A stretch of DNA of 64,000 nt, taken from NCBI RefSeq assembly GCF_029581195.1, contig NZ_CP120737.1:4565001-4629000 (forward strand), given 5' to 3'. Under the pieces are notes generated by a model. That model had not been told where the DNA came from, searched no databases, and saw only the letters and a list, made by a program, of their open reading frames with translations. Positions 1 to 64,000 of the stretch are shown here, piece by piece. Source of the DNA: Solwaraspora sp. WMMD791 (GTDB lineage: Bacteria; Actinomycetota; Actinomycetes; Mycobacteriales; Micromonosporaceae). Position 1 is the first letter of the stretch. The number at the start of each line of letters is the position of its first letter. Made by a program: the position numbers and the translations under genes.

Positions 1-1
1 G

Positions 2-451
2 GTCCGGGTGGACGTGGAGGACTTCCTGGTCCAGGTCGCGCACGGCCGTCGGTTGCTGGAGCGGGCAATGGTGGAGCCGGCGCGGACGATGCTCCGCGCC
101 GCCGACCGGGAGTACCGCGCGGACGTGTTCGAGGACGAGCCGTACGACGACTGGTCCCGGCCGCTGCGGGAGCAGGCGCGGGCGGCGTACCTGGACCTGT
201 TGCGGATGCTGGCCCGAGCGGACCGGGCCGGGGCGGTCGGTTGCCTGCTCCGGCTGTTGGAGCGGGATCCGTACGACGAGCCGGCCCATCGTGGGCTGGT
301 GCGTGCGCTGGTCGCGGCCGGCCAGCACGGCGAGGCCCGCCGGGCCTTCGACCGGTACGCCGAGGCGATGCGTGAGATCGGCGTACGGCCACCGGACCGA
401 CTTCTGCTGATGCCCACCCGACCCCGCCCCGGCTCCGCTGCGGTTCAGTGA
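2..451 (+). CDS. C-terminal part of a SARP-type regulator (BTAD domain), cut by window start
   Basis: The reading frame is open from the first bases of the window, so the gene begins upstream. About 149 residues are visible. They form the all-helical bacterial transcriptional activator domain (BTAD): the stretch DPYDEPAHRGLVRALVAAG followed by GEARRAFDRYAEAM and a closing IGVRPPD is the usual end of this TPR-like fold. In SARP/AfsR-type activators this domain follows an OmpR-like winged helix, which would lie outside the window. The gene converges on and overlaps by 7 bases the secreted-protein gene on the other strand. Domain assignment is firm; the targets are unknown. Confidence 0.85.
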   Translation, partial: VRVDVEDFLVQVAHGRRLLERAMVEPARTMLRAADREYRADVFEDEPYDDWSRPLREQARAAYLDLLRMLARADRAGAVGCLLRLLERDPYDEPAHRGLVRALVAAGQHGEARRAFDRYAEAMREIGVRPPDRLLLMPTRPRPGSAAVQ

Positions 452-1350
452 AACGTGGGGCTGAGCAGGATGGCGTACCCGGTCAGTTCGCCGTCGTCGC
501 TTCCGTCGTCGCTGGCGTCGTACCGCCGCGCCCCGGGGTCGTCCCAGGTCGGCTGATCCGGCCGGGGCACCTGGTCGGCTCGGGCACCGGCCAGGTTCAG
601 CACCGGGTGGGGTACGAGCGCGGTGAGCATCGCGCCCCGACCCCGGACGCTCGCGCCGACGCCGTAGACCCGCTGGTCGGACCCGGCGGCCCCGACGGTG
701 ACGGTCTTCGGCCAGGTGGCGTCGGTCCCGGTCGTGGCGCTGCGTCGGACGCCGGGCGTACCGTCGACGCTGGTCGGCCGTTTGCAGATGGCGTACGCGG
801 TGACCCGGGCCGGGGTGGTGCCGCCGACGTGTACGCGCACCCGCCGCAGGTCCTGATCGGGTGTCACCTCGTCGAGGTGGGCGGCGACGGCACCGTCGAA
901 CCGGAAGCCGGTGCCGGTGACCCGCGTCGGGTCCGGGCAGCTCGCGGCGGCCGTGGCACCGTCGACGGTGGTCGACGCCTGCCGGTGCGGTGGGTCCGAC
1001 GAGACGTCGCAGACGGCGATGGCCTCCACGGACCAGTCGGCGGTGTGGCCGTTCCGGGCGGCGGCTTCGACGGTCACCGACGACAGCGTCTGGTCGGGGG
1101 CGATCGCGGTCAGCGCCACGGCACCGGCGCCGTCGATGATCCGGCCGCCCGCCCCGAAGACCGACTGTCCAGCTTGTGGGCAGTGCACGGTCACCGATTT
1201 CACCGGTACGGGGTCGTGTCCGCTGACGAGCACCGCCAGGTCGGGTAGCTCACCCGGCCGGGCCGCCGTGACCGGAGTCACCACCGTGGCGACCAGGACG
1301 ACCACGAGCGTCGCCGCTGCGGCGACCTGCCAGTTCCGTTTCCTGCTCAT
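445..1350 (-). CDS. Secreted protein with three repeated beta-type modules, function unknown
   Basis: 301 residues. The N-terminus is an export signal: charged start (MSRKRN), a hydrophobic run of about 20 residues and an AxA cleavage site near residue 30. The mature part holds three copies of a module of roughly 80 residues. Each begins with a 'VxCPxG..VFGxGGRI' or 'RVYGVGASV' strand, continues with 'TAIxPDxxLxxVTV' and ends with 'AYAIC' or 'AIAVC'. Paired cysteines in the modules suggest disulfides outside the cell. ATG at 1348-1350 is the start. I do not recognise the enzyme or binding activity; a wall-associated or substrate-binding role is only a guess. Confidence 0.75.
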   Translation of the reverse strand: MSRKRNWQVAAAATLVVVLVATVVTPVTAARPGELPDLAVLVSGHDPVPVKSVTVHCPQAGQSVFGAGGRIIDGAGAVALTAIAPDQTLSSVTVEAAARNGHTADWSVEAIAVCDVSSDPPHRQASTTVDGATAAASCPDPTRVTGTGFRFDGAVAAHLDEVTPDQDLRRVRVHVGGTTPARVTAYAICKRPTSVDGTPGVRRSATTGTDATWPKTVTVGAAGSDQRVYGVGASVRGRGAMLTALVPHPVLNLAGARADQVPRPDQPTWDDPGARRYDASDDGSDDGELTGYAILLSPTFH

Positions 1351-1531
1351 GCTGCTCTCTCCCTCGTCGGGGCACCAATCGGGGCGTACTCAGGGTGCGC
1401 CGCCACGTCACGGTGGCGTCATGGTGCGCGGCCGGGCCCGGGGACCGTGACCGGAGCATGACTTCACCCTGACCACGTGGTGGCACGGTGACGTGCGCCG
1501 ATGTCCGGTGCTCATCCAGAGGGGAACAGTC

Positions 1532-2104
1532 ATGAAGAAGCTACGTACCGCAATCGTTCCGGGCCTGGTGCTGCTCGCACTCGGTGCGGTGCTGGTGGGG
1601 CAGGCCCCCGCGACCGCGCGGCAGCTGATTGACGACGACCTGGCCTATGCGGCCGACGGCAACGGGGTCGTGGCCTGCAACGGCGGTGCCCAGATCGCCA
1701 GCATGGTGCGCCTCAACGACAGCCCGGTCTCCATCGGGGAGACCGCCAACCCGGTGCAGGTGCCGGGTGCGGTGGTCCCGTTCGTGGTGCCGGCCGGCAC
1801 CAGCGCCCAGGTCCTGGTGACGTTCGATGCCGAGGCGCGGCTGACCGGCCAACCCAACACCTTCGCCACTGCGGCGGACTTCCTCCAGGTGCAGATTCTG
1901 CTCGACGGGGCGCCGATGCCGCCGGACAACGACCTGATGTTCACCACGGACATCGGCCAGTCCACCGCCACTCAGGCATGTAAGCGGGTCGGCCAGGGCA
2001 ATCACGTGGTGACCGTGGTCTGGCAGGTGATCGACCAGGCGGCCGCCAGCGTCCTCACCGGGATCCTGGACGACTACCAGGTCACCGTCCAGCTCAGCGT
2101 CTGA
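1532..2104 (+). CDS. Secreted hypothetical protein
   Basis: 190 residues from the ATG at 1532, which has a GAGGGGA ribosome site about 7 bases upstream; this start places a classical signal peptide (MKKLRT, then a hydrophobic core and an ATA-R cleavage region) at the N-terminus, unlike an upstream GTG at 1493. The mature domain is rich in V/T and probably beta-sandwich; single cysteines occur near 'VVACNGG' and 'ATQACKRV'. It stands alone, followed by a hairpin terminator. No family recognised. Confidence 0.75.
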   Translation: MKKLRTAIVPGLVLLALGAVLVGQAPATARQLIDDDLAYAADGNGVVACNGGAQIASMVRLNDSPVSIGETANPVQVPGAVVPFVVPAGTSAQVLVTFDAEARLTGQPNTFATAADFLQVQILLDGAPMPPDNDLMFTTDIGQSTATQACKRVGQGNHVVTVVWQVIDQAAASVLTGILDDYQVTVQLSV

Positions 2105-2156
2105 CCCGGTACGCCGCAGCAGCGGGTTCCCGACCCGTGGGGTTGCTCGACGCACC

Positions 2157-2185
2157 GCGCCGACCGGTTCGGAACCGATCGGCGC
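2157..2185 (+). terminator. Hairpin terminator after the secreted-protein gene
   Basis: Inverted repeat GCGCCGACCGGTTC / GAACCGATCGGCGC, 14 pairs with one mismatch and a one-base centre, beginning 53 bases after the stop codon at 2104. No U-tract is present, as is usual in high-GC actinomycetes. It can also serve the convergent gene ending at 2240. Confidence 0.65.
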
Positions 2186-2191
2186 GGTGCG

Positions 2192-2221
2192 GTGTGGTGC
2201 GATGTGGTGTGGTGCGATGTG
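2192..2221. repeat. Two tandem 15-bp units
   Basis: GTGTGGTGCGATGTG occurs twice head to tail (2192-2206 and 2207-2221), with a looser GCGGTGTGG before it. It lies between two convergent genes and looks like replication slippage. Confidence 0.8.
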
Positions 2222-2239
2222 GTGGCGGGGCGGGTGCCG

Positions 2240-3562
2240 TCAGCGGCGGTACTGGTCGCGGCGGCGTTGGGTGAGGTAGACGAGCCCTACGCCAGCGGCG
2301 ACGAGCACCAGACCGCCCACCATGATGTTGATCGTGTTCGCGCCGGTGAGGGCCAGTCGGTCCGCGAGCTCCTCGGCGCTGTCGACCTCGTCCGCGTCGT
2401 CCGTCACGTCGGCGAGATTGTCGGTGGCCGGGGCGTTCAGGCCCCCGGTTGCGGGCGCCGACGGGCTGGGCTCGACCTCCTGCTCGTCCTCTTCCTTGAC
2501 GTCTGATTCGGGGTCGGGTGTCGCCGGGTCGTTGGGCTTCGGGGTGCGGTCGGCGTCGCCTCGTGCGGGTTCCGGAGACTCGGTGGCCTCGGCCTGCGGA
2601 CTGGCCGGGGACGACGGCGTCGCCGCCGGGCTCTCGGGTGCCGGCTCCTGCTCGGCGGGCTCCTGCTCGGCGGGCTCCTCCTCGACCGGCTCCTCCTCGA
2701 CCGGCTCCTCCTCGACCGGCTCCTCCTCGGCCGGTTCCTCGACCGGGGGCTCGTTGGCCGGCGGTTCCTCCACGGGAGGCTCCTCGACCGGGGGCTCCTC
2801 GACCGGGGGCTCCTCGACCGGGGGCTCCTCGACCGGGGGTTCCTCGGCCCCGTCGGCCTGGACTCGGATCCGGACCGCGTCGATGGCCGGCGTCTGGTTG
2901 GCCCGCTGCATCATCGGGATGCGGTGTGAACCGTCACCCGCCCACGAGGCGCACTGGGCGATGCCCTCCTGCGGCAGGCCCGGCACCTGGATGGTGACCA
3001 CGTCCGGCTCCGACCCGCCGCCACCGTCCTCCGTGGCGACGAAGAACGCCGGCACCGGCGCGGGATCGACCGCCTCGGTGGTGCTGGACAGCATCCGGCA
3101 CGCGGTGTGGAAGTGGCCGCGGGTCAGGCCCTCGCCGGTGAGCAGAGCCGATTCGATGTAGTAGCCGCCCTGACCGGCGGGGAGGAAACGGTCGCGGACC
3201 AGGTTGCGGGTGCTCACCTGAAGTTGGAACGGTTCGCCGACGCCGACCGTCTGCGGGGCGTCGGTGATCAGCAGCGTGGGGTTGCGGTCGGCGTCGCCAA
3301 CCTCGCCGAAGGCGGTGGAGACGCAGCGACTGCCTTCCTGGAACCCGGTGTGCGGCGCCAGCGCGCTGTTCTCACAACCGTTGCCGATGACCTCGAGACC
3401 GTTGACCTGGGTGGTGGCCGTACGGTCGGTCTGGGCGTTGGATATCTGGCTGACGCCGATCAGGATCCCGAACGCGCCGAGGGTAGCGGTCGCGATGACG
3501 GCGCGGCGCACCCGACTGCCCGCGCGCGGTGTGGCGGCGCGTCTGTGAGCCGATCGTCCCAT
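2240..3562 (-). CDS. Sortase-anchored surface protein with EEPPV repeats and LALTG signal
   Basis: 440 residues. An N-terminal signal segment (hydrophobic run about residues 20-43) leads to an exported domain of about 190 residues with several cysteines. A low-complexity stalk follows: repeats of EEPPV, then EEEPV/EQEPA, then a Ser/Pro/Glu-rich run (about residues 240-380). The C-terminus is a cell-wall sorting signal: LALTG near residue 402, a hydrophobic helix and a final RRRDQYRR tail. LAxTG is the motif known for class E sortases of actinomycetes. No sortase gene is in the window. The exported domain is not recognised, so ligand or role is unknown. Confidence 0.85.
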   Translation of the reverse strand: MGRSAHRRAATPRAGSRVRRAVIATATLGAFGILIGVSQISNAQTDRTATTQVNGLEVIGNGCENSALAPHTGFQEGSRCVSTAFGEVGDADRNPTLLITDAPQTVGVGEPFQLQVSTRNLVRDRFLPAGQGGYYIESALLTGEGLTRGHFHTACRMLSSTTEAVDPAPVPAFFVATEDGGGGSEPDVVTIQVPGLPQEGIAQCASWAGDGSHRIPMMQRANQTPAIDAVRIRVQADGAEEPPVEEPPVEEPPVEEPPVEEPPVEEPPANEPPVEEPAEEEPVEEEPVEEEPVEEEPAEQEPAEQEPAPESPAATPSSPASPQAEATESPEPARGDADRTPKPNDPATPDPESDVKEEDEQEVEPSPSAPATGGLNAPATDNLADVTDDADEVDSAEELADRLALTGANTINIMVGGLVLVAAGVGLVYLTQRRRDQYRR

Positions 3563-3689
3563 GTGTACACCTTCCGAACGCTCACCGTACTGTGATTGTC
3601 GCTATCCTGGCCGGCGGCCGTCCGGCGAGACGCCGATGGCGGTGAGAGTGGCCGGCCGGGCCGTACGCATACGTTAGGGATCGGTTCAA

Positions 3690-3729
3690 TCAAGAATCAA
3701 CTTCCCAGCGAGAAATGATTGATTCTTGA
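3690..3729. promoter_or_regulatory. AT-rich inverted repeat in the promoter region of the LALTG gene
   Basis: TCAAGAATCAA (3690-3700) and TTGATTCTTGA (3719-3729) are perfect 11-bp reverse complements separated by 18 bases. The block is far more AT-rich than its surroundings. On the minus strand it lies after the acyl-CoA synthetase stop (3836) and before the LALTG start (3562), so it could be an operator or a terminator. The rest of the 3563-3835 gap shows nothing else I can support. Confidence 0.5.
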
Positions 3730-3835
3730 GGCGAAGGTAATGAAAACTTATGCCCTCGACATTGAACCGCCGACATCATCCGAACGGCTGATGTCGGGCC
3801 ACGGCCGCCCTGGTCACGCCACTGGTGACTGTCTG

Positions 3836-5329
3836 TCACCGACTGTCGTCGAGTAGCGCCTTCTTCTGCACCTTACCCATCGCGTTGCGCGGAAGTCGAT
3901 CCACCATGTGCACCTTGCGCGGTCGTTTGTGAACAGAGAGTTCGGTGGCGACGAAGTCGATGAGCTGCTGCGGCCGTACGCCGTCGGCCACCACGTACGC
4001 GACCACCTGCTGGCCGAGGTCGGCATCGGGGACGCCGACGACTGCTGCCTCGCGTACCGCAGGGTGGGCCAGCAGAACGTTCTCCACCTCGCCGGCGCCG
4101 ATCCGGTAGCCGCCGCTCTTGATCAGGTCGATGGAGGCGCGGCCGACGATCTGGTGCCAGCCGTCGGGGCCGATCCGCGCCACGTCGCCGGTGCGGAACC
4201 AGCCGTCCGGGGTGAAGTCGTCCCGACCGGCACGCCCCAGGTAGCCACCGAACACCATGGGTCCGCGTACCTGCAGTTCACCGACGGACTCGCCGTCGTG
4301 CGGCAGGAGTTCGCCGGCCTCGCCGGTCAGTCGGGTCCGTACGCCGGTCAGCGGCGTACCGACCCAACCGGGTCGGCGGTCACCGACCACGCGACTGCTG
4401 ACTGTGATCAATGTCTCGGTCATGCCGTACCGCTCGACTGGCTGGTGCCCGGTGAGCCGGGTCAGTTCCTGGAACACCGGTACCGGCAGCGCCGCGCTGC
4501 CGGAGACGAGCAGCCGGGCGTCGCGCAGCGCTCGGGCGGCGGTCGGATCGGCGCAGACCCGGGACCAGATGGTCGGCACCGCGAAGTAGAGGCTGCCGCC
4601 GGCCGCCGCGTACCCCTGCGGGGTGGGTCGCCCGGTGTGGACCAGCCGGCTTCCGGTGCGCAACGCGCCGACGACGCCGAGTACCAGGCCGTGCACGTGG
4701 AACAGCGGCAGCCCGTGGACCAGGACGTCGTCCGGGCTCCACGCCCAGGCCTCGGCGAGGGCGTCGAGGCCGGCGGCGATGGCGGCATGTGTGACCGGGA
4801 CGCCCTTGGGCGCTCCGGTGGTGCCGCTGGTGTAGAGGATCAGCGCGGTCCGGTCGGGGGTGACCGCCCCGGACGGCGGGTCGGCGCGGCGGCTGAGCAC
4901 GACCGGCACGACCGGTGGTCCGACCCCGGCATCGGAGCGCGGTCCGGGGTCGCGGGGTCCTGGGCCGAGGGGTCCTGGGCCGCGGGCGGGGCGCGGTCCG
5001 CCATCGGGGTCGAGAAGCAGGTCGGCGCTGCAGTCGCGCAGGATGTGGTCGCGTTCGACCGGCCCGGCGTCGGGCGGTACGGGGACCAGCGGGACGCCCG
5101 CGAGCAGGCACCCGGTGACCGCGACGACCGTCTCCAGGCTGGCGGTCGCCCGGATGGCGACCACGGTCGCACCGGCGACGTCGCGGGCGACCGCGCCAGC
5201 GGCGTCGATCAGTTCTCCGCTGGTGAGGGCTCGTCCGTCGACGGTGACGGCGGCCGGTACGTCGACCGACCCCAGATTGCTCAGTAGCACTGACCGGCCC
5301 TCCACATGGTCGCTCCGGTGCGGGGTCAA
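3836..5329 (-). CDS. Acyl-CoA synthetase, FadD36/malonyl-CoA-ligase-like
   Basis: 497 residues of the ANL (AMP-binding) superfamily. It activates a carboxylic acid to an acyl-adenylate and then to the CoA thioester. The P-loop is LYTSGTTGAPKG (about residue 165), then HGLPLFHVHG, the A5-type YGMTET, the TGD of 'WFRTGDVARI', and the C-terminal 'RASIDLIKSGGYRIG' and the catalytic lysine context 'PRNAMGKVQKKALL'. The combination of a short N-terminus and 'LFHVHGLVLGVVGAL' resembles malonyl-CoA synthetase/FadD36 rather than long-chain ligases; substrate is inference. A Gly/Pro-rich insert of about 15 residues (repeats of GPRDPGPR type) precedes the P-loop and looks like local expansion. No partner genes are adjacent. 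Confidence 0.85.
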   Translation of the reverse strand: MTPHRSDHVEGRSVLLSNLGSVDVPAAVTVDGRALTSGELIDAAGAVARDVAGATVVAIRATASLETVVAVTGCLLAGVPLVPVPPDAGPVERDHILRDCSADLLLDPDGGPRPARGPGPLGPGPRDPGPRSDAGVGPPVVPVVLSRRADPPSGAVTPDRTALILYTSGTTGAPKGVPVTHAAIAAGLDALAEAWAWSPDDVLVHGLPLFHVHGLVLGVVGALRTGSRLVHTGRPTPQGYAAAGGSLYFAVPTIWSRVCADPTAARALRDARLLVSGSAALPVPVFQELTRLTGHQPVERYGMTETLITVSSRVVGDRRPGWVGTPLTGVRTRLTGEAGELLPHDGESVGELQVRGPMVFGGYLGRAGRDDFTPDGWFRTGDVARIGPDGWHQIVGRASIDLIKSGGYRIGAGEVENVLLAHPAVREAAVVGVPDADLGQQVVAYVVADGVRPQQLIDFVATELSVHKRPRKVHMVDRLPRNAMGKVQKKALLDDSR

Positions 5330-5511
5330 GGGTCAATGGTGCCGGACCGGCGGTGTCGATCGGCCGTTCGGTCCGCCCGCCGACCCGACGGGGGACAGGT
5401 GGGTCTGGTCCGCTGTCGGTACGTCGACCGATCAGCCCACCGGACTTAGCGTCCTATCGGCATTTGCCGACCTGTTTTCCAGAACCAATTGGTCCGTTCG
5501 TGGACACCACG

Positions 5512-5527
5512 TGTGACGTGGATCACT
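5512..5527. promoter_or_regulatory. Candidate CRP/GlxR-type site
   Basis: TGTGACGTGGATCACT matches the CRP-family consensus TGTGA-N6-TCACA at nine of ten positions. It lies 103 bases before the lipoprotein start at 5631, in the divergent region with the acyl-CoA synthetase (start 5329). Sequence match only; no regulator gene is nearby. Confidence 0.4.
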
Positions 5528-5630
5528 TGTCGGTCGAGTGGTCTTGCGGGGGCGGGATACGGTGACGTTCCAGCAACCGAGGAAACGTACCGCGACGCAC
5601 GCCAACCGCTCGGTGGGGAAACTCGATAAA

Positions 5631-6020
5631 ATGAAGAAAAGAAAAATATCGTACGCGCTGGCGTCATTTGCCATTGCTGTTCCGATCGCCGGCTGCGGCA
5701 TCATCGGAGCAGGTGGCGCCAACAGTGAGGCCGAGCGGGACGAGTTCCTGCAGGCGCTGACCGATGGCGGGTACGCCGGGCTCGGTGAGCCGGTCGACGT
5801 GGACGGCCAATGGAAGGTCCAGGCCGACTTGGCGTTCGCCAGGTGCTACCTGTGGCTCGAATGGGACGGCGACGACTTCTACGTTTCGCACGCCACCGGA
5901 AATGGTGCACCGGTCACTCCGGAAGGGCGCGAGGACGTACCGAATCCCGAACCGACGACCGCCCTGGATCTGGTCAACGAAAGCCCGTCCGGGCAGGACA
6001 GTGGCGGCCGGGTCTGCTGA
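5631..6020 (+). CDS. Small lipoprotein
   Basis: 129 residues from ATG 5631 (GGTGGGGA about 11 bases upstream). MKKRKISYALAS begins a signal peptide ending in the lipobox IAGC (Cys near residue 22), so the protein should be lipid-anchored on the outer face of the membrane. The first codons are unusually A-rich for this genome. The mature part is acidic, with a few aromatic residues (CYLWLEWDGDDFYVSH) and a lone C-terminal cysteine. Its TGA overlaps the ATG of the next lipoprotein gene (TGATG), so the two are translationally coupled. Function unknown; DUF-type protein restricted to actinomycetes is my guess. Confidence 0.8.
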   Translation: MKKRKISYALASFAIAVPIAGCGIIGAGGANSEAERDEFLQALTDGGYAGLGEPVDVDGQWKVQADLAFARCYLWLEWDGDDFYVSHATGNGAPVTPEGREDVPNPEPTTALDLVNESPSGQDSGGRVC

Positions 6021-7261
6021 TGGGAGACCCGACGCGATCCTTCGGCCTGACGCGATCCTTCGGCCTGACGCGATCCACCGGCCCGACGCCATCCACCCGG
6101 GCGGCGGCCCTCCTCGCCGCCGGCACGCTGCTCCTGGTCACCGGCTGCGGCGGCGACCGGGCCGACGAGGCGGCCCCGGCCACCGCCGCGGCCGAAGCGT
6201 CGGACGCGGCGAACCCGTCGGCATCGGCCGCCGCGAGCCCGTCCGCCGACCCGGAGCCGGTGTCGTTCACCGAGGGCGGCGGGGCTGCGGCCCGCGACAC
6301 CGTCGCACCCGGCGCGATCGTGGTGCAGACCCTCACCGATGAGGAACTCGTCCTCTACAGCGTCGGCGACGACGGCACGGTGACCGAGAACTGGCGCTTC
6401 ACCCCCAAGGTGTACGCCGACAACCCGGTCCAGGACGTGGCGAGCAGCCAGCTCCGACGGGAGGACTTCACCCCGGACTACCGGCAGCTGGTCGTGATCC
6501 GCAAGGAAGCGGCCGAGCCGATCGGCTTCACCACCCGGGTGGGGCTGCTCGCCATCGACGGCACCTTCACCGATCTGTCCGGATACGGCGCGACCGACCC
6601 GGACAAGGCGGTCCAGTCCCACCCCGCCGTGCACCACGCCACCGCTCGGCTCTGGTACTGGCAGTATCAGGACCGGCAACGGCGGCTCATGTCGGTGGGC
6701 CTCGACGGGCAGGACCGCCGGCACGAGGCAGCGACCCAGGAGAAGCTGCCCAGGACCGTCGTCGGCCAACCGTTCTACTTCCCGCACTCCGCCGTCGCGG
6801 TGCCGACGTACGACGACGGCAAGGTGATGGTCGTCGACGACACCGGTACGGTCGCCGCCAAGTACGTCCTGGCCGGTGCCGGCGCCCACATCGGTGACCC
6901 GTACCAGATCGCCGACGCGCCCCGCTTCGCCTCGCCCGGTTACAGGCTGGTCAGCTGGGTCGACGAGCAGACGCTGCTGGCGTACGCCCAGGACCAGGTC
7001 TACGCCCTGACGATCGCCGGGTCGGCGTTGACCGAGCAGGCGTTGATCACCGACTCCGACGGGCCTCGGCGGCCGGCGATCCGGCAGGCCGCGTTGAGCC
7101 CCGACGCGACCCAGGTGCTGCTGGCCAGCGGCGTGGTCGACGACCTCGACGTGACCCAGTTCAGCCTGCTGCCGATCGACGGCGGCGAGGCGGCACCCCT
7201 CGCCCAGGTGGCCCCCGGGGCCGGCCGGGTCGGCGACCAGATCGTCGGGTGGGAGTCGTGA
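6020..7261 (+). CDS. Lipoprotein with probable beta-propeller fold
   Basis: 413 residues from ATG 6020. The N-terminus carries a short imperfect repeat (RSFGLT twice, from an 18-bp DNA repeat at about 6032-6075), then a hydrophobic segment and lipobox LLLVTGC (Cys near 41). An Ala/Ser/Pro linker leads to a domain of about 340 residues with regularly spaced short beta segments (for example LVLYSVGDDGTVTENW, GLLAIDGTFTDLSG, VMVVDDTGTVAAKYVL, TQVLLASGVVDDLD), which reads like a WD/TolB-type propeller. It heads a run of membrane protein genes and probably works with them at the cell surface. Role unknown. Confidence 0.75.
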   Translation: MGDPTRSFGLTRSFGLTRSTGPTPSTRAAALLAAGTLLLVTGCGGDRADEAAPATAAAEASDAANPSASAAASPSADPEPVSFTEGGGAAARDTVAPGAIVVQTLTDEELVLYSVGDDGTVTENWRFTPKVYADNPVQDVASSQLRREDFTPDYRQLVVIRKEAAEPIGFTTRVGLLAIDGTFTDLSGYGATDPDKAVQSHPAVHHATARLWYWQYQDRQRRLMSVGLDGQDRRHEAATQEKLPRTVVGQPFYFPHSAVAVPTYDDGKVMVVDDTGTVAAKYVLAGAGAHIGDPYQIADAPRFASPGYRLVSWVDEQTLLAYAQDQVYALTIAGSALTEQALITDSDGPRRPAIRQAALSPDATQVLLASGVVDDLDVTQFSLLPIDGGEAAPLAQVAPGAGRVGDQIVGWES

Positions 7262-7277
7262 CCGACGGGGTACCGCG

Positions 7278-7892
7278 GTGAACCCGCGCGGCTACTTCAT
7301 CCGGCTCGGTCCGTCCCGCTGGTGGTACGTGGTCGGGCTGGGACTGTGGGTGGCGGGCTTCGTCGGCCTGTTCGGGTACGGCTACACCCTGCAGTCGCAG
7401 CGCGACGCCGCCGCTGAGACGTTGTACCGTGCCGCCCTCGCCGAACCGGTCGTCGTGCAGGTCACCGAGGCCGGCGGGTACGGCGTCTGGCTGGAGACCA
7501 CCGTCGGCGGTGAGCGTCCGGAGTCCGTGCGGCGGCTGCTCGACTCGGCGCAGGTCCGGCTGGTCGACGTCCGGGTGACCGGACCCGACGGCGATCCGGT
7601 GCCGGTCGGGCCGACCTTCGGCAACGACCATCGGGTGACCACCGCGTCGGCGCAACTGCAGGGCTGGGGCATCGGGGAGATGACCCTCACCCCCGGCGAG
7701 TACCAGATCACGCTCGCCGACGCTGAGGCGTACACCGGTCCCGGTGTCGCCGGGCTGGCGGTCGGTCCGCTGCCGACGGCCGCCGACGGCCGGGTCTTCG
7801 CCGGCGGCCTGCTCACCTCGGTGGCCGGCCTGCTGGTGTGCCTGATGACGGTGGTGCTGCGCCAACGCGCCACCCGCCGCGCAAGCATGTGA
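7278..7892 (+). CDS. Membrane protein with two transmembrane helices
   Basis: 204 residues from GTG 7278, 16 bases after the lipoprotein stop. One helix lies at about residues 15-35 (WWYVVGLGLWVAGFVGLFGYGY) and another near 173-195 (VAGLLVCLMTVVL), with an exported domain of about 135 residues between them containing 'LSPGEYQITL'-like beta strands. This is the layout of a membrane-bound sensor or assembly factor. No family recognised. Co-directional with neighbours; probably one transcription unit from 5631 to 9292. Confidence 0.7.
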   Translation: MNPRGYFIRLGPSRWWYVVGLGLWVAGFVGLFGYGYTLQSQRDAAAETLYRAALAEPVVVQVTEAGGYGVWLETTVGGERPESVRRLLDSAQVRLVDVRVTGPDGDPVPVGPTFGNDHRVTTASAQLQGWGIGEMTLTPGEYQITLADAEAYTGPGVAGLAVGPLPTAADGRVFAGGLLTSVAGLLVCLMTVVLRQRATRRASM

Positions 7893-7928
7893 CGACACGA
7901 CGCCCTGACCGAACGGAGGTGGGACCCG

Positions 7929-8462
7929 GTGGATCCGGACAAGCCGCTGCAGTCACTGAGTGAATCCGAGCTGAGCAGCGCCCGGTGGGGCGGGGTGAGC
8001 GGCGCCGAGCAGGAGACCCACCGGCGCGAGCTGGAACGCCAGCTGCGGGAACGGGAGGCCAACCCTGACCCCGTCCCCGTGCGGCGACCGGGCCGGGGAC
8101 CGGCCGCCGGTGTCGGCACCGGCTGGCTGTGGAACCTGCTGCTGCTGGTGCTGCCGGTGGTCGTTCTGGGTGCCGTGCTGTCCGGGCTGACCCGGGGTAC
8201 GGCCTGGCTGGCCACGGAGTCGGTGCTGGCACCGCTGTTTCCCGCGCCGGGCGACAGCCCGGCCCGGTACCTGCTGTCGCTGGTGACGTTGCTGGTCCTG
8301 GTGCCGGGCAGCCTGGCGGTGCTCGCCGCCCGGCTGCAGCCGACCGCGCTGCGGTTGCCCGCCCGGCTGATCCTGATGCCGGCGGCCCTGCTGCTGGTGC
8401 CGGTGGTCTGCTACGTCACCGAGCTCACCGCCACCGCCGACCTGATGAGGTTGCCGTCGTGA
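7929..8462 (+). CDS. Three-helix membrane protein
   Basis: 177 residues from GTG 7929 with GGAGGTGGG upstream. A charged cytoplasmic N-terminus of about 60 residues (heptad-like 'QETHRRELERQLREREA') is followed by three hydrophobic segments (about 65-85, 112-133 and 142-160). The last codon overlaps the GTG of the next gene. Unknown function. Confidence 0.7.
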   Translation: MDPDKPLQSLSESELSSARWGGVSGAEQETHRRELERQLREREANPDPVPVRRPGRGPAAGVGTGWLWNLLLLVLPVVVLGAVLSGLTRGTAWLATESVLAPLFPAPGDSPARYLLSLVTLLVLVPGSLAVLAARLQPTALRLPARLILMPAALLLVPVVCYVTELTATADLMRLPS

Positions 8463-9292
8463 CCGTACTGCTGCAGTTGGTCTCCCGGTTCGGGCCGTCG
8501 CTGCGCGGCCTGCTCACCGCCGGGCTGGCCGCCGCCGGTGGGCTGTTGCTGCTGCTCGGCTCGGTGCTGCCGTGGGTCGGCGGTCCCGACGCCGACGCGG
8601 TGACGTACGGTGCCGCCGCGACCGGGACCGGGTCGGCGCTCGGCTCGCGCGCGGGTCTGGCCGGCGGGGACGCGTTCGTGACCCTGCTGGCCGGTGTCGT
8701 CGCCGTGGCAGTCGCCGCCTGGTACGCACTGGGTCGGGCCCGGCGCTGGCAACAGGTGACCCTGGCCGGTGCCGGGCTCCTGGCGCTCAGCTGGGCGATG
8801 CTGAACCAGGCGGAGATCGGTGACGTGGCCGGCCCAGACGGGGCCACATTGGACATCAGCCCGGGCGTCGGGGTGTACGTCGCGATCCTCGCCGCGGTGC
8901 TGGTGATCGGTGCCGCCGTCGCCGCACCCCGCGACGTCGAGCACGATCTGCGGGTGCTGGGCCAGCGGGCGGAGCAGCTGGTCCGCCGAGGGCTGGGGTT
9001 CGAGGCGGTCGAGAAGCAGCAGCAGCTGCTGCGCCGCGCCCGGCGTCGGCCGGGCTGGGACGATCCCCGGTTGACGTTCGAGGCGTTGTACCTGGCCCGG
9101 CTCTATCTGATCGTTGGGCACGTCGACCGGGGCGTCCAGCTGGTGCACGAGGTGATGGCCCAGGCGCCGCAGCGGTTCGGCGACGACCACGAAGGGTTGG
9201 AAATGGCCAGGGCCGAGGCCGGCGGCATCGTCGCGGACGCCAACGCCCAGCTCGCGGCCGTCCGACAACAGCTAGGCATGCCGTACGGCTGA
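8459..9292 (+). CDS. Membrane protein with cytoplasmic helical tail
   Basis: 277 residues from GTG 8459, which overlaps the preceding TGA by 4 bases (GTGA), giving coupled translation. Four likely transmembrane segments occupy residues about 10-150 (LLTAGLAAAGGLLLLLG, AFVTLLAGVVAVAVAAWYAL, LAGAGLLALSWAM, VGVYVAILAAVLVIGAAV). The last 110 residues are soluble and helical, with EAVEKQQQLLRRARR and repeats typical of short TPR-like pairs. Last gene of the 5631-9292 run. Unknown function. Confidence 0.7.
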   Translation: MTVLLQLVSRFGPSLRGLLTAGLAAAGGLLLLLGSVLPWVGGPDADAVTYGAAATGTGSALGSRAGLAGGDAFVTLLAGVVAVAVAAWYALGRARRWQQVTLAGAGLLALSWAMLNQAEIGDVAGPDGATLDISPGVGVYVAILAAVLVIGAAVAAPRDVEHDLRVLGQRAEQLVRRGLGFEAVEKQQQLLRRARRRPGWDDPRLTFEALYLARLYLIVGHVDRGVQLVHEVMAQAPQRFGDDHEGLEMARAEAGGIVADANAQLAAVRQQLGMPYG

Positions 9293-9521
9293 CCGCGCCG
9301 CGCCGCGACCGACCGACCGGCGTGGCAGGTGGCCGTACGGCTGACGACGCGAAACGCCGGCCCAGGGTTTCCGACCGTCACCGGGCCGGGTATGGGGCTG
9401 ACCCATGCCGAACCACGACGGGCGCAGGCACACCGCCGGTCCCGTCCGGACGAAAGGTCACCGTCATGCCGAACCACCCTCCATCCCGCGTCAGCGCCGA
9501 CACCCGGCCGGCGGTGCGCCG

Positions 9522-9941
9522 ATGAGCGCCCCGACCGAGCCGGCGACCGTCGACGCGTGCCTGCGCCTGGGCGCGGGCTTCGGCCAGCGTGACCGCGCAT
9601 GGATCGTGACCGAGTTCTCCGCCATCGACAGCCGGCTGACGACGTTCCCGGCTGACAGCACCGAGCTGGAGCTGTCGGTGAAGGACCGCGAGTCGCGCGG
9701 GCAGAAGGTCACCCTGGAGTGCTGGATCGCTGGCTGGCCGAAGATCGTCACCACGTCGACGGAGGAGGATCTCCGGGCGGCACTGCACGACGTACGCGAC
9801 GATCTGCGCCGGCGGCTCAACGACACGAAGACCCGGCAGGAACCGCGCAACAACCGGCACCTGCGGGACACCGGCCCGGATCCGCAGGACGCCGGCCCGG
9901 AGCTGAGCGACCCGGCCGCCGCGGTGGATCGGACCGACTGA
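9522..9941 (+). CDS. HPF/RaiA-like ribosome-associated protein
   Basis: 139 residues from ATG 9522. The middle (about residues 15-110) has the strand-helix pattern of the S30AE/HPF domain: 'FSAIDSRLTTF', 'TELELSVKDRESRGQKVTLECWIAGWPKIVTTSTE', then 'DLRAALHDVRDDLRRRLNDTK'. In this family the domain binds the 30S decoding site during stationary phase. It is shorter than actinobacterial long HPF, which has a C-terminal dimerisation domain; here the tail is a Pro/Asp-rich extension. Assignment rests on pattern only and is moderate. Confidence 0.55.
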   Translation: MSAPTEPATVDACLRLGAGFGQRDRAWIVTEFSAIDSRLTTFPADSTELELSVKDRESRGQKVTLECWIAGWPKIVTTSTEEDLRAALHDVRDDLRRRLNDTKTRQEPRNNRHLRDTGPDPQDAGPELSDPAAAVDRTD

Positions 9942-9995
9942 TCCGACCGGACCGACTGATCCGACCGGGCTGACCCGTCCGACCGGGCTGACCGG
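9925..9995. repeat. Short degenerate tandem repeat (GACCGACTGATCC / GACCGGGCTGACC)
   Basis: Five imperfect units of about 14 bases overlap the 3' end of the HPF-like gene and run into the intergenic spacer. The first units encode the end of the protein (VDRTD) and then continue past its stop. Looks like slippage expansion. Confidence 0.6.
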
Positions 9996-10034
9996 GGCGG
10001 CGGGCGGCTGGACACCGGTGGCAGACTGCGCATC

Positions 10035-10439
10035 GTGATCTCGATTGCAGAGCTGGTGCGGCGGTCCGGGGACGACGACGCCCTGCCGCTGGTGACCATC
10101 GGGGAATTCTTCGACGGCAACGACGAGGAGGGGGCGATCGCCCCCAACCAGTGGGAGTACGGCCGTCCGCCGCTGGCGGAGTTGGCCGAACGGTTCCGGG
10201 AGATCGAGCAGCGCGACGACGTGGCATGGGTGCGGGTGCAACTGCATCCGGAGACGCTCGAGACCGACGAGGTGCTGGGCGAGGCGGTCGCCATCTGCAC
10301 CTCCGCTGACGAGGCGACCTGCGAGTCGTGGCTGGACGGACTGGAAGCCAGTGGCATCATCGACGGGTTGGTCGACGAGTACGTCGACGTCCCGCCGGTG
10401 CCGGACGGCATGACGATCTGGTCGGTGACCTGGGACTGA
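10035..10439 (+). CDS. Hypothetical acidic protein
   Basis: 134 residues from GTG 10035. Strongly acidic (many Asp/Glu), no signal or membrane segment. The pattern 'LPLVTIGEFFDGNDEEGAIAPN' to 'DVAWVRVQLHPET' to 'DGMTIWSVTWD' is of the small cytosolic alpha/beta type seen in immunity-like or DUF proteins of actinomycetes. Followed 29 bases later by the VOC gene, likely co-transcribed. Not recognised. Confidence 0.65.
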   Translation: MISIAELVRRSGDDDALPLVTIGEFFDGNDEEGAIAPNQWEYGRPPLAELAERFREIEQRDDVAWVRVQLHPETLETDEVLGEAVAICTSADEATCESWLDGLEASGIIDGLVDEYVDVPPVPDGMTIWSVTWD

Positions 10440-10468
10440 GCAACCGCTGACAGAAGGAGGGCCGCGGC

Positions 10469-10978
10469 GTGCGGCAGCAGGTGCACTTCATCACGGTGGC
10501 CACTGCCGATCTCGCTGCGGCCCGTCGCTTCTACCGCGACGGTCTGGGTTGGCGGCCGACGCTCGACGTACCAGGGGAGATCATCTTCTTTCAGATCGGT
10601 CCCGGCATGATCCTCGGTTTCTTCGAGGCGACGGCGTTCGGCCGCGACATGGACCCGATGGTGCCGGCCGGCGCGGGGGACGTCCCGGCCGCGTCGTCTC
10701 CGACGATCGATGCCCCGTCTGCGACCACCGATGTTCCGGTGACGCCAGCCGGCTTCACTTTGGCGTACAACGTCGCCTCGCCGGCCGAGGTCGACCAGGT
10801 GTTGACCGAGGCGGTGGCGGCCGGAGCGACGATCCGCAAGCCCGGTCAACGGGCCGCGTTCGGCGGCTACCACGGGCACTTCGCCGACCCGAACGGCACG
10901 GTCTGGGAGGTCGCGTACAACCCGGGCTGGCAGGTCGCGGCGGACGGCACGGTCACCCTCGGCCCAGTCGACGCGTAG
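10469..10978 (+). CDS. VOC (glyoxalase/bleomycin resistance) family protein
   Basis: 169 residues from GTG 10469 with AGAAGGAGGG upstream. N-terminal 'HFITVATADLAAARRFYRDGLGW' and C-terminal 'GYHGHFADPNGTVWEVAYNPGW' are the two halves of a VOC fold; the HF..DPNG..WE motif supplies metal ligands in this superfamily. A Ala/Pro/Thr-rich insert of about 20 residues lies between the modules. Substrate cannot be predicted: could be a dioxygenase-like, isomerase or resistance protein. Confidence 0.85.
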   Translation: MRQQVHFITVATADLAAARRFYRDGLGWRPTLDVPGEIIFFQIGPGMILGFFEATAFGRDMDPMVPAGAGDVPAASSPTIDAPSATTDVPVTPAGFTLAYNVASPAEVDQVLTEAVAAGATIRKPGQRAAFGGYHGHFADPNGTVWEVAYNPGWQVAADGTVTLGPVDA

Positions 10979-11321
10979 TCGGCTGGTCCGGCCTCGGGTG
11001 CCGCGACTCGGGCGTCGGGCATCGACGGACTAAACCGGTACGACGTAGGCGCAGGGCGCGCAACTCGCCGCCATCCATCATGTTTCACGTGATTCGCATT
11101 ACCGATTCGGCTTTTATCATGTCGAGGTTCTGACTTCTTCAAGTCAGCGCGATTCGAATGTGGGCAACGAGTGGTGATCGACAATTGTGTAGTCGCTGGT
11201 GAAAGCGGTTCTCCCTGAATGTGTCCATGATCCGTCAAGGTTTTCGGCATTGCGATCAATGGAGGCAGATAAATATGCTGCGGAAGGCCCAGACGGGGCA
11301 CCAAGGACAAGGGAGGTCCTG
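10979..11321. other. Gene-free stretch before the protease gene
   Basis: About 340 bases with lower GC between 11080 and 11280. I see no convincing gene. The part nearest the protease presumably holds its promoter, but no -35/-10 pair is clear. A frame with ATGs at 11199 and 11259 runs into the protease, but the ribosome site favours TTG 11322. Confidence 0.5.
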
Positions 11322-12329
11322 TTGAAATCGACCCTGCGTTGGTCCGCATTGGCCGGACTGTCGCTCACACTCGTTCTGACCGGCGCACCCGCCGCTCAGG
11401 CGAAGCCCACGCCGATCGACGTGAACGGCAACACATCCACCGTCGCCCGTACCCTCGACGGCCGGGCGATCACCAACGCGAAGATCGCAAAGGAGGTCAG
11501 TGAATTCTGGACCGAGGAGCGGATGGCGTCCGCAGTCGACCTGACCTTCGCCGGATCGGCCAAGGGTGCCGGATCGACGATCGCCGACGCCAAGCCCAAC
11601 GGGCCGGAGGGCGCGGTGGCACCGCTCGCTCCGAGCCTCGGCAGCCGCGGTGACGTCGGACTGATGCTCAACGAGTCGCTGGCCGTCGGCAAGGTCTACT
11701 TCACCACCCCCACCGGCGGCACCGCCTCCTGCTCGGCCAGCACGGTCGCCAGCGGAAAGCGCCGGCTGGTCATGACCGCCGGGCACTGCGTGCACCAGGG
11801 CCCCGGCGGCCAGTGGTACAGCAACTGGCAGTTCGTGCCGCGCTACCGCAACGGGTCACGGCCGTACGGCACGTTCGTGGCCTCCAGCCTCAACACCCGT
11901 ACCGCCTGGATCAACAGCGGTAGCTACGCCGAGGACATGGGCATCGCCATCATGAACAACGGCGGCATCTACGGCGCCAAGGTCGTCGACACCGTCGGTG
12001 GCCACGGGCTGCGCTGGAACTACGGCTACAGCGTCTCGGTCACCGCTCTCGGATACCCGTCCAACCTGGGCGGCGGCGAGAGCCAGTACTACTGCCAGGG
12101 CACCACATGGAGCGCCGGCGGGCAGCAGATCCGGATGTACTGCAACATGACGTACGGTTCCAGCGGCGGACCCTGGCTGCAGGAATACAACGACACGACC
12201 GGCTACGGGTACATCAACAGCGTGGTCAGCCACGGTGACAACCCGGGCAACGGTCAATTCGACGGCCCGTACTTCGACAACGACATCAAGAGCCTGTACG
12301 ACTTCGCCGAAGGCATCTCTCCGGCGTAA
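11322..12329 (+). CDS. Secreted trypsin-like serine protease (S1 family)
   Basis: 335 residues from TTG 11322, chosen because GGGAGG lies 5 bases upstream and because it starts a clean signal peptide (LKSTLRWSALAGLSL...APAAQAK). A pro-region of about 110 residues precedes the catalytic domain. The triad is visible: His in VMTAGHC, Asp in AEDMGIA, Ser in YGSSGGPW; cysteines flank the His and lie before the Ser. The Gly-Ser-Ser-Gly-Gly-Pro-Trp context and 'VSVTALGYP' place it with streptomycete/V8-like secreted proteases. An extracellular maturation or nutrient role is inferred. A hairpin terminator follows. Confidence 0.9.
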   Translation: MKSTLRWSALAGLSLTLVLTGAPAAQAKPTPIDVNGNTSTVARTLDGRAITNAKIAKEVSEFWTEERMASAVDLTFAGSAKGAGSTIADAKPNGPEGAVAPLAPSLGSRGDVGLMLNESLAVGKVYFTTPTGGTASCSASTVASGKRRLVMTAGHCVHQGPGGQWYSNWQFVPRYRNGSRPYGTFVASSLNTRTAWINSGSYAEDMGIAIMNNGGIYGAKVVDTVGGHGLRWNYGYSVSVTALGYPSNLGGGESQYYCQGTTWSAGGQQIRMYCNMTYGSSGGPWLQEYNDTTGYGYINSVVSHGDNPGNGQFDGPYFDNDIKSLYDFAEGISPA

Positions 12330-12360
12330 CCCCGACACCACCGTCCTGAAACCGCCCATG

Positions 12361-12388
12361 GGAGCCCTGGCCGACTGGTCAGGGCTCC
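12361..12388 (+). terminator. Terminator of the protease gene
   Basis: GGAGCCCTG (12361-12369) pairs with CAGGGCTCC (12380-12388), extended inward by GCC/GGT with a GACT loop. It starts 32 bases after the stop codon. Confidence 0.75.
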
Positions 12389-12409
12389 TCCTGCGGCGTA
12401 TTCGGCTAA

Positions 12410-12724
12410 TTGGGATCTCTCGCTACGGTCATCGGCGGAAACAGCGACGCCGGACTGCCGGTCGCCGTTCCCGGTGCTGTGTTGACCCTGCTCAGCGACC
12501 TCTACTTCGGGCCGCTTCCGAACGACGTCGTCACAGACACGGCCGTCGCGGTACCGACCGTCCTCGGCGGCCAGGGGCGCATCCCGATCGGCCCCGGCGA
12601 CGCGGTCCGGATGGAAGGCGACCGCATCGTGGTGGGGCGCCGGGACACCCGGAAGGTGCCTGCCTGGCCGGTGATGGCCCATCGGGGCGACTGGGAGAGC
12701 ATGACCAGGACGCTGCGATCCTGA
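12410..12724 (+). CDS. Hypothetical small protein or gene remnant
   Basis: 104 codons from a TTG at 12410. Third codon positions are strongly GC-biased, so the frame looks or once was coding, but there is no ribosome site and no recognisable domain. The core 'AVLTLLSDLYFGPLPNDVV' and 'GPGDAVRMEGDRIVVGRRD' is plausible protein. It sits in a stretch with other remnants (12.9-13.4 kb), so a decayed gene is as likely as a real one. Confidence 0.35.
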   Translation: MGSLATVIGGNSDAGLPVAVPGAVLTLLSDLYFGPLPNDVVTDTAVAVPTVLGGQGRIPIGPGDAVRMEGDRIVVGRRDTRKVPAWPVMAHRGDWESMTRTLRS

Positions 12725-12902
12725 TCGCCACGCCGGGCAGGCGGCAGAACGAGGGCAGAGCGAACCCTCCGCGCGGATTCCGAATCGTCGAGGTGACGCT
12801 GAGATACCTCATGCGTCCGTTTTAGGGTGCGTAGGCGTCACCTCGACGGGGGCACGGGCGGATGAGGACGTCGTAGGTGGGGGAGTTGTCCCAGTTGGGG
12901 GG

Positions 12903-13058
12903 AGCTGGGCGACGGTGCGCCAACCCCAGGAGGCGTACGCGGCTGATGGCGAGCACCGGGCTGACCCGGCACAGCGTCGACGTCGCCTGCGCTACTACGC
13001 CGACCACCGGTCCGAGATCGACGAATGGATCGCCGCCACCGAGGACGATGCCGCATGA
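12903..13058 (+). pseudogene. C-terminal remnant of a DUF433/VapB45-like antitoxin
   Basis: In the frame ending at TGA 13056-13058 the translation ends RRLRYYADHRSEIDEWIAA followed by TEDDAA. 'ALRYYADHRxEID' is the last helix of DUF433-type antitoxins. No start or N-terminal part lies upstream in this frame. The gene immediately downstream (13103) has the N-terminal part of the same type of protein and lacks this helix, so the two look like separated or duplicated halves. Confidence 0.5.
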
Positions 13059-13102
13059 CTACGCCGCTCCACCCGTCCGCTACAGGCGGCTGAGCAGTAC
13101 CA

Positions 13103-13444
13103 ATGGGTAGTACTCCGAGGTCGACTCGATTTGACGAGCAGGTCTTGGCCCAGCTCGATCGATACGTGCGTGAACACCGTGGCTCGTCGATCTCATCGGT
13201 TGCCAACATGTTCATCGACGAGTCGCTGCGCGCTCACGAGCATCCGGGCATCGTCTTCCGGCCAGGCCCGACCGGGCGGCGGGCCGGGCTGGCGGCGGGA
13301 CCGGATGTCTGGGAGGTCATCGCCGTACTGCATGCCATCAAGGCCGAATCCCCCGACCTGGCTGGCGACGAACTCACCCAGATGCTGTCGGCCAAAGACC
13401 TTCCCCCGCCGGACGGCATGGTCTGGCTCGGCGCGGTCGGGTGA
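13103..13444 (+). CDS. DUF433-type antitoxin-like protein, C-terminally short
   Basis: 113 residues from ATG 13103. Residues about 7-45 resemble a ribbon-helix-helix (TRFDEQVLAQLDRYVREH.. SVANMFIDESLRAHEHPG). Then comes the DUF433 signature 'HPGIVFRPGPTGRRAGLAAGPDVWEVI' type pattern seen in VapB45-like antitoxins, where it neutralises a PIN toxin. The usual closing helix (ALRYYxDHRxEID) is missing: the protein ends abruptly in 'PPPDGMVWLGAVG'. No PIN toxin gene follows. It is probably a broken or orphan antitoxin. Confidence 0.6.
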   Translation: MGSTPRSTRFDEQVLAQLDRYVREHRGSSISSVANMFIDESLRAHEHPGIVFRPGPTGRRAGLAAGPDVWEVIAVLHAIKAESPDLAGDELTQMLSAKDLPPPDGMVWLGAVG

Positions 13445-13502
13445 GCGGCCAAGCGGTGGTGACGTTGGCTGCGCCGAGGTCGGGGGAACTCCCAAGGGCT
13501 TC

Positions 13503-13532
13503 TTGACCGTACAACTACTTAGTCATTAAGTT
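13503..13532 (+). promoter_or_regulatory. Candidate promoter of the I36-like gene
   Basis: TTGACC (13503-13508), 18-base spacer, TAAGTT (13527-13532), about 38 bases before the GTG at 13571. The spacer (ACTTAGTCATTAAGT) is AT-rich and partly dyad-symmetric. Confidence 0.45.
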
Positions 13533-13570
13533 AGATGTACGTCGATAGTTGCTCTCAAGGTAGGTGAACC

Positions 13571-13960
13571 GTGAAGTGGAAGTCCATCGCTCTCGCCGCA
13601 GCCCTGGCAGGCCTGCTGGCCATCGCCCCCACCGGCCCGGCGGCAGCCTCTCAGGCCAGCAACGGGTACTGGTCGCCCGGGAACTGCCCGCAAGGCCTGC
13701 TCTGCGTCTGGGCCGGTACGACGCACCCGCCGGAGGGTCCTACCGAGACTCCGTCGCTGACGACCAACACCGAGTGGTCCGGTAAGGTCCCGGCGTTCCT
13801 GTTCTACAACCGCACCTCCCGTAACGCCGAGATCACCTGGTCGTACGACTACCTCGGCACGACGTACACCGGCAAGAGGTGCGCGTACGCCAATGACAGC
13901 GGGGACCTGTACGTGACCATCCACATCACGAAGGTGACTTGGCAACCCACCACCTGCTGA
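13571..13960 (+). CDS. Secreted peptidase-inhibitor-like (I36-type) small protein
   Basis: 129 residues from GTG 13571 with AAGGTAGG upstream. A signal peptide (MKWKSIALAAALAGLLAIAP, cleavage near AAAS) is followed by 'NCPQGLLCVWAG', the cysteine-framed opening seen in the I36 (SMI-like) inhibitor family and related beta/gamma-crystallin-like secreted proteins. Later cysteines ('GKRCAYAND' and the C-terminal TTC) could close disulfides. It may inhibit an extracellular protease, but the active loop cannot be assigned. The trypsin-like protease 1.2 kb upstream may be unrelated. Confidence 0.6.
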   Translation: MKWKSIALAAALAGLLAIAPTGPAAASQASNGYWSPGNCPQGLLCVWAGTTHPPEGPTETPSLTTNTEWSGKVPAFLFYNRTSRNAEITWSYDYLGTTYTGKRCAYANDSGDLYVTIHITKVTWQPTTC

Positions 13961-14031
13961 CGCGACACCGTCGCTGATCTGCGGCCCGGCGTCCCGCGAG
14001 TCCACGTTCAGGTGAGGTGTGACGGACTGGA

Positions 14032-14424
14032 TCACGATGCGATCGGGACCTCCGAATCCCGCCGAGTCATGGCGGCCGGAGCGGCGGCGCCGGAGAGGTA
14101 GCTTTCCAACATCTGGCGCCGCTGCGCGATCAGTTGTTCCTGGTGGGCCAGCCGGTCACGGACCTGCCGGACCCGGTCGATCAGCCCGGCGCAGTCGCCC
14201 GTCGGCTGCTCGCTGCCCACGCAGGGGATGATCTCCCGGATCACCTCCGACGGTAGCCCGGCGCGGTAGAGGTCCTGGATGAAGGCGACCCGGGGCACCG
14301 CCTGCTCGTCGTACTCCCGATATCCGTTGCCGAGCCGCGCGGCGGGCAGCAGACCCTGCTCCTCGTAGTAGCGCAGTGCCCGGGTGCTCACGCCGGTGAC
14401 CTTGGCGAGTTCGCCGATGCGCAT
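14032..14424 (-). CDS. MerR-family transcriptional regulator
   Basis: 130 residues from ATG at 14424 (MRIGELAKVTGVSTRALRYY), the canonical MerR N-terminal winged helix; an upstream start would add 9 unusual residues. The coiled-coil region ends in 'RDRLAHQEQLIAQRRQMLESYL'. The effector part is short with single cysteines (IIPCVG, GDCAGL), close to the PtrR/YyaN-like group rather than metal sensors. It is divergent from the SDR gene and the shared 60-bp region has a MerR-type promoter, so it likely controls the SDR and itself. Effector unknown. Confidence 0.88.
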   Translation of the reverse strand: MRIGELAKVTGVSTRALRYYEEQGLLPAARLGNGYREYDEQAVPRVAFIQDLYRAGLPSEVIREIIPCVGSEQPTGDCAGLIDRVRQVRDRLAHQEQLIAQRRQMLESYLSGAAAPAAMTRRDSEVPIAS

Positions 14425-14444
14425 GCGACATCTCCCATCCGAGC

Positions 14445-14476
14445 TTGACATTCACGTCAGCGTCAAAGTTTACCGT
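14445..14476 (+). promoter_or_regulatory. MerR-type long-spacer promoter of the SDR gene
   Basis: TTGACA (14445-14450) and TACCGT (14471-14476) are 20 bases apart, longer than the usual 17, as in MerR-activated promoters. CTTGAC and GTCAAAG inside form an imperfect dyad. Transcription would start at about the SDR ATG (14484), making that mRNA leaderless. Confidence 0.6.
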
Positions 14477-14483
14477 CGTCCGC

Positions 14484-15275
14484 ATGAGCGGAAACAAGAC
14501 CACCGCGCTGGTCACAGGCGCCGGCGCCGGGATCGGGGCGGCGATCGCCGCCCGGCTGGCCGGGGAAGGCATGAACCTGGTCCTGGTCGCGCGTGACCAG
14601 GAGCGGTTGGACGACACGGCACGGCAGATACGGGCCTCGCACGGCGTCGACGTGCGCACCGTATCGATGGACCTGTCGCTGCCGGGCGCGCCGGGCGACC
14701 TCGCCGGACGGCTCGGAGAAGCCGGAGTCACGATCGACGTGCTGGTCAACAACGCCGGTATCGCCCTGCCGGGACCGGTCGCGGGCACCGATCCCGGCAG
14801 GATCCGTACGCTGGTCGACCTGAACGCGGGAGCGGTCGCGGAGATCACCGCGTTGTTCCTGCCCGGCATGCTCGCCCGCAAAAGTGGCGCGATCGTGAAC
14901 ATCGCCAGCACCGCCGCGTACTCCCCCGCGCCCAACAACGCGGCGTACGCGGCCTCGAAGGCCTTCGTGCTCTCCTTCACCCAGGCGCTGTGGGCCGAGA
15001 CGCGGGGAAGTGGGGTACGGGTGGTGGCAGTGAGTCCGGGGGCGACAGAGACGCCGATGAACCCCGGCCACTTCCGTGGAAAGCGACGGCCCGAACAGGT
15101 GGCCGACACCGTCATGGCCGCGTTGGCCGGCCGGTCGGCGGCCGTGGTCGACGGCTGGCTCTACACCACCCAGACCTTCCTCTTCCAGCGCGTCCTGCCC
15201 ACCCGGACGACCTCCCGCATCACCGGTGCGTACTTCGCCAAGGCGGCCGAGCGCAGCCGGTTACGAGGGACGTGA
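14484..15275 (+). CDS. Short-chain dehydrogenase/reductase (SDR)
   Basis: 263 residues. NAD(P)-binding TGAGAGIG (residues about 11-18), NNAGIA, catalytic Ser (IASTAAYS), and YAASK with the Tyr and Lys. The PG..ETP segment follows. This is the classical SDR family with a C-terminal extension of about 40 residues. An upstream in-frame start at 14445 would overlap the promoter and is rejected. Reaction: oxidation or reduction of an unknown carbonyl. Divergent with the MerR regulator. Confidence 0.88.
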   Translation: MSGNKTTALVTGAGAGIGAAIAARLAGEGMNLVLVARDQERLDDTARQIRASHGVDVRTVSMDLSLPGAPGDLAGRLGEAGVTIDVLVNNAGIALPGPVAGTDPGRIRTLVDLNAGAVAEITALFLPGMLARKSGAIVNIASTAAYSPAPNNAAYAASKAFVLSFTQALWAETRGSGVRVVAVSPGATETPMNPGHFRGKRRPEQVADTVMAALAGRSAAVVDGWLYTTQTFLFQRVLPTRTTSRITGAYFAKAAERSRLRGT

Positions 15276-15324
15276 CCGGCTGTCCAGTTGGTCACCGGCG
15301 CACGCTCCGCTTGAGCTAACACCG

Positions 15325-16354
15325 ATGTTACTGACATCGATGTTACTGACATGGGAGTTAGCGGACGACCGGCCCGGCCGCTGCCTGCTCATCCGAGGGC
15401 GGCGGCGGGTCGGCAAGTCCCGACTGGTCGAGCGGTTCGTCGACGACGCGCAGGTGCCGTACCTCTACTTCACCGCCGCCGCCAACCCGTCGGACTGGGA
15501 CGCCGCGTTCCGGCTGCTGGCAGCGGCCCTGCCCGACGACACCCCCAGCGTCGTCGTCCTCGACGAAGTGCCCTGTCTGATGGATCCCGAGCAGCAGTTC
15601 GAAGGCATCCTGCAGCGGGCCTGGGACCGGCTGCCGTCGGCGCAAGCCGGTGCTGGGCGTCCTCATCGGCTCCGACCTGGCGATGATGGAGGCGCTCAAC
15701 GACTACCGTCGGCCGTTCCACCAGCGTGGCCGCGAGATGGTGCTCGGCCCGCTCCACCCGGCCGACCTCGCCACCATGCTCGACCTGCCACCCGCCGACG
15801 CGATCGACGCCGCCCTGATCACCGGTGAACTACCACTGTCCACCCGCCCGTCGAAGGACCGCCGCTACCGGATCGTCGACCCGTACCTGCGCTTCTGGCT
15901 GCGGTTCCTCGCCCCCGCGATGCCGGAGATCGAACGCGACCGGGGTGACCTGACCCTGACTCGCATCCGGACGAGCTTTCCGAGCTGGCGGGGCCGGGCC
16001 GTCGAGCCACTGATCCGCGACGCGCTCGCCCGGCTGCTGCCCGACGACTCGCTACCGGCGGCACCCGCCATCGGGGCGTACTGGACCAGATCGAACGACG
16101 TCGAGATCGACATCGTCGGTGCCGACCGGACACCGGTCGCCCGCGAGCTGTACTTCGTCGGCTCGATCAAATTGCACGACCAGGCACAGTTCGGCGGGCA
16201 CGACCTGTCCGCGCTGTTCCGGCACCGGGCAGCGATGACCAACGAACCGGTGCCGGCCGTCGCCGTCTCCCGCAGCGGCGCGTCCTGCCGCGGCCTCGAC
16301 GCGCTCTACCAGCCCGCTGACCTGCTAACCGCCTGGCAACCGGCCGGCGGCTGA
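15325..16354 (+). pseudogene. Frameshifted and internally deleted AAA ATPase (COG1672/DUF234 type)
   Basis: The N-terminal frame holds the Walker A RGRRRVGKSRLVERF and Walker B VVVLDEVPCLMD; the C-terminal frame resumes at GVLIGSDLAMMEAL and ends with the DUF234 nuclease-like part (YRIVDPYLRFWLRFL, NDVEIDIVGAD). The two frames join at about 15640-15650 and differ by one base; removing one base (for example in GCGCAAGCCGGTG) makes 343 codons in frame. Intact relatives begin with an FVGRERE-type segment and have about 130 more residues between 'ALITG' and 'ELPLSTRPSKDRRY'; both are missing here. The start region is a 14-bp repeat (GATGTTACTGACAT twice). Non-functional. Confidence 0.8.
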
Positions 16355-17086
16355 TCAGTCGTCGGCATCGAGGCGCTGACGGTACGCCTGAAGCTGGTCA
16401 CCGTCACGGGTGCGCCAGCACGGTCCGAGCTCCCAGCCGAGCCGTTCGTAGAAGCCCGTCGCTCCGGCCGACCCGACCGGGGTGACCAGCTCGGCCTCCG
16501 CCGCGCCGGCGCACCGGGCATCCTCGACGAACCGGCGGACGAGTTCCGCACCGATTCCGCTGCCCCGCCACTGTGGCTGCACCGCCACCGCGACCATCAC
16601 CGCGACCTGCGGATTGTCGGCCGGCCCGGTTGCTGGGGCCGGCTGGCCGGACCGGCGTTGCGCGATCTGGCGGGCCCAGGGAACAGCCCGGGAGGACAGC
16701 TGGCGGGCCAGCCCGGGGCGGCGGACCAACGCACCAGCGCCGGCTGCCGACAGTGCGGCCAGCGCCCGCCGATCGGCGAACAGCGCCGCCATGTGGGCGG
16801 CCTGGTCGGTGGTGCCCAGCAGGAATCCGACAACGTCATCGTGGGGTGTCGTCGGGTCGGTGACCACGTAGCCGACGCCGTGCCGGGAGTCGAGGTAGGT
16901 GCGGTGCCAGCGGCGGACGAACCCCGTTCCGAGTGACGGGAAGAGACCGACCGGCAGGAACTCCACATGCGTACGGGCCGTGGCCGGCAGGTCGGCGTAC
17001 CCGGCCGGCCGCACGACGGCTCCGCTGCGGCCCGACCTCGTCACCTCGGCGCGGGATCGCGACAGGGTATTGGAGGTGCCTACCAT
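16355..17086 (-). CDS. GNAT-family N-acetyltransferase
   Basis: 243 residues. The acetyl-CoA pyrophosphate loop is 'VAVQPQWRGSGIGAELVRRF' (about residues 166-185), and the C-terminus has 'GATGFYERLGWEL', both typical of GNAT. A N-terminal 'VVRPAGYADLPATARTHVEF' opens the fold. A 60-residue insertion rich in Arg and Ala separates the halves. Substrate unknown. The start at 17086 has no clear ribosome site; a GTG about 24 codons later is an alternative. Confidence 0.8.
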   Translation of the reverse strand: MVGTSNTLSRSRAEVTRSGRSGAVVRPAGYADLPATARTHVEFLPVGLFPSLGTGFVRRWHRTYLDSRHGVGYVVTDPTTPHDDVVGFLLGTTDQAAHMAALFADRRALAALSAAGAGALVRRPGLARQLSSRAVPWARQIAQRRSGQPAPATGPADNPQVAVMVAVAVQPQWRGSGIGAELVRRFVEDARCAGAAEAELVTPVGSAGATGFYERLGWELGPCWRTRDGDQLQAYRQRLDADD

Positions 17087-17150
17087 GACCGATGGTTACC
17101 CGCCGTCAGGGCGGTCATACCGGGACGGGAACGGCCCGCTTCCGACGAGG

Positions 17151-17951
17151 TCAGACCCGCAGGTCGAGGAGCAGGGCGCGGTGGTCGGAAACTTCCGGCT
17201 GACGCACGATTTCGAAGCGTTCGACGACGGCGACGTCGGAGACGAGCAGATAGCTCGCGTGCCGGACCGGCTTCGGATAATGCGACGTACGGGTGTCGGC
17301 CGTGCCGACCAGGTCAGTCAGCCCGATATCGCGCAGTACGTCGAACGTCGCGCTGTCGGGCAGCAGGTTGAAGTCCCCGCACACGACCACCAGATCGTCC
17401 GGGTCGCGTACCCGCTGGACCAGCTCGGCCAGCCTTACCGCCTGGGCCCGGCGCGCCGGGGTGTCCACCTTGCCGGCCGGGTCACGCAGGCCGTGCACCT
17501 GCACCACCCAGACCCGCCGGCCGTCGGCGCGGCCGACTGTGCCGACGGCGAGCGCCACTCGTGGACGGTCGGCGACCGTCCACTCGGCGTGCTCGACGAA
17601 CGCCCCGTGCACGAAGGCGGAGTCGACACCGACGACGGGCAGCCGCTCGGCGACCACCGTCGCGACGCCGAAGTCCTGCCGATGGCGGGCACCCGTCCCG
17701 TCGGTCACCGGTCCGGTGTCACTGGTGAGGAAGAACGCCTGGTGCCGGGGCAGTACGGCGCGAACGTCGTCGAACAGGTTTGCGCGCTGCGGCAGGTCTC
17801 GTTCACCGTCGCTGAAGCGGGTCCAGCCGGTCAGGCCCGGCGTCCGGGTCACCTCCTGCAGGCAGACGACGTCGGCCGCGCAGTCGGACAGCCAGGGCAG
17901 CAACTCCTCGGCCTGCGCCCCACCCCACGCGTTCACACTCACGATCCGCAT
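17151..17951 (-). CDS. Endonuclease/exonuclease/phosphatase family protein
   Basis: 266 residues. N-terminal 'IVSVNAWGG' and 'DVVCLQEV' supply the Asn and metal-binding Glu; 'VVVCGDFNLLPDS' holds the GDFN motif; 'SDHRALLLDL' holds the closing SDH. This full set is the DNase I-like EEP fold, a Mg-dependent phosphodiesterase or phosphatase. No signal peptide, so cytosolic. It lies 9 bases after a truncated methyltransferase frame on the same strand. Confidence 0.9.
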   Translation of the reverse strand: MRIVSVNAWGGAQAEELLPWLSDCAADVVCLQEVTRTPGLTGWTRFSDGERDLPQRANLFDDVRAVLPRHQAFFLTSDTGPVTDGTGARHRQDFGVATVVAERLPVVGVDSAFVHGAFVEHAEWTVADRPRVALAVGTVGRADGRRVWVVQVHGLRDPAGKVDTPARRAQAVRLAELVQRVRDPDDLVVVCGDFNLLPDSATFDVLRDIGLTDLVGTADTRTSHYPKPVRHASYLLVSDVAVVERFEIVRQPEVSDHRALLLDLRV

Positions 17952-17960
17952 CGTGGCCCG

Positions 17961-18494
17961 TCAAACGACGGCGCGGGTCGCGACGACACTGACGAAAGCA
18001 CTGGACCTGCCGGACTCGAACCTGCCGTCGTAGTGGTCCAACTTCTCGATGTGCCAGCCGGTGAGCAACCGACGGATGTACTGCTCATCGAAGAAATGCC
18101 GGACATGGCCGTTGAGGCTGAAGATCCGAGGGCCGAACTGCTCGCCCTTCCCGTAGGCCGGGTCGGCGGTCGACTTGACACAGAAGACCAGGATGCCGCC
18201 GGGCCGCAGCACCCTGCCGATCTCATCGAACACGTGCTGGGTGGTCGGCTCGATGAAATAGTGCAGCGCGAGGTGCGAGTAGACCCCGTCGAAGCGGTCG
18301 GTGGCGAACGGGAGGCCCGTGGCGACATCGTGTACGCGGAGTTCGGTCACTGCCGCGTCCGGCTGACCCGATCGTTCCGGTACGCGGGCCCGTGCCAGCC
18401 GGATCGCTTCCGACGAGAGGTCCACCCCGGTGACGTGGTAGCCGGCCTGTGCGATCGCCTGCAGGTCGTGGCCCTGCCCGAGGCATGCCAGCTA
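17961..18494 (-). pseudogene. Class I SAM methyltransferase, N-terminally truncated
   Basis: Residues of the SAM fold are readable: 'LACLGQGHDLQAIAQAGYHVTGVDLS' type motif I-II region, then 'LPFATDRFDGVYSHLALHYF', 'EIGRVLRPGGILVF' and a C-terminal half. In the same frame a TAG at 18492-18494 directly precedes 'LACLGQGHD', where intact relatives have VLDLACGxGxD with 30-40 residues before it. The largest possible product (154 aa from 18425) lacks motif I and could not bind SAM normally. Hence a gene remnant. Confidence 0.7.
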
Positions 18495-18975
18495 TCCCAG
18501 GGTGCTGGTCAGGGAGGGGTTCGACGCTCAGCAGGTGACCTCCGTCGGCAGGTGACTGGTGATGCCGTGCCTGAGGAGATTATCAGCGAGCCCAGAGTGC
18601 CCGGATGGCGTCGCGCGCGTGGCAGGGCCCAGGACGGTGCAGGGGCTGACGTACCCGGTGCTGCCGGGTGGAATCCGGCTTTCGGCCGAACCTGGGCCGT
18701 GTCTGCACAACGCCGTTGATTCCGGGTTTGGTGCTGAATACTTCCTCCTGCGGTACACCGGCAATTCTTGTGACGAATATTGCCAAGTTCGGTTTGAATG
18801 ACCGGGGGACTCACCGAGGTTACGTCGCTCAACGTATTTACATCCTTGCTTCGTGCTGCGGACGCTGTTAGCCTCTGTCCACGGCCCGATCGGGGGTGGC
18901 CAGTGGTTTTCAGTGACCTGATTTACGCAAGCTGGGAAGTCTCGATCACAAAGCTGGGACGTTCATGTCAATCAC
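18495..18975. other. Gene-free stretch between methyltransferase remnant and MFS gene
   Basis: 480 bases. Short frames exist on both strands but none has a ribosome site, a family signature or consistent codon use. The last 100 bases, lower in GC, presumably hold the promoter of the exporter/peptidase/RiPP genes; no clear -35/-10 pair stands out. Confidence 0.5.
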
Positions 18976-20298
18976 GTGGTGTTGCTGATGTCAGCCGCAT
19001 CCATGGCGGGCGAATCGTCGGCCGAGACCATTAGGAAGCGGGATTTCCGGCTCTATTGGATTGCTGGAGCCGTCGATCAGCTCGGGTCGCAGACCTCCGG
19101 CATCGTCTTTCCACTGGTGACCTTGGCGATCACTGGTTCGCCGGCGGCCGCCGGCCTGGTCGGTGCGGCGGCCCTGGTCGGTCGGCTGGTCGCCGCACCA
19201 GCGGCCGGCGTACTGGCCGACCGTCTACCCCGCAAGGTCATGATGGTGACATCCCTGCTGGTGGCGGGCGCAGTCATGGGCGGGCTGTTCGTCGGGGTCG
19301 CCACCGGCGCCGCCACGCTCGCGGTGCTCGTCGGCGCGGCCTTCGTCGAAGGATTGGCGCAGAGCGGGTACGAGGCCGCCGGTGCCGGTGCCATCCGGCG
19401 GGTGCTGCCCGCCGACGACAAACGGGCGCTCTCAAGATTGGAGGCCCGCAATCATGCCGTACAGATCGTGGGTCCGGTCTTTGGCGGCGCGCTTTATCAA
19501 ATCGGCCGCTGGGTTCCATTCCTGGTGGACGCGGTCTCGTACGTGGTGTCCGCACTGCTGGTGTCGGCGATCCGTACCGATCTGACGCCGACCCGCAGCG
19601 AGCGCACGTCGTTTCTCGCCGACCTGCGCGACGGCCTGCGGTTCGTATGGAACCAGCCGTTCCTAAGATTCGTGACAATCTGGGCCGCCGGGATCAATTT
19701 CACCTTCGGGGCCCTGATCTATTTCGCGATCCTCACCGCTGGTCGGGAAGGTGCGCCGGCCGCGTCGATCGGATTGATTCTCACCGTCGCCAGCGTCGGC
19801 GGTCTGACCGGTGCGCTGGCCGCGCCGGCGGTGTTCAGCCGGGTCCGGCCCATGACCGTCGTCGTGGTCGCATCCTGGGCGATGGTGGCGCTGGTGGTGG
19901 CGTTGTCCCAGGCCCGGCAGACCTGGACGTACGGTCTGCTGTTCGGCCTGGTGTTCCTGCTCAGCCCGCTGCTCGGGGTGATCTTCCAGGCGCGGGTCAT
20001 CGCGCTCACACCGGACGAGCTGCAGGGCCGGGTGGGCACCGTGATGGGTACCGCCGGTGAGGTGCTGCAGACCCCGGCACCACTACTGGCCGGGCTGCTG
20101 GTCGCCTGGTACAGCCCGACGGCGGTCGCGTTGATCTTCGCGGCCGCGCTGGCCGCTCTGGCCACGTACACCACGGTCAACCTGCGGCAGCTGCGGGCCG
20201 GCGCGGACGAAGAAGAGGTCGAGCCCGAGCCCGAGTCGGAGCCGGAGTCCGGGTCCGGGACACAGCCGGAGTCACAGGTCGAGGAGGCACGTCGATGA
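18976..20298 (+). CDS. MFS exporter (EntS-like), in RiPP cluster
   Basis: About 440 residues with 12 hydrophobic segments. 'GVLADRLPRKVMMVTS' is the MFS loop 2-3 motif, and 'DFRLYWIAGAVDQLGSQ' is typical of the DHA3/EntS-type exporters of peptides and siderophores. The C-terminal tail is a EPEPESEPESGSG low-complexity run. Start is uncertain: GTG 18976, ATG 18988 or ATG 19003 are all in frame. Its stop overlaps the S9 peptidase ATG (ATGA), so they are co-translated. Beside a RiPP precursor, export of the finished peptide is the likely role. Confidence 0.85.
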   Translation: MVLLMSAASMAGESSAETIRKRDFRLYWIAGAVDQLGSQTSGIVFPLVTLAITGSPAAAGLVGAAALVGRLVAAPAAGVLADRLPRKVMMVTSLLVAGAVMGGLFVGVATGAATLAVLVGAAFVEGLAQSGYEAAGAGAIRRVLPADDKRALSRLEARNHAVQIVGPVFGGALYQIGRWVPFLVDAVSYVVSALLVSAIRTDLTPTRSERTSFLADLRDGLRFVWNQPFLRFVTIWAAGINFTFGALIYFAILTAGREGAPAASIGLILTVASVGGLTGALAAPAVFSRVRPMTVVVVASWAMVALVVALSQARQTWTYGLLFGLVFLLSPLLGVIFQARVIALTPDELQGRVGTVMGTAGEVLQTPAPLLAGLLVAWYSPTAVALIFAAALAALATYTTVNLRQLRAGADEEEVEPEPESEPESGSGTQPESQVEEARR

Positions 20299-22154
20299 GT
20301 CGCGAGTACCGGCTGTTCTACCCGGCGCTGCCGGTCGTCGCCGAACACGCACCGCACCGGCTGGTCTACGTCGGTGACGCCGACGGGCGGTGCCAGATCT
20401 TCGCCTGGGACCGCCGGGCCGGTGCCCTGACCCAGCTGACCGACCGGCCGACCGGCACGATCCGGGCCGCGCTCGACCCGGCCGGTGAGACCGTGTGGTG
20501 GTTCGACGACGACCTGGCCGGGGTCGGTGTCTGGCGTACCACCGATTTTCCCGACAGCCCTGCCGCGACGACGCCGGCATCCGCCGCAGCCGGCCCGGCG
20601 GAGGGCACGGCGGCGGCGTCGGTGCCGGCGCTGCCCGGAGTGGCACCCGCCCGGCACGCGGGCATCGCGATGGCCGACGACGGCACCGCCCTGGTCGGGC
20701 TCGCCGACGACGACGGCCTGACGCTGCACCGCCGGGAGCCGGACGGCCGGATCACCGAGGTGACCCGGATCGACGGGTACGCGTACCTGGTCGACCTGGA
20801 TCCGTCGGGTGAGCTCGCTGTGGTCGGCGCGGACGCGGCGGCACCCGACGCGGTCACCGTCCTGGACCGCGACGGTACGCCGGTCGGCCGGATCGCCGGC
20901 CGTACCGGTCGGCGGGTCTGGGCGCTGGGCTTCGCCCCCGGCGGTGGTGTGGCCAGGTTGCTGCTGGTGATCGAGTCCGACGGGCGGTACTGCCCGGCGA
21001 CCTGGACCGCCGACGGCGGACTGACCACCTACGACTGGTGCTGGTACGACACCGAGATCACCGCGAGCTGGTTCCCGGACGGGCGGCGCATCCTCATCCG
21101 GCAGGACCGGTACGCGCGGACGGTTCTGCACGAGGCGGACCTCACCGCCCGTACCAGTGTGGTGTCGCCGACCCCGGCCGGCAGCGTGCTCGACGCGGCG
21201 GTCTGGCCCGACGGCGAGATCGTCTACATCTGGACGGATTCGCTGACGCCGCCGCAGCTGCGGTCGGCGGGCGGAGTGCGGCTGCCCGACGGTGGGGCCG
21301 AACCGGATCCTGCCGCGGCGGCACCGGTGGACGACTACCAGCGTCGCGAGCTGTGGGTGCCGGGTCCGGGCGGGCGGATCCACGTCCTGCTGACCGTGCC
21401 GAACGACGGTCGCACCACCCATCCGGCCGTCTTCCTGGTCCACGGCGGGCCGTCCCAGCATGCCCGGGACGCCTACGACCCGCTGGTGGAGGTGCTGGCC
21501 AGCACCGGATGCGCGGTGGTGCGGGTCAACTACCGGGGGTCCAGCGGCTACGGCTCGGCCTGGCGCAACGACTTCAGCGACGGGGTCGGGCTGACCCAGA
21601 TCGCCGACCTGGCGGCGGTCCGCGAACACCTGGTGACGGCCGGCACCATCGAGTCCGGTCGGGTCGCCCTGTGGGGTACGTCGTGGGGTGGCTACCTGAC
21701 GCTGCTGGCCCTCGGGGTGCAGCCGCAGCTGTGGCGGCTGGGGGTGGCGATCAGCCCGGTCGCCGACTACGTCGCCGCCTTCCACGCTGCCTCGCCGGCG
21801 GTCCAGGCCCTGGACGTGACGCTGTTCGGTGGCAGCCCGCAGCAGGTGCCTCAGGCGTACGCCCGGTCGTCGCCGGTGACCTACGTCGACCAGGTCCGGG
21901 CGCCGGTGCTGCTCGCCGTCTCCAGCGACGACGTGCGCTGCCCGCCGGAGCCGGTGGAGCGGTACGCGGGTCTGCTCGCGGCGCGGCGGGTGCCGCACCA
22001 GGTGGTCCGGCGGCGGGCCGGGCACGACGACTTCGACGCGCGCAGCCATCTCGCGTTGATGCAGACCGTGCTGCTGTTCATGCAGCGGCACTTCGACGGC
22101 GTGCAGGAGGAGGGAACCCCGGTCGCGCTTGCGATGGCCAGGCCGGTCGGTTGA
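20295..22154 (+). CDS. S9 family prolyl oligopeptidase, probable leader protease of the RiPP cluster
   Basis: 619 residues. The N-terminal 330 residues are a beta-propeller with repeats such as 'GDADGRCQIFAWDRRAG' and 'DPAGETVWWFDDD'. The C-terminal alpha/beta-hydrolase domain has 'VFLVHGGPSQHARDAYDP', nucleophile Ser in WGTSWGGYLTL, Asp in VSSDDVRCPPE and His in RAGHDDFD, so the triad is complete. There is no signal peptide, so cytosolic. S9 enzymes cut short peptides, which fits removal of a leader from the 33-residue precursor encoded next. Translationally coupled to the exporter. Confidence 0.88.
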   Translation: MSREYRLFYPALPVVAEHAPHRLVYVGDADGRCQIFAWDRRAGALTQLTDRPTGTIRAALDPAGETVWWFDDDLAGVGVWRTTDFPDSPAATTPASAAAGPAEGTAAASVPALPGVAPARHAGIAMADDGTALVGLADDDGLTLHRREPDGRITEVTRIDGYAYLVDLDPSGELAVVGADAAAPDAVTVLDRDGTPVGRIAGRTGRRVWALGFAPGGGVARLLLVIESDGRYCPATWTADGGLTTYDWCWYDTEITASWFPDGRRILIRQDRYARTVLHEADLTARTSVVSPTPAGSVLDAAVWPDGEIVYIWTDSLTPPQLRSAGGVRLPDGGAEPDPAAAAPVDDYQRRELWVPGPGGRIHVLLTVPNDGRTTHPAVFLVHGGPSQHARDAYDPLVEVLASTGCAVVRVNYRGSSGYGSAWRNDFSDGVGLTQIADLAAVREHLVTAGTIESGRVALWGTSWGGYLTLLALGVQPQLWRLGVAISPVADYVAAFHAASPAVQALDVTLFGGSPQQVPQAYARSSPVTYVDQVRAPVLLAVSSDDVRCPPEPVERYAGLLAARRVPHQVVRRRAGHDDFDARSHLALMQTVLLFMQRHFDGVQEEGTPVALAMARPVG

Positions 22155-22207
22155 CCCGACTCCCGCACGTTGACAGGTCCATGTCGATCGGAGGGGAGGT
22201 GAACAGC

Positions 22208-22309
22208 ATGCGGAAGAACGTTGTCGAGAACGACCCGATCAACGGCAACCGCGACCAGCTTCGCAGCGCGGGCATCCAGGTCACGGTCACGGTCAAGATC
22301 AAGTTCTGA
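22208..22309 (+). CDS. RiPP precursor peptide candidate, 33 residues
   Basis: ATG 22208 is preceded by a very strong ribosome site (CGGAGGGGAGGTG). The peptide starts MRKNVVENDPINGNRDQ and ends QVTVTVKIKF. A polar, charged N-terminal part of about 22 residues is leader-like; the last nine residues alternate beta-branched and polar or charged residues and form a core-like segment. It sits 53 bases after the peptidase stop and 183 bases before the radical SAM gene, the usual place for a precursor. I know of no named family for this sequence. Function as substrate is inferred from position, size and layout. Confidence 0.65.
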   Translation: MRKNVVENDPINGNRDQLRSAGIQVTVTVKIKF

Positions 22310-22324
22310 TCCGGCCGTACGGGG

Positions 22325-22373
22325 TGGAGGCGGGCGGACCACCGCTTTCTGCCGGAGCGGCCGACCGCCTCCA
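22325..22373 (+). terminator. Hairpin between precursor and radical SAM genes
   Basis: TGGAGGCGG (22325-22333) and CCGCCTCCA (22365-22373) are perfect complements, with a further GC-rich hairpin (GGCGGAC / CGGAGC region) in the loop. It starts 16 bases after the precursor stop. Such a partial terminator commonly lets precursor mRNA exceed that of the modifying enzymes. Confidence 0.5.
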
Positions 22374-22492
22374 TCCACTGCCTGCCGGAGAGCCTCGCGC
22401 CGGAGTCTCACCGGGCGGAAGGCGCACCGCACGCGAAGCCCATCGCCGAGCGAGTCCCATCGGAACGAGTCCTACGAGGAAAAGAAGGGCAC

Positions 22493-24469
22493 ATGCGGAT
22501 CCTGCTGGTCAACATGCCGTGGTCATCGATCGATGTCCCGTCGCTGGCGTTGGGCATCCTCACCAACAGCGTCCGTCAGAAGGTGCCGGACGCACAGGTC
22601 GACGTGATGCACGCCAACCTCGACTTCGTCGACTGGGTGGTCGAGCGCACCGAGTTCGGCCTGAGCGACTACTACTACTATTCGCTGTTCACCTACTTCT
22701 CCGGCTGCGGTGACTGGGTCTTCTCCTCCGCTCTCTACGACGATCCGCAGTGGCGGGTCGACGAGTTCGTCAGTCGGGTGCAGGGCCAGATGTCCGAGCG
22801 GGACCTGAGCCGAAACCTGGAGCTGCACCGTACGGTGCCCGAGTTCGTCGCCGAGGTGGCCGCCCGCATCGTCGAGCGGGAGCCGGACATCGTCGGGTTC
22901 ACCTCGACCTTCCAGCAGAACGCCGCCGCCCTGGCCACCGCACGCGCGGTCAAGCGGCTCAACCCGCGGATCCGTACCGTGCTCGGTGGCGCCAACTGCG
23001 ACGGCGAGCAGGGCGCGGCGATGCACCGCAACTTCTCCTTCGTCGACTACGTGGTACGCGGCGAAGGCGAGGCGGCGTTCCCGAAGCTGCTGACCGCCCT
23101 GCGCGACGCGGACACCGACACCGACACGGACACCGACAGCCGGCCTGATCTGGCCGGGATCGAAGGTCTCTGCTGGGCCGACGCCGCCGGACGGCACGTG
23201 GCCAACCCGATGAGCACCGCCCCGCTGCCGCCGGCCGAGATCGTCAGCCCCGACTACACCGGTTACTTCGAGCGGTTGGCCAGCTCGCGGGCCAACCACT
23301 GGGTCGAACCCCGGCTGGTCGTCGAAGGTGCCCGGGGCTGCTGGTGGGGCGAGAAACACCACTGCACGTTCTGCGGCCTCAACGGGTCGTTCATGCAGTT
23401 CCGCAGCAAGCATCCGGGGCGGTTCTACGACGAGATCATCGAGCTGGTGCAGCGGCACCAGGTGCTGGACATGTTCGTCGTCGACAACATCCTCGACATG
23501 AGTTACGTGACCTCGCTACTGCCCCGGCTGGCCGAGTCCGGCTACGACCTGCGGCTGCAGTACGAGATCAAGTCGAACATGCGCGGCCCTCAGGTGCAGG
23601 CGCTGGCCGACGCCGGCCTGGTCAGCGTGCAGCCCGGCATCGAGAACCTGAACAGCCGGGTGCTCAAGATCATGGACAAGGGGGTGACCGGCTGCCTCAA
23701 CGTGCGGATGCTGCGCGACGCCGAGACCAGCGGCATCACCATCGCCTGGAACTACCTGTACGGCTTCCCCGGCGAGACCGACGCCGACTACCGGTCGATC
23801 ATCGAACAGATGCCGGCCCTGCACCACCTCTGCCCGGCCGACGGCAGCACCCGGATCGCCATCGAGCGGTTCAGCCCGTACTTCGTCAACCCGGCACTCG
23901 GCTTCACCGACCTGCGCCCGGCCGCCCAGTACCGGCTCATCTACGACCTGCCCGAATCCGAACTGATGGACCTGGCGTACATCTTCGACACCCCGACCCA
24001 GGGCATCGGTGAGGATGTCGGCGACGAACTGGACCGGGCCGTCACCCACTGGCAGCACGAGTACGCCCGTAGCCGGCTCACCCACCACGACCTCGGGGAC
24101 GAGATCGTGCTGGTCAGCCAGCGCCGGCACTTCGACTGGCACGTGCTGCGGCTGACCGACCCGGCCGAGATCGCCGCCTTCCGCCAACTGGACCAGCCGC
24201 ACAGCGTCGCCTCGCTGGCCCGGCGCATCGACGTACCGGAACCGGCCGTCGCCGCGCTGCTGGCCCGCTGGCGGGAACTCGGCATCGTCTTCGTCGACGC
24301 GGACCAGTTCATCCAGATCGCGCCGAAGGCGATGAACCAGGAGCTGATCCGCATCGACCACCTGCGTCAGGAGCGGGCCGCCGCGCAGGCCGAGGCGGCG
24401 TCCGCCGACGCCGTCGGGGCGGCCGGGGCCGCCGTACCGGAGCCCGTGCCCGCGCTCACCGCCGTCTGA
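22493..24469 (+). CDS. B12-binding radical SAM RiPP maturation C-methyltransferase
   Basis: 658 residues from ATG 22493 (GAAGGG upstream). Residues about 1-200 are a B12-binding-like Rossmann domain (MRILLVNMPWSSIDVPSLALG ... IVGFTSTFQQN ... VLGGANCDGEQG). The radical SAM cluster motif is C283-x7-C291-x2-C294 (GCWWGEKHHCTFCGLNG), the unusual spacing that marks the RiPP-maturation group often called rSAM_ocin_1. 'SVQPGIENLNSRVLKIMDKG' and 'WNYLYGFPGETDADY' complete the barrel. The C-terminal 130 residues look like a winged helix (SVASLARRIDVPEPAVAALLARW), possibly for leader recognition. The family is thought to methylate unactivated carbons in peptides. Upstream peptide is the probable substrate. 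A DTDTDTDTD run lies in the linker. Confidence 0.9.
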   Translation: MRILLVNMPWSSIDVPSLALGILTNSVRQKVPDAQVDVMHANLDFVDWVVERTEFGLSDYYYYSLFTYFSGCGDWVFSSALYDDPQWRVDEFVSRVQGQMSERDLSRNLELHRTVPEFVAEVAARIVEREPDIVGFTSTFQQNAAALATARAVKRLNPRIRTVLGGANCDGEQGAAMHRNFSFVDYVVRGEGEAAFPKLLTALRDADTDTDTDTDSRPDLAGIEGLCWADAAGRHVANPMSTAPLPPAEIVSPDYTGYFERLASSRANHWVEPRLVVEGARGCWWGEKHHCTFCGLNGSFMQFRSKHPGRFYDEIIELVQRHQVLDMFVVDNILDMSYVTSLLPRLAESGYDLRLQYEIKSNMRGPQVQALADAGLVSVQPGIENLNSRVLKIMDKGVTGCLNVRMLRDAETSGITIAWNYLYGFPGETDADYRSIIEQMPALHHLCPADGSTRIAIERFSPYFVNPALGFTDLRPAAQYRLIYDLPESELMDLAYIFDTPTQGIGEDVGDELDRAVTHWQHEYARSRLTHHDLGDEIVLVSQRRHFDWHVLRLTDPAEIAAFRQLDQPHSVASLARRIDVPEPAVAALLARWRELGIVFVDADQFIQIAPKAMNQELIRIDHLRQERAAAQAEAASADAVGAAGAAVPEPVPALTAV

Positions 24470-24482
24470 CAGGAGCAGGCCG

Positions 24483-25172
24483 TTGACCATCACCCCCGTC
24501 GCCGCCGGGCCGCACCGGCCGATCACCGTACGGCGGCATCGCGACCATGATCCGGCGGTGGCCGACATTCCCGGCATCGACCTGGGCCCGGCCGAGGTGA
24601 CCGGCCCGGTCGGCGACGCCGTCGCCGACTGGCACGCCGACGGCGTCCGCAAGCTCGCCCTGCCCGGCGTCGTCGATCTCACCGTGGACGATCCGGCGGC
24701 GGCGGCCGACGCGGTACGCCGACTCGTGCTGGTCCGGGAGGCGACCAGTTACGCCATCGAGGTCGACTGGTCGGTGCGGCTGCCCGGTGGCGACGACGAC
24801 CTGTGGCGGGTGTACGGGCATCTGCGCCCGCCGGTCGCCGTCGAGCTGGCGGGGGCCGACACCGCGGCGTCGACGGCGGCCACCACCGCCTGGCGGGACG
24901 CCTTCTACTTCGACAAGTGCACCTACCGCCAGGGCCCGGGTTTCGTGCAGGTACGCGACCGGCGCACCGGTCAGCTGAACCTGCTGACCATCGACGACCC
25001 GGCGTACCTCGCCGTGTTGGCGCAACTGGTCGACGGCGCTCCGGTCACCGACGTGGACATCGACATCGCCCGCGAGTTCGGTGAGGAGGGCCTGGTCACG
25101 AAGGTGGGGGACCAGCTGGTGTGGCTGCCGCACCGGCTGCGTCGCTGGCCGCTGCCGTCGATGGTGATCTGA
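24483..25172 (+). CDS. RiPP-cluster partner protein (DUF5825-like)
   Basis: 229 residues from TTG 24483 with AGGAG 7 bases upstream, 13 bases after the radical SAM stop. No membrane segment. The second half has 'AWRDAFYFDKCTYRQGPGFVQVRD' and ends 'EFGEEGLVTKVGDQLVWLPHRLRRW', which resembles the end of winged-helix RRE/PqqD-like domains. From memory this kind of protein (DUF5825) regularly accompanies actinobacterial radical SAM RiPP genes; that link should be searched. Likely helps bind the precursor. Its last 77 bases overlap the end of the convergent glycosyltransferase gene. Confidence 0.7.
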   Translation: MTITPVAAGPHRPITVRRHRDHDPAVADIPGIDLGPAEVTGPVGDAVADWHADGVRKLALPGVVDLTVDDPAAAADAVRRLVLVREATSYAIEVDWSVRLPGGDDDLWRVYGHLRPPVAVELAGADTAASTAATTAWRDAFYFDKCTYRQGPGFVQVRDRRTGQLNLLTIDDPAYLAVLAQLVDGAPVTDVDIDIAREFGEEGLVTKVGDQLVWLPHRLRRWPLPSMVI

Positions 25173-27102
25173 CCGGGTCGGCCATCGCGTCCGGCGGCAC
25201 CCCCGGCCAACGGGCGTACGCACTGTCCACGAAGTACGCCTCGCCGGGATCCCAGGTGTGCCCGGTGGGCCGGCGGTGGTACAGGTAGCCGAGCGGATGG
25301 GTGCGGTAGACGCTCGCCCCCGCCGCTCGCAGCCGTTCGATCAGTCCGAGGTCGACCGAGCGGGGCACCGGCCGCCACCCGCCGACGGCCTCCAGATCGC
25401 CCTTGGCGAGCAGCATCGTGCCGCCGGCCACCACGTCGCCGTACGCTTCGGGCACCCCGGAGCTGCGGCGAAGGGTGACACCCTCACGTTCCAGGTGGAC
25501 GAGCTCGGCGCCCTTGCCGACCAGCACCGCTCCGGAGTAGTGCCGGGCCAGGACCAGGTCCCAGACGTGTTCGACACCGTAGCTGTCGTCGTCGTCGAAC
25601 TTCGTCACCAGGGTGCCCCGGGCGCGCCGGGTCACCGCGCCGAGTGCCGCACCGAAGTCGGCGCTGGCCGGCAGCCGGACCACCTCGAACGGCCGGCCGC
25701 AGTCGGACAGCGCCCGGCGGGCCGACTCGGGCAGCTCGATTCCGTGCAGCCCGAGGACGATCTCCAACTCCGGATAGGTCTGCGCGGCGATTGCGGCCAG
25801 CGCCGCCGGCACCAGTTCCGCCCGGCGGGTGACCAGGATCGCGCTGACCGAGGGCGGCTGGCCGAGCACTGGCAGCCCACCGGTGGCCAGGGCGGGCAGC
25901 CGCAGCCCGGCGGCGTGCCCGCGCAGCGCGGCCCGGCGCTGCCGTACGCTGCGCGCCTCGACGGCCAGCGCGGCCCCGGCCGGGTCGTCGGGGTCGGGGG
26001 TGGGCGGCGGTGCGCACACCAGTGCCCGCAGGTCCGGGTCGAGCAGGTCGGCGACGGCCGGTGGCAGGACCGGGGCGTGCAGCAGCACTCCGGTGGCGGC
26101 GAGTTGCACCAGCAGCCCGGCGGTCTGCGCCGGGTGTTCGCCCGGCACCAGCCGACAGTGCACCACGCGGACCTGGCGCAGCGCGGCGAGGGCGGTCGCG
26201 CCCAGGCCGGGCCCGGTCAGCGCCCCGTGCAACGTGGGCCCGCCGGCTGGTCCGGCGGCTGGCCCGCTGGCTGTTCCGGCACGGAACCGGGCCGCCGACC
26301 GGCCGCCCCGGGCGAATTCCAGGGTGGCCTCGGGTGCCTGCGACCGGTACGCCGTCACCGGTCGACCCCGTGGGTTGATCCGGGTGGCGTCGACGAGCAC
26401 CATCGGCGCACCCTCGGTGACGGTGACGCGGTGCCCGCTGCCGGCCAGTACGGTGCCGGCGCTGCCGGCCGGCACGGTGCCGATGTCGTCGGGTCGATGG
26501 GCCGGCGGTGTCGGGGTGACGACCAGGTCATAGGCGCGGATCTCGTCACGGGCGGTGAGTTCACCGGTGGTGACGGTCGCGGTCGCCGGGAGGAACGTCG
26601 GCCCGCCACCGACCCCGCCGCCGCTTCGGCCGGGTACGACGCCGGCGACGTCCGGGCTGCCGGGGGCCGGCATCGGCCGGGCGCCGTCCAGGGCGTTCAG
26701 CGCAGACCGTACCGCGTCGCGCAGCGGCACCGGGGCGGCGACGGCGAGCCGGACGGTGGCCGCGCCCCGACGCAGCCGGGGCAGCCCCACCCGGTGCCGG
26801 CGCAGTCGCGGCAGCATGCCGACCGTGCCGCCCCAGCCGACCCGGGGGGACCGCCACCAGGCGACGACCACGGTCACCGAGCGTACCGGCGAGCCGGCGG
26901 CCGGATGGTGGGTCAGGTCGCGGAGCCGGTCCACCGTGCCGGCGACGACGAGCGCCTGCCCGGTCCCGGGTACGCGCAGCACCCGCAGGCCCACGGCGCG
27001 GCCCAGCCGTTCGGCGGGACGCGGCGGGGCGAGCCCGCGTAGTCGCCAGGTGACCTCGACGCCGGCCGGCCCGCTGGTGTCGGATCCGGCACCACGTGTC
27101 AC
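25096..27102 (-). CDS. Large protein with C-terminal family-2 glycosyltransferase domain
   Basis: 668 residues from GTG 27102, which has GGGAGGAG 8 bases upstream and overlaps the upstream gene's TGA (GTGA). The C-terminal 270 residues are a GT-A fold: 'SVSAILVTRRAELVPAALAAIAAQT', 'VTKFDDDDSYGVEHV' (the DDD metal site) and 'VAGGTMLLAKGDLEAVGGW'. The first 380 residues are a domain I do not recognise, with Arg/Ala/Gly-rich stretches and 'PVLVDATRINPRGRPVTAYR'. The Ala/Pro-rich tail is read from DNA that is also the 3' end of the partner gene on the other strand. Probably transfers a sugar to cell surface material. Confidence 0.8.
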   Translation of the reverse strand: MTRGAGSDTSGPAGVEVTWRLRGLAPPRPAERLGRAVGLRVLRVPGTGQALVVAGTVDRLRDLTHHPAAGSPVRSVTVVVAWWRSPRVGWGGTVGMLPRLRRHRVGLPRLRRGAATVRLAVAAPVPLRDAVRSALNALDGARPMPAPGSPDVAGVVPGRSGGGVGGGPTFLPATATVTTGELTARDEIRAYDLVVTPTPPAHRPDDIGTVPAGSAGTVLAGSGHRVTVTEGAPMVLVDATRINPRGRPVTAYRSQAPEATLEFARGGRSAARFRAGTASGPAAGPAGGPTLHGALTGPGLGATALAALRQVRVVHCRLVPGEHPAQTAGLLVQLAATGVLLHAPVLPPAVADLLDPDLRALVCAPPPTPDPDDPAGAALAVEARSVRQRRAALRGHAAGLRLPALATGGLPVLGQPPSVSAILVTRRAELVPAALAAIAAQTYPELEIVLGLHGIELPESARRALSDCGRPFEVVRLPASADFGAALGAVTRRARGTLVTKFDDDDSYGVEHVWDLVLARHYSGAVLVGKGAELVHLEREGVTLRRSSGVPEAYGDVVAGGTMLLAKGDLEAVGGWRPVPRSVDLGLIERLRAAGASVYRTHPLGYLYHRRPTGHTWDPGEAYFVDSAYARWPGVPPDAMADPVRSPSTAAASDAAGAAATPAGPPPS

Positions 27103-28208
27103 CTGAGGGTCTCCTCCCGGTTCTGCCCGCCGCCGGCACCAGCCCCCGCACCGGTCATCGCCGCAGGTCGTGGCCGCGTGGCGGCGGCCATTCCCCGGGT
27201 TGGGGAGCCGAACAGCCGTTTCCGCACCAGCCAGCAGGCCATCAGCAGTTCGTACAGAGGATAGGCGTTCGCCGCGACGAGCCGGTGCTTGACCGCCTCG
27301 TTGGCCCCGCCCGGCACCGGGTAGCCGCCGGCCGGGCGGTGCCGGCGGTACAGCTCGGCGGTGCCACGGAAGTAGCGCCGACGGCTGGACCTGGGCACCC
27401 GGTGCGGGTGGCCGAGCACCTGCAGGCAGTGCCAGATCATCCGGCCGAAGATCAACGACCGGACCGGTGCGGCCCGGCCGGGGTCGGAGTCGAGGTAGGT
27501 GAAGACCCGCTGCCACTGGTCGAACACCTCGAAGTGACGGTCACTGACCGTACGGGTGATCGCGCCGTCGTGGTGCTGCCGGTACGCGTAGCAGTCCCGG
27601 TCCAGTACGGCGATCCGGTCGACGGCGACCATCAGCGGGATCACGAACGACACGTCCTCGTACCAGCCGGACTGGAAGGTGACGCCGGACCCGATCAGCC
27701 GCTCCCGATCGATGATCTTGTTGCAGGCGATCCACAGGATGTCGAGCAGCCCCGGTTCGTCGGCGAAGGAGAAGACCGTCGGCAACTGCCGCCCCGGCGC
27801 GATGTCGGTGACCGGGTGCTCCTCGACCCGACCGTCGGGGTACACCCGCGCGTACCCGGTGATCAGGATCTCCGGGTCGGTCTGGCGGAGCCGTTCGACC
27901 ACCGCCGCGAGCGACCCGGCCGGCAGCCAGTCGTCACTGTCGACACACCAGACGTAGCGCCCGCTGGCGTGGGCGATTCCGGCGTTGCGGGCGGCACCCA
28001 GCCCCGAGTTGCGGTCCATCGTGACCACTGTGATCTGCCGGTGGCGCTGAGCGTACTCGGCCAGGATCGCGCCCGACCGGTCGTCGGAGGCGTCGTCGAC
28101 GGCGACGATCTCCACCTCGTCACAGTGCTGGTCGAGGATCGAGTCGAGGCAGGCGGCGAGGTACTTCTCGACCCGGTAGACCGGGATGATCAGGCTCAAC
28201 AGGGCCAT
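27099..28208 (-). CDS. Family-2 glycosyltransferase
   Basis: 369 residues from ATG 28208 (GGAAGGCGAG upstream); a longer frame to 28358 would run through low-complexity sequence. 'LLSLIIPVYRVEKYLAACLDS', 'EIVAVDDASDDRSG', 'GLGAARNAGIAHASGRYVWCVDSDDWL' give the full GT2 nucleotide-sugar and DxD motifs. The middle matches wall teichoic acid/CDP-glycerol-type or capsule GT2 enzymes (CNKIIDRERLIGSGVTF ... WYEDVSFVIPL). Paralogue of the gene at 29839-31425. First gene of a two-gene operon. Confidence 0.88.
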   Translation of the reverse strand: MALLSLIIPVYRVEKYLAACLDSILDQHCDEVEIVAVDDASDDRSGAILAEYAQRHRQITVVTMDRNSGLGAARNAGIAHASGRYVWCVDSDDWLPAGSLAAVVERLRQTDPEILITGYARVYPDGRVEEHPVTDIAPGRQLPTVFSFADEPGLLDILWIACNKIIDRERLIGSGVTFQSGWYEDVSFVIPLMVAVDRIAVLDRDCYAYRQHHDGAITRTVSDRHFEVFDQWQRVFTYLDSDPGRAAPVRSLIFGRMIWHCLQVLGHPHRVPRSSRRRYFRGTAELYRRHRPAGGYPVPGGANEAVKHRLVAANAYPLYELLMACWLVRKRLFGSPTRGMAAATRPRPAAMTGAGAGAGGGQNREETLR

Positions 28209-28446
28209 CGGAGAAGCTCGCCTTCCGTACCGTCGGTCCGGCGCAGGAGTCGGCCGGTGGGCGGACAGCATCCGCCGGGCAGGGGAAGGGGGCCCTATCG
28301 CAAAGCTAACAGGCGGCGAGCGGAGAGTGAACGTCAGGCAGAACCCTAGGCCTGTCACCTTCTTCCGACGGTGCGACGTCTATGTCTGCGGGGGCGGACA
28401 CCGAGGAAGCACACCGGGGAGGGGTGCCCAGGCATGAGGGTGCAGT

Positions 28447-29064
28447 GTGTACGGCGCGGTTGAGGTGACGCTGCCGGCGCCGCTGGTGGGCAAGCCACGG
28501 CCGGCCGTGGACCGGTCGTCGGCCCGGGCCCGGTCGTCGGCCGGTACGTCGACCGGCGCGTCGGACGAGGAGTTCGTGGCGTTCGCCGAGGCGGCCGCGC
28601 CCCGGTTGCGTCGGACCGCCTACCTGATGTGCCGGGACTGGCATCTGGCGCAGGACTTCACCCAGACCGCCCTGGCGAAGATGTACGCGGCGTGGTCCCG
28701 GGTGGCCCGGGCCGACAACATCGACGCGTACAGCCGCAAGGTGCTGCTGCGGGTGGTGCTGGACCACCGTCGCCGGCTCAGCGGCCAGGAGCTGGTGGTG
28801 CCCGGGCCGGCGGTCGACACCGACCCGGCCCGGCCGGAGCAGCCCGCACTGCGGCTGACCATGATCGACGCGCTCGGCTGCCTGCCGCCCCGCGACCGGG
28901 CCATCGTGGTGCTGCGCTACTGGGAGGACCAGAGCGTGGAGACGGTGGCGGAGACGTTGGGCGTGTCGATGTCGGTGGTCAAGACCCAGAGCCGGCGGTC
29001 CCTCGCCCGGCTGCGGGAGCTGCTCGGCGACAGCCGCGCCGACCTGCTGGTCGAGGAGTCGTGA
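28447..29064 (+). CDS. ECF sigma factor, SigE family
   Basis: 205 residues from GTG 28447. Sigma-2: 'EEFVAFAEAAAPRLRRTAYLMCRDWHLAQDFTQTALAKMYAAWSRV'-type region (residues about 37-85); sigma-4: 'LPPRDRAIVVLRYWEDQSVETVAETLGVSMSVVKTQSRRSLARLR'-type region. The pattern 'DWHLAQDxxQ.ALxKxYxxW' is the SigE-type ECF group of actinomycetes. A 35-residue Ser/Ala/Arg-rich N-terminus is added. No anti-sigma gene is obvious; the co-translated lipoprotein that follows (GTGA overlap) may take part in sensing. Confidence 0.9.
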   Translation: MYGAVEVTLPAPLVGKPRPAVDRSSARARSSAGTSTGASDEEFVAFAEAAAPRLRRTAYLMCRDWHLAQDFTQTALAKMYAAWSRVARADNIDAYSRKVLLRVVLDHRRRLSGQELVVPGPAVDTDPARPEQPALRLTMIDALGCLPPRDRAIVVLRYWEDQSVETVAETLGVSMSVVKTQSRRSLARLRELLGDSRADLLVEES

Positions 29065-29765
29065 AGCCGCGGGCCGGGCTCGCCGGAGCGGTGCTGGTGG
29101 CCACCCTGCTGGTGACCGGATGCGCGACGCCGGACAGCGGGGCCGCGCCGGGTGCCGGCTCCGCGTCGGTTCCCGGGGCCGCGCCGGGTGCCGGCTCCGC
29201 GTCGGCGGCAGGTGCCGCCGGCGGCACCACCGCAGCGGTACGCGACAGCTGGTTCGTCGCCCCCACCGCCCTCGGACCCGACTGGTCTTACCAGCCACGA
29301 CAGCTCGGGGTACCCCGCTGGCCCTGGGCCCAGGACGACTGCCCGACCTACCGCGACGCGGACTACCCGGCGCAACGGCACCGGGTCGCCGCCGCACAAC
29401 GGCGCTACCACCACCCGACCGCCACCGGGCTGGCACTCGCCGTCGTCGAGGTGTTCGAGCCGGACTGGGCGGCGCGGGCGCTCGCCGACGCCGAGCAGGT
29501 GGTGCGGACCTGTCCGACGTACCGGTTCGGGCCCGGCACCATCACGTTCGAGCTGGTCGACCCCGAGCGGCCGGACGCGTTGCTGGTCCGGGGCCGCATC
29601 GACCATCCGCAGTCCGCGCCGACCGTCTCCTACTTCCTGGCGGTCCGCCGCGACGACACGGTCGCCACACTGAGCCTGCCGGATCCCGGCTCCGTGCCGG
29701 CCACCATCCGGACCCTGGATCAGATGGCCACCGCCCTGACCACCGGCCGGCGGTCGGGGCCCTGA
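29061..29765 (+). CDS. Lipoprotein co-translated with the sigma factor
   Basis: 234 residues from GTG 29061 (overlaps the sigma stop). Signal peptide with lipobox LLVTGC (Cys about residue 20), then two copies of PGAGSAS within a Gly/Ala/Ser linker, then a soluble domain of about 160 residues beginning 'DSWFVAPTALGPDWSYQPRQ' with two cysteines ('DDCPTYRD', 'RTCPTYRF'). The C-terminal 'SYFLAVRRDDTVATLSLP' strand closes it. Similar lipoproteins often sit behind SigE-family sigma genes; sensing of envelope state is inference. Confidence 0.8.
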   Translation: MKPRAGLAGAVLVATLLVTGCATPDSGAAPGAGSASVPGAAPGAGSASAAGAAGGTTAAVRDSWFVAPTALGPDWSYQPRQLGVPRWPWAQDDCPTYRDADYPAQRHRVAAAQRRYHHPTATGLALAVVEVFEPDWAARALADAEQVVRTCPTYRFGPGTITFELVDPERPDALLVRGRIDHPQSAPTVSYFLAVRRDDTVATLSLPDPGSVPATIRTLDQMATALTTGRRSGP

Positions 29766-29838
29766 CCACCGGCCGGCCGTCACCGCCCTGACGGCCGGCC
29801 GGTCGACACGTCACCGCCCTGACCCGCCGGTGACCTCG

Positions 29839-31425
29839 TCACCGTCCGGTGAGCCGACGCAGGCGTTGCCGGCCGCGCCGCGCGGCCCGCACGCCCTGCC
29901 GGGCCGCGCGTTCGGCCCGATGCCGGGCCAGCCGGGTCCAGCGGGCCGGGGTCGCCGCCACGGTGACCAGCGGATCGGAGACCACCAGCCGCAGGCCACG
30001 GCGGCCGGGTGCGACCCACACCGCCCGACCCCGGGTGGTGAGCGCGGCCCGGGTGCCCGGTGCCCCACCCGCCGGCGGCAGGACCAGCTCGGCGCCGCCG
30101 TCGCGGGCCACGACCCGCAGCGCGTAGCGCCCCCGGGGCAGCCCGTCGAGCGGTAGGTCGACCTGCCAGTGCAGCCGGTCGGGGTCACCGTCGGCGACCA
30201 CCAGTGGCAGCCGTAGCCGGGTGTCGCCCACCTCCAGCAGCAGGTCGTCGCGCACCCTGCCGGGTGCGCCGCCCGGACCGGGTAGGGCGCAGTGACCGGT
30301 CAGTCGGACGGACTCGCCGGCCGCCGGGTCGCCCCGGCGCACGCGGTGCACCCCGACCGTGGGTCGGGGCACCCGCAGCAGCTCCCGGTAGCGGTCGAAC
30401 TGGGGATGATCGAGGTGCAGCTGGCCGCCGTGCAGCCGGACCGGGCCGTCGTGGCGCGGTCGGCGTACCGCGTCGGGTTGTCGTTCGTAGAGCGCGACCG
30501 CCCGTAGCCCGGCGGCCGGATCCCCGACGAACTCGGCGGCTACCGGAACGGCGATGTCGGCGAGCAGCGTCGACATCCGCCGGGTGAAGTCGGCCAACTG
30601 CGCGTCGTCGAGGTTCACGGCGGCCCGGCGGGCGTAGCTGAGCTGCATGTACGCGACCCACCGGCGCACCGCCGGCAGGCTCGCCGGGTCGACGCCGTCG
30701 AGGTCGGCGACGAGCCGTTCGATGATCGTCAGGTGTTGCAGGATCTTGGCCGGCTGGAACCGGCTGTCCATGATCGAGGAGCCGTTGCCGCGCTGGCGGT
30801 ACAGGTAGACCAGCCGGGGGCTGAGCACGGTACGCGGAGCGCGCAGCAGCAGCGGCAGCGTGAACAGGACGTCCTCGAAGGCGCTGCCCTCGGTGAAGGT
30901 GGCACCGACGTCGGCGACGAAGTCCCGGGCGAACACCTTGTTGCAGGCCGACGGGTTGCCGACCAGCAGGGGTGCCTGCGCGACGGATTCGATCACCCGG
31001 GACGCCCCGACGATCTCGGCGCGCCACGGCGGGCTGGGTCGTGGCGGGAACCCGTGCATGTCACCGACGGCGATCGGCGCCTGCGCCGCAGTGGCGACGG
31101 CGATCAGGTGGTCCAGGCCGTCGTCCGGATAGAGATCGTCGGAGTCGAGAAACCCCAGGTAGTCGCCGGTGGCCAGGCGTACCCCATGGTTGCGGGCCGC
31201 GCCGAGCCCGGCGTTGGACTGCCGGACGTAGCGCACCCCGGGCGACCGCCGGGCGTAGTCCTGGGCGATCTCGCCCGACGCGTCGGTGGACCCGTCGTCG
31301 ACGATGATCACCTCGATCGTCGCCCGGTGCGGTTGCCGGTCGATCGACGCCAACGCGGCCGGCAACCAGGCCTGCGTGTTGTAGACCGGCACCACGACGC
31401 TCGCCCTCGGAGCAGCCACGGTCAC
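29839..31425 (-). CDS. Family-2 glycosyltransferase with C-terminal accessory domain
   Basis: 528 residues from GTG 31425. The first 300 residues are GT2: 'SVVVPVYNTQAWLPAALASI', 'EVIIVDDGSTDASGE', 'GLGAARNHGVRLATGDYLGFLDSDDLY', 'NPSACNKVFARDFV'. The 200-residue C-terminal part is beta-rich ('LRLPLVVADGDPDRLHWQVDLPLDGLPRGRYALRV') and ends in a basic tail. This architecture is found in actinobacterial teichoic-acid or surface polysaccharide transferases. It is convergent with the lipoprotein gene and stands alone on its strand. Confidence 0.87.
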   Translation of the reverse strand: MTVAAPRASVVVPVYNTQAWLPAALASIDRQPHRATIEVIIVDDGSTDASGEIAQDYARRSPGVRYVRQSNAGLGAARNHGVRLATGDYLGFLDSDDLYPDDGLDHLIAVATAAQAPIAVGDMHGFPPRPSPPWRAEIVGASRVIESVAQAPLLVGNPSACNKVFARDFVADVGATFTEGSAFEDVLFTLPLLLRAPRTVLSPRLVYLYRQRGNGSSIMDSRFQPAKILQHLTIIERLVADLDGVDPASLPAVRRWVAYMQLSYARRAAVNLDDAQLADFTRRMSTLLADIAVPVAAEFVGDPAAGLRAVALYERQPDAVRRPRHDGPVRLHGGQLHLDHPQFDRYRELLRVPRPTVGVHRVRRGDPAAGESVRLTGHCALPGPGGAPGRVRDDLLLEVGDTRLRLPLVVADGDPDRLHWQVDLPLDGLPRGRYALRVVARDGGAELVLPPAGGAPGTRAALTTRGRAVWVAPGRRGLRLVVSDPLVTVAATPARWTRLARHRAERAARQGVRAARRGRQRLRRLTGR

Positions 31426-31565
31426 CTCTCGGTGTGCTCGACGGAGTCAGTGTCACCGACGGAAGTCGGTTGCCGACGAAGTCAGTGTGACGGCGCATCC
31501 ACCGTACCGGCCGGGCCGGCCAACCCCGGTCGGCGGGCCGCTTCCGGCCGGTGCATGATGGCGAT

Positions 31566-32123
31566 GTGCTGGGCAGACTGCGGACCGAACCGGTCCGGAA
31601 CCGACTCGACCTGGTCGCCGACCCGGTGTCCGCCGCGATCGAGCAGTGGTCGTCCGAGGTCCCGGTGGACGTCGACGACATCACCGTGGCCGCCATCGAC
31701 CCCGACCTCGCCGACACCGCCGCCTTCTGCGCCGCGTACGAGGTGGGGCTCGGTGAGTCGGCCAACTGCGTGGTGATCGCCGGTAAACGGGGCGGCGTCG
31801 TCCGCTACGCGGCGTGCATGGTGCTGGCCACCACCCGCGCCGACGTCAACGGGGCGGTCCGGCGGCTGATGGATGTCCGTAAGGCGAGTTTCGCCCCGAT
31901 GGCCGACGCGGTGACGGCGACCGGCATGGAGTACGGCGGCATCACGCCGATCGGGCTGCCGCCGCAGTGGCCGATCCTGGTCGACGCCCGGGTGGTGGCG
32001 GTGCCGCACGTGGTGATCGGTTCCGGGATCCGGGCCAGCAAGATCGTGCTGCCCGGTCCGGCCCTGGGGGTGCTGCCGCAGGCGCAGGTCGTCGACGGCC
32101 TGGCGGTCGCCGCCGGGGGGTGA
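31566..32123 (+). CDS. YbaK/EbsC-type aminoacyl-tRNA editing domain protein
   Basis: 185 residues from GTG 31566 (the ATG at 31551 is an alternative). 'AAFCAAYEVGLGESANCVVIAGKRGG', 'VNGAVRRLMDVRKASFAPMADA' and 'GGITPIGLPPQWPILVDARV' follow the YbaK/ProX order, with the conserved Lys of the deacylation site and the GGxxPxGL loop. These proteins hydrolyse misacylated tRNA. Stand-alone gene. Exact amino-acid specificity unknown. Confidence 0.85.
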   Translation: MLGRLRTEPVRNRLDLVADPVSAAIEQWSSEVPVDVDDITVAAIDPDLADTAAFCAAYEVGLGESANCVVIAGKRGGVVRYAACMVLATTRADVNGAVRRLMDVRKASFAPMADAVTATGMEYGGITPIGLPPQWPILVDARVVAVPHVVIGSGIRASKIVLPGPALGVLPQAQVVDGLAVAAGG

Positions 32124-32217
32124 ATCCGTGCTCCGGCTGACGGTACGGTGATCGTCACACATCAGCGCCGGGTCAGCGTGGACCACCGGCGGATCAGCCG
32201 GCAGCGCTTGAAAAGGC

Positions 32218-32257
32218 TGAACGAGCGTTCAACTCGGGATCGATTCAGGGTTAGGCT
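32218..32257 (+). promoter_or_regulatory. Promoter and operator of the TetR gene
   Basis: TGAACGAGCGTTCA (32218-32231) is a perfect dyad except for the two central bases. TTCAAC (32228-32233) and TAGGCT (32252-32257) form an 18-spaced -35/-10, and the GTG at 32264 begins 6 bases after the -10, so the mRNA is leaderless. The core AACGAGCGTT recurs, as AACGATCGTT, before the carboxyltransferase gene (35802). Confidence 0.65.
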
Positions 32258-32263
32258 GGCCAG

Positions 32264-32875
32264 GTGACGGTAGATCAGCAGGCGACGACGGCGGACGGGG
32301 CCGAGACGGTCGCACCTCGTCGACGGTCACGCCGCGACGAGATTCTCCAGATCGCGGTCGGACTCTTCGCGGCCCGTGGATACCACGGCGTCTCGATGGA
32401 CGACATCGGCGCCGCCGCCGGTGTCACCGGCCCGGCCCTCTATCACCATTTCGCCGGCAAGGAGGCGATGCTCGCCGCCGCGCTGATCCCGGTCAGCGAG
32501 GAACTGCTCGACGGCGGGCGGGCCCGGGTGGCGGCGAACTCCACGGACGCCGATGCCGCACTGGCCTCGCTGATCGAGTTCCATGTGGAGTTCGCCCTGG
32601 CCAACCCGGCGGTCATCGCTCTGCACCTGCACGAGCTCGACCGGCTTCCGGAGGAGCCGCGCCGCCGGATCCGCCGGCTGCAGCGGCTCTACGTCGAGGA
32701 GTGGGTCGGGGTGCTGACCGGCCTGCGTCGCGAGCTCGACGCCGCCGAGGCGCGGGTGCTGGCCCACGCCGCGTTCGGCCTGATGAACTCCACCCCGTTC
32801 CTCGGCGGCGAGGTCGACCGGGACCGGCGGGCAGCCCTGCTGCGGGCCGCCACCCTGGCCGCGCTGCACGGCTGA
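32264..32875 (+). CDS. TetR-family regulator of the leucine/isovalerate genes
   Basis: 203 residues from GTG 32264. The HTH is 'RDEILQIAVGLFAARGYHGVSMDDIGAAAGVTGPALYHHFAGKEAMLAAAL'-like; the C-terminal part is a TetR effector domain (LHELDRLPEEPRRRIRRLQRLYVEEWV) of the FadR/LiuR-type acyl-CoA group. It heads the locus and an operator with the same dyad sits before its own gene and before the beta-carboxylase gene, so it probably controls both. Likely effector an acyl-CoA. Confidence 0.87.
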   Translation: MTVDQQATTADGAETVAPRRRSRRDEILQIAVGLFAARGYHGVSMDDIGAAAGVTGPALYHHFAGKEAMLAAALIPVSEELLDGGRARVAANSTDADAALASLIEFHVEFALANPAVIALHLHELDRLPEEPRRRIRRLQRLYVEEWVGVLTGLRRELDAAEARVLAHAAFGLMNSTPFLGGEVDRDRRAALLRAATLAALHG

Positions 32876-32989
32876 CCGCCGTACCTCGTCGCGCGGCCGA
32901 CCGCCGCGCCTCGTCGCAGGGCCGACCGACCGTCACGTGGTATGGCCGACCGCGGCACCGCACCGGGTGCCACGACCGCGAGGAGAGGC

Positions 32990-34345
32990 ATGATCGAGTC
33001 TTTGCTGGTGGCGAACCGGGGCGAGATCGCCCGACGGATCATCCGTACCGCTCGGCGGCTGGGGGTGCGCACCGTCGCCGTGTACTCCGAGGCCGACGCC
33101 GGGCTGCCCTTCGTCACCGAAGCGGACCAGGCGATCTGCGTCGGACCGGCCCAGCCGGCGCAGAGCTACCGCGACCAGGCCGCCATCCTGGCCGCCGCCA
33201 AGAGCAGCGGTGCTGAGGCGATCCACCCCGGCTACGGGTTCCTGTCGGAGAACGCCGAGTTCGCCCGCGCGGTGCAAGCGGCCGGGCTGACCTGGGTCGG
33301 TCCGGGTGGCGACGCCATCGAGGCGATGGGCGACAAGATCAACGCGCGGAACCTGATGTCGGCTGCCGGCGTACCGGTCGCCGCAGGCACCACCGAGCCC
33401 GCCGGGACCGTCGACGCCGCACTCGACGCCGCCGCCACCATCGGCTACCCGGTGATGGTCAAGGCCGCTGCCGGCGGCGGCGGAATGGGCATGGGCGTCG
33501 CGGCCGACGCCGACGCGCTGCGGACCGAGTTCGACAAGGTCCGGGCGTTCGCCGCCCGCATGTTCGGTGACGGGTCCGTGCTGATCGAGCGCTACTTCCC
33601 CCGGGTACGCCACGTCGAGGTGCAGATCCTCGGCTGGCGTACGGCCGACGGCACCGACCGGGTCGTCGCCCTCGGCGAGCGGGAGTGCTCGGTCCAGCGG
33701 CGCAACCAGAAGCTGGTGGAGGAGTCGCCGTCGCCAGCGGTGACCGACGAGATCCGGGCCGGGCTGCTCGCTGCCGCCGTACGGGCCGGGGAGGCGGTCG
33801 GCTACCGCAACGCCGGCACGGTGGAGTGTCTACTGGACCCGACCACCGGGGAGTTCTTCTTCCTGGAGATGAACACCCGGTTGCAGGTCGAGCATCCGGT
33901 GACCGAGCTGGTCTACGGCGTCGACCTGGTCGAGGAGCAGCTGCGGGTGGCCGCCGGTCTGGCACCGACGTTCGACCCGGAGACCCTCGCCCCGCGCGGG
34001 CACGCGATCGAGCTGCGGATCAACGCCGAGGACCCGAAACGCTTCCTGCCCGGACCGGGCGCGATCACCGCCTGGTCGGAGCCGACCGGTGACGGGGTCC
34101 GGGTCGATTCCGGGTACGCCGTCGGCACCACCGTGACGCCGTTCTACGACTCGCTGATGGCCAAACTGATCGTCTCCGGCGCCGACCGGGCCGAGGCGAT
34201 CGCCCGGGCCCGGGCTGCGGTCGCCGCCTTCGAGGTGGCCGGGCCGAAGTGCAACCTGCCGTTCTTCGCCGAGCTGCTGGAGTACCCGGAGTTTCTCTCC
34301 GGCGACTACGACACCGGCATCGTCGGCCGGATGCGGGCGCGGTGA
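32990..34345 (+). CDS. Biotin carboxylase subunit of an acyl-CoA carboxylase, no biotin carrier domain
   Basis: 451 residues from ATG 32990 (AGGAGAG upstream). 'SLLVANRGEIARRIIRTARRLG', 'HPGYGFLSENAEFA', ATP-grasp loop 'VMVKAAAGGGGMGM', 'EVQILGW', 'ECSVQRRNQKLVEESPSPA', 'FLEMNTRLQVEHPVTE' cover the whole AccC fold. It carboxylates biotin using ATP and bicarbonate. In leucine degradation the methylcrotonyl-CoA carboxylase alpha subunit is usually about 650 residues and ends in an EAMKM biotin domain; this protein ends at 'YDTGIVGRMRAR' without it. HMG-CoA lyase follows 51 bases later. Confidence 0.9.
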   Translation: MIESLLVANRGEIARRIIRTARRLGVRTVAVYSEADAGLPFVTEADQAICVGPAQPAQSYRDQAAILAAAKSSGAEAIHPGYGFLSENAEFARAVQAAGLTWVGPGGDAIEAMGDKINARNLMSAAGVPVAAGTTEPAGTVDAALDAAATIGYPVMVKAAAGGGGMGMGVAADADALRTEFDKVRAFAARMFGDGSVLIERYFPRVRHVEVQILGWRTADGTDRVVALGERECSVQRRNQKLVEESPSPAVTDEIRAGLLAAAVRAGEAVGYRNAGTVECLLDPTTGEFFFLEMNTRLQVEHPVTELVYGVDLVEEQLRVAAGLAPTFDPETLAPRGHAIELRINAEDPKRFLPGPGAITAWSEPTGDGVRVDSGYAVGTTVTPFYDSLMAKLIVSGADRAEAIARARAAVAAFEVAGPKCNLPFFAELLEYPEFLSGDYDTGIVGRMRAR

Positions 34346-34396
34346 CCTTCGTCGGATCCCATTGAGTGGACGGCACGGGCGCGCGATGCTGGGCAG

Positions 34397-35320
34397 ATGG
34401 CAACGACGCCCCTTCCCGAGTCCGTGTCGATCCGCGAGGTCGGCCCCCGCGACGGCCTGCAGAACGAGCAACCGGTGCCGACCGAAGGCAAGGTCCGCCT
34501 GCTGGACGCGCTGTCCGCAACCGGCGTACGCCGGATCGAAGCTGTCTCGTTCGTGCACCCGAGGGCGATCCCGCAGATGGCCGACGCCGACGAGGTGTGG
34601 CAGCGGGCCCGGCGCGCCCCCGAGGTGCGCTACTCGGCGCTCGTGCCGAACCTGCGCGGTGCCCGGCGGGCGATCGACGCCGGCTTCAACGAGGTCGAGG
34701 TGGTGGTGTCGGCCAGTGACACGCACAACCGGCGCAACGTCAACCGGGGCACCGCAGAGTCCCTCGACGACATCGCCGAGCTGATCCCGCTGCTGCACAC
34801 CGCCGGGGCGCACGTCGAGGTGATCGTGGCGACCAGCTTCGGCTGCCCGTACGAGGGGGACATCGACCCGGGCCGGGTCGCCGGGATCGTCGACCGGGTG
34901 GTGGCCGACGGCGCGGACCGGGTGGCGTTCGGTGACACCACCGGGATGGCCACCCCGCGCCGGGTCCGCGAGCTGGTCACGGCGGTGCGCGACCGGCAGG
35001 CCGCCGTGCCGGTGCTGCTGCACTTCCACAACACCCGGGGTACGGCGTTGGCGAACCTGCTGGCCGCCCTGGAACTGGGGGTCACCGAGTTCGACGCCAG
35101 CGTCGGTGGCCTGGGTGGCTGCCCGTACGCGCCCGGGGCCAGCGGGAACGTGGCCACCGAGGAGGTGGTGCACATGCTGCACGACATGGGCGTCGCCACC
35201 GGTATCGACCTGGCGGCGCTGCTGGCCGCCGCCGAACTGGCCGAGGAACTGGTCGGCCGGCAACTTCCGTCCGGGGTGCTGCGCGCCGGCCCCCGTACCC
35301 GGCTGACCCCGACCAGCTGA
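34397..35320 (+). CDS. Hydroxymethylglutaryl-CoA lyase
   Basis: 307 residues from ATG 34397. 'VSIREVGPRDGLQNEQ' gives the Asp and Arg of the TIM barrel, 'FHNTRGTALAN' the metal-binding His, and 'GGLGGCPYAPGASGN' the catalytic Cys. Splits HMG-CoA to acetyl-CoA and acetoacetate, the last step of leucine degradation. Its place between biotin carboxylase and carboxyltransferase genes agrees. Confidence 0.93.
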   Translation: MATTPLPESVSIREVGPRDGLQNEQPVPTEGKVRLLDALSATGVRRIEAVSFVHPRAIPQMADADEVWQRARRAPEVRYSALVPNLRGARRAIDAGFNEVEVVVSASDTHNRRNVNRGTAESLDDIAELIPLLHTAGAHVEVIVATSFGCPYEGDIDPGRVAGIVDRVVADGADRVAFGDTTGMATPRRVRELVTAVRDRQAAVPVLLHFHNTRGTALANLLAALELGVTEFDASVGGLGGCPYAPGASGNVATEEVVHMLHDMGVATGIDLAALLAAAELAEELVGRQLPSGVLRAGPRTRLTPTS

Positions 35321-35382
35321 CCCGCCGGCGTCTCGCCCTCGTTGATCCACCGCACCTCATCGACGCGACACGCCGGACACCG

Positions 35383-35678
35383 GTCAGCTGGAGCGCATCC
35401 GATCGACGCCGGTCCCGCCTGCTGTGTCAGGACGGCATTCGAGCGGAGGCACCGGGACGGCCGGCCGAGGCGCGGGCGTCGTTCGAGCAGGCCTGGGCGA
35501 TGCGTACGGACGACTCCGACGCTTGCGTCGCGGCGCACCACCTGGCCCGGTGTCACGACGACCCTCAGGAGGTGCTGCGGTGGAACCAGGAGTCGCTGCG
35601 GCGCTGGCCAACGAGCGGCCCGGTGACACCGTCGCCGCGCGCGCTGCCGTCACCGACGGTCTGCGCAGGTCGACCTGA
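35383..35678 (+). pseudogene. Remnant of a TPR-type small protein
   Basis: One frame reads LLCQDGIRAEAPG ... RASFEQAWAMRTDDSDACVAAHHLARC ... EVLRWNQESLRR, the start of a TPR-fold protein common in actinomycetes ('CRDGI.AE..GD...A...FEQAW...DDYDACVAAHYxAR...ETLRWNQESL'). A different frame then reads ALANERPGDTVAARAAVTDGLRRST and stops at 35678, matching its last helix ('GDTVRAGVTDGL'). The middle, about 40-50 residues, is absent and the frame shifts. So the gene is decayed. Confidence 0.6.
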
Positions 35679-35800
35679 CCTCTACCGGCTGGCCGGCCCG
35701 CAGTGGCCGGTTTCCCGCTGCGGTCGGGGTGGTCGCGGAGACGGTGGTGGCGACGCTGAGTTGGTGCCGGGGTCGCGAGCGTGACCGTCGTGCGGTACCC

Positions 35801-35813
35801 TAACGATCGTTTA
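35801..35813. promoter_or_regulatory. Operator dyad before the carboxyltransferase gene
   Basis: TAACGATCGTTTA contains the perfect palindrome AACGATCGTT (35802-35811), 28 bases before the GTG at 35839. It is the same motif as the core of the tetR operator at 32220-32229 (AACGAGCGTT). Likely LiuR/FadR-type TetR binding site. Confidence 0.6.
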
Positions 35814-35838
35814 GTGCAGGCGGGTGCGAGGGGGCGGC

Positions 35839-37371
35839 GTGACACTGGACGGTGAGGCGCTGGACCGGCTCGACAAACGGATCCGGGCCGGTGGCGCGGA
35901 GAAGTACCACGCGGCGAACGCCGACCGGGGCAAGCTGTTCGCCCGCGAACGGGTCGACCGACTGGTCGACGCGGGCTCCTTCGTGGAGGACGGGCGGTAC
36001 GCCAACGCCCTCGCCGACGGGCTGCCCGCCGACGGCGTGATCACCGGGACGGCAACGATAGACGGTCGACAGGTCTGCCTGATGGCCAACGACTCCACGG
36101 TCAAGGCCGGCTCGTGGGGCGCCCGTACCGTGGAGAAGATCATCCGGATCATCGAGCGGGCGTACGACGCCGGCCTGCCGATGGTCTACCTGGTCGATTC
36201 CGCCGGGGCGCGGATCACCGACCAGGTCGACCTGTTCCCTGGCCGGCGCGGCGCCGGCCGGATCTTCTGGAACCAGGTCCGGGCCTCCGGCGCGATCCCC
36301 CAGGTGTGCGCCCTGTTCGGGCCGTCCGCCGCCGGCGGCGCCTACATTCCGGCGTTCTGCGACGTGGTGGCGATGGTCGAGGGCAACGCCAGCATGTACC
36401 TCGGGTCGGACCGGATGGTCGAGATGGTCACCGGCGAGAAGACCACGCTGGAGGCGATGGGCGGTGCCCGGGTGCACTGCGCCGAGTCCGGCGTCGGGCA
36501 CTTTCTCTGCAAGACCGAGGACGACGCGCTCGACGTGGTCCGTCGCTACCTGTCCTACCTGCCGGCCAACTGGCGGCAGCCGCCACCGGCGACGGCGGCC
36601 GTCGAGCCGCCGGCCGGTGTCGACCTGGCCGCGCTGGTGCCGGCGAGCGAACGGCAGGCGTTCGACATGCGCCGGTTCGTCAAAGGGCTGCTCGACGAGG
36701 GCAGCTTCCTGGAGATCCAGGCGTTGTGGGCGCGTGAGCTGACCGTCGGCTTCGGCCGGCTGGCCGGCCAGGTCGTCGGCGTGGTCGCCAACAACTCGAT
36801 GTTCAAGGGCGGGGTGCTCTTCGTCGACTCCGCGGACAAGGCGGCCCGGTTCGTGCAGCTCTGCGACGCGTTCAACGTACCGTTGCTGTTCCTGGCCGAC
36901 GTGCCCGGCTTCATGGTCGGCAGCGCGGTGGAGAAGCAGGGCATCATCCGGCACGGCGCGAAGATGATCAGCGCGATCTCCGAGGCCACCGTACCGAAGA
37001 TCTGCGTCGTGGTCCGCAAGGCCTACGGCGCCGGGCTGTACGCGATGGCCGGCCCCGGGTTCGCGCCGGACGCCACGCTGGCCCTGCCCACCGCGAAGAT
37101 CGCGGTGATGGGCGCGGAGGCCGCGGTCAACGCGGTCTACGCCAACAAGATCGCGGCGATCGAGGACCCGGAGCAGCGGGCGGCGTTCGTGGCGCAGCGC
37201 CGCGCCGAGTACGAACAGGACATCGACCTGACCCGGCTCGCCAGCGAACTCGTCGTCGACGACATCGTCCGACCCGAACAGTTGCGCGCCGAACTGGTCC
37301 GGCGGTACGCGGCGGCGGCCGGCCGGGACCGGCACTTCTCCCGCCGCCGACACGGCGTCACCCCGGTGTAG
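35839..37371 (+). CDS. Acyl-CoA carboxylase carboxyltransferase (methylcrotonyl-CoA beta subunit type)
   Basis: 510 residues from GTG 35839 (GAGGGG 5 bases upstream). The N-half 'RDSAGARITDQVDLFPGRRGAGRIFWNQV' type and the C-half 'VPGFMVGSAVEKQGIIRHGAKM', 'VVVRKAYGAGLYAMAGPGF' and 'AVMGAEAAVNAVY' are the two crotonase-like domains of biotin-dependent carboxyltransferases. The DSAGARI ... DLFPGRRGAGRI pattern resembles MCC/LiuB beta subunits. Transfers CO2 from carboxybiotin to methylcrotonyl-CoA. Works with the AccC-like gene upstream. Acyl-CoA dehydrogenase follows. Confidence 0.9.
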   Translation: MTLDGEALDRLDKRIRAGGAEKYHAANADRGKLFARERVDRLVDAGSFVEDGRYANALADGLPADGVITGTATIDGRQVCLMANDSTVKAGSWGARTVEKIIRIIERAYDAGLPMVYLVDSAGARITDQVDLFPGRRGAGRIFWNQVRASGAIPQVCALFGPSAAGGAYIPAFCDVVAMVEGNASMYLGSDRMVEMVTGEKTTLEAMGGARVHCAESGVGHFLCKTEDDALDVVRRYLSYLPANWRQPPPATAAVEPPAGVDLAALVPASERQAFDMRRFVKGLLDEGSFLEIQALWARELTVGFGRLAGQVVGVVANNSMFKGGVLFVDSADKAARFVQLCDAFNVPLLFLADVPGFMVGSAVEKQGIIRHGAKMISAISEATVPKICVVVRKAYGAGLYAMAGPGFAPDATLALPTAKIAVMGAEAAVNAVYANKIAAIEDPEQRAAFVAQRRAEYEQDIDLTRLASELVVDDIVRPEQLRAELVRRYAAAAGRDRHFSRRRHGVTPV

Positions 37372-37406
37372 CGGCACCTCCCGGCACCTCCAGAAAGGAC
37401 CTGGAC

Positions 37407-38567
37407 ATGGACTTCCGGCTCACCGACGAGCAGGTGGCGCTGCGCGACAGTGTCCGCGAGTTCGCCCAAGAGGTGGTCGCGCCGGTGATCGGCGACTACT
37501 ACGAGCGGCACGCCTTCCCGTACGAGATCGTCCGCCAGATGGGCAAGATGGGGCTGTTCGGGCTGCCGTTCCCGGAGGAGTACGGCGGGATGGGCGGTGA
37601 CTACTTCACGCTCTGCCTGGCGCTGGAGGAGCTGGCCCGGGTCGACTCCAGCACGGCTATCACCCTGGAGGCGGCGGTCTCGTTGGGGGCGATGCCGATC
37701 TACCGGTTCGGCACCGAGGAGCAGCGTCGGCGGTGGCTGCCGCAGTTGATCAGCGGTGAGGCGCTGGCCGGGTTCGGGCTGACCGAGCCGGGCTTCGGCT
37801 CGGACGCCGGCGGCACCACGACCCGGGCGGTGCTCGACGGCGACCACTGGGTGATCAACGGTGCGAAGGCGTTCATCACCAACTCGGGCACCGACATCAC
37901 CTCCCTGGTGACGGTCACCGCGGTGACTGGGACGCGGCCGGACGGGTCGAAGGAGCTGTCGACGATCATCGTTCCGTCCGGTACGCCCGGCTTCACCGTC
38001 GCCCCCGGGTACGCGAAGGTCGGCTGGTGTGCGTCGGACACTCACGAGTTGACGTTCGACGATTGTCGGGTGCCGGCGGAGAATCTGCTGGGTCAGCGGG
38101 GTAGAGGGTTCGCACAGTTTCTGCGGATCCTCGACGAGGGCCGGATAGCGATCGCGGCGCTGGCGGTCGGGCTGGCCCAGGGCTGTGTCGACGAGTCGGT
38201 CCGGTACGCCGGGCAACGGCGCGCTTTCGGCCGGCCGATCAGCGGCTTCCAGGCGATTCAGTTCAAGATCGCGGACATGGAGGTACGGGCGCACACCGCC
38301 CGGTTGGCGTACTACGACGCGGCGGCCCGGATGCTCGCCGGTGAGCAGTTCAAACGGCAGGCGGCGGTGGCGAAGCTGCACGCCAGTGAGTGCGCCGTGC
38401 AGAACGCCCGGGAGGCCGCCCAGGTCCACGGTGGCTACGGTTTCATGAACGAGTTTCCGGTTGGCCGCTTTTGGCGGGATGCGAAAATCCTGGAGATCGG
38501 CGAAGGCACCTCCGAGATTCAGCGGATGGTCATCGCTCGTGATCTTGGACTTGCCGACGTGGAGTGA
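37407..38567 (+). CDS. Acyl-CoA dehydrogenase (isovaleryl-type by context)
   Basis: 386 residues from ATG 37407 with GAAAGGAC upstream. 'GLPFPEEYGGMGGDY', 'GFGLTEPGFGSDAGGTTTRA', 'RIAIAALAVGLAQGCVDESVRYAGQRRAFG' and 'QVHGGYGFMNEFPVGRFWRDAKILEIGEGTSEIQ' show the complete FAD-dependent fold and the Glu of 'IGEGTSE'. Beside methylcrotonyl carboxylase and HMG-CoA lyase it fits isovaleryl-CoA dehydrogenase (LiuA-like), the first step of that branch. Not certain for other branched or short chains. Confidence 0.9.
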   Translation: MDFRLTDEQVALRDSVREFAQEVVAPVIGDYYERHAFPYEIVRQMGKMGLFGLPFPEEYGGMGGDYFTLCLALEELARVDSSTAITLEAAVSLGAMPIYRFGTEEQRRRWLPQLISGEALAGFGLTEPGFGSDAGGTTTRAVLDGDHWVINGAKAFITNSGTDITSLVTVTAVTGTRPDGSKELSTIIVPSGTPGFTVAPGYAKVGWCASDTHELTFDDCRVPAENLLGQRGRGFAQFLRILDEGRIAIAALAVGLAQGCVDESVRYAGQRRAFGRPISGFQAIQFKIADMEVRAHTARLAYYDAAARMLAGEQFKRQAAVAKLHASECAVQNAREAAQVHGGYGFMNEFPVGRFWRDAKILEIGEGTSEIQRMVIARDLGLADVE

Positions 38568-38622
38568 ACTCCCCGGTTGTGTCGGAAATCCGTTCCATTC
38601 GGGTCGTCAGCCTGACGGATAG

Positions 38623-38652
38623 CTGACTGGACGACACCTGGCTGCGTACTCT
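38623..38652 (+). promoter_or_regulatory. Candidate promoter of the STAND regulator
   Basis: CTGACT (38623-38628), 18-base spacer, TACTCT (38647-38652); ATG 38661 lies 8 bases after the -10, so the mRNA would be leaderless or nearly so. Confidence 0.45.
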
Positions 38653-38660
38653 CTCCTGCC

Positions 38661-41261
38661 ATGAGTCCGGATCATGCTCCTGACCAGAGCACGGTCGGGT
38701 TCGACGAACTGCTCCGTGGGTGCCGGCTGGCCGCCGGGCTGACCCAGGCGGAGCTTGCCGCCCGGGCCGGCGTCGGCGTCCGCACGGTCCGTGATCTGGA
38801 GCGGGCCCGATCCTCCCGGCCGCAGCGGACCACCGTGGACCTGTTGGCCGCCGCGCTCGGCCTGACCGGTGCCGACCTGGCCGAGTTCGCCGCCGCCGCC
38901 CGTGGCCACGCGGCGGTGCTGCGCCCTGCGGTCCCCCGCCAGTACGCTCCGACGCTCGCCGCCGTCGCAGCCGGGACCGACGGCGACGACCCGGTGGCGG
39001 GCACCACCGTCGGCGGCAGTCGCGGCCTGCCGCCGGCAGCAGAGCTGATCGGCCGCGACTGCGACGTGGCGGAGCTCGCGAACATCCTCACCTCGGCTGA
39101 CGGCTCCGGCGCGGGACTGACCAGCCTGGTCGGACTCGCCGGGGTCGGCAAGACCAGCCTGGCGCTGGCGGTGGCGGCCAACGCGACGCGGCACCTGCCG
39201 GGCGGGGCCGGTGGGATCGTCGTCACCGAAGGCTCCTCTGTCAGCGACGTACTCACCGCGACCGCGACCGTGTTCGACGTCGGCCGCATCCACGACCTGG
39301 CGGCCCGGCTCGCCGACGCCCCCGCCCTGCTGCTGGTGGACGCCGTCGAGCGGTCCCCGGTCGCCACCGCCGACGCGCTGTACTGGCTGCTGCGGGTGGC
39401 GCCCACGCTGCGGGTGGTCGCCACCGGCCGGCACCCGGTCGGCCTGCCGGGTGAGCGGGTGTGGCCGGTCGCCCCGCTGGAAGTGCCACCGGCCGACACC
39501 GAGGCGGACCTCGCCGCGGTCGCCGACTACCCGGCGGTGAAACTCTTCCTGGCCCGGCTGCGCAAGGTGCGGCGGGAACAGGTCCACCCCACCGAGGTCG
39601 GCGCCCTGGTCGGGCTGGTCCGTCGACTCGGCGGGCTGCCGCTGGCACTGGAGTTGGCGGCGGCCCGTGGCCGGGCGCTCGACCTCAACGAGATCTTCAA
39701 CCGGTACGGCGACCGCCCACTCGACCTGACCGGACCGCCGTCACGGGAAGCGGTGGCGGTGACCCTGCGCGACGCGGTCGCGGCCAGTTACGCGCTGTTG
39801 ACCCCGGCGGAGCGGCGCGGGGTACGCCGGTTGTCGGTGCTGCGTAACCGGTGGTCGGTGGAGCTCGCCGAGGGCATGTTGGCAGCCGACGACACCGCCG
39901 GCACCACCGACGCTGACACTGCGGTCGACCCGGTGCCGTTCCTCGACCGGCTCATGTCGTTGGGGCTGCTCGGCGCCCGAGGGGCCGGCCCCTACCGGTT
40001 CCGCTTGATCGACGTGATCCGGGACCTGGCCACCGAACGGGCCGCGGCGCACGGCGAACTGTCCGCCATCCGGCGTCGGCACGCGGTCCTGTTCGCCGGG
40101 CTCGCGGAGCGCGCCACGGCGGACCTCGCCGGGCCGAAGCTGGTGACCACGGTCAACCGGCTCGACGAGGTGGCCAGCGACCTGTGGGCGGCATTGGCGC
40201 ATTCGGCCAACGACGACCCGCACACCGCGCTGCGCCTGGCGGCGGCGCTGCCGAGATGGTGGCGATTCCGGGGTCGCGACGTCGCCGGTCGACGGTGGCT
40301 GCGCAGACTGCTCGACGACCCACGGATGGTCGACGTGGATCCGACCGTTCGGGCCTGGGCGCAGGTCGGGGTGGCGCAACTGGCGGTCGAACACGGTGCC
40401 GGAGCGCAGGAACTTCCGGCCGCCCGGGCAGCGCTGGCGACGTTCACCGAGCTCGGCGACACCGCCGGCGAGCTCGCCACCCGTACGGTGCTCAGCGCAG
40501 CGTGCCTGGCTGCGGGCCAGTTCACCGAGGCCCGCGACCACGCCCAGGCGGTCCTGGCCGTCGCCGGGCGGACCGGTCGGGTGCGGGACATGACCCTGGC
40601 CCAGCACGACCTCGCCTGGCACGAGGTCCGGGCCGGGGACCTGCGGGCCGCCCGGCGTCGGCTGGCGGCCGTCGACCGACTGGCGGCGCGCACCGGTGAG
40701 GACCGGCTGCGGCTGCTGGCCCGGGCGAACCTCGCCGAGGTCGCGCGGCTGGAGGGGCGGTACGCGCGGGCGGTCGACCTGGCCCGTCGGGTGCTGGCCG
40801 CGCTGACCGCCGTCGGCGACCCGAGCCACCGGCGACGGGTCCTCGGCACGTTGGCGCTCGCGTTGGCCCAGGACGGCCGACTGGCCGAGGCGGCCGCGGC
40901 GTTGACGCAGCTGCGGAGTTACTCGATGCCGGTGGACGAGCTGGACCGGGGCCCGGTGCGGCCGGTGGACCCGGCTGGTGCCGGCGACGACCCCCGGTGC
41001 GCGTTGATCGAGGCGACGATCGCCGCCGCCCGGGGTGACCGGGAGCTGGCGGTGGAGTGGTACGCCGTGGCGGCCCGGTCGCGATGCGCCGGCAGCCAAC
41101 CCCGGGATGCGATCGAGGCCATGGTCGCGCTGGCGGCGGGTACGGAGACGGCGGCCGCCCGGCAGGCGGCCCTGGACCGGTTGACGGCTGCCGCGAAGGA
41201 GAGCGGGATCACGTTGTTGCCCCGGGAACGGCAGGAGATCGGCTGGCCGGACCAGCCGTGA
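38661..41261 (+). CDS. XRE-STAND transcriptional regulator with TPR-like C-terminus
   Basis: 866 residues. Residues about 13-75 are an XRE helix-turn-helix (LLRGCRLAAGLTQAELAARAGVGVRTVRDLERARSS-like). An NB-ARC/STAND ATPase follows: Walker A 'GLAGVGKTSLALA' (about residue 157), 'LLLVDAVE' and the later 'GLPLALELAAARGRAL' motif (about 325). The C-terminal 450 residues are all-helical TPR-like repeats (ALATFTELGDTAGELATRTVLSAACLAAGQF). This is a signal-sensing pathway regulator of the SARP-lacking AfsR/STAND class; target unknown, though next to leucine genes. A tandem repeat and hairpin follow. Confidence 0.85.
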   Translation: MSPDHAPDQSTVGFDELLRGCRLAAGLTQAELAARAGVGVRTVRDLERARSSRPQRTTVDLLAAALGLTGADLAEFAAAARGHAAVLRPAVPRQYAPTLAAVAAGTDGDDPVAGTTVGGSRGLPPAAELIGRDCDVAELANILTSADGSGAGLTSLVGLAGVGKTSLALAVAANATRHLPGGAGGIVVTEGSSVSDVLTATATVFDVGRIHDLAARLADAPALLLVDAVERSPVATADALYWLLRVAPTLRVVATGRHPVGLPGERVWPVAPLEVPPADTEADLAAVADYPAVKLFLARLRKVRREQVHPTEVGALVGLVRRLGGLPLALELAAARGRALDLNEIFNRYGDRPLDLTGPPSREAVAVTLRDAVAASYALLTPAERRGVRRLSVLRNRWSVELAEGMLAADDTAGTTDADTAVDPVPFLDRLMSLGLLGARGAGPYRFRLIDVIRDLATERAAAHGELSAIRRRHAVLFAGLAERATADLAGPKLVTTVNRLDEVASDLWAALAHSANDDPHTALRLAAALPRWWRFRGRDVAGRRWLRRLLDDPRMVDVDPTVRAWAQVGVAQLAVEHGAGAQELPAARAALATFTELGDTAGELATRTVLSAACLAAGQFTEARDHAQAVLAVAGRTGRVRDMTLAQHDLAWHEVRAGDLRAARRRLAAVDRLAARTGEDRLRLLARANLAEVARLEGRYARAVDLARRVLAALTAVGDPSHRRRVLGTLALALAQDGRLAEAAAALTQLRSYSMPVDELDRGPVRPVDPAGAGDDPRCALIEATIAAARGDRELAVEWYAVAARSRCAGSQPRDAIEAMVALAAGTETAAARQAALDRLTAAAKESGITLLPRERQEIGWPDQP

Positions 41262-41270
41262 GGCTGCCAG

Positions 41271-41356
41271 CGCGGCGGTGCGGGTGCCGCCTGTGGACGA
41301 CTGCCGGTGCCGGCGCGGCGGTGCGGGTGCCGCCTGTGGACGACTGCCGGTGCCGG
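41271..41356. repeat. Two tandem 43-bp units after the STAND regulator
   Basis: CGCGGCGGTGCGGGTGCCGC... unit at 41271-41313 is repeated exactly at 41314-41356 just after the stop codon (41261). No coding role seen. Confidence 0.85.
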
Positions 41357-41367
41357 CGGGTGACGCG

Positions 41368-41406
41368 GACGTCCGGCGGGGATCGGGTGATCACCCGCCG
41401 GACGTC
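41368..41406 (+). terminator. Hairpin terminator of the STAND regulator
   Basis: GACGTCCGGCGGG (41368-41380) pairs perfectly with CCCGCCGGACGTC (41394-41406); loop of 13 bases. The 41407-41600 remainder holds nothing I can support. Confidence 0.65.
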
Positions 41407-41600
41407 GACACGCCCCCCGGGTTGGCGCGGAGCCGCCCCCGATCCACAGCGGTGCCCTGGATCTTCGCGCCGCACCCCCCGTTACGTTCCCGGCCGTCAG
41501 TACGGTATCCAGAAGTTCCGAGCTTAATGCGCCTTTTGTGGGCTTATGAAGGTGTCCGCTGTTGGTTTCTGCCGGTCCTTCTGCCGGTCCGGCAGGCCGG

Positions 41601-42092
41601 TCAGGCCGTCTCCGCGAGCATCTCGTCACTGCCAGCGGTGGCGCCCGGATGCACGGCGTCGCGAAGTCGCCGTAGGGTGCCGAGGAACGCCGCGAGTTCG
41701 GCCGGTTGCAGCTGGCCGGTGAACCACTGCTCGATCAGTTCCAGGTGTCGGGGCAGCGTCTCGTCCAGGCGTTGCTGGCCGGCGCGGGTCAGCACGGCGT
41801 ACGAACTGCGTCGGTCGGTCGGGCAGGCCCGGCGGCAGACCAGCCCGTCGCGGACCATCCGGTCGACGACCCGGGTGGCGCCGCTGGTGGACAGGGCGGC
41901 CTGCGCGGCGAGGTCGGTCATCCGCAGCTGGTGGCTCGGGGAGCGACGCAACCGCATCAGCACCTCGAACTCGACGGAGGAGAGCCCCTGCTCCTCGAAC
42001 TGCGCCGCGAAGCGGGCAGCCAGGCCAGCATGGACTTCGAAGAGGAGCCCGATCGCGGTGATCCGCGGATCGTCGGCGAGGTGCTCGGTCAC
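41601..42092 (-). CDS. MarR-family transcriptional regulator
   Basis: 163 residues from GTG 42092. 'LSSVEFEVLMRLRRSPSHQLRMTDLAAQAALSTSGATRVVDRMVRDGLV' and 'PTDRRSSYAVLT' are the winged-helix core and wing of MarR proteins. It is divergent from yceI with a shared control region that has an AATATTGC direct repeat overlapping the yceI promoter; probable repressor of that gene. No cysteines for redox sensing other than 'RRACPT'. Confidence 0.9.
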   Translation of the reverse strand: MTEHLADDPRITAIGLLFEVHAGLAARFAAQFEEQGLSSVEFEVLMRLRRSPSHQLRMTDLAAQAALSTSGATRVVDRMVRDGLVCRRACPTDRRSSYAVLTRAGQQRLDETLPRHLELIEQWFTGQLQPAELAAFLGTLRRLRDAVHPGATAGSDEMLAETA

Positions 42093-42111
42093 CAGGACAT
42101 CCTAGCAGTGC

Positions 42112-42145
42112 TTGACACGAGGAATATTGCTTAGTCTAATATTGC
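42112..42145 (+). promoter_or_regulatory. yceI promoter and MarR-type operator
   Basis: TTGACA (42112-42117), 17-base spacer, TCTAAT (42135-42140): close to perfect sigma-70 consensus. AATATTGC occurs at 42123-42130 and again at 42138-42145, 15 bases apart, one copy within the spacer and the other over the -10 end. This is an ideal place for a repressor to act. Confidence 0.7.
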
Positions 42146-42190
42146 TGCTGCACACGTCATCCCTCAACCGCTTGTCCCCGAGAGGCAGCC

Positions 42191-42766
42191 ATGAGCACCG
42201 ACCAGAACACCCGCGAGTGGAACGGCATCACCATCCCCACCGCCGGCACCTACGAGCTCGACCAGGCGCACAAGCGGGTCGGCTTCGTCGCCCGGCACAT
42301 GATGGTCAGCAAGGTCCGGGGTGAGTTCGCCGAGGCCACGGCCACCATCACGGTCGCCGAGGACCCGCTGCAGTCCTCGGTCACCGCAGTGCTGCAGGCC
42401 GCCAGTATCACCACCGGACAGGCCGACCGCGACGCCCACCTGCGCAGCGGTGACTTCCTGGACGCGGAGAAGTTCACCACGCTGGAGTTCCGCAGCACCG
42501 GGATCGCCTCGGTCGACGGCAACGAGTTCGTCCTCGCCGGTGAGCTGACGATCAAGGACGTCACCCGCCCGGTCGAGCTGGCTGTCGAGTTCGAGGGTGC
42601 CGGTCGCAGCCCGTTCGGTCAGGACATCTTCGGATTCACCGCGACCACCGAGATCGACCGCGAGGAGTTCGGCCTGACCTGGAACGTCGCGCTGGAGACG
42701 GGCGGCGTCCTGGTGGCCAAGAAGATCAAGATCGAGATCGAGGGTGAGGCCATCCGCCAGGGGTGA
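42191..42766 (+). CDS. yceI: YceI-family protein
   Basis: 191 residues from ATG 42191. 'GTYELDQAHKRVGFVARHMMVSKVRGEF', 'SITTGQADRDAHLRSGDFLDAEKFTTLEFRST', 'GELTIKDVTRPVEL' and 'EIDREEFGLTWNVALETGGVLVAKKIKIEIE'-type strands are the YceI lipocalin-like barrel, which binds isoprenoid-like molecules. No signal peptide, so cytosolic as in most actinobacterial members. Regulated by the divergent MarR gene. Terminated by a perfect hairpin 13 bases on. Confidence 0.9.
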   Translation: MSTDQNTREWNGITIPTAGTYELDQAHKRVGFVARHMMVSKVRGEFAEATATITVAEDPLQSSVTAVLQAASITTGQADRDAHLRSGDFLDAEKFTTLEFRSTGIASVDGNEFVLAGELTIKDVTRPVELAVEFEGAGRSPFGQDIFGFTATTEIDREEFGLTWNVALETGGVLVAKKIKIEIEGEAIRQG

Positions 42767-42779
42767 GCCCGGCACCTTA

Positions 42780-42823
42780 CAGCGGCACCCCGGTCACCGT
42801 CGACGGTGACCGGGGTGCCGCTG
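42780..42823 (+). terminator. Perfect 44-bp palindromic terminator
   Basis: CAGCGGCACC (42780) to GGTGCCGCTG (42823) forms a 22-bp perfect inverted repeat centred on GTCGAC, 13 bases after the YceI stop. The stem is unusually long and without a loop gap. Strong terminator. Confidence 0.8.
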
Positions 42824-43045
42824 TGTGTGATAACCCCAGTAGAAGACGCTCGCCGGATGTGAAAAGGTGAAACCGAGCGCTTCGACCCGCTCACTTTGGG
42901 GCGATCACCGCCTGTCCCGGCTCGGGGGCCGACGACAGTCGCGGTCGAGCAGGGGTTGCACCACCAACAGTCGTTGACGGCTTCGCCGCGTCGCTCGGGC
43001 CATCGGGCAGGCGGGGTGGGGTGTCGACGCGCCGGGGAGGGCATT

Positions 43046-44527
43046 ATGGGCAGGGATGTCGCATCACGCGCGCCGTTCACCCGGGAGGACCGCGTCCGGT
43101 ACCGGCAGAAGGTCCGCCGGTGTCTCGACGTGTTCGCGTTGATGCTCGACGACTTCAAGTTCGACGCCGACCGACCCACCACCGGCCTCGAGGTGGAACT
43201 GAACCTGATCGACCCGTACGCGGAGCCCGCCATGCGGAACGCGGAAATTCTTGCCAACCTCGCTGATCCGACATTTCAGACGGAGCTGGGTCAGTTCAAC
43301 CTGGAGCTGAATGCCCGACCCCGGCTGATCGAGGGCGACGGCTTCGCCGACTACGAGGCCGACCTGCAGGCCAGCCTGGCCCGCGCCGGCGACCGGGCGG
43401 CCAAGGCCGATGCCGCGATCATCCTGATCGGCATCCTGCCCACCCTGACCCCGCAACACCTGGTGCTCAACAACCTCTCCACCAACGGCCGGTACCGGGT
43501 GCTCAACGAGCAGATCGTCGCCGCCCGCGGCGAGGACATTCGGCTGGACATCCGGGGCGTCGAGCGGCTGCAGGCGTACACCGACTCGATCGCCCCCGAG
43601 GCCGGCTGCACCAGCGTCCAGTTCCACCTGCAGGTCTCGCCCGACACGTTCGCCGCGTACTGGAACGCGTCCCAGGCCATCGCCGGGGTGCAGGTCGCCC
43701 TCGGCGCCAACGCGCCGTTCTTCTACAGCAAACAGCTCTGGTCGGAGACCCGGATCGTGCTGTTCGAGCAGGCCACCGACACCCGGCCCGACGAGCTGAA
43801 GGCCCAGGGGGTACGGCCCCGGGTGTGGTTCGGCGAACGGTGGATCACCTCGATCTTCGACCTGTTCGAGGAGAACGTCCGGTACTTCCCGCCGCTGCTG
43901 CCGATCTGCGCCGACGAGGACCCGGTCGAGGTCCTGCAGAACGGCGGCGTGCCGGAGCTGAGCGAACTACGGCTGCACAACGGCACCGTCTACCGGTGGA
44001 ACCGACCGGTGTACGACATCATGCACGGCCGCCCCCACCTGCGGGTCGAGAACCGGGTGCTGCCCGCCGGGCCGACCGTCGTCGACATGCTGGCCAACGC
44101 CGCCTTCTACTTCGGCCTGGCCCGCGAGCTGGCGGAGGCCGACCGCCCGGTCTGGACCCAGCTCACCTTCGCGGCCGCCGAGGAGAACTTCCACCAGGCG
44201 GCCCGTCGTGGCCTCGCCGCCCAGCTGCACTGGCCGCAGCTCGGTGAGATCGCGGTCACCGAGCTGGTGCTGGAGGTCCTGCTGCCGAAGGCGTACGCCG
44301 GGCTGGACCGGTTCGGTGTCGCCCCGGCGCAGCGCGACCGGCTGCTCGGCATCATCGAGCAACGGTGCCGTACCGGTCGTAACGGCGCGGTCTGGCAGAC
44401 CGAGTCGGTCTGGCGCGCCGAGCGTGAGCACGGGCTGGCCCGCCCCGAGGCGCTGCACCACATGCTGCAGCGCTACGCCGAACTGCAGCGCAGCAACGAG
44501 CCGGTGCACACCTGGCCGGTCGACTGA
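43046..44527 (+). CDS. GCS2-type glutamate-cysteine ligase family protein
   Basis: 493 residues from ATG 43046 (GGGGAGGG upstream); an earlier GTG at 42896 lacks support. 'GLEVELNLIDPYAEPAMRNAEIL', 'ELGQFNLELNARP', 'SIAPEAGCTSVQFHLQVSP', 'GGYRWNRPVYDIMHGRPHLRVENR'-type strands are the COG2170 glutamate-cysteine ligase 2 fold (ATP-grasp-like superfamily). Family members join an amino acid to glutamate with ATP. Here the product is unknown; mycothiol producers use related EgtA in ergothioneine synthesis, but no Egt genes are adjacent. Confidence 0.85.
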   Translation: MGRDVASRAPFTREDRVRYRQKVRRCLDVFALMLDDFKFDADRPTTGLEVELNLIDPYAEPAMRNAEILANLADPTFQTELGQFNLELNARPRLIEGDGFADYEADLQASLARAGDRAAKADAAIILIGILPTLTPQHLVLNNLSTNGRYRVLNEQIVAARGEDIRLDIRGVERLQAYTDSIAPEAGCTSVQFHLQVSPDTFAAYWNASQAIAGVQVALGANAPFFYSKQLWSETRIVLFEQATDTRPDELKAQGVRPRVWFGERWITSIFDLFEENVRYFPPLLPICADEDPVEVLQNGGVPELSELRLHNGTVYRWNRPVYDIMHGRPHLRVENRVLPAGPTVVDMLANAAFYFGLARELAEADRPVWTQLTFAAAEENFHQAARRGLAAQLHWPQLGEIAVTELVLEVLLPKAYAGLDRFGVAPAQRDRLLGIIEQRCRTGRNGAVWQTESVWRAEREHGLARPEALHHMLQRYAELQRSNEPVHTWPVD

Positions 44528-44569
44528 TCCGCCGGCAGCCCCGCAGGCTGCCCCTACGACGGGCCGCCC

Positions 44570-45727
44570 CTACGACGGGCTGCCGCCACCGGGTGCGGAC
44601 GGGTGCCCACGGCCGGGGGCAGCGACCGACGCCGTACCGCGGGCCGGCGCCTGACCGGTCGCACCGGCCGCGCCGCTGGTCGGGCCACCCGCCGGCTGAG
44701 CCGGCACCGGCGCGTCCCGGCGGTCGTCGGCGTCGCCCGAGCCGTCGCCGGCGGCCGTACCCGGCGGGTCGGCCTCGGTGCGGTCGGCGTCGGTGCGTGC
44801 GGCCCGCTGCCGGGAGACCTCCAGCCGCTGAGCGATCGCGGTGACCAGCACCGAGCCCGCCAGCCCGGCGATCACCGCGTACGGCGCCAGCAGGTGTGCC
44901 GACAGCTGCTCCGCGCGTGGCCCGACCAGCCGGGGCGCGGCCAGGAAGTACGCGGCGGCGATCAGCACCGGGCCGACGCATCCGGAGATCGCCGCACCGA
45001 TCCGGCGACGGGCGTCGCGGGCGGCCGGCCAGGCCGACACCGCGCCGATGATGAACGCCGAGCCCAGCGACAGCGCCGCGCCCGGCCAGTAGATGTTACG
45101 GAACCAGTACCGCTCGTCATCGGCGGTGATCTGCCAGACCCCGAGCTGGGCGCTGGTCAGTCCGGCACCGGCCAGCACCGAATCGACCACGGCCACCACG
45201 GCCAGCAGCCACAACCAGCCGACGGTCGCGATCGCGTTCACCGCCGCCGCCCGGGAGGCGACCGCCCAGATCGCCATCAGCAGTCCGACGACGGCGCCGA
45301 CCATCGCGTAACCGGCGGCGATCGTCTGCGGCGAGAAGGTGTCGGCCCGGGTCGCGCTGCGCGCCGGTACGGCGATCAGCGCGACGATCAACATGCCGCC
45401 GACCGCTGCGGCGGCGGCCAGCGCCAGTCGCCACAGGCTCGCGGTGAGCAGGCTCTCCGGCTGCCAGCGTGCGTCCGGTGCGGCTCCGTCAGTTGTCGCC
45501 GACGGGGCCAGCCGGTCGGCGACAACGGCACCGATCACCACCGACGTCGCCACGATCCAGGTGGCCCAGGCGAGGCTGGCGACCCAGGCCGATTCCCCGC
45601 CGATGTCGACGGACGGTAACCAGGCGACTATGCCGAGGCCGTAGCCCAGACCGAGCTGCGCGGCACCCGCGCCCGCAGCGACGCCGGTCGCCGTGGCGAC
45701 CGATCTTCCCCAGCCTCGTACGGCCAT
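44570..45727 (-). CDS. Multi-pass membrane protein, hypothetical
   Basis: 385 residues from ATG 45727. About eight to nine transmembrane helices (residues about 20-290), such as 'LAWATWIVATSVVIGAVVADRL', 'GGMLIVALIAVPA', 'AMVGAVVGLLMAIWAV' and 'ALSLGSAFIIGAVSAWPA'. The last 90 residues are a disordered Ala/Gly/Pro/Asp-rich cytoplasmic tail. No family recognised. Divergent from the PASTA gene. Confidence 0.8.
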   Translation of the reverse strand: MAVRGWGRSVATATGVAAGAGAAQLGLGYGLGIVAWLPSVDIGGESAWVASLAWATWIVATSVVIGAVVADRLAPSATTDGAAPDARWQPESLLTASLWRLALAAAAAVGGMLIVALIAVPARSATRADTFSPQTIAAGYAMVGAVVGLLMAIWAVASRAAAVNAIATVGWLWLLAVVAVVDSVLAGAGLTSAQLGVWQITADDERYWFRNIYWPGAALSLGSAFIIGAVSAWPAARDARRRIGAAISGCVGPVLIAAAYFLAAPRLVGPRAEQLSAHLLAPYAVIAGLAGSVLVTAIAQRLEVSRQRAARTDADRTEADPPGTAAGDGSGDADDRRDAPVPAQPAGGPTSGAAGATGQAPARGTASVAAPGRGHPSAPGGGSPS

Positions 45728-45851
45728 GCCGGGCACTGTAGCGGTCAGCGCGGGCCGAGGCGACTCGTGGGCGTCGGCACGCTGTGCGGGCGGTGGCTGG
45801 CTATCTTGAGCCTTACCGAATGTCACGCCGGGTGGTACGGAGAGGACGAGC

Positions 45852-46742
45852 ATGGCCGACAGACCGAGAGATCCTGCCGAGGACGGCTCGGCAGGTCGCG
45901 ACGTCGGGGACTACACGAGTCAGCTGCCCCGCCCGGTCGACCCGTGGGCCACCCGGGCCGGCGATCTCGACGGTGACGCGGGCGGGCCGACCAAGGTGGA
46001 CCAGCCGGGCGCGGGTCCGGGGACCGGTGCGGTGCCGCCAGCGGGGCCGGGCACTGGTGCGGTGCCGCCGGCTGGCGCGGGGACCGCGGCGATGACACCG
46101 ACCGGCGGCGACCGGGAACCGGCCTGGTCGGGTCGGGCCGGGGTGCCGGTGCGGCCGGCGGGCGGTGACGGCGCCGAGGGTTGGCCCGGTGCGGCCGGTG
46201 GCGGCACCGGTGGCGGCTGGGGCGAGCCGGAGCGCCCCGGTCAGGCTGGCCGGCCGTGGTGGTTGCCGATCCTGCTGGGCGTGCTGGCACTGGTCGTGAT
46301 CGCCCTGGTCGGCACCCTGATCTGGTGGGTGAGTAACCTGGACGACACGCGGGACCCGGTCGATCCCGGCCCGACGACGGCACCGACCGCGTCCGCTCCG
46401 TCGGAGCCGACGGGGCAGCCCGAGCCGACCGAAGCGGAGCCGACCGAGCCGGAGCCGGAGCAGAGCAGCGCGCCGGCCACGGTCGCCGTACCGAACCTGG
46501 TGGGGTTGACCGAGGTGCAGGCCCGGAGTCTGCTCGACGAACGCGACCTCGGATACCGGCTGACCTTCCGCGACTCGGACCAGCCGTCCGGCACGGTCAT
46601 CGAGACGAATCCGCCGGCCGGCAGCGAGGTGCCGCCGGGCACCGAGATCGAGCTCGTGCTCGCCGCGTCCGACAGTGAGCCGTCACCGGAGCCGAGTCCG
46701 TCGGCGACCCCCACCGGGGAGTCCGACGACGAGAACGACTGA
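45852..46742 (+). CDS. Membrane-anchored protein with PASTA domain
   Basis: 296 residues from ATG 45852 (GAGAGGACG upstream). A Gly/Pro-rich cytoplasmic region with repeats of 'PGTGAVPPAG' (residues 45-80), one transmembrane helix (about 140-160, LPILLGVLALVVIALVGTLI), a Pro/Glu/Thr linker, and one PASTA domain (VAVPNLVGLTEVQARSLLDERDLGY ... NPPAGSEVPPGTEIELVLA; about residues 215-278). PASTA domains bind cell-wall muropeptide or lipid II. Unlike PknB or PBPs it has no kinase or transpeptidase domain; a wall sensor/adaptor is the inference. Confidence 0.87.
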   Translation: MADRPRDPAEDGSAGRDVGDYTSQLPRPVDPWATRAGDLDGDAGGPTKVDQPGAGPGTGAVPPAGPGTGAVPPAGAGTAAMTPTGGDREPAWSGRAGVPVRPAGGDGAEGWPGAAGGGTGGGWGEPERPGQAGRPWWLPILLGVLALVVIALVGTLIWWVSNLDDTRDPVDPGPTTAPTASAPSEPTGQPEPTEAEPTEPEPEQSSAPATVAVPNLVGLTEVQARSLLDERDLGYRLTFRDSDQPSGTVIETNPPAGSEVPPGTEIELVLAASDSEPSPEPSPSATPTGESDDEND

Positions 46743-46826
46743 GCGCAGTGCCGCGCGGGCCGGCTGAGGTCAGCTGGCCCGCGCGTACCGCCGATGTCAG
46801 CTGGCCCGCGCTCATCCGGCCCGGAC

Positions 46827-47114
46827 TCAGCTGGCCCGCGCGGACATCACCTGGGCCGCCGGGCGGCGTTGCGCCGCCCGGCCCGGCAGGTCGGCCACCA
46901 CCCGCAGCCGCCGCAGCCCGTCGATCTGCACGAAGATCGACCGCCGGTCCACCGCGTCGCCGGCGGCGTTGAGCTCGTAGCCGTCGAGCCAGACCCAGCC
47001 CTGGTACGTCGGCCAGTCGTGCACCCTGATCACCCGGAACAGCAGTGGTTCGGTGAACTGCACGCTGGCCGCACGGGTCACGTGGAGCACCTCTCCTGAG
47101 CGGGGCAGCAGCAT
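46827..47114 (-). CDS. Small protein with QGWVWLDGY motif, paralogue of 54972-55184
   Basis: 95 residues from ATG 47114 (MLLPRSGEVLHV). The core 'ASVQFTEPLLFRVIRVHDWPTYQGWVWLDGYEL ... RRSIFVQIDGLRRL' is shared almost residue for residue in order with the protein at 54972-55184 (ASVQF..FRVTAV..TYQGWVWLAGYVL..RRDIFVQRAGLR). No known domain recalled; fold is probably a small beta barrel. Function unknown. Gap 47115-47553 on its 5' side shows nothing else but the XRE gene's promoter area. Confidence 0.7.
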   Translation of the reverse strand: MLLPRSGEVLHVTRAASVQFTEPLLFRVIRVHDWPTYQGWVWLDGYELNAAGDAVDRRSIFVQIDGLRRLRVVADLPGRAAQRRPAAQVMSARAS

Positions 47115-47553
47115 CGCGACTCCTGTGGTCGATTGCCGTTGTCGATGTCGCCACCCAGCGGCACGTACGTCGACATCGTCACCGACGGCGGACCCGGCGG
47201 GGTCGGTCGTCGACGACCGGATGCGGACGTGGCGGCAGGTCGTGCCGACCCGGTACGGCGCAACCGGGAAGGAACGATCATGCTTCAACGCTGAGTGACC
47301 TTAGGCCTACGGAAAGGGTGCACCACTGTCGCGATCAATGCAAGTTGCAAGTTGGGTCTGGCGTGGTGCGAGAATCACTCGCGAGATTGCTGCTTGAAGT
47401 CCTACATGTACCCACGGCAGACTGAACGGGATTCTTCCCGCGTCGGCGACCTCCCCCGCCCCGTACCACCGCTCGCGACGGTTCCATCGTCGCCCCTCTG
47501 CTGCGCGAGCGGGGTCCGCCGACTGCCCCTACACCCCTGACCGGAGGTGACCG

Positions 47554-48429
47554 GTGACCGAGCGCCGAAGCCCGACTGTCCGGCGCCGCCGTCTCGGCGC
47601 CGAGCTGCGCCGGCGGCGGGACGCTGCGGGCGTCACGATCGATGCCGTCGCGGAGCGTCTGGAGTGCTCCGCGTCGAAAGTTTCCCGGATCGAGACCGGG
47701 CACACCACCGCGACGCCCCGCGACGTCCGCGACATGCTGGAGATCTACGGCGTGACCGGCGCTGAGGCCGAGGAGCTGGTGCAGATCGCCCGGGAGGCCC
47801 GGCAGAAGGGCTGGTGGCATCCGTACTCGACGGTGCTGACCGGGGCCTACGTGGGCTTCGAGGCGGCGGCCAGGTCGGTGCGGGCGTACGAACAGCAGGT
47901 CGTCCCGGGGCTGCTGCAGACCGCGGACTACGCCCGCGCGATGATCTGCGCGGCGCGCCCCGACATCACCGCCGAAGAAGTCGACCACCGGGTCCATGTC
48001 CGACTGAAGCGTCAGTCGTTGTTGACTCAGGAAGATCAGATCGACGTATGGGCGGTGCTCGATGAGGCTGTGCTGAGTCGGCCGGTCGGTGGGGACGCGG
48101 TGATGCGGGCACAACTGCACCGCCTCGTCGAAGCGGCAGACCTGCCGAACGTCACGTTGCAGATCCTGCCCTTCGAGGTGGGCGCACACGCCGGCATGGA
48201 CGGCACGTTCACGATCCTCGACTTTCCGGAGCCGAGCGACGCGGACGTGGTCTACGCGGAGAACGCCACCGGTGGACTCTTCCTGGAAAAGACCGAGGAA
48301 CTACGCAAATACATCTTCATCTTTGATCACATACGCGCGGCGGCCCTCACCCCCGAGGAGTCCGTCGCCATGATCGCGAAACGTGCTAAGGAGCCATTGT
48401 GGACATCGAGGTTAAGGGGCTCCGGGTAG
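47554..48429 (+). CDS. XRE-family regulator with DUF5753
   Basis: 291 residues from GTG 47554 with CCGGAGGTG 5 bases upstream. HTH at residues about 12-60 (LGAELRRRRDAAGVTIDAVAERLECSASKVSRIETG). 'GWWHPYSTVLTGAYVGFEAAARSVRAYEQQVVPGLLQTADYARAM' begins the DUF5753 half of this common actinomycete regulator. It pairs with a DUF397 gene overlapping its 3' end by 31 bases, as nearly always seen; the pair may act like a toxin-antitoxin or differentiation switch. Confidence 0.9.
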   Translation: MTERRSPTVRRRRLGAELRRRRDAAGVTIDAVAERLECSASKVSRIETGHTTATPRDVRDMLEIYGVTGAEAEELVQIAREARQKGWWHPYSTVLTGAYVGFEAAARSVRAYEQQVVPGLLQTADYARAMICAARPDITAEEVDHRVHVRLKRQSLLTQEDQIDVWAVLDEAVLSRPVGGDAVMRAQLHRLVEAADLPNVTLQILPFEVGAHAGMDGTFTILDFPEPSDADVVYAENATGGLFLEKTEELRKYIFIFDHIRAAALTPEESVAMIAKRAKEPLWTSRLRGSG

Positions 48430-48626
48430 ACCTCACCCGGGCGGTCTGGCAGAAGAGCTCACGCAGCGGACCGAACTGCGACAACTGCGTGGAGGTCGCC
48501 TTCGTCGACCAGGCGATCGCGGTCCGCGACTCGAAGAACCCGACCGGACCAGCGTTGATCTTCACCGCCGACGAGTGGGACGCGTTCCTCGGCGGAGCCC
48601 GCGACGGCGAGTTCGACCTGGACTGA
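48399..48626 (+). CDS. DUF397 protein
   Basis: 75 residues from GTG 48399. 'AVWQKSSRSGPNCDNCVEVAFVDQAIAVRDSKNPTGPALIFTADEWDAFLGGARDGEFD' is the full DUF397 signature. Always found next to XRE-DUF5753 regulators; in streptomycetes the pairs (BldB/WhiJ-type) act in development. The start overlaps the regulator's reading frame. Followed by a terminator. Confidence 0.92.
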   Translation: MDIEVKGLRVDLTRAVWQKSSRSGPNCDNCVEVAFVDQAIAVRDSKNPTGPALIFTADEWDAFLGGARDGEFDLD

Positions 48627-48643
48627 GCCAACGGTTGAGCGAG

Positions 48644-48676
48644 GGTTGAGCCCCGGGTACGTCCCGGGGCTCAACC
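48644..48676. terminator. Bidirectional hairpin terminator
   Basis: GGTTGAGCCCCGGG and CCCGGGGCTCAACC form a perfect 14-bp stem with loop TACGT. It separates the DUF397 gene from the convergent membrane protein gene, whose last codons overlap it. Confidence 0.85.
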
Positions 48677-49207
48677 GTGTCCAGCCAACGCGTTCTCGGC
48701 CAGCGCGCTGTGCCGCAGCGCATGCCGCACCCCGATGGCGACCAGCAGGAGCACCGCCACGGTCAGCACCAGCCCGTCGGCGACCACCCCCAGCCCTGGT
48801 GCGCCGCTGAAGTACCGCGCCGCCACCGGCACCAGCGCCACCGCCGTCACCTGCACCGGCAACGCCACCAGCGGGTGCGCCGCGCGGGCCAGCAGCCCCG
48901 GGGGACTCGGCGCGGCGGGCGCGGTGACGAACGCCGCCGATCCGCCGTACAGCCGCCGCAGGCGCGGCAGCGTCACCACCGCGACCGCCGCCGCCGGTAC
49001 GGCGACCAGCAGCACCTGCGCACTGGCCGCCCCGCCCCCGATCAACCCGGCGACCCCGCCCAGGCCGGCCAGCACGAACGCGGTCAGCCAGCCGACGCGG
49101 CGCCGCAGCGCCGCAGGGCTGCCCGCCGACGGCAGCGACTCGGCGATCACGGCGGCGGCGAGCCAGCCGCCGGTCAACGCCAACCAGCCGACCAGAGCGA
49201 TGTCCAT
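48671..49207 (-). CDS. Small multi-pass membrane protein, hypothetical
   Basis: 178 residues from ATG 49207, with four to five hydrophobic segments (LVGWLALTGGWLAAAVIAES, WLTAFVLAGLGGVAGLIGG, VLLVAVPAAAVAVVTL, GLVLTVAVLLLVAIGVRHAL). Function unknown. Confidence 0.75.
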   Translation of the reverse strand: MDIALVGWLALTGGWLAAAVIAESLPSAGSPAALRRRVGWLTAFVLAGLGGVAGLIGGGAASAQVLLVAVPAAAVAVVTLPRLRRLYGGSAAFVTAPAAPSPPGLLARAAHPLVALPVQVTAVALVPVAARYFSGAPGLGVVADGLVLTVAVLLLVAIGVRHALRHSALAENALAGHG

Positions 49208-49295
49208 GCCCCGAATCCTGCCGGCCGGTCGACGTCGGCACCTCCGGACGCAGCCCTGGTCGACCCCCCATCGGTGACCCGTAGGGGTGCCGGCT

Positions 49296-49362
49296 GGCTT
49301 ACAGCGTCCGCCGGCTTACAAGTCCGCTGGCTTACAGCGTCCGCCGGCTTACAGCGTCCGCA
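49296..49362. repeat. Four tandem 16-17-bp units at the 3' end of the SDR gene
   Basis: GGCTTACAGCGTCCGCC (49296), GGCTTACAAGTCCGCT (49313), GGCTTACAGCGTCCGCC (49329) and GGCTTACAGCGTCCGCA (49346). The last unit contains the SDR stop codon (complement of TTA at 49349) and final codons. Units 1-3 lie downstream of it and repeat the stop, so the gene end has been multiplied. Confidence 0.9.
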
Positions 49363-50149
49363 GGTGGAACCCACCGTCCACGTCGAGCACCTGGCCGGTG
49401 CTGAACGGCAGCAGGTCGGTGGCGACGGCGACCACGGCCCGGCCCACGTCGTCCGGTCGGCCCCAGCGGCGGATCGGCGTCAGACCCTGGTTGAAGATCA
49501 GATCGTCGTACTTCGCCTGGACCGGGCCGGTCATGTCGGTGGCGACGATGCCGGGCCGGATCTCGTACACGTTGATCCCGTGCTCAGCCAGCCGGGCCGC
49601 GTACAGCTGGGCCGTCATCGCCAGGCCGGCCTTCGCCACGCAGTAGTCGCCCCGGTTGACGCTGGCGGTGTAGGCGCTGATCGACGAGACAATGACGATC
49701 TTCGGCGCGGTGATCGTGCCGGCCGCCACCATGTCGATCATCGCCCGGCTGACCTGCTGGGTCAGGAAGTAGGGACCCTTCAGATTGATGTCGATCAGCC
49801 GGTCGAAGGACTCCTCGCTGGCGTCGAGCAGGTCCGCCCGTACGTCCGGGGCCACGCCCGCGTTGTTGACCAGCAGATCGATCCGGCCGAAGGTCGCCAC
49901 GGTCTGATCGACCAACCGCTGCCGGTCCGCGCCGACCGACACGTCCGCGCCGACCAGCAGCGCCCGGCGGCCCAGCGCCTCGACCTGCTCGCCGACCTGG
50001 CGCGCGGCGTCGGCGTTACGGGCGTAGTTGACCACGACGTCGTACCCGGCGGCAGCCAGCGCCAGCACGATCCCGCGCCCGATGCCCCGCGAGCCGCCGG
50101 TGACGATGGCGACCCGGTCCCCGCTGCCGACCTGGTCCGCGGCGGTCAT
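49349..50149 (-). CDS. SDR oxidoreductase (3-ketoacyl-reductase type) beside GH88
   Basis: 266 residues from ATG 50149, whose ATG overlaps the GH88 stop (ATGA). Cofactor '[12 protein letters not shown]', 'NNAGVAPD', catalytic Ser in IVSSISAYT and Tyr-Lys in DYCVAKAG, with '[11 protein letters not shown]' at the end. Together with an unsaturated-uronate hydrolase it could reduce the released 4-deoxy keto sugar, as in pectin-type pathways; that is inference. Co-translated. Confidence 0.87.
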
Positions 50150-51564
50150 CGTCCGCCCCCGACGGTGCCCGCGCTGTCGGTGTCGGCCGGGCCGAAGAAC
50201 GTGTAGTACGGCTCGTCACGCGCCACCCGCTGCAGGTAGAGCGCCAGCTCACGGGCGTGGTAGTCGCCCCACATGCTCGACTCGCCGTGCGGCACCTGGC
50301 TGCCGGCGGGCACGTGGTCCCAGCCGTTGGGTCGGTGGTAGATCGAGTGCAGGATCAGGCCCTGGTGCGTCGGGTCGGTGCTCAGGTACGGCTCGTCGAA
50401 CAGCCGGTTGGCCACGGTCAGCCCGGCCTGCCAGTAGCGGCGGCCGGCGTCGGGCTGCCCGGCACCGGTCAGGTAGCGGCCGAGTCGCAGTAGACCCTGC
50501 GCCCCGATGCAGGCCGCCGACGAGTCGACCGGCTCATGATCGTTGTACGGATCCGCCGGCCGGTCCAGGTAGGCGCCGAGTTCGGCAAGCCCGGGCGCCC
50601 CGGTGTCCCAGTACGGGATACCGTCGGTCGGGGTGTGCTCCAGGTAGAAGTCACAGGTGGCGGTGGCCGCCCGCAGCATCGTCGCGGTCACCTCGGCCCG
50701 CCCGCCGTATGGCTCCAACTCGTTGTCCGGCAGCACGGCGAGGTATTCGAGCTGCTCCGGGAAGCCGAGCATCGCCCAGGCCAGGCCGCGCGTCCAGGTG
50801 CTGAACGGCGAGTAGCCCTGCTGGGTGCTCGGGCAGCGGAACCGGCCGTCGTTCACGTTGAAGATCGACTCGTGGGCGGTGCGGCCCCAGATGTCGTAGC
50901 TGTCCCGCCCCTCGCTGTAGAAGACGTTGTACCGGGCGGTGTTCGTGGCATGCTCGATCAGCCGGCCGAGCAGCGAGATCCGCTCGTCCTGTTCCCCCAT
51001 GAGGACGTGTCCGAGCAGGTGGGAGACGGCCAGTGCCCGGCAGGAGCGGATGGTGTCGACGAACAGCGACTGCGGGCCGTTGAACGAGTAGATGTAGCCG
51101 GTGCCGTCGGCGGTGTCCCGCCAGCGGGCCGCCTGCACCGCGCCGGTCAGTTTCAGCGCCAGCTCGTAGAAGTCACGTTCGGCGCGGTCGTGCGGGATCC
51201 GGCCCTCGGCCATCAGCCGCCACAGGTTGCCGTACGTGCTGACGTTGTTGAAGCCGTGGTCGTGTACGCCGATGTGGCTGACGTGGCTGGCCATCAGGGC
51301 GACGGTCCGTTTCCGGGCGAGGTCCAGGAACCGCTGCTCGCCGGTGGCGTCGAACTGCAGCAGCGCCGAGCCGTACTGGAAGCCCTGGGTCCATTCGGTC
51401 CAGCCACGGGCAGCGTACTGGCCTTCGACGGTGAAGACCGGCGACGCCGACCCTGGTGGGCAGGTCTTCTCGATCGAGTCGATCTTGTGGGCGGAGGCTT
51501 CCCAGAGGCGGTCGATCCTGGGTTGCAGGCTGGCCGGGGTCAGCGCGTCGTCGATCCGAATCAT
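50146..51564 (-). CDS. Glycoside hydrolase family 88-like unsaturated uronyl hydrolase
   Basis: 472 residues from ATG 51564. '[21 protein letters not shown]' is the conserved (W)xRGxxWA helix of GH88, 'VNDGRF' and '[16 protein letters not shown]' are others. GH88/GH105 enzymes hydrolyse the unsaturated uronic end of oligosaccharides made by polysaccharide lyases, by water addition. No signal peptide, so intracellular. A longer frame to 52323 overlaps the vapBC genes and is rejected. A LacI-type operator precedes it. Confidence 0.85.
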
Positions 51565-51576
51565 CGGATCAGCATA

Positions 51577-51590
51577 GGAAAGCGCTTGCC
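51577..51590. promoter_or_regulatory. LacI-family operator before GH88
   Basis: GGAAAGCGCTTGCC around perfect palindrome AAGCGCTT matches the CG-centred LacI/GalR consensus. It lies 12 bases upstream of the GH88 start. No LacI gene in the window. Confidence 0.6.
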
Positions 51591-51626
51591 TAGGCGGAAG
51601 ACCCCGACCGCCGAACCCCCGCTCCG

Positions 51627-52022
51627 CTACGCGACGAGTTCGACCCGGCAGTACGCGCTCGCCGCTCGGGCGAGTTTGCCGTCGGCGGTCACCAGCGTCA
51701 GTGCGCGGCGCTCCGCGAGGGCGACGTAGGGAGCGTCGTACGCGCTGATGTTCGCCTTGACCTGCCACATCCGGCTGAGCAGATCGTCGATCGGCACGGT
51801 GTCCACGCCGAGGCGGCTGATCCGGTCGACCGCCCGCGACGCCGTCTCGTGGGTGATCTTCCCGCCGAGGGCGAGCCCTCGCATGACGGAGAAGACCTCG
51901 ATCTTCCAGTGCTCCGGTGCCGCCCACTCGGGGTCGCGGCCCAGGGCGGCGCGGGCCTTGCGTCCACGGTCGTCGCTGTAGACGAGCACACTCGCGATGA
52001 CCGATGCGTCGACGACGATCAT
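51627..52022 (-). CDS. PIN-domain toxin (VapC type)
   Basis: 131 residues from ATG 52022. 'MIVVDASVIASVLVY' supplies the first Asp, 'APEHWKIEVFSVMRG' the Glu, 'DDLLSRMWQVKANISAYDAPYVALAERRAL' the next Asp and 'LVTADGKLARAA' the last. This is the Mg-dependent ribonuclease fold of VapC toxins. Start overlaps the antitoxin stop (ATGA). Confidence 0.9.
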   Translation of the reverse strand: MIVVDASVIASVLVYSDDRGRKARAALGRDPEWAAPEHWKIEVFSVMRGLALGGKITHETASRAVDRISRLGVDTVPIDDLLSRMWQVKANISAYDAPYVALAERRALTLVTADGKLARAASAYCRVELVA

Positions 52023-52315
52023 GCGACGTCCCGCCCGGGCTGCCCGGACCGCCCGGCGTCGGGGAGATCCCGTTCGGCGCGGGCACGGGCCAGCAGGTCG
52101 GCGGCATCGGGCGCGGTGGGTCCGGCACCGCCGCTGCGGTCGTCGAGTTCGTCGCTGAGCTCGGCGAGGAGTTGCCGGTTGCGGCAGAAGTCGGCCTGCC
52201 GGTTGAGGACAGCCAGCAGGTACGCCTGCAGCGACTGGCCGCGCTCGCGGGCCTGCTGGGCCAGGAGGTCCCGCACTTCTTCGGGTACGTCGCGGATAGT
52301 GAGCACAACCGACAT
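52019..52315 (-). CDS. Ribbon-helix-helix antitoxin (FitA/VapB type)
   Basis: 98 residues from ATG 52315. 'VLTIRDVPEEVRDLLAQQARERGQSLQAYLLAVL' is the FitA-like RHH domain, followed by a toxin-binding tail. Overlaps vapC by 4 bases. Upstream (52313-52350) TGACTGCAT is directly repeated twice and a TGCAAAGTCA follows; likely own operator. Confidence 0.88.
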   Translation of the reverse strand: MSVVLTIRDVPEEVRDLLAQQARERGQSLQAYLLAVLNRQADFCRNRQLLAELSDELDDRSGGAGPTAPDAADLLARARAERDLPDAGRSGQPGRDVA

Positions 52316-52394
52316 GACTGCATTTTGACTGCATAACGATTGCAAAGTCAAGTCTGCTCAGGCCGTGGCCGCTGGATCTGCTCGCCCCGGCCAG

Positions 52395-52742
52395 TCACGC
52401 CGCCTCCGACATCGGCTTGTCGATCACCGGGCCGTCGCCGTCGACCGGTCCTTGCAGGTCACGGGCGAGGCTCGGGTCGGCCCACGCCTCGGCTGTGGAC
52501 CGCCACGAGGCGAGGTTGCGGGCGAACGGCGTCAACAGCCCGGTGTCGGCACCAGCGACCAGATCGGCGAGCAGTTCCCGTACGCAGACCACGCGCTCCT
52601 CCGGCGGGAGCCAGGTCAGCCACGGCAGCTCCTCGGCCAGCAACTCCTCGGCGAGACCGCGCTGCCGGCGGGCCAGCAGCGCCAACGACCGGGCCGCGAT
52701 CCGCAGCCCGGCCGCTACAGCGTCGAACCGCTCGGCCCTCAT
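52395..52742 (-). CDS. Small hypothetical protein of the DivIVA operon
   Basis: 115 residues from ATG 52742, overlapping the upstream stop by one base (TGATG). Mainly helical, with 'LARRQRGLAEELLAEELPWLTWLPPEERVVCVRELLADL' and 'FARNLASWRSTAEAWADPSLA'. The last part resembles the Phd/antitoxin-associated C-terminal helices of actinomycete proteins I have seen, but I cannot name a family. Third gene of the operon. Confidence 0.6.
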   Translation of the reverse strand: MRAERFDAVAAGLRIAARSLALLARRQRGLAEELLAEELPWLTWLPPEERVVCVRELLADLVAGADTGLLTPFARNLASWRSTAEAWADPSLARDLQGPVDGDGPVIDKPMSEAA

Positions 52743-54505
52743 CAGGACGAGGTTCTCCTCGTCGCGATACTGGCGTGGTCGGGAAGGATGCGGATGGTGG
52801 CGGGCTGGCCGGGGTGGGTGGCGGCGAGGCGGCGTACCTCGGTGATGAAGCCGGCGGTGTCCGGAGCAGGACCGGCCGACGCGGGCTTTTGTGGAACGGA
52901 CATCGGCCGTTCGGGATCGGCGGGGACGGTCGCCCGCAGCGCGCCGTAGAGGTGTCGGTAGCAGAGCGCCACGGCTTCGGGTAGCGCGGCGCAGGTCGGG
53001 AACGGGTCGACCGGTGGTGGGCCGGCCAGCCCGGCGACCTGGACCGACCAGGTGTGCCCCTGCAGCAGCTCGGGTCGGCCGACATTGTGGCGGTGGTCGA
53101 TGACGGTGACGTCCAGGGCGAGCCCGAGGCCGGTGACGAGGTGGGCGAGTTCGTCGAGGGTGGGGCCGGGCCAGTCGGTGGCGCGGGCCAGGACGCGGGC
53201 GCCGTCGTGGGTGGCGGCGACTTCCCCGAGGTACGCGGCGACCGGGTCACCGCCGCCGGGCGCGAGCTGGCTGACACCGAGGCGCAGGTGCTGGTCGACG
53301 ACATGCTCGCCGTCGAGGTCGGTCAGGTCGATCGGCGGTACGCCGAACTCCGCCGCGTACGCGCCGATCTGATAATCCTCGGGCAGTTGCCACACGCTGG
53401 AGCCGGACTGCCGGTCGGTGTGGACGAGAGTCGGCGTGGCGTCGTCGGGTCGCCAGTTGCGGTGCACGGTCCGGCCGCGCAGGTCGGTGACGGTCAGCAC
53501 CGCGCCGCGCCGGACCCGCCGGGTGCCGTAACAGTCGGTGCAGTACGGCGGATTGTCGACGTCGGCGCACCGGGCGCAGGGGTGGGTGGGGATCGGCTCG
53601 GCCCAGTACTTCGGGGTCGGCGGCTCCCAGCCCCGAACGAACCGGCCGGCGGTGTCGGCCGGTCGCAGGCTGGTGTGCCACCAGTGCCGGTTACGCCAGA
53701 TCGCCTGTGCGCCGCCGTGCTGGTCGGCGTCGGCGACCATTCGGCGTTCGAGCTGGTCGAGGTCGTGGCCGCCGGGGTGGCCGGCCAGTCCGACCGGCAC
53801 CGGGCGCGGCGTGAGCGCATCCTCGGTCAGGTAGTGGGCGGGGGTGTCGCGGTCGGCGACGGCCAGCCCGGACGCGGCCCGTTCCGGGCTGATCCTGGCG
53901 AGCGCAGTCGGCAGATCGGCCGCCCAGCGGTGTGCGTAGTCGGGCACTTTCCCGCCGGCGAGCTCGAACCGGATGTCCCAGCTCAGCCCGCCCTTCGTGG
54001 AGCTGGGCCGGGCTTCGATCACCAGGTCGACGTGCAGCTGATCGGCGAGCGCACAGAGCCGGCCGAGCAGCCGGGCGTCGTCGGGGGCCGGCGGTTCCGC
54101 GCTGCGGCCGATCAGGACCAGCCACGGCGCGGTGAGCCGGTCGGCGAGCGCGACTGCTTCCCACCGGTGGCGGTCCGGCTGCGGGATGCCGGGCTGCCAC
54201 TGGATCGGCAGCATCAGCCCGGAGGATGGGAGCCGGCCGGGTTCGTCGGGGAAGTCGGGGTCGCGCAGCGTCGCTGCGGCGATGCCCGCGCGGGCGGCCA
54301 GGTCGGTGACGATCGGGGCGTACGGCAGCCACCACGTGCCGCCCGGGGTCGGGATCGGGGTGAACGAGCCGGGCACGAGGCTGGTCGACACGACCGCCCC
54401 GGTGTCGAGGTTGGCGACCGTGAAGACGAGTTGCGCCCGCCGCCGCTGCGACCCGAACCCGACGACATGGGCCGGGCCGGCCGGCACTGGGTTGACCCCG
54501 GTCAC
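52742..54505 (-). CDS. 587-residue protein of unknown function with Cys-pair zinc motif
   Basis: GTG 54505 overlaps the upstream stop (GTGA). Two regions: about 1-280 is a globular domain ('FGSQRRRAQLVFTVANLDTGAVV', 'WLPYAPIVTDLAARAGIAAATL', 'PWLVLIGRSAEPPAPDD'); about 300-330 holds two CxxC pairs, 'HPCARCADVDNPPYCTDCYG', a rubredoxin-like zinc knuckle; the last 250 residues are a mixed alpha/beta domain with 'HLRLGVSQLAPGGGDPVAAYLGEVAA'. I do not recognise it. In an operon with a DivIVA-domain protein, so a role at the cell wall or cell pole is a guess. Confidence 0.7.
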   Translation of the reverse strand: MTGVNPVPAGPAHVVGFGSQRRRAQLVFTVANLDTGAVVSTSLVPGSFTPIPTPGGTWWLPYAPIVTDLAARAGIAAATLRDPDFPDEPGRLPSSGLMLPIQWQPGIPQPDRHRWEAVALADRLTAPWLVLIGRSAEPPAPDDARLLGRLCALADQLHVDLVIEARPSSTKGGLSWDIRFELAGGKVPDYAHRWAADLPTALARISPERAASGLAVADRDTPAHYLTEDALTPRPVPVGLAGHPGGHDLDQLERRMVADADQHGGAQAIWRNRHWWHTSLRPADTAGRFVRGWEPPTPKYWAEPIPTHPCARCADVDNPPYCTDCYGTRRVRRGAVLTVTDLRGRTVHRNWRPDDATPTLVHTDRQSGSSVWQLPEDYQIGAYAAEFGVPPIDLTDLDGEHVVDQHLRLGVSQLAPGGGDPVAAYLGEVAATHDGARVLARATDWPGPTLDELAHLVTGLGLALDVTVIDHRHNVGRPELLQGHTWSVQVAGLAGPPPVDPFPTCAALPEAVALCYRHLYGALRATVPADPERPMSVPQKPASAGPAPDTAGFITEVRRLAATHPGQPATIRILPDHASIATRRTSS

Positions 54506-54900
54506 GCCGTTACCCCTGCCTGGAACTGTTGGAACTGCTGTGACTGCCAGTCCCGCAGGGCCTGCTTGATGCGTACGTTCTCGTCCTGGGTGGAGCGCAG
54601 TTCGGCGCGCAGGGCGGTCAACTCGTCGGCGACCAGGTGCAGGAACGTCCGTACCTCGGTGGGGTCGCAGCCGCGCCGGACGCGGTCGCCGAACGCGCGG
54701 TCGCGGACCATGCCGGGGCTGATCGACGGCCGCACCGGCCGCCCGTAGTAGTGCCCGACGGCGTTCGGTGCACGCCGCTGTCCTGCGGCGGCCTGGGTCG
54801 CGTTGCGGCGGGTGTACTCGGCCAACTCGGCTAGCAGCCGCCGGTGCCGACGGCTGCGGAGCAGCGGCGGCCGGCGGAACAGGTCAAACAGTCTGCGCAC
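54502..54900 (-). CDS. DivIVA-domain protein
   Basis: 132 residues from GTG 54900 (AAAGGTGG 7 bases upstream). After a basic N-terminus (RRLFDLFRRPPLLRSRRHRRLL) comes 'ISPGMVRDRAFGDRVRRGCDPTEVRTFLHLVADELTAL', the DivIVA fold, then a coiled coil 'RAELRSTQDENVRIKQALRDWQSQQ'. DivIVA/Wag31 proteins mark poles and curved membranes in actinobacteria; this shorter type is of unknown role. First of three co-translated genes. Confidence 0.75.
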   Translation of the reverse strand: MRRLFDLFRRPPLLRSRRHRRLLAELAEYTRRNATQAAAGQRRAPNAVGHYYGRPVRPSISPGMVRDRAFGDRVRRGCDPTEVRTFLHLVADELTALRAELRSTQDENVRIKQALRDWQSQQFQQFQAGVTA

Positions 54901-54971
54901 GGCAGGACCACCTTTCAACAGGGGGTACGGGTGGAGAAGGCGCGATTCGTGTCGTGGTGTCGCTGCTCTGG

Positions 54972-55184
54972 TCAGCGGTGCCGGCGTGGACGGGGTGCGA
55001 AGCGCAGGCCGGCACGCTGGACGAAGATGTCGCGGCGCTCACGGGCTCCGCCGTCGGGCCCGAGCACGTATCCGGCGAGCCAGACCCAGCCCTGGTAAGT
55101 CCAGCCCTTGTCCACTGCCGTCACCCGGAACCGGAAACCTCGGCCGGCCGCGAACTGCACACTCGCCCGACCATCGATGATCAA
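54972..55184 (-). CDS. Small QGWVWL-motif protein, paralogue of 46827-47114
   Basis: 70 residues from TTG 55184, the only start codon found in frame. 'IIDGRASVQFAAGRGFRFRVTAVDKGWTYQGWVWLAGYVL ... RRDIFVQRAGLR' matches the protein at 46827-47114 along its length, minus about 15 residues of N-terminus. Upstream codons continue open to 'PADPRPGDELI' and may be the missing part in another frame, so a small frameshift is possible. Unknown function. Confidence 0.55.
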   Translation of the reverse strand: MIIDGRASVQFAAGRGFRFRVTAVDKGWTYQGWVWLAGYVLGPDGGARERRDIFVQRAGLRFAPRPRRHR

Positions 55185-55230
55185 CTCGTCACCGGGGCGG
55201 GGATCGGCAGGTGAACGGCCGGCCGGCCCG

Positions 55231-55284
55231 CTACCGATGGGCCGGCGGCAGCTTCGTGGGGAGGAAGTCGAGGAGTCCGCGCAT
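55231..55284 (-). other. 17-codon frame duplicating the 5' end of the DivIVA gene
   Basis: ATG 55284 with the same upstream block (GGCAGGACCGCCTTTCA on the plus strand at 55285-55301, against GGCAGGACCACCTTTCA at 54901-54917). MRGLLDFLPTKLPPAHR then stops. The DivIVA gene starts VRRLFDLFRRPP. So this is a copied and truncated gene start, translated or not. Confidence 0.5.
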
Positions 55285-55301
55285 GGCAGGACCGCCTTTC
55301 A

Positions 55302-55618
55302 CGCTCGCTGATCGGTCATGGTCTTCGGGTGGAGCGGGTGGAAGGGCGGCCCGACCCCGAACGGGGGTGCGGAGGTCGGGCCGCCCGCCCTGCACGCGCA
55401 GCCTCAATCGGCAGTACGCCCGCAGGGCCGTCGAGCCTGGACCTTGTCGTCCTGCCTGAGTGGACGGGTCCTGCAACTCGATAGTGGGGCCGCTCGGTGA
55501 TACTGGGAATGACCGCAGGCGTATACACGCCATACATGCCGCGTATGGGGTGCAGCGCGTAGGCTGACCCCGCTCTAGAATTGCTGATCAGGATGCCGCT
55601 GCGAGAATCAGGACGATC
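55302..55618. other. Gene-free divergent control region
   Basis: About 320 bases between the DivIVA-side genes and the XRE/TPR gene. Contains a repeated CGTATAC/CGTATGG dyad near 55518-55545 that may be an operator; no clear promoter boxes found. Confidence 0.4.
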
Positions 55619-57103
55619 ATGGAAGCGAACCGCAAGGCGCGTTACTGCCGTTGCGGAACGCGCCTTGCCCGAGACAACAAGAGCGAGCGGTGCGCGCCGT
55701 GTCAGGCGAAGGCGCGCGAGTTCGCCATCCAGCCGCCGGAGTCGCCGGATGACTTCTGGGATACCGATCAGTTCCGAGACGCGTTCCGGGCGCAGCACAT
55801 CGGCCACGTCTCGCGCGCGTACCGCAAGCACCCGAAGCACATCGCCTTCTACGGGAAGGATGGCGTTCCGCAGAGCGTCGTCGGAGGATGGCTCGGCCTG
55901 ACGCAAGCCCAGATCAGCCGCATCGAGAACGGCCCGCCGGTTCGACATCTCGACAGCCTGACGCACTGGGTCCGCACACTCCGGATTCCTGAGCATCTCC
56001 TGTGGTTTAGGCTGCCCAGCGCATCGTCTGCGAGCGACGACTCTCGTATGGTCGTTACGAAGGTGGCGGCTGTACCGAGACAAGCAGTGCCGGCACCGGC
56101 CCTGCTTCAGCCTCCGTCGTTCGGGCTGCCGGAGGGCGGCGGCAATGGCTACTCGTCCGCGATGCAGTCGTTCCGAGCGGCGGACCGCCAAGTCGGCGGC
56201 GGCCACCTCTACGCCACGGTCGTGCAGTACCTGCAAGCCGAAGTCGCACCACGCATGTTCGGAGTCGACCAGAGTAGCGATGGGCGGTTGGCGTTCACGG
56301 CCGCAGCCGCCTTGACCGAGATGGCCGGGTGGATGGCTCACGACGCCGGCCGCGACCAGACCGCCGAACGGCACTTCGAGCGCTCACTTGAACTGGTCAA
56401 ACTCGGTGACGACCGTCAACTCGGCGTGCACATCCTCGCCAGCCTGAGCCACCTCGCGCACCATCGAGGCAAGCCAACCGACGCTCTCCAGTACGCACGG
56501 CGAGGTCTTGAGACGCTGTCGCGTGGTCCCCGGTCGCCCGAACTCGAAGCTCGCCTTCTTGCTATGCAAGCCCGTGCCTTCGCCGCGCTGAGACAACCGG
56601 ACGACTGCGCGCAGCACCTCATCAAGGCAGAGCGGGTGCTTGAAGCAGAGCCGGCCGAGGAACGGTCGCCGTGGGTCAGCCACTTCGATGAAGGCTCGCT
56701 GGCCAACGAGGCCGCCCGTTGCTTGCTCCAGATTGGCGACCTAGGCCAGGCGAAACGGCAGGCCGAGAGGGTCGTCCAACTGCGACCGGGAGACCGCACG
56801 CGAAGCCGGGCATTCGGACAGCTCATCCTCGTTACTGTGCTCGTAGCCCGAGGCAGGCCCGAGGAAGCCTGCGCCGTTGCTCAAGAGGTGCTGGACGCGA
56901 CCCAGCAGCTCGGTTCGTACCTCGTCATCCAGCAACTCCTTGATCTCCGGCGCTTGCTGGAGCCGCACCGGGGTACTCGGGTGGTGGCCGAGTTCTTGAG
57001 TTGCCTTGATGAGGCGCTACGTGAGCGGGCGTTGCTATACCAGTGGCTTGCGCAGGACGGACGTAGCGGTACAACAGCGTTGGGGAGAAACCGTGAACTC
57101 TGA
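55619..57103 (+). CDS. XRE-type regulator with zinc-ribbon-like N-terminus and TPR domain
   Basis: 494 residues from ATG 55619. 'ARYCRCGTRLARDNKSERCAPCQ' is a Cys4 knuckle (residues 8-29). An HTH-like region follows ('VVGGWLGLTQAQISRIENG', about residue 86). The rest is TPR-like helical (HFERSLELVKLGDDRQLGVHILASLSHLAHHRG ...). This type sits before NUDIX hydrolase genes in many streptomycetes. The 3' end overlaps the NUDIX start by 11 bases. Confidence 0.82.
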   Translation: MEANRKARYCRCGTRLARDNKSERCAPCQAKAREFAIQPPESPDDFWDTDQFRDAFRAQHIGHVSRAYRKHPKHIAFYGKDGVPQSVVGGWLGLTQAQISRIENGPPVRHLDSLTHWVRTLRIPEHLLWFRLPSASSASDDSRMVVTKVAAVPRQAVPAPALLQPPSFGLPEGGGNGYSSAMQSFRAADRQVGGGHLYATVVQYLQAEVAPRMFGVDQSSDGRLAFTAAAALTEMAGWMAHDAGRDQTAERHFERSLELVKLGDDRQLGVHILASLSHLAHHRGKPTDALQYARRGLETLSRGPRSPELEARLLAMQARAFAALRQPDDCAQHLIKAERVLEAEPAEERSPWVSHFDEGSLANEAARCLLQIGDLGQAKRQAERVVQLRPGDRTRSRAFGQLILVTVLVARGRPEEACAVAQEVLDATQQLGSYLVIQQLLDLRRLLEPHRGTRVVAEFLSCLDEALRERALLYQWLAQDGRSGTTALGRNREL

Positions 57104-57623
57104 CGCTCCGCTGTATGAACGTGACCCGGAGGCGTGGCAGGCGCACTTGGCAGAAGGCAACGCCAAACAGCCACGCAAGCGCGTCAGTGCAGACGTTCTG
57201 ATCCGAGACCGCGAGGGACGGCTTCTCCTCGTTGACCCGCAGTACAAGCCGGACTGGGACATGCCCGGCGGCATGGCGGAAGCCAACGAGCCGCCTCATG
57301 AGGCCGTTCGCCGCGAGCTCCGAGAAGAACTCGGCTTGGATGTGCCTGTAGCAAGGCTGTTGGTGGTCGATTGGGTCTCACCACACGGCCCTTGGGACGA
57401 CCTGCTCTCGTTCATCTTCGACGGTGGCGAGCTGACCGACGAGCAGATCGCCGGACTCAAGATTTCAGATACCGAGCTGTCTGCGTTCGAGTTTTGTACG
57501 GCGGAAAAGGCGCAGCAGCGGCTCCGTCCCTATGTTTGGCGGCGCGTTGCCGTGGCGCTTGACGTACTAAAGAATGGCAATACTCAGTACTTGCATGATG
57601 GACGTATGTCGCCGTTTCGGTGA
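57093..57623 (+). CDS. NUDIX hydrolase
   Basis: 176 residues from GTG 57093 with TGGGGAGA upstream. The Nudix box G-x5-E-x7-REL-x-EE-x-GL is complete ('GGMAEANEPPHEAVRRELREELGL'-type). Hydrolyses nucleoside-diphosphate-linked compounds. Co-translated with the regulator, suggesting a regulated pair. Confidence 0.92.
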   Translation: MNSDAPLYERDPEAWQAHLAEGNAKQPRKRVSADVLIRDREGRLLLVDPQYKPDWDMPGGMAEANEPPHEAVRRELREELGLDVPVARLLVVDWVSPHGPWDDLLSFIFDGGELTDEQIAGLKISDTELSAFEFCTAEKAQQRLRPYVWRRVAVALDVLKNGNTQYLHDGRMSPFR

Positions 57624-57760
57624 CAGACCTAGGCCTTTTGGGTGAGCCACGAGTCCTCGGTACTCCAGTGGACTCTCGGTAGTTCAGGCAACGTTGGTCC
57701 GAGTTTAGCTGATAGAGGTTGTGCGTGATCAATAGTGGCACCGAACCAAGGGGATGAGCC

Positions 57761-57982
57761 ATGCCCTCAGCACCAGCCGACTACCGACGGATCGCGGACG
57801 AACTGACCGAGAAGATCAAGAGCGGCGAGCTACCGCCGGGCACCAAGCTGCCCAGCACCTCCCAGCTTGCCGACCAGTACGACGTCAGCCCGGCGACCGT
57901 GTACCGCGCCGTCTCGCTCCTGCACGATCGAGATCTCGTCGTCGGACATTCCGGTCGCGGCGTGTACGTAGCGGAGAAGTAG
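57761..57982 (+). CDS. GntR-family winged-helix protein lacking an effector domain
   Basis: 73 residues from ATG 57761: 'DYRRIADELTEKIKSGELPPGTKLPSTSQLADQYDVSPATVYRAVSLLHDRDLVVGHSGRGVYVAEK' is just the HTH. Such short GntR proteins are frequent in actinomycete conjugative elements. A tandem remnant follows in the same frame. Confidence 0.88.
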   Translation: MPSAPADYRRIADELTEKIKSGELPPGTKLPSTSQLADQYDVSPATVYRAVSLLHDRDLVVGHSGRGVYVAEK

Positions 57983-58129
57983 CTGTCGTCGTCCGCTCAA
58001 CTCTCCGACACGTACAAGGTCAGCGTCTCCACGGCCCAAACCGCCCTGTGGCTGCTGCGCGACCGTGGCCTGGTTGAAGGCCACCAGGGCAAGGGTACGT
58101 ACGTCGCCGAGCGGGCCACGGAGCTGTAA
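57983..58129 (+). pseudogene. Tandem remnant of a second gntR gene
   Basis: Immediately after the TAG of the 73-residue GntR gene, in the same frame, 48 codons encode a second HTH half: 'SSAQLSDTYKVSVSTAQTALWLLRDRGLVEGHQGKGTYVAERATEL' then TAA. It lacks the first helices (IADELxxxIxSGEL). Likely remains of a second gene fused after unequal recombination. No own start codon. Confidence 0.75.
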
Positions 58130-58211
58130 TCCCAGCTGCCGAGTTCGTGGCAAGGCTCCACACTCCCGGCGATGCTCACAGCCCAGAGCCCGTGGTTGAC
58201 TACAGATCGGT

Positions 58212-58544
58212 CTCGGGCAGCGGAGGGCCGCTGAGGAGATCGTCCGGCGGCACCGTCACGATCTCTACTCGGGCGGTTTGGCCATCCCCGTGGCACCGTT
58301 CAACTGGACGCTGCACCTGTTCTACGGCGATGACAACAATGAAGTGGATCTGCCCCGGCTTCGTGAACAGGCCCCCCATTGGCTGCGATGCGGTCGGTCG
58401 ACGACGGCAGAGATCGTCCTGTCAGCCTGTTCCTGGTCACGGATGAGCGATGGAGCTTTCCTGTGGCATAGGTCCGTGGACGAAGGGCCGGCGACGCCCC
58501 TGGCGTGGCCGGTGAGTAGGACACCGTCGGTAGAACTCCGTTAG
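58212..58544 (+). CDS. Hypothetical or partial gene
   Basis: A frame from about 58212 to TGA/TAG region at 58542-58544 reads 'AAEEIVRRHRHDLYSGGLAIPVAPFNWTLHLFYGDDNNEVDL', with a TTG possible start at 58278. No start with ribosome site and no known domain. Coding look is moderate. Included because it is the only candidate in this stretch. Confidence 0.3.
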   Translation, partial: LGQRRAAEEIVRRHRHDLYSGGLAIPVAPFNWTLHLFYGDDNNEVDLPRLREQAPHWLRCGRSTTAEIVLSACSWSRMSDGAFLWHRSVDEGPATPLAWPVSRTPSVELR

Positions 58545-59003
58545 AGGACCCACTGACGAGGCGACCACCGAACGCTGACGGCGTAGCTGATGCAGCCGTC
58601 ACCACTCGCTCCGTCAGCCCGGTCTGCGGCAGAAGCGCGGGCTGAGCTTGGAACGAATGAGTGCACGGGCACATCGTCGGAATGCCGACCGAACCGCCAC
58701 TAATCCCGCTTCCGGAGATAGCATGCCATCGCGTCACGCCAGGTTTGCCGAACCAGTGGAGGTTGAGGTGGCCAGGACTCCCTACTGGGGGCCAAAGTTC
58801 ATATTGACAATCGAGGAAGTAATGCAGGTGCGACGTCGTCTCGCGTCTTCCGTGCTCGGATCAATGGATTTTGGGAAGGTGGAGCCAATAAGTGATGGGC
58901 TACTTGACTCGGCAGTCTCAAGACAGCAGACAGGATTCGGTGGCCGCCTGAAGTATGAGCGCCCTCACGAGTTGGCTGCAACCCTATTTTATGGGATCGC
59001 AAT

Positions 59004-59920
59004 GAGCCATTTTCATCCTGTGTAGCGGTTGGCTTCGACGTGGTGCAGGACGAGGATGGCCTGCACGATCGCGGTGGCGCGGTGTGGGCTGCAGCGCAGC
59101 TTGGTCAGGATCTTCCAGGTCTTGAGCGTGGCGATGGCCCGTTCGCCGTGTGCTCGGATCTTCGCGTGTGCCCGGTTGATCGTCTTCTGTCGGCGTGACA
59201 GCTTCGGCCGGGAGCGGTGGCGCTTGAACGGGGTGCGGACGGTGCCTCGGGCGCCCTGGTAGCCCTTGTCGGCGAAGGTCATCACCTGGGCGCTGGTCAG
59301 CGCGTGGGTGATGCCGTGGACACGGGCGGCGGTGAGGTCGTGCGCCGAGCCCGGCAGTGTCCGGGAGGCCCAGACGAGCCGGCCGGCGGGGTCGGCGATG
59401 ACCTGCACGTTCACGCCGTGGCGCCGGTGTTTGCCGGAGTAGTACGGCTTCTGGTCCGCCACGCGGTCGATCGGGATCAGCGTGCCGTCGAGGATCGTGT
59501 ACGCCAGGTGTCGGATGCGGCGCATCGCCGTGGCCAGGTCCTCGGCGACCGCGGCGAGCAGGGCGATCGCTTCCTGCACGTACCGCCAGGCGGTGGCGAC
59601 GCCGACGGCGAACCCGGCGGCGAGCCGGGTGTAGGTGTCGCCGTTGCGTAGGTGGGCCAGGGCGAGTAGTGCCTGGCGGCCGGGGTCGAGGCGCCGCCAG
59701 CGGGATCGATGCTGGTTGCGGTGGGCTCGGATGAGGTCGGTGAGGTGGTTGAGGGTGCGGCTGGACAGCGGGATCGTGGAGGGGTAAGACAGCACGGGCG
59801 AGGCTCCCGGTCGGGGCATCGGATCTTGGTCGACTGCTGTCTTACCTGGAGCCTCGCCCTCATCGCTCTCCTGGCTTGCTGCGCCCGCCCTGACCTGCAA
59901 GATCAGCTTGGAAAAGGCTC
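59004..59920 (-). mobile_element. IS5-family insertion sequence (ISL2-like), 917 bp
   Basis: Terminal repeats GAGCCATTTTC (59004) and GAGCCTTTTCC (reverse complement at 59910-59920). Flanking AAT (59001-59003 and 59921-59923) is a 3-bp target duplication of the ANT type. The transposase gene is inside on the minus strand. Complete and probably able to move. No other copy in the window. Confidence 0.88.
59013..59819 (-). CDS. IS5-family DDE transposase
   Basis: 268 residues from ATG 59819 (MPRPGASPVLSYPS); a longer frame reaches 59900. 'TILDGTLIPIDRV' holds the first Asp, 'VMTFADKGYQGARG' the second, and 'AHGERAIATLKTWKIL' the Glu; HTH_Tnp_4 region at residues about 50-110 ('DPGRQALLALAHLRNGDTYTRLAAGFAVGVATAWRY'). 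Complete DDE site, so likely active. Confidence 0.9.
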   Translation of the reverse strand: MPRPGASPVLSYPSTIPLSSRTLNHLTDLIRAHRNQHRSRWRRLDPGRQALLALAHLRNGDTYTRLAAGFAVGVATAWRYVQEAIALLAAVAEDLATAMRRIRHLAYTILDGTLIPIDRVADQKPYYSGKHRRHGVNVQVIADPAGRLVWASRTLPGSAHDLTAARVHGITHALTSAQVMTFADKGYQGARGTVRTPFKRHRSRPKLSRRQKTINRAHAKIRAHGERAIATLKTWKILTKLRCSPHRATAIVQAILVLHHVEANRYTG

Positions 59921-60446
59921 AATGAACCACGCGTTCGAGAATGGCAACAAGCGGACAGCTCTCGTCTCGACTCTGGTTAGCCTCGACAAGAACATGCTGG
60001 ATCTGGTGGGAACTACCCAGGACGACTTGTATGAAATGGCCACGTCTGTCGTGGCCCGAAAGTTTGGACGCAAAAAAAGCGGAACTTCAGATTCCGATGA
60101 GATCGTTCGTGAGCTATCGTCATGGCTTCGAACGCGAACGAGGAAGCAAGTCATCACAGGAGATCGCCCTACTGAATGGTCCGACCTGCGGGTGATGTTG
60201 ACCACTCAAGGATGCACCATTTCTCCGCCTCAAAACAACTTCATTCGCATCACCAGGGGTGGCCGATCAGTAAAGACGGGCTACCCAAGGGCTCGATTCA
60301 CGGTGGACGTGGGCGAAATTAAGCGGATACGCAGGAGACTAGGGCTCGACTCCGTTTGGAGTAGTGATTTCTATGATATCGAACAGTCGGTTGATCGATT
60401 TGTCTTAGAACACCAATCCGTCTTATGGCGTCTAGCGGATGCATAG

Positions 60447-60803
60447 CGTCCTGGACTACGTCGAACGCCCGCGCCCTGCGCTCTCTCATTGGCAGGATCA
60501 GGATGCCAGGGGGAACGGCCGGCGCAGCGACATTCATCACCCGACCCGACTGACCTGGACCTTCAGCAGGTGCGCGACCAGCCGCCGGACGCAGCCCGAG
60601 CTGGGTGCGCTTGCCAGTCTCTACCTCGTAGGACTGGTGCGTCGACAAGGCCCGCTGAGCGGGCTGCAGCGACAGCGGCCAGGGTGACGGATATCCGTCG
60701 CTCAGGGTAGGTGGTCGGTAGCTCGTCGACTATGGTCGGACGTACCTGACGAACGTGAGTCGCCCTCCGGTACGGCGGCTCCGCGACCGGGGAGGCCGGC
60801 TCG
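60447..60803. other. Gene-free stretch, possible remnants
   Basis: About 350 bases. On the minus strand a frame reads '[24 protein letters not shown]', which might be a fragment of some lost gene, but no start or known domain. Otherwise nothing seen. Confidence 0.4.
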
Positions 60804-61061
60804 GTGAGCGTCAACGAGGTCAAGGCTCAGCTGGGCAAGGGCCTGGAGAGCGCCCGTAGCGGCAGGAACACCTTGCGACAGGCTGCCGCAGCGGCGGGCG
60901 AGGCCCTGGGGTTGGCGACCTCCACCTGCCAGGGCAGCAACCACGAACGGGCGACCGACGCCTTGGACACGGCCGCCTGCGCGCTCCGCGAGATCGAGCT
61001 GACGATCGCCCGACTGGACGCGGGGATCGAGCTGGTCGACACGTACCGCGCGGGTTTGTGA
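60804..61061 (+). CDS. Small helical protein (WXG/ESX-like by layout)
   Basis: 85 residues from GTG 60804. All-helical (VNEVKAQLGKGLESARSGRNTLRQAAAAAGEALGLA). Pairs with the next gene, which it overlaps by GTGA. Small ESX-like or toxin-partner proteins have this look; no WxG seen. Function unknown. Confidence 0.6.
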   Translation: MSVNEVKAQLGKGLESARSGRNTLRQAAAAAGEALGLATSTCQGSNHERATDALDTAACALREIELTIARLDAGIELVDTYRAGL

Positions 61062-61732
61062 TGGCCGGAACGGTCGACGAGGTCATCGCCCGGCTTGCTC
61101 GGGCGTCCACCGGCCTAAGCTCGGCTGCCGCGACTGCGCTGCGCGCCCAGCAGGAAGTCACCAACGCGCACCAGACCCTCTCCACCGCGAGCGTCGGTGC
61201 GTCGGCGCACGCTGTCACCAACGCGACCGCCGAGTGGGAGACCACCGCAGACAAGGCCGGGAAGGTCGCCCGCCTGCTCATGGAGGCTGTCAGGCACCTC
61301 AACGCCTACGCCAACCGCATCGCCCCCGGCTCGGCTCCCGACGAACCTACGCTGACCGGCCCGACCGGCGAGGAACTCCTCGCCGACACCACCCGCCGCT
61401 CCGACGCCCGCCGAGGCGTCGGCAGCTTCTTGGACCGTCTGGCGCGTCGAACGGAAGATGTTCAGGACGCAGCCAAGACAACCGCTGAGCTTGGCGACTC
61501 GGGTCTCAACATCCTGCGGGACCTGGCGACTCCCCCGCCAGGGTCGCAGTCAACCACAGGCACATCGGCCCCTACAGTGGCCTTCACGGACACGAGACCG
61601 AAGCTCGAAGCCGGCGACGCGGCGGGCCACCTCGTCGTGGCAGCTCTTATCGCTGGGTTGGCGGCCCGCCGGGCTGACCGATACATCCGACAAGGTTTAG
61701 CGAGGTTGCGTCAACGTGAGCGTTCCGACTGA
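61058..61732 (+). CDS. Hypothetical helical protein with C-terminal basic segment
   Basis: 224 residues from GTG 61058 (ATG 61061 alternative). 'TVDEVIARLARASTGLSSAAATALRAQQEVTNAHQTL' is helical and ESX-like; 'ADRYIRQGLARLRQRERSD' ends it. One weak hydrophobic helix (HLVVAALIAGLAA, near residue 195). Overlaps the following gene. Unknown function. Confidence 0.6.
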   Translation: MMAGTVDEVIARLARASTGLSSAAATALRAQQEVTNAHQTLSTASVGASAHAVTNATAEWETTADKAGKVARLLMEAVRHLNAYANRIAPGSAPDEPTLTGPTGEELLADTTRRSDARRGVGSFLDRLARRTEDVQDAAKTTAELGDSGLNILRDLATPPPGSQSTTGTSAPTVAFTDTRPKLEAGDAAGHLVVAALIAGLAARRADRYIRQGLARLRQRERSD

Positions 61733-62147
61733 ACTCGGCGATCTGATCCGGGCAATGGCTCGACGGGACTGGGGAACGATCGACCGGTTGACTGAGGTTC
61801 TTGGCACGACGAACTGGCACGGCGCGGTCCCGGTGATCGGCGCGGCGTTCGCGATCGCCGTCGACCGCCACTTCGGGCCGGAGCCTGACCTCAACAAGGT
61901 GTCTGCGTTCGTCGCACAGGTCCGCGACCAGTACCAACGGGGCAAGGATCTGCCCGCACTTCAGCTGGAAGGTCTCATCCGTGCGGCGCTAGGAGAGGCG
62001 GAACTTCTCGACGGAATCGATGCCGAGGTCTCCTTCCCTGCGCAGATCGTGATCCTCGGGACGCTGCTGCAGGATGAACAGTGGACCGAGGCCGAGTTGG
62101 AGGAGTTCATCCGCGAAGTCGAGGAGACCGCCGCTCAGTACATGTAG
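61716..62147 (+). CDS. Hypothetical acidic protein
   Basis: 143 residues from GTG 61716, overlapping the preceding gene by 17 bases. Acidic, helical; 'VIGAAFAIAVDRHFGPEPDLNKVSAFVAQVRDQYQRG'. Such a protein following two helical ones resembles an immunity or accessory gene. Not recognised. Confidence 0.6.
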   Translation: MSVPTELGDLIRAMARRDWGTIDRLTEVLGTTNWHGAVPVIGAAFAIAVDRHFGPEPDLNKVSAFVAQVRDQYQRGKDLPALQLEGLIRAALGEAELLDGIDAEVSFPAQIVILGTLLQDEQWTEAELEEFIREVEETAAQYM

Positions 62148-62264
62148 CCACAGGAGTGCGCAGGCCTCATTCAGGGATCGCAGTCCCGCCCACGGCTACG
62201 CGGTGGGCACACCCGAAGGGTGGCGAGCCCGGATGTCGAGCGAAGGAGTACCTCGCTGCCTGGT

Positions 62265-62837
62265 TCAGTTCTTCTTCCGCCAGCGTGCGCTCGGTTTGCC
62301 CCGCCTCCCGGTCCTGGGCCGCCAGGCCTGTTGCTGGCGCTGGACTCGTTGCTGTCGCTGCCAGTCGCGTCGTCGGTGCTCGTGTCGCCGTTGGGCGAGT
62401 CGGGAGTACCCGGCGAGCGCCATTGATCCGGACAGGACGAGACCCACCACCCCGATCACGCCTTGGACCCTGCCCCGATGTCCGCTTAGCATCCCGAAGT
62501 CGGTCACGAAATCGACTGGATCGTCGGGGTTGACCCATATCCGCACGGAAGTGCCGGCAGGGTGGCAGACCTCCATGCAGGCGACCTCGACCCGTCGCTC
62601 CAATCCAGCGAATTCGTACCGGAGGTGCATCGTGGCTTTGCCGCGTCTATCGCGTACGAGCTGGTCGATGACGCCTTGGGCCGGCACGCCGTCGGTCCGC
62701 AACTGTTCTTGCCAGGCTTCGTTGTCGTCGTAGGTCTTGTACGGCAGCCACATCATGACCAGTCCGACTACAACGCCGAGCAGGTAGCCGGGGTAGCGCA
62801 TCCGCCACCAGCGCCGCAAGATCTCCACCACGGCCAT
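62265..62837 (-). CDS. DUF3592-like membrane protein
   Basis: 190 residues from ATG 62837. Two transmembrane helices (YLLGVVVGLVMMWLPY near 16-33; VIGVVGLVLSGSMALAG near 125-142) flank an outer domain of the 'GVIDQLVRDRRGKATMHLRYEFAGLERRVEVACMEV' and 'GTSVRIWVNPDDPVDFVTD' kind, typical of DUF3592 proteins. The Arg/Gln-rich tail is cytoplasmic. Unknown function. Confidence 0.75.
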   Translation of the reverse strand: MAVVEILRRWWRMRYPGYLLGVVVGLVMMWLPYKTYDDNEAWQEQLRTDGVPAQGVIDQLVRDRRGKATMHLRYEFAGLERRVEVACMEVCHPAGTSVRIWVNPDDPVDFVTDFGMLSGHRGRVQGVIGVVGLVLSGSMALAGYSRLAQRRHEHRRRDWQRQQRVQRQQQAWRPRTGRRGKPSARWRKKN

Positions 62838-62981
62838 GGTCGCAGCCGCTGTCCACTGCCGATGTACGCGCAGTTCGCCGACATGTACCTAGTCAGTGGT
62901 TCCACCGTTCGAGCCGAGCTCGTGGCAAGGCTATGAAGCTCGGTCACCCAACTCGGCGGCGGAGGGGGTTGGACCGGCTTG

Positions 62982-63356
62982 TCACACCTTCAAGATGTCC
63001 ACGTCGTACAGTGCGATCGACGCGTCGCGGGAGGCGAGCGTCATGCCCTCGACGGTTGCCTGTGCCACCAGCATCCGATCGAAGGGATCTCGGTGATGAG
63101 CAGGTAGGCGACGAGCGGTGATCGCGTGAGCGTGGGTCAACGGCAGCTCGACGAAGCCGATGTCCCGTACCTGTTCGGCGAGGTCGGTCGGACCGGCGAG
63201 CTTTCCGGTGGCCTGCTTGATGGTGATCTCCCACAGGCTGACCGGGGACAGAAAGATGTCCGGGTCGTGGCGAAGCCGGTCGAGAAACTCGTCGCCGAGG
63301 GTGGCGTCGCCGGTGATGGCCCACAGCGCGACGTGGGTGTCCAGCAGCAAGCTCAT
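62982..63356 (-). CDS. PIN-domain toxin (VapC type II)
   Basis: 124 residues from ATG 63356. 'LLLDTHVALWAITGD', 'SPVSLWEITIKQATGKL', 'HHRDPFDRMLVAQATVEGMTLASRDASIALYDVDIL' are the PIN motifs with the conserved Asp residues. Stop-start overlap (ATGA) with the antitoxin. Confidence 0.92.
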   Translation of the reverse strand: MSLLLDTHVALWAITGDATLGDEFLDRLRHDPDIFLSPVSLWEITIKQATGKLAGPTDLAEQVRDIGFVELPLTHAHAITARRLPAHHRDPFDRMLVAQATVEGMTLASRDASIALYDVDILKV

Positions 63357-63607
63357 GCGCCGACGCCGAAGTCGGCGGCGATTTCGGCGTTGGTCTGCGG
63401 GGAGTCCCAGTCGCCGGACAGGTCCAACTGTCCCGCGAGAGAGCCGATCGCGGTCCGGTTGGCCCGACGCACCAACGGGACCACCTTCGCCACCGGGGTG
63501 CCTGCCCGGTCGATGATGATCTCCTCGCCGCGTTCCACCCGCTCGATGATGCGCGAGAGGTGGGTCTTGGCGTCATGCATGTTGTAGTGCGCGGCCTCGG
63601 CTGACAT
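63353..63607 (-). CDS. Phd/YefM-type antitoxin
   Basis: 84 residues from ATG 63607. 'YNMHDAKTHLSRIIERVERGEEIIIDRAGTPVAKVVPL' is the Phd/YefM fold; the tail 'DWDSPQTNAEIAADFGV' binds the toxin. Overlaps vapC. Confidence 0.92.
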   Translation of the reverse strand: MSAEAAHYNMHDAKTHLSRIIERVERGEEIIIDRAGTPVAKVVPLVRRANRTAIGSLAGQLDLSGDWDSPQTNAEIAADFGVGA

Positions 63608-63832
63608 GACTAGACCTCCCGGTTAGCTAGCAGCTTAGTCCACCCCGGCGCGGTGACACTACGATTCTCGATGATCACACCGGATCACCCGTCACCCAGC
63701 GCGACCAACCCGGATTCTCCTGCAGGTGCACGGCCAGCCGCCATCGGTAGGTCCGCAACCTGTGTCAGTGAATGCCCTGCCGCTGCCATGAGCTGATCCG
63801 GGTCTACTGTGACGACGTCACGTCGTGTTGTT

Positions 63833-64000
63833 TCAGATCGTGCGGATCGTGATGAGGTCTTCGAGTCCTGCGAGGTCGTCGGCGTTGCGGGTGTACACGG
63901 CGGCGTCGTGGGCGTGTGCGGTTGCCGCGATGAGCAGGTCCATCACTCTGGCTCGCGGCTGGCGGCCCGTCTCGACGACCCGCGCGGCCAACCGTGCGTA
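63833..64000 (-). CDS. C-terminus of a PIN-domain protein, cut by window end
   Basis: In the frame ending at TGA (63833-63835) the visible codons read 'ARVMDLLIAATAHAHDAAVYTRNADDLAGLEDLITIRTI', the last helices of a VapC protein with two acidic residues. The start lies beyond the window. Third PIN gene near this end; no antitoxin visible downstream. Gap 63608-63832 shows nothing else. Confidence 0.85.
   Translation of the reverse strand, partial: YARLAARVVETGRQPRARVMDLLIAATAHAHDAAVYTRNADDLAGLEDLITIRTI

Follow-up and report, generated by a model that had tools for sequence, protein, structure and literature searches.

A probable clavusporin-type RiPP operon in Solwaraspora sp. WMMD791 with a peptide core of its own

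Clavusporins, recently described from Streptomyces and termed peptide surfactants that promote bacterial development, are the closest characterised relatives of the locus described here. Amino acids are reported to be C-methylated during clavusporin biosynthesis by a pair consisting of a B12-dependent radical SAM enzyme and a DUF5825 protein (PMC12257519), and the S9 peptidase MpcP takes part in removal of the leader (PMC12951456). Also described are biphenomycin-like YHxYxY clusters, in which an MNIO, a B12-radical SAM enzyme and a DUF5825 protein occur together and the radical SAM enzyme cross-links two aromatic residues (PMC12257519). Further B12 radical SAM enzymes, PoyC and PoyB of polytheonamide and those of bottromycin, are described in PMC11285071 as C-methylating Val/Ile and other side chains, PoyC being said to have a Cx7Cx2C motif; they act on precursors of other RiPP classes, and the likeness drawn here is one of described chemistry and motif.

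Here, we analyzed a 64,000-nucleotide stretch of the Solwaraspora sp. WMMD791 genome (the window), in which five plus-strand genes between positions 18976 and 25172 very probably form a clavusporin-type RiPP operon that, by the route proposed below, would yield a small, C-methylated, detergent-like (surface-active) peptide. The genes run in the order MFS exporter, S9 peptidase, precursor, B12 radical SAM enzyme and DUF5825 protein, with Pfam assigning families to four of them and the fifth being the precursor gene. The arrangement given in the preliminary description, namely a peptide, a CX7CX2C radical SAM enzyme and a DUF5825 protein with overlapping MFS and S9 peptidase genes upstream, was borne out by the coordinates, the motif, and the Pfam and TIGR03975 matches. 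Its claim of a new RiPP cluster gave way, since the operon appears to be of the clavusporin type, with published counterparts to the enzyme pair and the peptidase. Judged by its sequence, the operon is a fresh relative of a known system with a distinct peptide of its own. A literature search with pieces of the peptide sequence gave no match, and the earlier statement that the product is undescribed stands within the reach of that search.

The pSCL4 locus of S. clavuligerus, which from its gene types and its producer species we take to be the published mpc (clavusporin) cluster, has a gene order identical to that of the window from MFS through DUF5825, with identities of 38% for the MFS protein, 42% for the peptidase, 62% for the radical SAM enzyme, and 42% for DUF5825. 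Just ahead of its radical SAM gene lies MQKDVIHNDPLAGDEENRKPSVGITITVPFRNAEDADED, a precursor that is absent from the gene table examined, itself incomplete by its own description. The two precursors have in common K3, the NDP[LI] leader motif, an alternating hydrophobic core, and a hairpin afterwards. Unlike the S. clavuligerus peptide, the window precursor has no border Pro, VPF segment, or acidic tail, and its core ends with KIKF at the C-terminus; a border Pro and an acidic tail are typical of clavusporin-type operons but are not known to define them. The window shares with the biphenomycin-like YHxYxY clusters a B12-radical SAM gene adjoining a DUF5825 gene (PMC12257519), but its precursor motif is unrelated and its operon contains neither an MNIO gene nor another radical SAM gene, on which ground the MNIO/biphenomycin type was rejected for the window. 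This type does occur among the relatives, in L090 and L097, where an MNIO gene is accompanied by a further radical SAM gene.

The operon begins with the MFS exporter (440 aa; 18976–20298, plus strand; GTG start per ORF prediction; PF07690, E = 2.5e-30), whose gene shares a 4-nt overlap (ATGA) with that of the S9 (prolyl-oligopeptidase family) peptidase, the proposed leader peptidase (20295–22154, plus strand; PF00326, E = 2.6e-34). The peptidase sequence contains GTSWGG and GHDDFD, and among solved chains it is closest to acylaminoacyl-releasing enzymes (best E = 1.6e-27). DNA homology to L111, a locus in a different genus, covers, within a 17-kb stretch, window positions 19039–22340 and 22491–25172, the conserved block beginning in the MFS gene at 19039. 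Conserved with the rest in this other genus, the exporter and the peptidase noted earlier as lying upstream are taken to belong to the operon. Across 86 loci, comprising the window and 85 others (L021–L105), the radical SAM and DUF5825 genes were each present in 86 of 86 and the S9 peptidase in 67. Scanning 18500–25400 revealed no promoter, and a single minus-strand site resembled a terminator (shuffle mean 1.6).

The precursor gene (22208–22309, plus strand) encodes the 33-residue peptide MRKNVVENDPINGNRDQLRSAGIQVTVTVKIKF, recognized by a precursor-family profile and by same-leader peptides in relatives, with its ATG at 22208 and its stop at 22307–22309. A Shine-Dalgarno sequence, GGAGGGGAGG (22190–22199, plus strand), lies 8 nt before the ATG, and the computed monoisotopic mass of the unmodified precursor is 3739.03 Da. 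Two longer in-frame starts, GTG 22199 and ATG 22181, were rejected because homologues align from the equivalent of ATG 22208. Of 64 unique precursors, 60 start with M-x-[KR] at this position, the exceptions being four L024/L104 readings in which an internal GTG was taken as the start; the agreement is partly built in, as starts were chosen as nearest to the NDP motif. Related peptides accompany homologous radical SAM genes elsewhere, contrary to the outcome that would have refuted the preliminary description: among the 85 loci L021–L105, precursors were found by motif in 63 and by profile in seven more, and by neither in 15. NCBIfam models matched none of five precursors. Close precursors differ by 0–4 synonymous and 0–7 non-synonymous changes per pair, counts from which no purifying selection on the core is apparent.

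Downstream, the B12-binding-type radical SAM C-methyltransferase (658 aa; 22493–24469, plus strand) matches TIGR03975 over positions 1–605 of 606 (E = 3.5e-187; 623.6 bits against a cut-off of 281.85), and both the Pfam B12-binding and Radical_SAM domains are above their cut-offs. This full-length score over a curated threshold supports the earlier assignment of the enzyme to the RiPP C-methyltransferase family. Its CX7CX2C motif, CWWGEKHHCTFC, occupies residues 283–294 and is present in 103 of 103 family proteins examined. In PADLOC, the enzyme gave a single marginal match (E = 8.3e-4). The DUF5825 protein (229 aa; TTG start; 24483–25172, plus strand; PF19142, E = 1.9e-63) is encoded by the only such gene in the genome. 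A DUF5825 gene lies directly 3′ of the radical SAM gene in all 86 loci, 11–230 nt after the radical SAM match, as would be expected of the partner proposed at the outset, and in L099 the two form one 847-residue open frame, a natural fusion that argues for their acting jointly. In a look for an RRE-like fold, no solved chain in the PDB matched the DUF5825 profile up to E = 10. Pfam found DUF5825 in 47 of 47 members, along with six other families that were each matched by a single member, none with an E better than 0.06.

In a tree of 95 rows, from which 11 duplicate, distant, or partial loci were left out (L001, L011, L015, L016, L017, L018, L019, L020, L060, L080, and L101), the window enzyme falls in a separate Micromonosporaceae clade of nine rows (support 100), outside the Streptomyces clade to which S. 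clavuligerus belongs, membership of which is not known to define clavusporin-type operons. Loci of this type beyond Streptomyces occur in Micromonosporaceae, Pseudonocardiaceae, and others. The F-ending precursor label needs three changes on the tree and also covers L008/L069 and L024/L104, so that this ending also occurs outside the window's clade. L012 is grouped as RR by its ending, its leader being of the MKRR type, and the label 'nd' includes L033, L044, L054, L057, L062, L066, and L079, though their precursors are known by profile.

A predicted RNA hairpin (22322–22376, plus strand; folding energy −39.9 kcal/mol) lies between the precursor and radical SAM genes, with a z of −2.92, 3 of 200 shuffles as good, and no T-run after it. 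The consensus of seven relatives has a 16-pair stem, in which four pairs show a double change and seven are disrupted by a mismatch or gap in one or more relatives, with a negligible covariation term (−0.06). A structured gap follows the precursor in 58 of 71 loci, compared with 6 of 142 coding controls, in a test that was restricted, after removal of five duplicates, to loci with a motif precursor and a unique, N-free gap of at least 50 bases; in some close relatives the evidence for the hairpin is weak (L002, z −1.46; L006, z −1.17). The hairpin is conserved in position and may keep the precursor in excess.

The window precursor is made up of the leader MRKNVVENDPINGNRDQLR, which retains NDP, and the proposed core (S)AGIQVTVTVKIKF, which is strictly alternating, placed at the very C-terminus (GIQVTVTVKIKF), and composed of hydrophobic beta-branched residues alternating with polar ones, with KIKF at the end. 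In each of nine window-type precursors, the strand moment is matched by only 0.1–0.2% of shuffles, and none of the nine has a Pro outside NDP. Streptomyces-type precursors have a Pro between NDP and the core in 37 of 45 cases and an acidic tail (at least three acidic residues in the last 10) in 43 of 45, both missing in the window. Without this Pro, the cleavage site is not simply transferable, and without the acidic tail and with the more cationic KIKF, the activity may differ from that of the Streptomyces relatives. With the four misread L024/L104 entries left out of the count, 58 of the 60 unique precursors have an Arg 4–12 residues past NDP, and the two Arg-less ones belong to L029 and L047/L051, in which no S9 peptidase was found. 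The S9 peptidase is likewise missing from L024/L104, where an Arg is nonetheless present in one of two precursors, both outside the 60; this weakens the link between Arg and peptidase. For the product expected from cleavage at Arg, SAGIQVTVTVKIKF, the computed [M+2H]2+ is 745.951 unmethylated and 752.959, 759.966, 766.974, and 773.982 with one to four methyls, respectively.

Could the 33-residue ORF be a chance one, the enzyme acting on another substrate? The frame is open from 20813, over nearly 500 residues, so the ORF by itself is no evidence, and the genome-wide profile score is modest. However, a profile of 45 Streptomyces-type precursors ranked the window peptide first among 1230 window stretches (E = 4.8e-4; next 4.1; best E of the reversed-sequence control 8.1 among 32,814 stretches), and a 16-row precursor profile searched against the whole 6.93-Mb genome returned it as the sole match at E ≤ 10 (E = 0.009). 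Moreover, similar peptides with an identical 19-residue leader lie 93–222 bases before the orthologous enzyme gene in L002–L007 and L026 (183 in the window), and a good ribosome site precedes the peptide. The chance ORF, rejected by the window and genome profile tests, is thus hardly credible, and the peptide retains the role of substrate first given to it. It is also quite improbable that the enzyme performs other chemistry on this peptide, such as cross-linking or epimerisation: the biphenomycin-like case (PMC12257519) provides a precedent in its cross-linking of two aromatics, but the window enzyme resembles that of S. clavuligerus at the identity given above, lies far over the C-methyltransferase cut-off, and scores no more than 63 bits with the RiPP radical SAM family ApyD, whose cut-off is 750, while its proposed substrate has a single aromatic residue and no Cys in the core.

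As for activity, the C-methylated peptide might be antimicrobial or signalling instead of a surfactant, with the cationic, aromatic-ended beta-strand VTVTVKIKF acting on the membranes of competitors. The two Lys and the C-terminal Phe of the core are kept in the six genus members with the operon and in L007, with no acidic tail, and the operon includes an exporter and a peptidase. Nevertheless, we regard this as unlikely, given that the characterised clavusporins are termed surfactants, that the five genes include no immunity-like gene apart from the exporter, and that relatives with a like ending (VSF, VKF, or VGF) have fewer or no Lys. Similarly doubtful is the idea that a Micromonosporaceae lineage redirected the clavusporin machinery toward a cationic C-methylated Val/Ile beta-strand that ends in KIKF without a tail needing removal, with an S9 peptidase reading Arg, not Pro, and membrane or signalling activity over wetting.

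Under the clavusporin-type reading, the radical SAM enzyme, by analogy with its relatives, would abstract hydrogen from unactivated carbons in side chains, the C-beta of Val/Ile being the likeliest, and install methyls from methylcobalamin on the alternating Val/Ile strand, with DUF5825 presumably serving as a leader-binding or scaffold partner and the hairpin keeping the precursor transcript in excess. The S9 peptidase, as in the published relatives, would then cut off the leader, for which the conserved Arg that closes it, or a position close by, is the likeliest site. A C-methylated peptide of 12–14 residues ending in KIKF would then be exported by the MFS protein. With one hydrophobic and one polar/cationic face, such a peptide would be surface active, and might serve as a wetting agent or morphogen in mycelial development.

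These loci combine a shared leader with locus-specific cores, each locus outside Streptomyces having its own, and their precursors are easily missed in annotation. The natural series GITITVPF, VTVTVKIKF, VEVSVSVSVGF, and VVVVVVIIVRR provides a set from which the methylated positions and the importance of the alternating strand may be learned, and the fusion in L099 offers a single-chain form of the enzyme pair for study.

In the window, the precursor peptide is encoded on the plus strand at 22208-22309, with an ATG start and GGAGGGGAGG 8 bases upstream. It is followed on the same strand by the radical SAM gene (22493-24469), whose product carries CWWGEKHHCTFC (CX7CX2C) at residues 283-294, contains Pfam B12-binding and Radical_SAM domains and matches TIGR03975 over its full length (623.6 bits; cut-off 281.85), and by the DUF5825 partner gene (24483-25172; PF19142, E 1.9e-63). 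Upstream, the plus-strand MFS gene (18976-20298) and S9 peptidase gene (20295-22154) share 4 bases. All elements named in the preliminary description were found where it had placed them, and these data bear out the overlap of the exporter and peptidase genes, the CX7CX2C enzyme with a B12-binding domain and the DUF5825-like partner that it had claimed. At L111, a locus from another genus of the same family, the parts of the window with DNA homology inside 17 kb are 19039-22340 and 22491-25172, consistent with a five-gene operon. Outside the operon, a minus-strand remnant (17961-18520) resembles a class I SAM methyltransferase and has stops in its N-terminal part.

Since the precursor's reading frame stays free of stops over nearly 500 residues, the open frame by itself is no evidence for the peptide. 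A profile of 45 Streptomyces-type precursors ranked the window peptide first of 1230 window stretches (E 4.8e-4, the next 4.1), while the best of 32,814 stretches in a reversed-sequence control reached E 8.1; with a 16-row profile it was the sole match to E 10 in the whole genome (6.93 Mb), at a modest E of 0.009. The radical SAM enzyme has an orthologue of at least 86% identity in 6 of 7 genomes of the genus, the window's own among them, and a peptide with the same leader lies 93-222 bases upstream of the orthologue at L002-L006 in the same genus and at L007 and L026 in other genera. Across these eight precursors, window included, the first 19 residues are invariant and all amino-acid changes fall after residue 19; codon changes per pair (0-4 synonymous, 0-7 non-synonymous) gave no sign of purifying selection on the core. 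Further radical SAM relatives occur in three of the seven genomes (G001, G004 and G005; 57-58% and 45-46% identity), and a single one in G002 (45%).

A scan of named genomes yielded 585 confirmed relatives, of which the best 80, together with five plasmid loci and the window, formed an 86-locus set that includes near-duplicates (L022/L080, L023/L038, L024/L104) and contigs cut short. Within this set, the radical SAM and DUF5825 genes were both present in 86/86 loci, with matches spaced 11-230 bases apart, the S9 peptidase in 67 and an MFS match in 64, five of which (L024, L100, L101, L102 and L104) are located elsewhere with low identity. By scripted count, the MFS match ends at most 200 bases from the peptidase match in 56 loci; L050, L058 and L078 fall outside this limit because their peptidase was matched in part only. 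The peptidase frame ends within about 120 bases of the precursor in 59 loci with a precursor position, of the 67. Related peptides beside radical SAM genes, which the preliminary description had proposed to seek, were detected by motif in 63 of the 85 loci other than the window and by profile in 7 more; neither approach found one in the other 15, of which L049 and L070 begin near a contig end and L090 and L097 represent another cluster type. CX7CX2C was present in 103 of 103 radical SAM proteins of at least 550 residues among the matches listed. DUF5825 is rare: in a sample of 394 genomes of the class, 16 had it (15 above cut-off), and none of 14 controls did. At L099 (Streptomyces silaceus, 7001-9541), both proteins share one stop-free 847-residue frame, which would be a natural fusion unless it reflects a draft-sequence error.

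Several relatives carried other arrangements. Upstream of the radical SAM gene that adjoins DUF5825, L090 and L097 encode an MNIO (PF05114) protein and another radical SAM enzyme, a gene set like that of the MNIO, B12-rSAM and DUF5825 clusters described for YHxYxY precursors in PMC12257519. A peptide of 60 residues at L017 (1242-1424) contains five copies of YK[VI]; encoded upstream of a 50%-identical radical SAM gene, it is perhaps a multi-core precursor of a different kind. The small peptide MKKDVVHDDPKGKANKPYRMVLVYK, 3' of the DUF5825 gene at L073 (from 9805), is a possible precursor in an unusual position, and one operon at L061 (6599-6898) encodes two unlike tandem precursors, of GVSVKVTIPLRN and GVSVSVSRRRN types. 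Two tandem F-ending precursors lie upstream of the radical SAM gene at L024 (6500-6928; ends LVTVGVSVSF and VISVMVVVSF) and L104, with no S9 peptidase found near them. Precursors at L009 (1243-1341) and L010 (1236-1334, enzyme's strand) have the endings VVVVVVIIVRR and VIVVVVVIVRR, whose hydrophobic tail and cationic head may be likened to those of a designed surfactant peptide.

Clavusporins are reportedly hydrophobic peptides with several C-methylations, produced by S. clavuligerus from an operon said to be widespread among actinomycetes. On plasmid pSCL4 of this species, the MFS, S9 peptidase, precursor (missing from the gene table), radical SAM and DUF5825 genes follow the same order as in the window, with the same 4-base MFS/peptidase overlap, and identities to the window of 38% (MFS), 42% (peptidase), 62% (radical SAM) and 42% (DUF5825). 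PMC12257519 attributes amino-acid C-methylation in clavusporin biosynthesis to a B12-rSAM/DUF5825 pair. Because of this gene order, these identities and the published clavusporin work, we assign the window on this evidence to a clavusporin-type operon and to no new class; the function first proposed, with the peptide as substrate of a radical SAM C-methyltransferase, stands, but the novelty of the class does not. A literature search, whose reach excludes most subscription papers, found no product of the window core.

The S9 peptidase MpcP has a part in clavusporin leader removal, according to PMC12951456; by sequence, the closest solved relatives of the window peptidase are acylaminoacyl-releasing enzymes. 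An Arg lies 4-12 residues past NDP in 58 of 60 unique precursors among the matches listed, and at the sources of the other two (L029 and L047/L051) no S9 peptidase was found. From these observations we tentatively propose that the window leader may be cut at or near the Arg after NDP. The peptidase is also missing at L024/L104, which are not among the 60; of the two precursors there, one contains Arg and the other does not.

The region up to 100 bases 3' of the precursor was more stably folded than its shuffles (z below -2) in 58/71 loci versus 6/142 radical SAM coding stretches (matches listed). As these controls are coding sequence rather than other gaps, some of the contrast may be common to gaps at large, and the related loci are not independent. 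The predicted window hairpin has -39.9 kcal/mol and z -2.92; folding of the region is weak in the close relatives L002 (z -1.46) and L006 (z -1.17). Among the 16 consensus pairs in seven close relatives, 4 show two-sided changes, 7 have a break or gap in one sequence or more, and covariation contributes a negligible term; no T-run was found at the predicted window hairpin. We infer that it would keep the precursor in excess.

In a 95-row radical SAM tree of the matches listed (quick method), the window belongs to a Micromonosporaceae clade of nine rows (support 100) and S. clavuligerus to a separate Streptomyces clade of 64 rows (support 99). The nine unique window-type precursors among these matches end in Phe and have no Pro outside NDP; Actinokineospora and Saccharothrix, both placed elsewhere in the tree, contribute two of the nine. 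In contrast, Streptomyces-type precursors have Pro at the leader/core border in 37 of 45 and at least three acidic residues in the last ten in 43 of 45. Hydrophobic and polar residues alternate in the window core GIQVTVTVKIKF, whose strand moment is matched by about 0.2% of shuffles (0.1-0.2% for the other eight window-type precursors; 0.6-1.0% for nine S. clavuligerus-like cores). Read as a sequence pattern and no measure of surface activity, this alternating core is what would be expected of an amphipathic strand.
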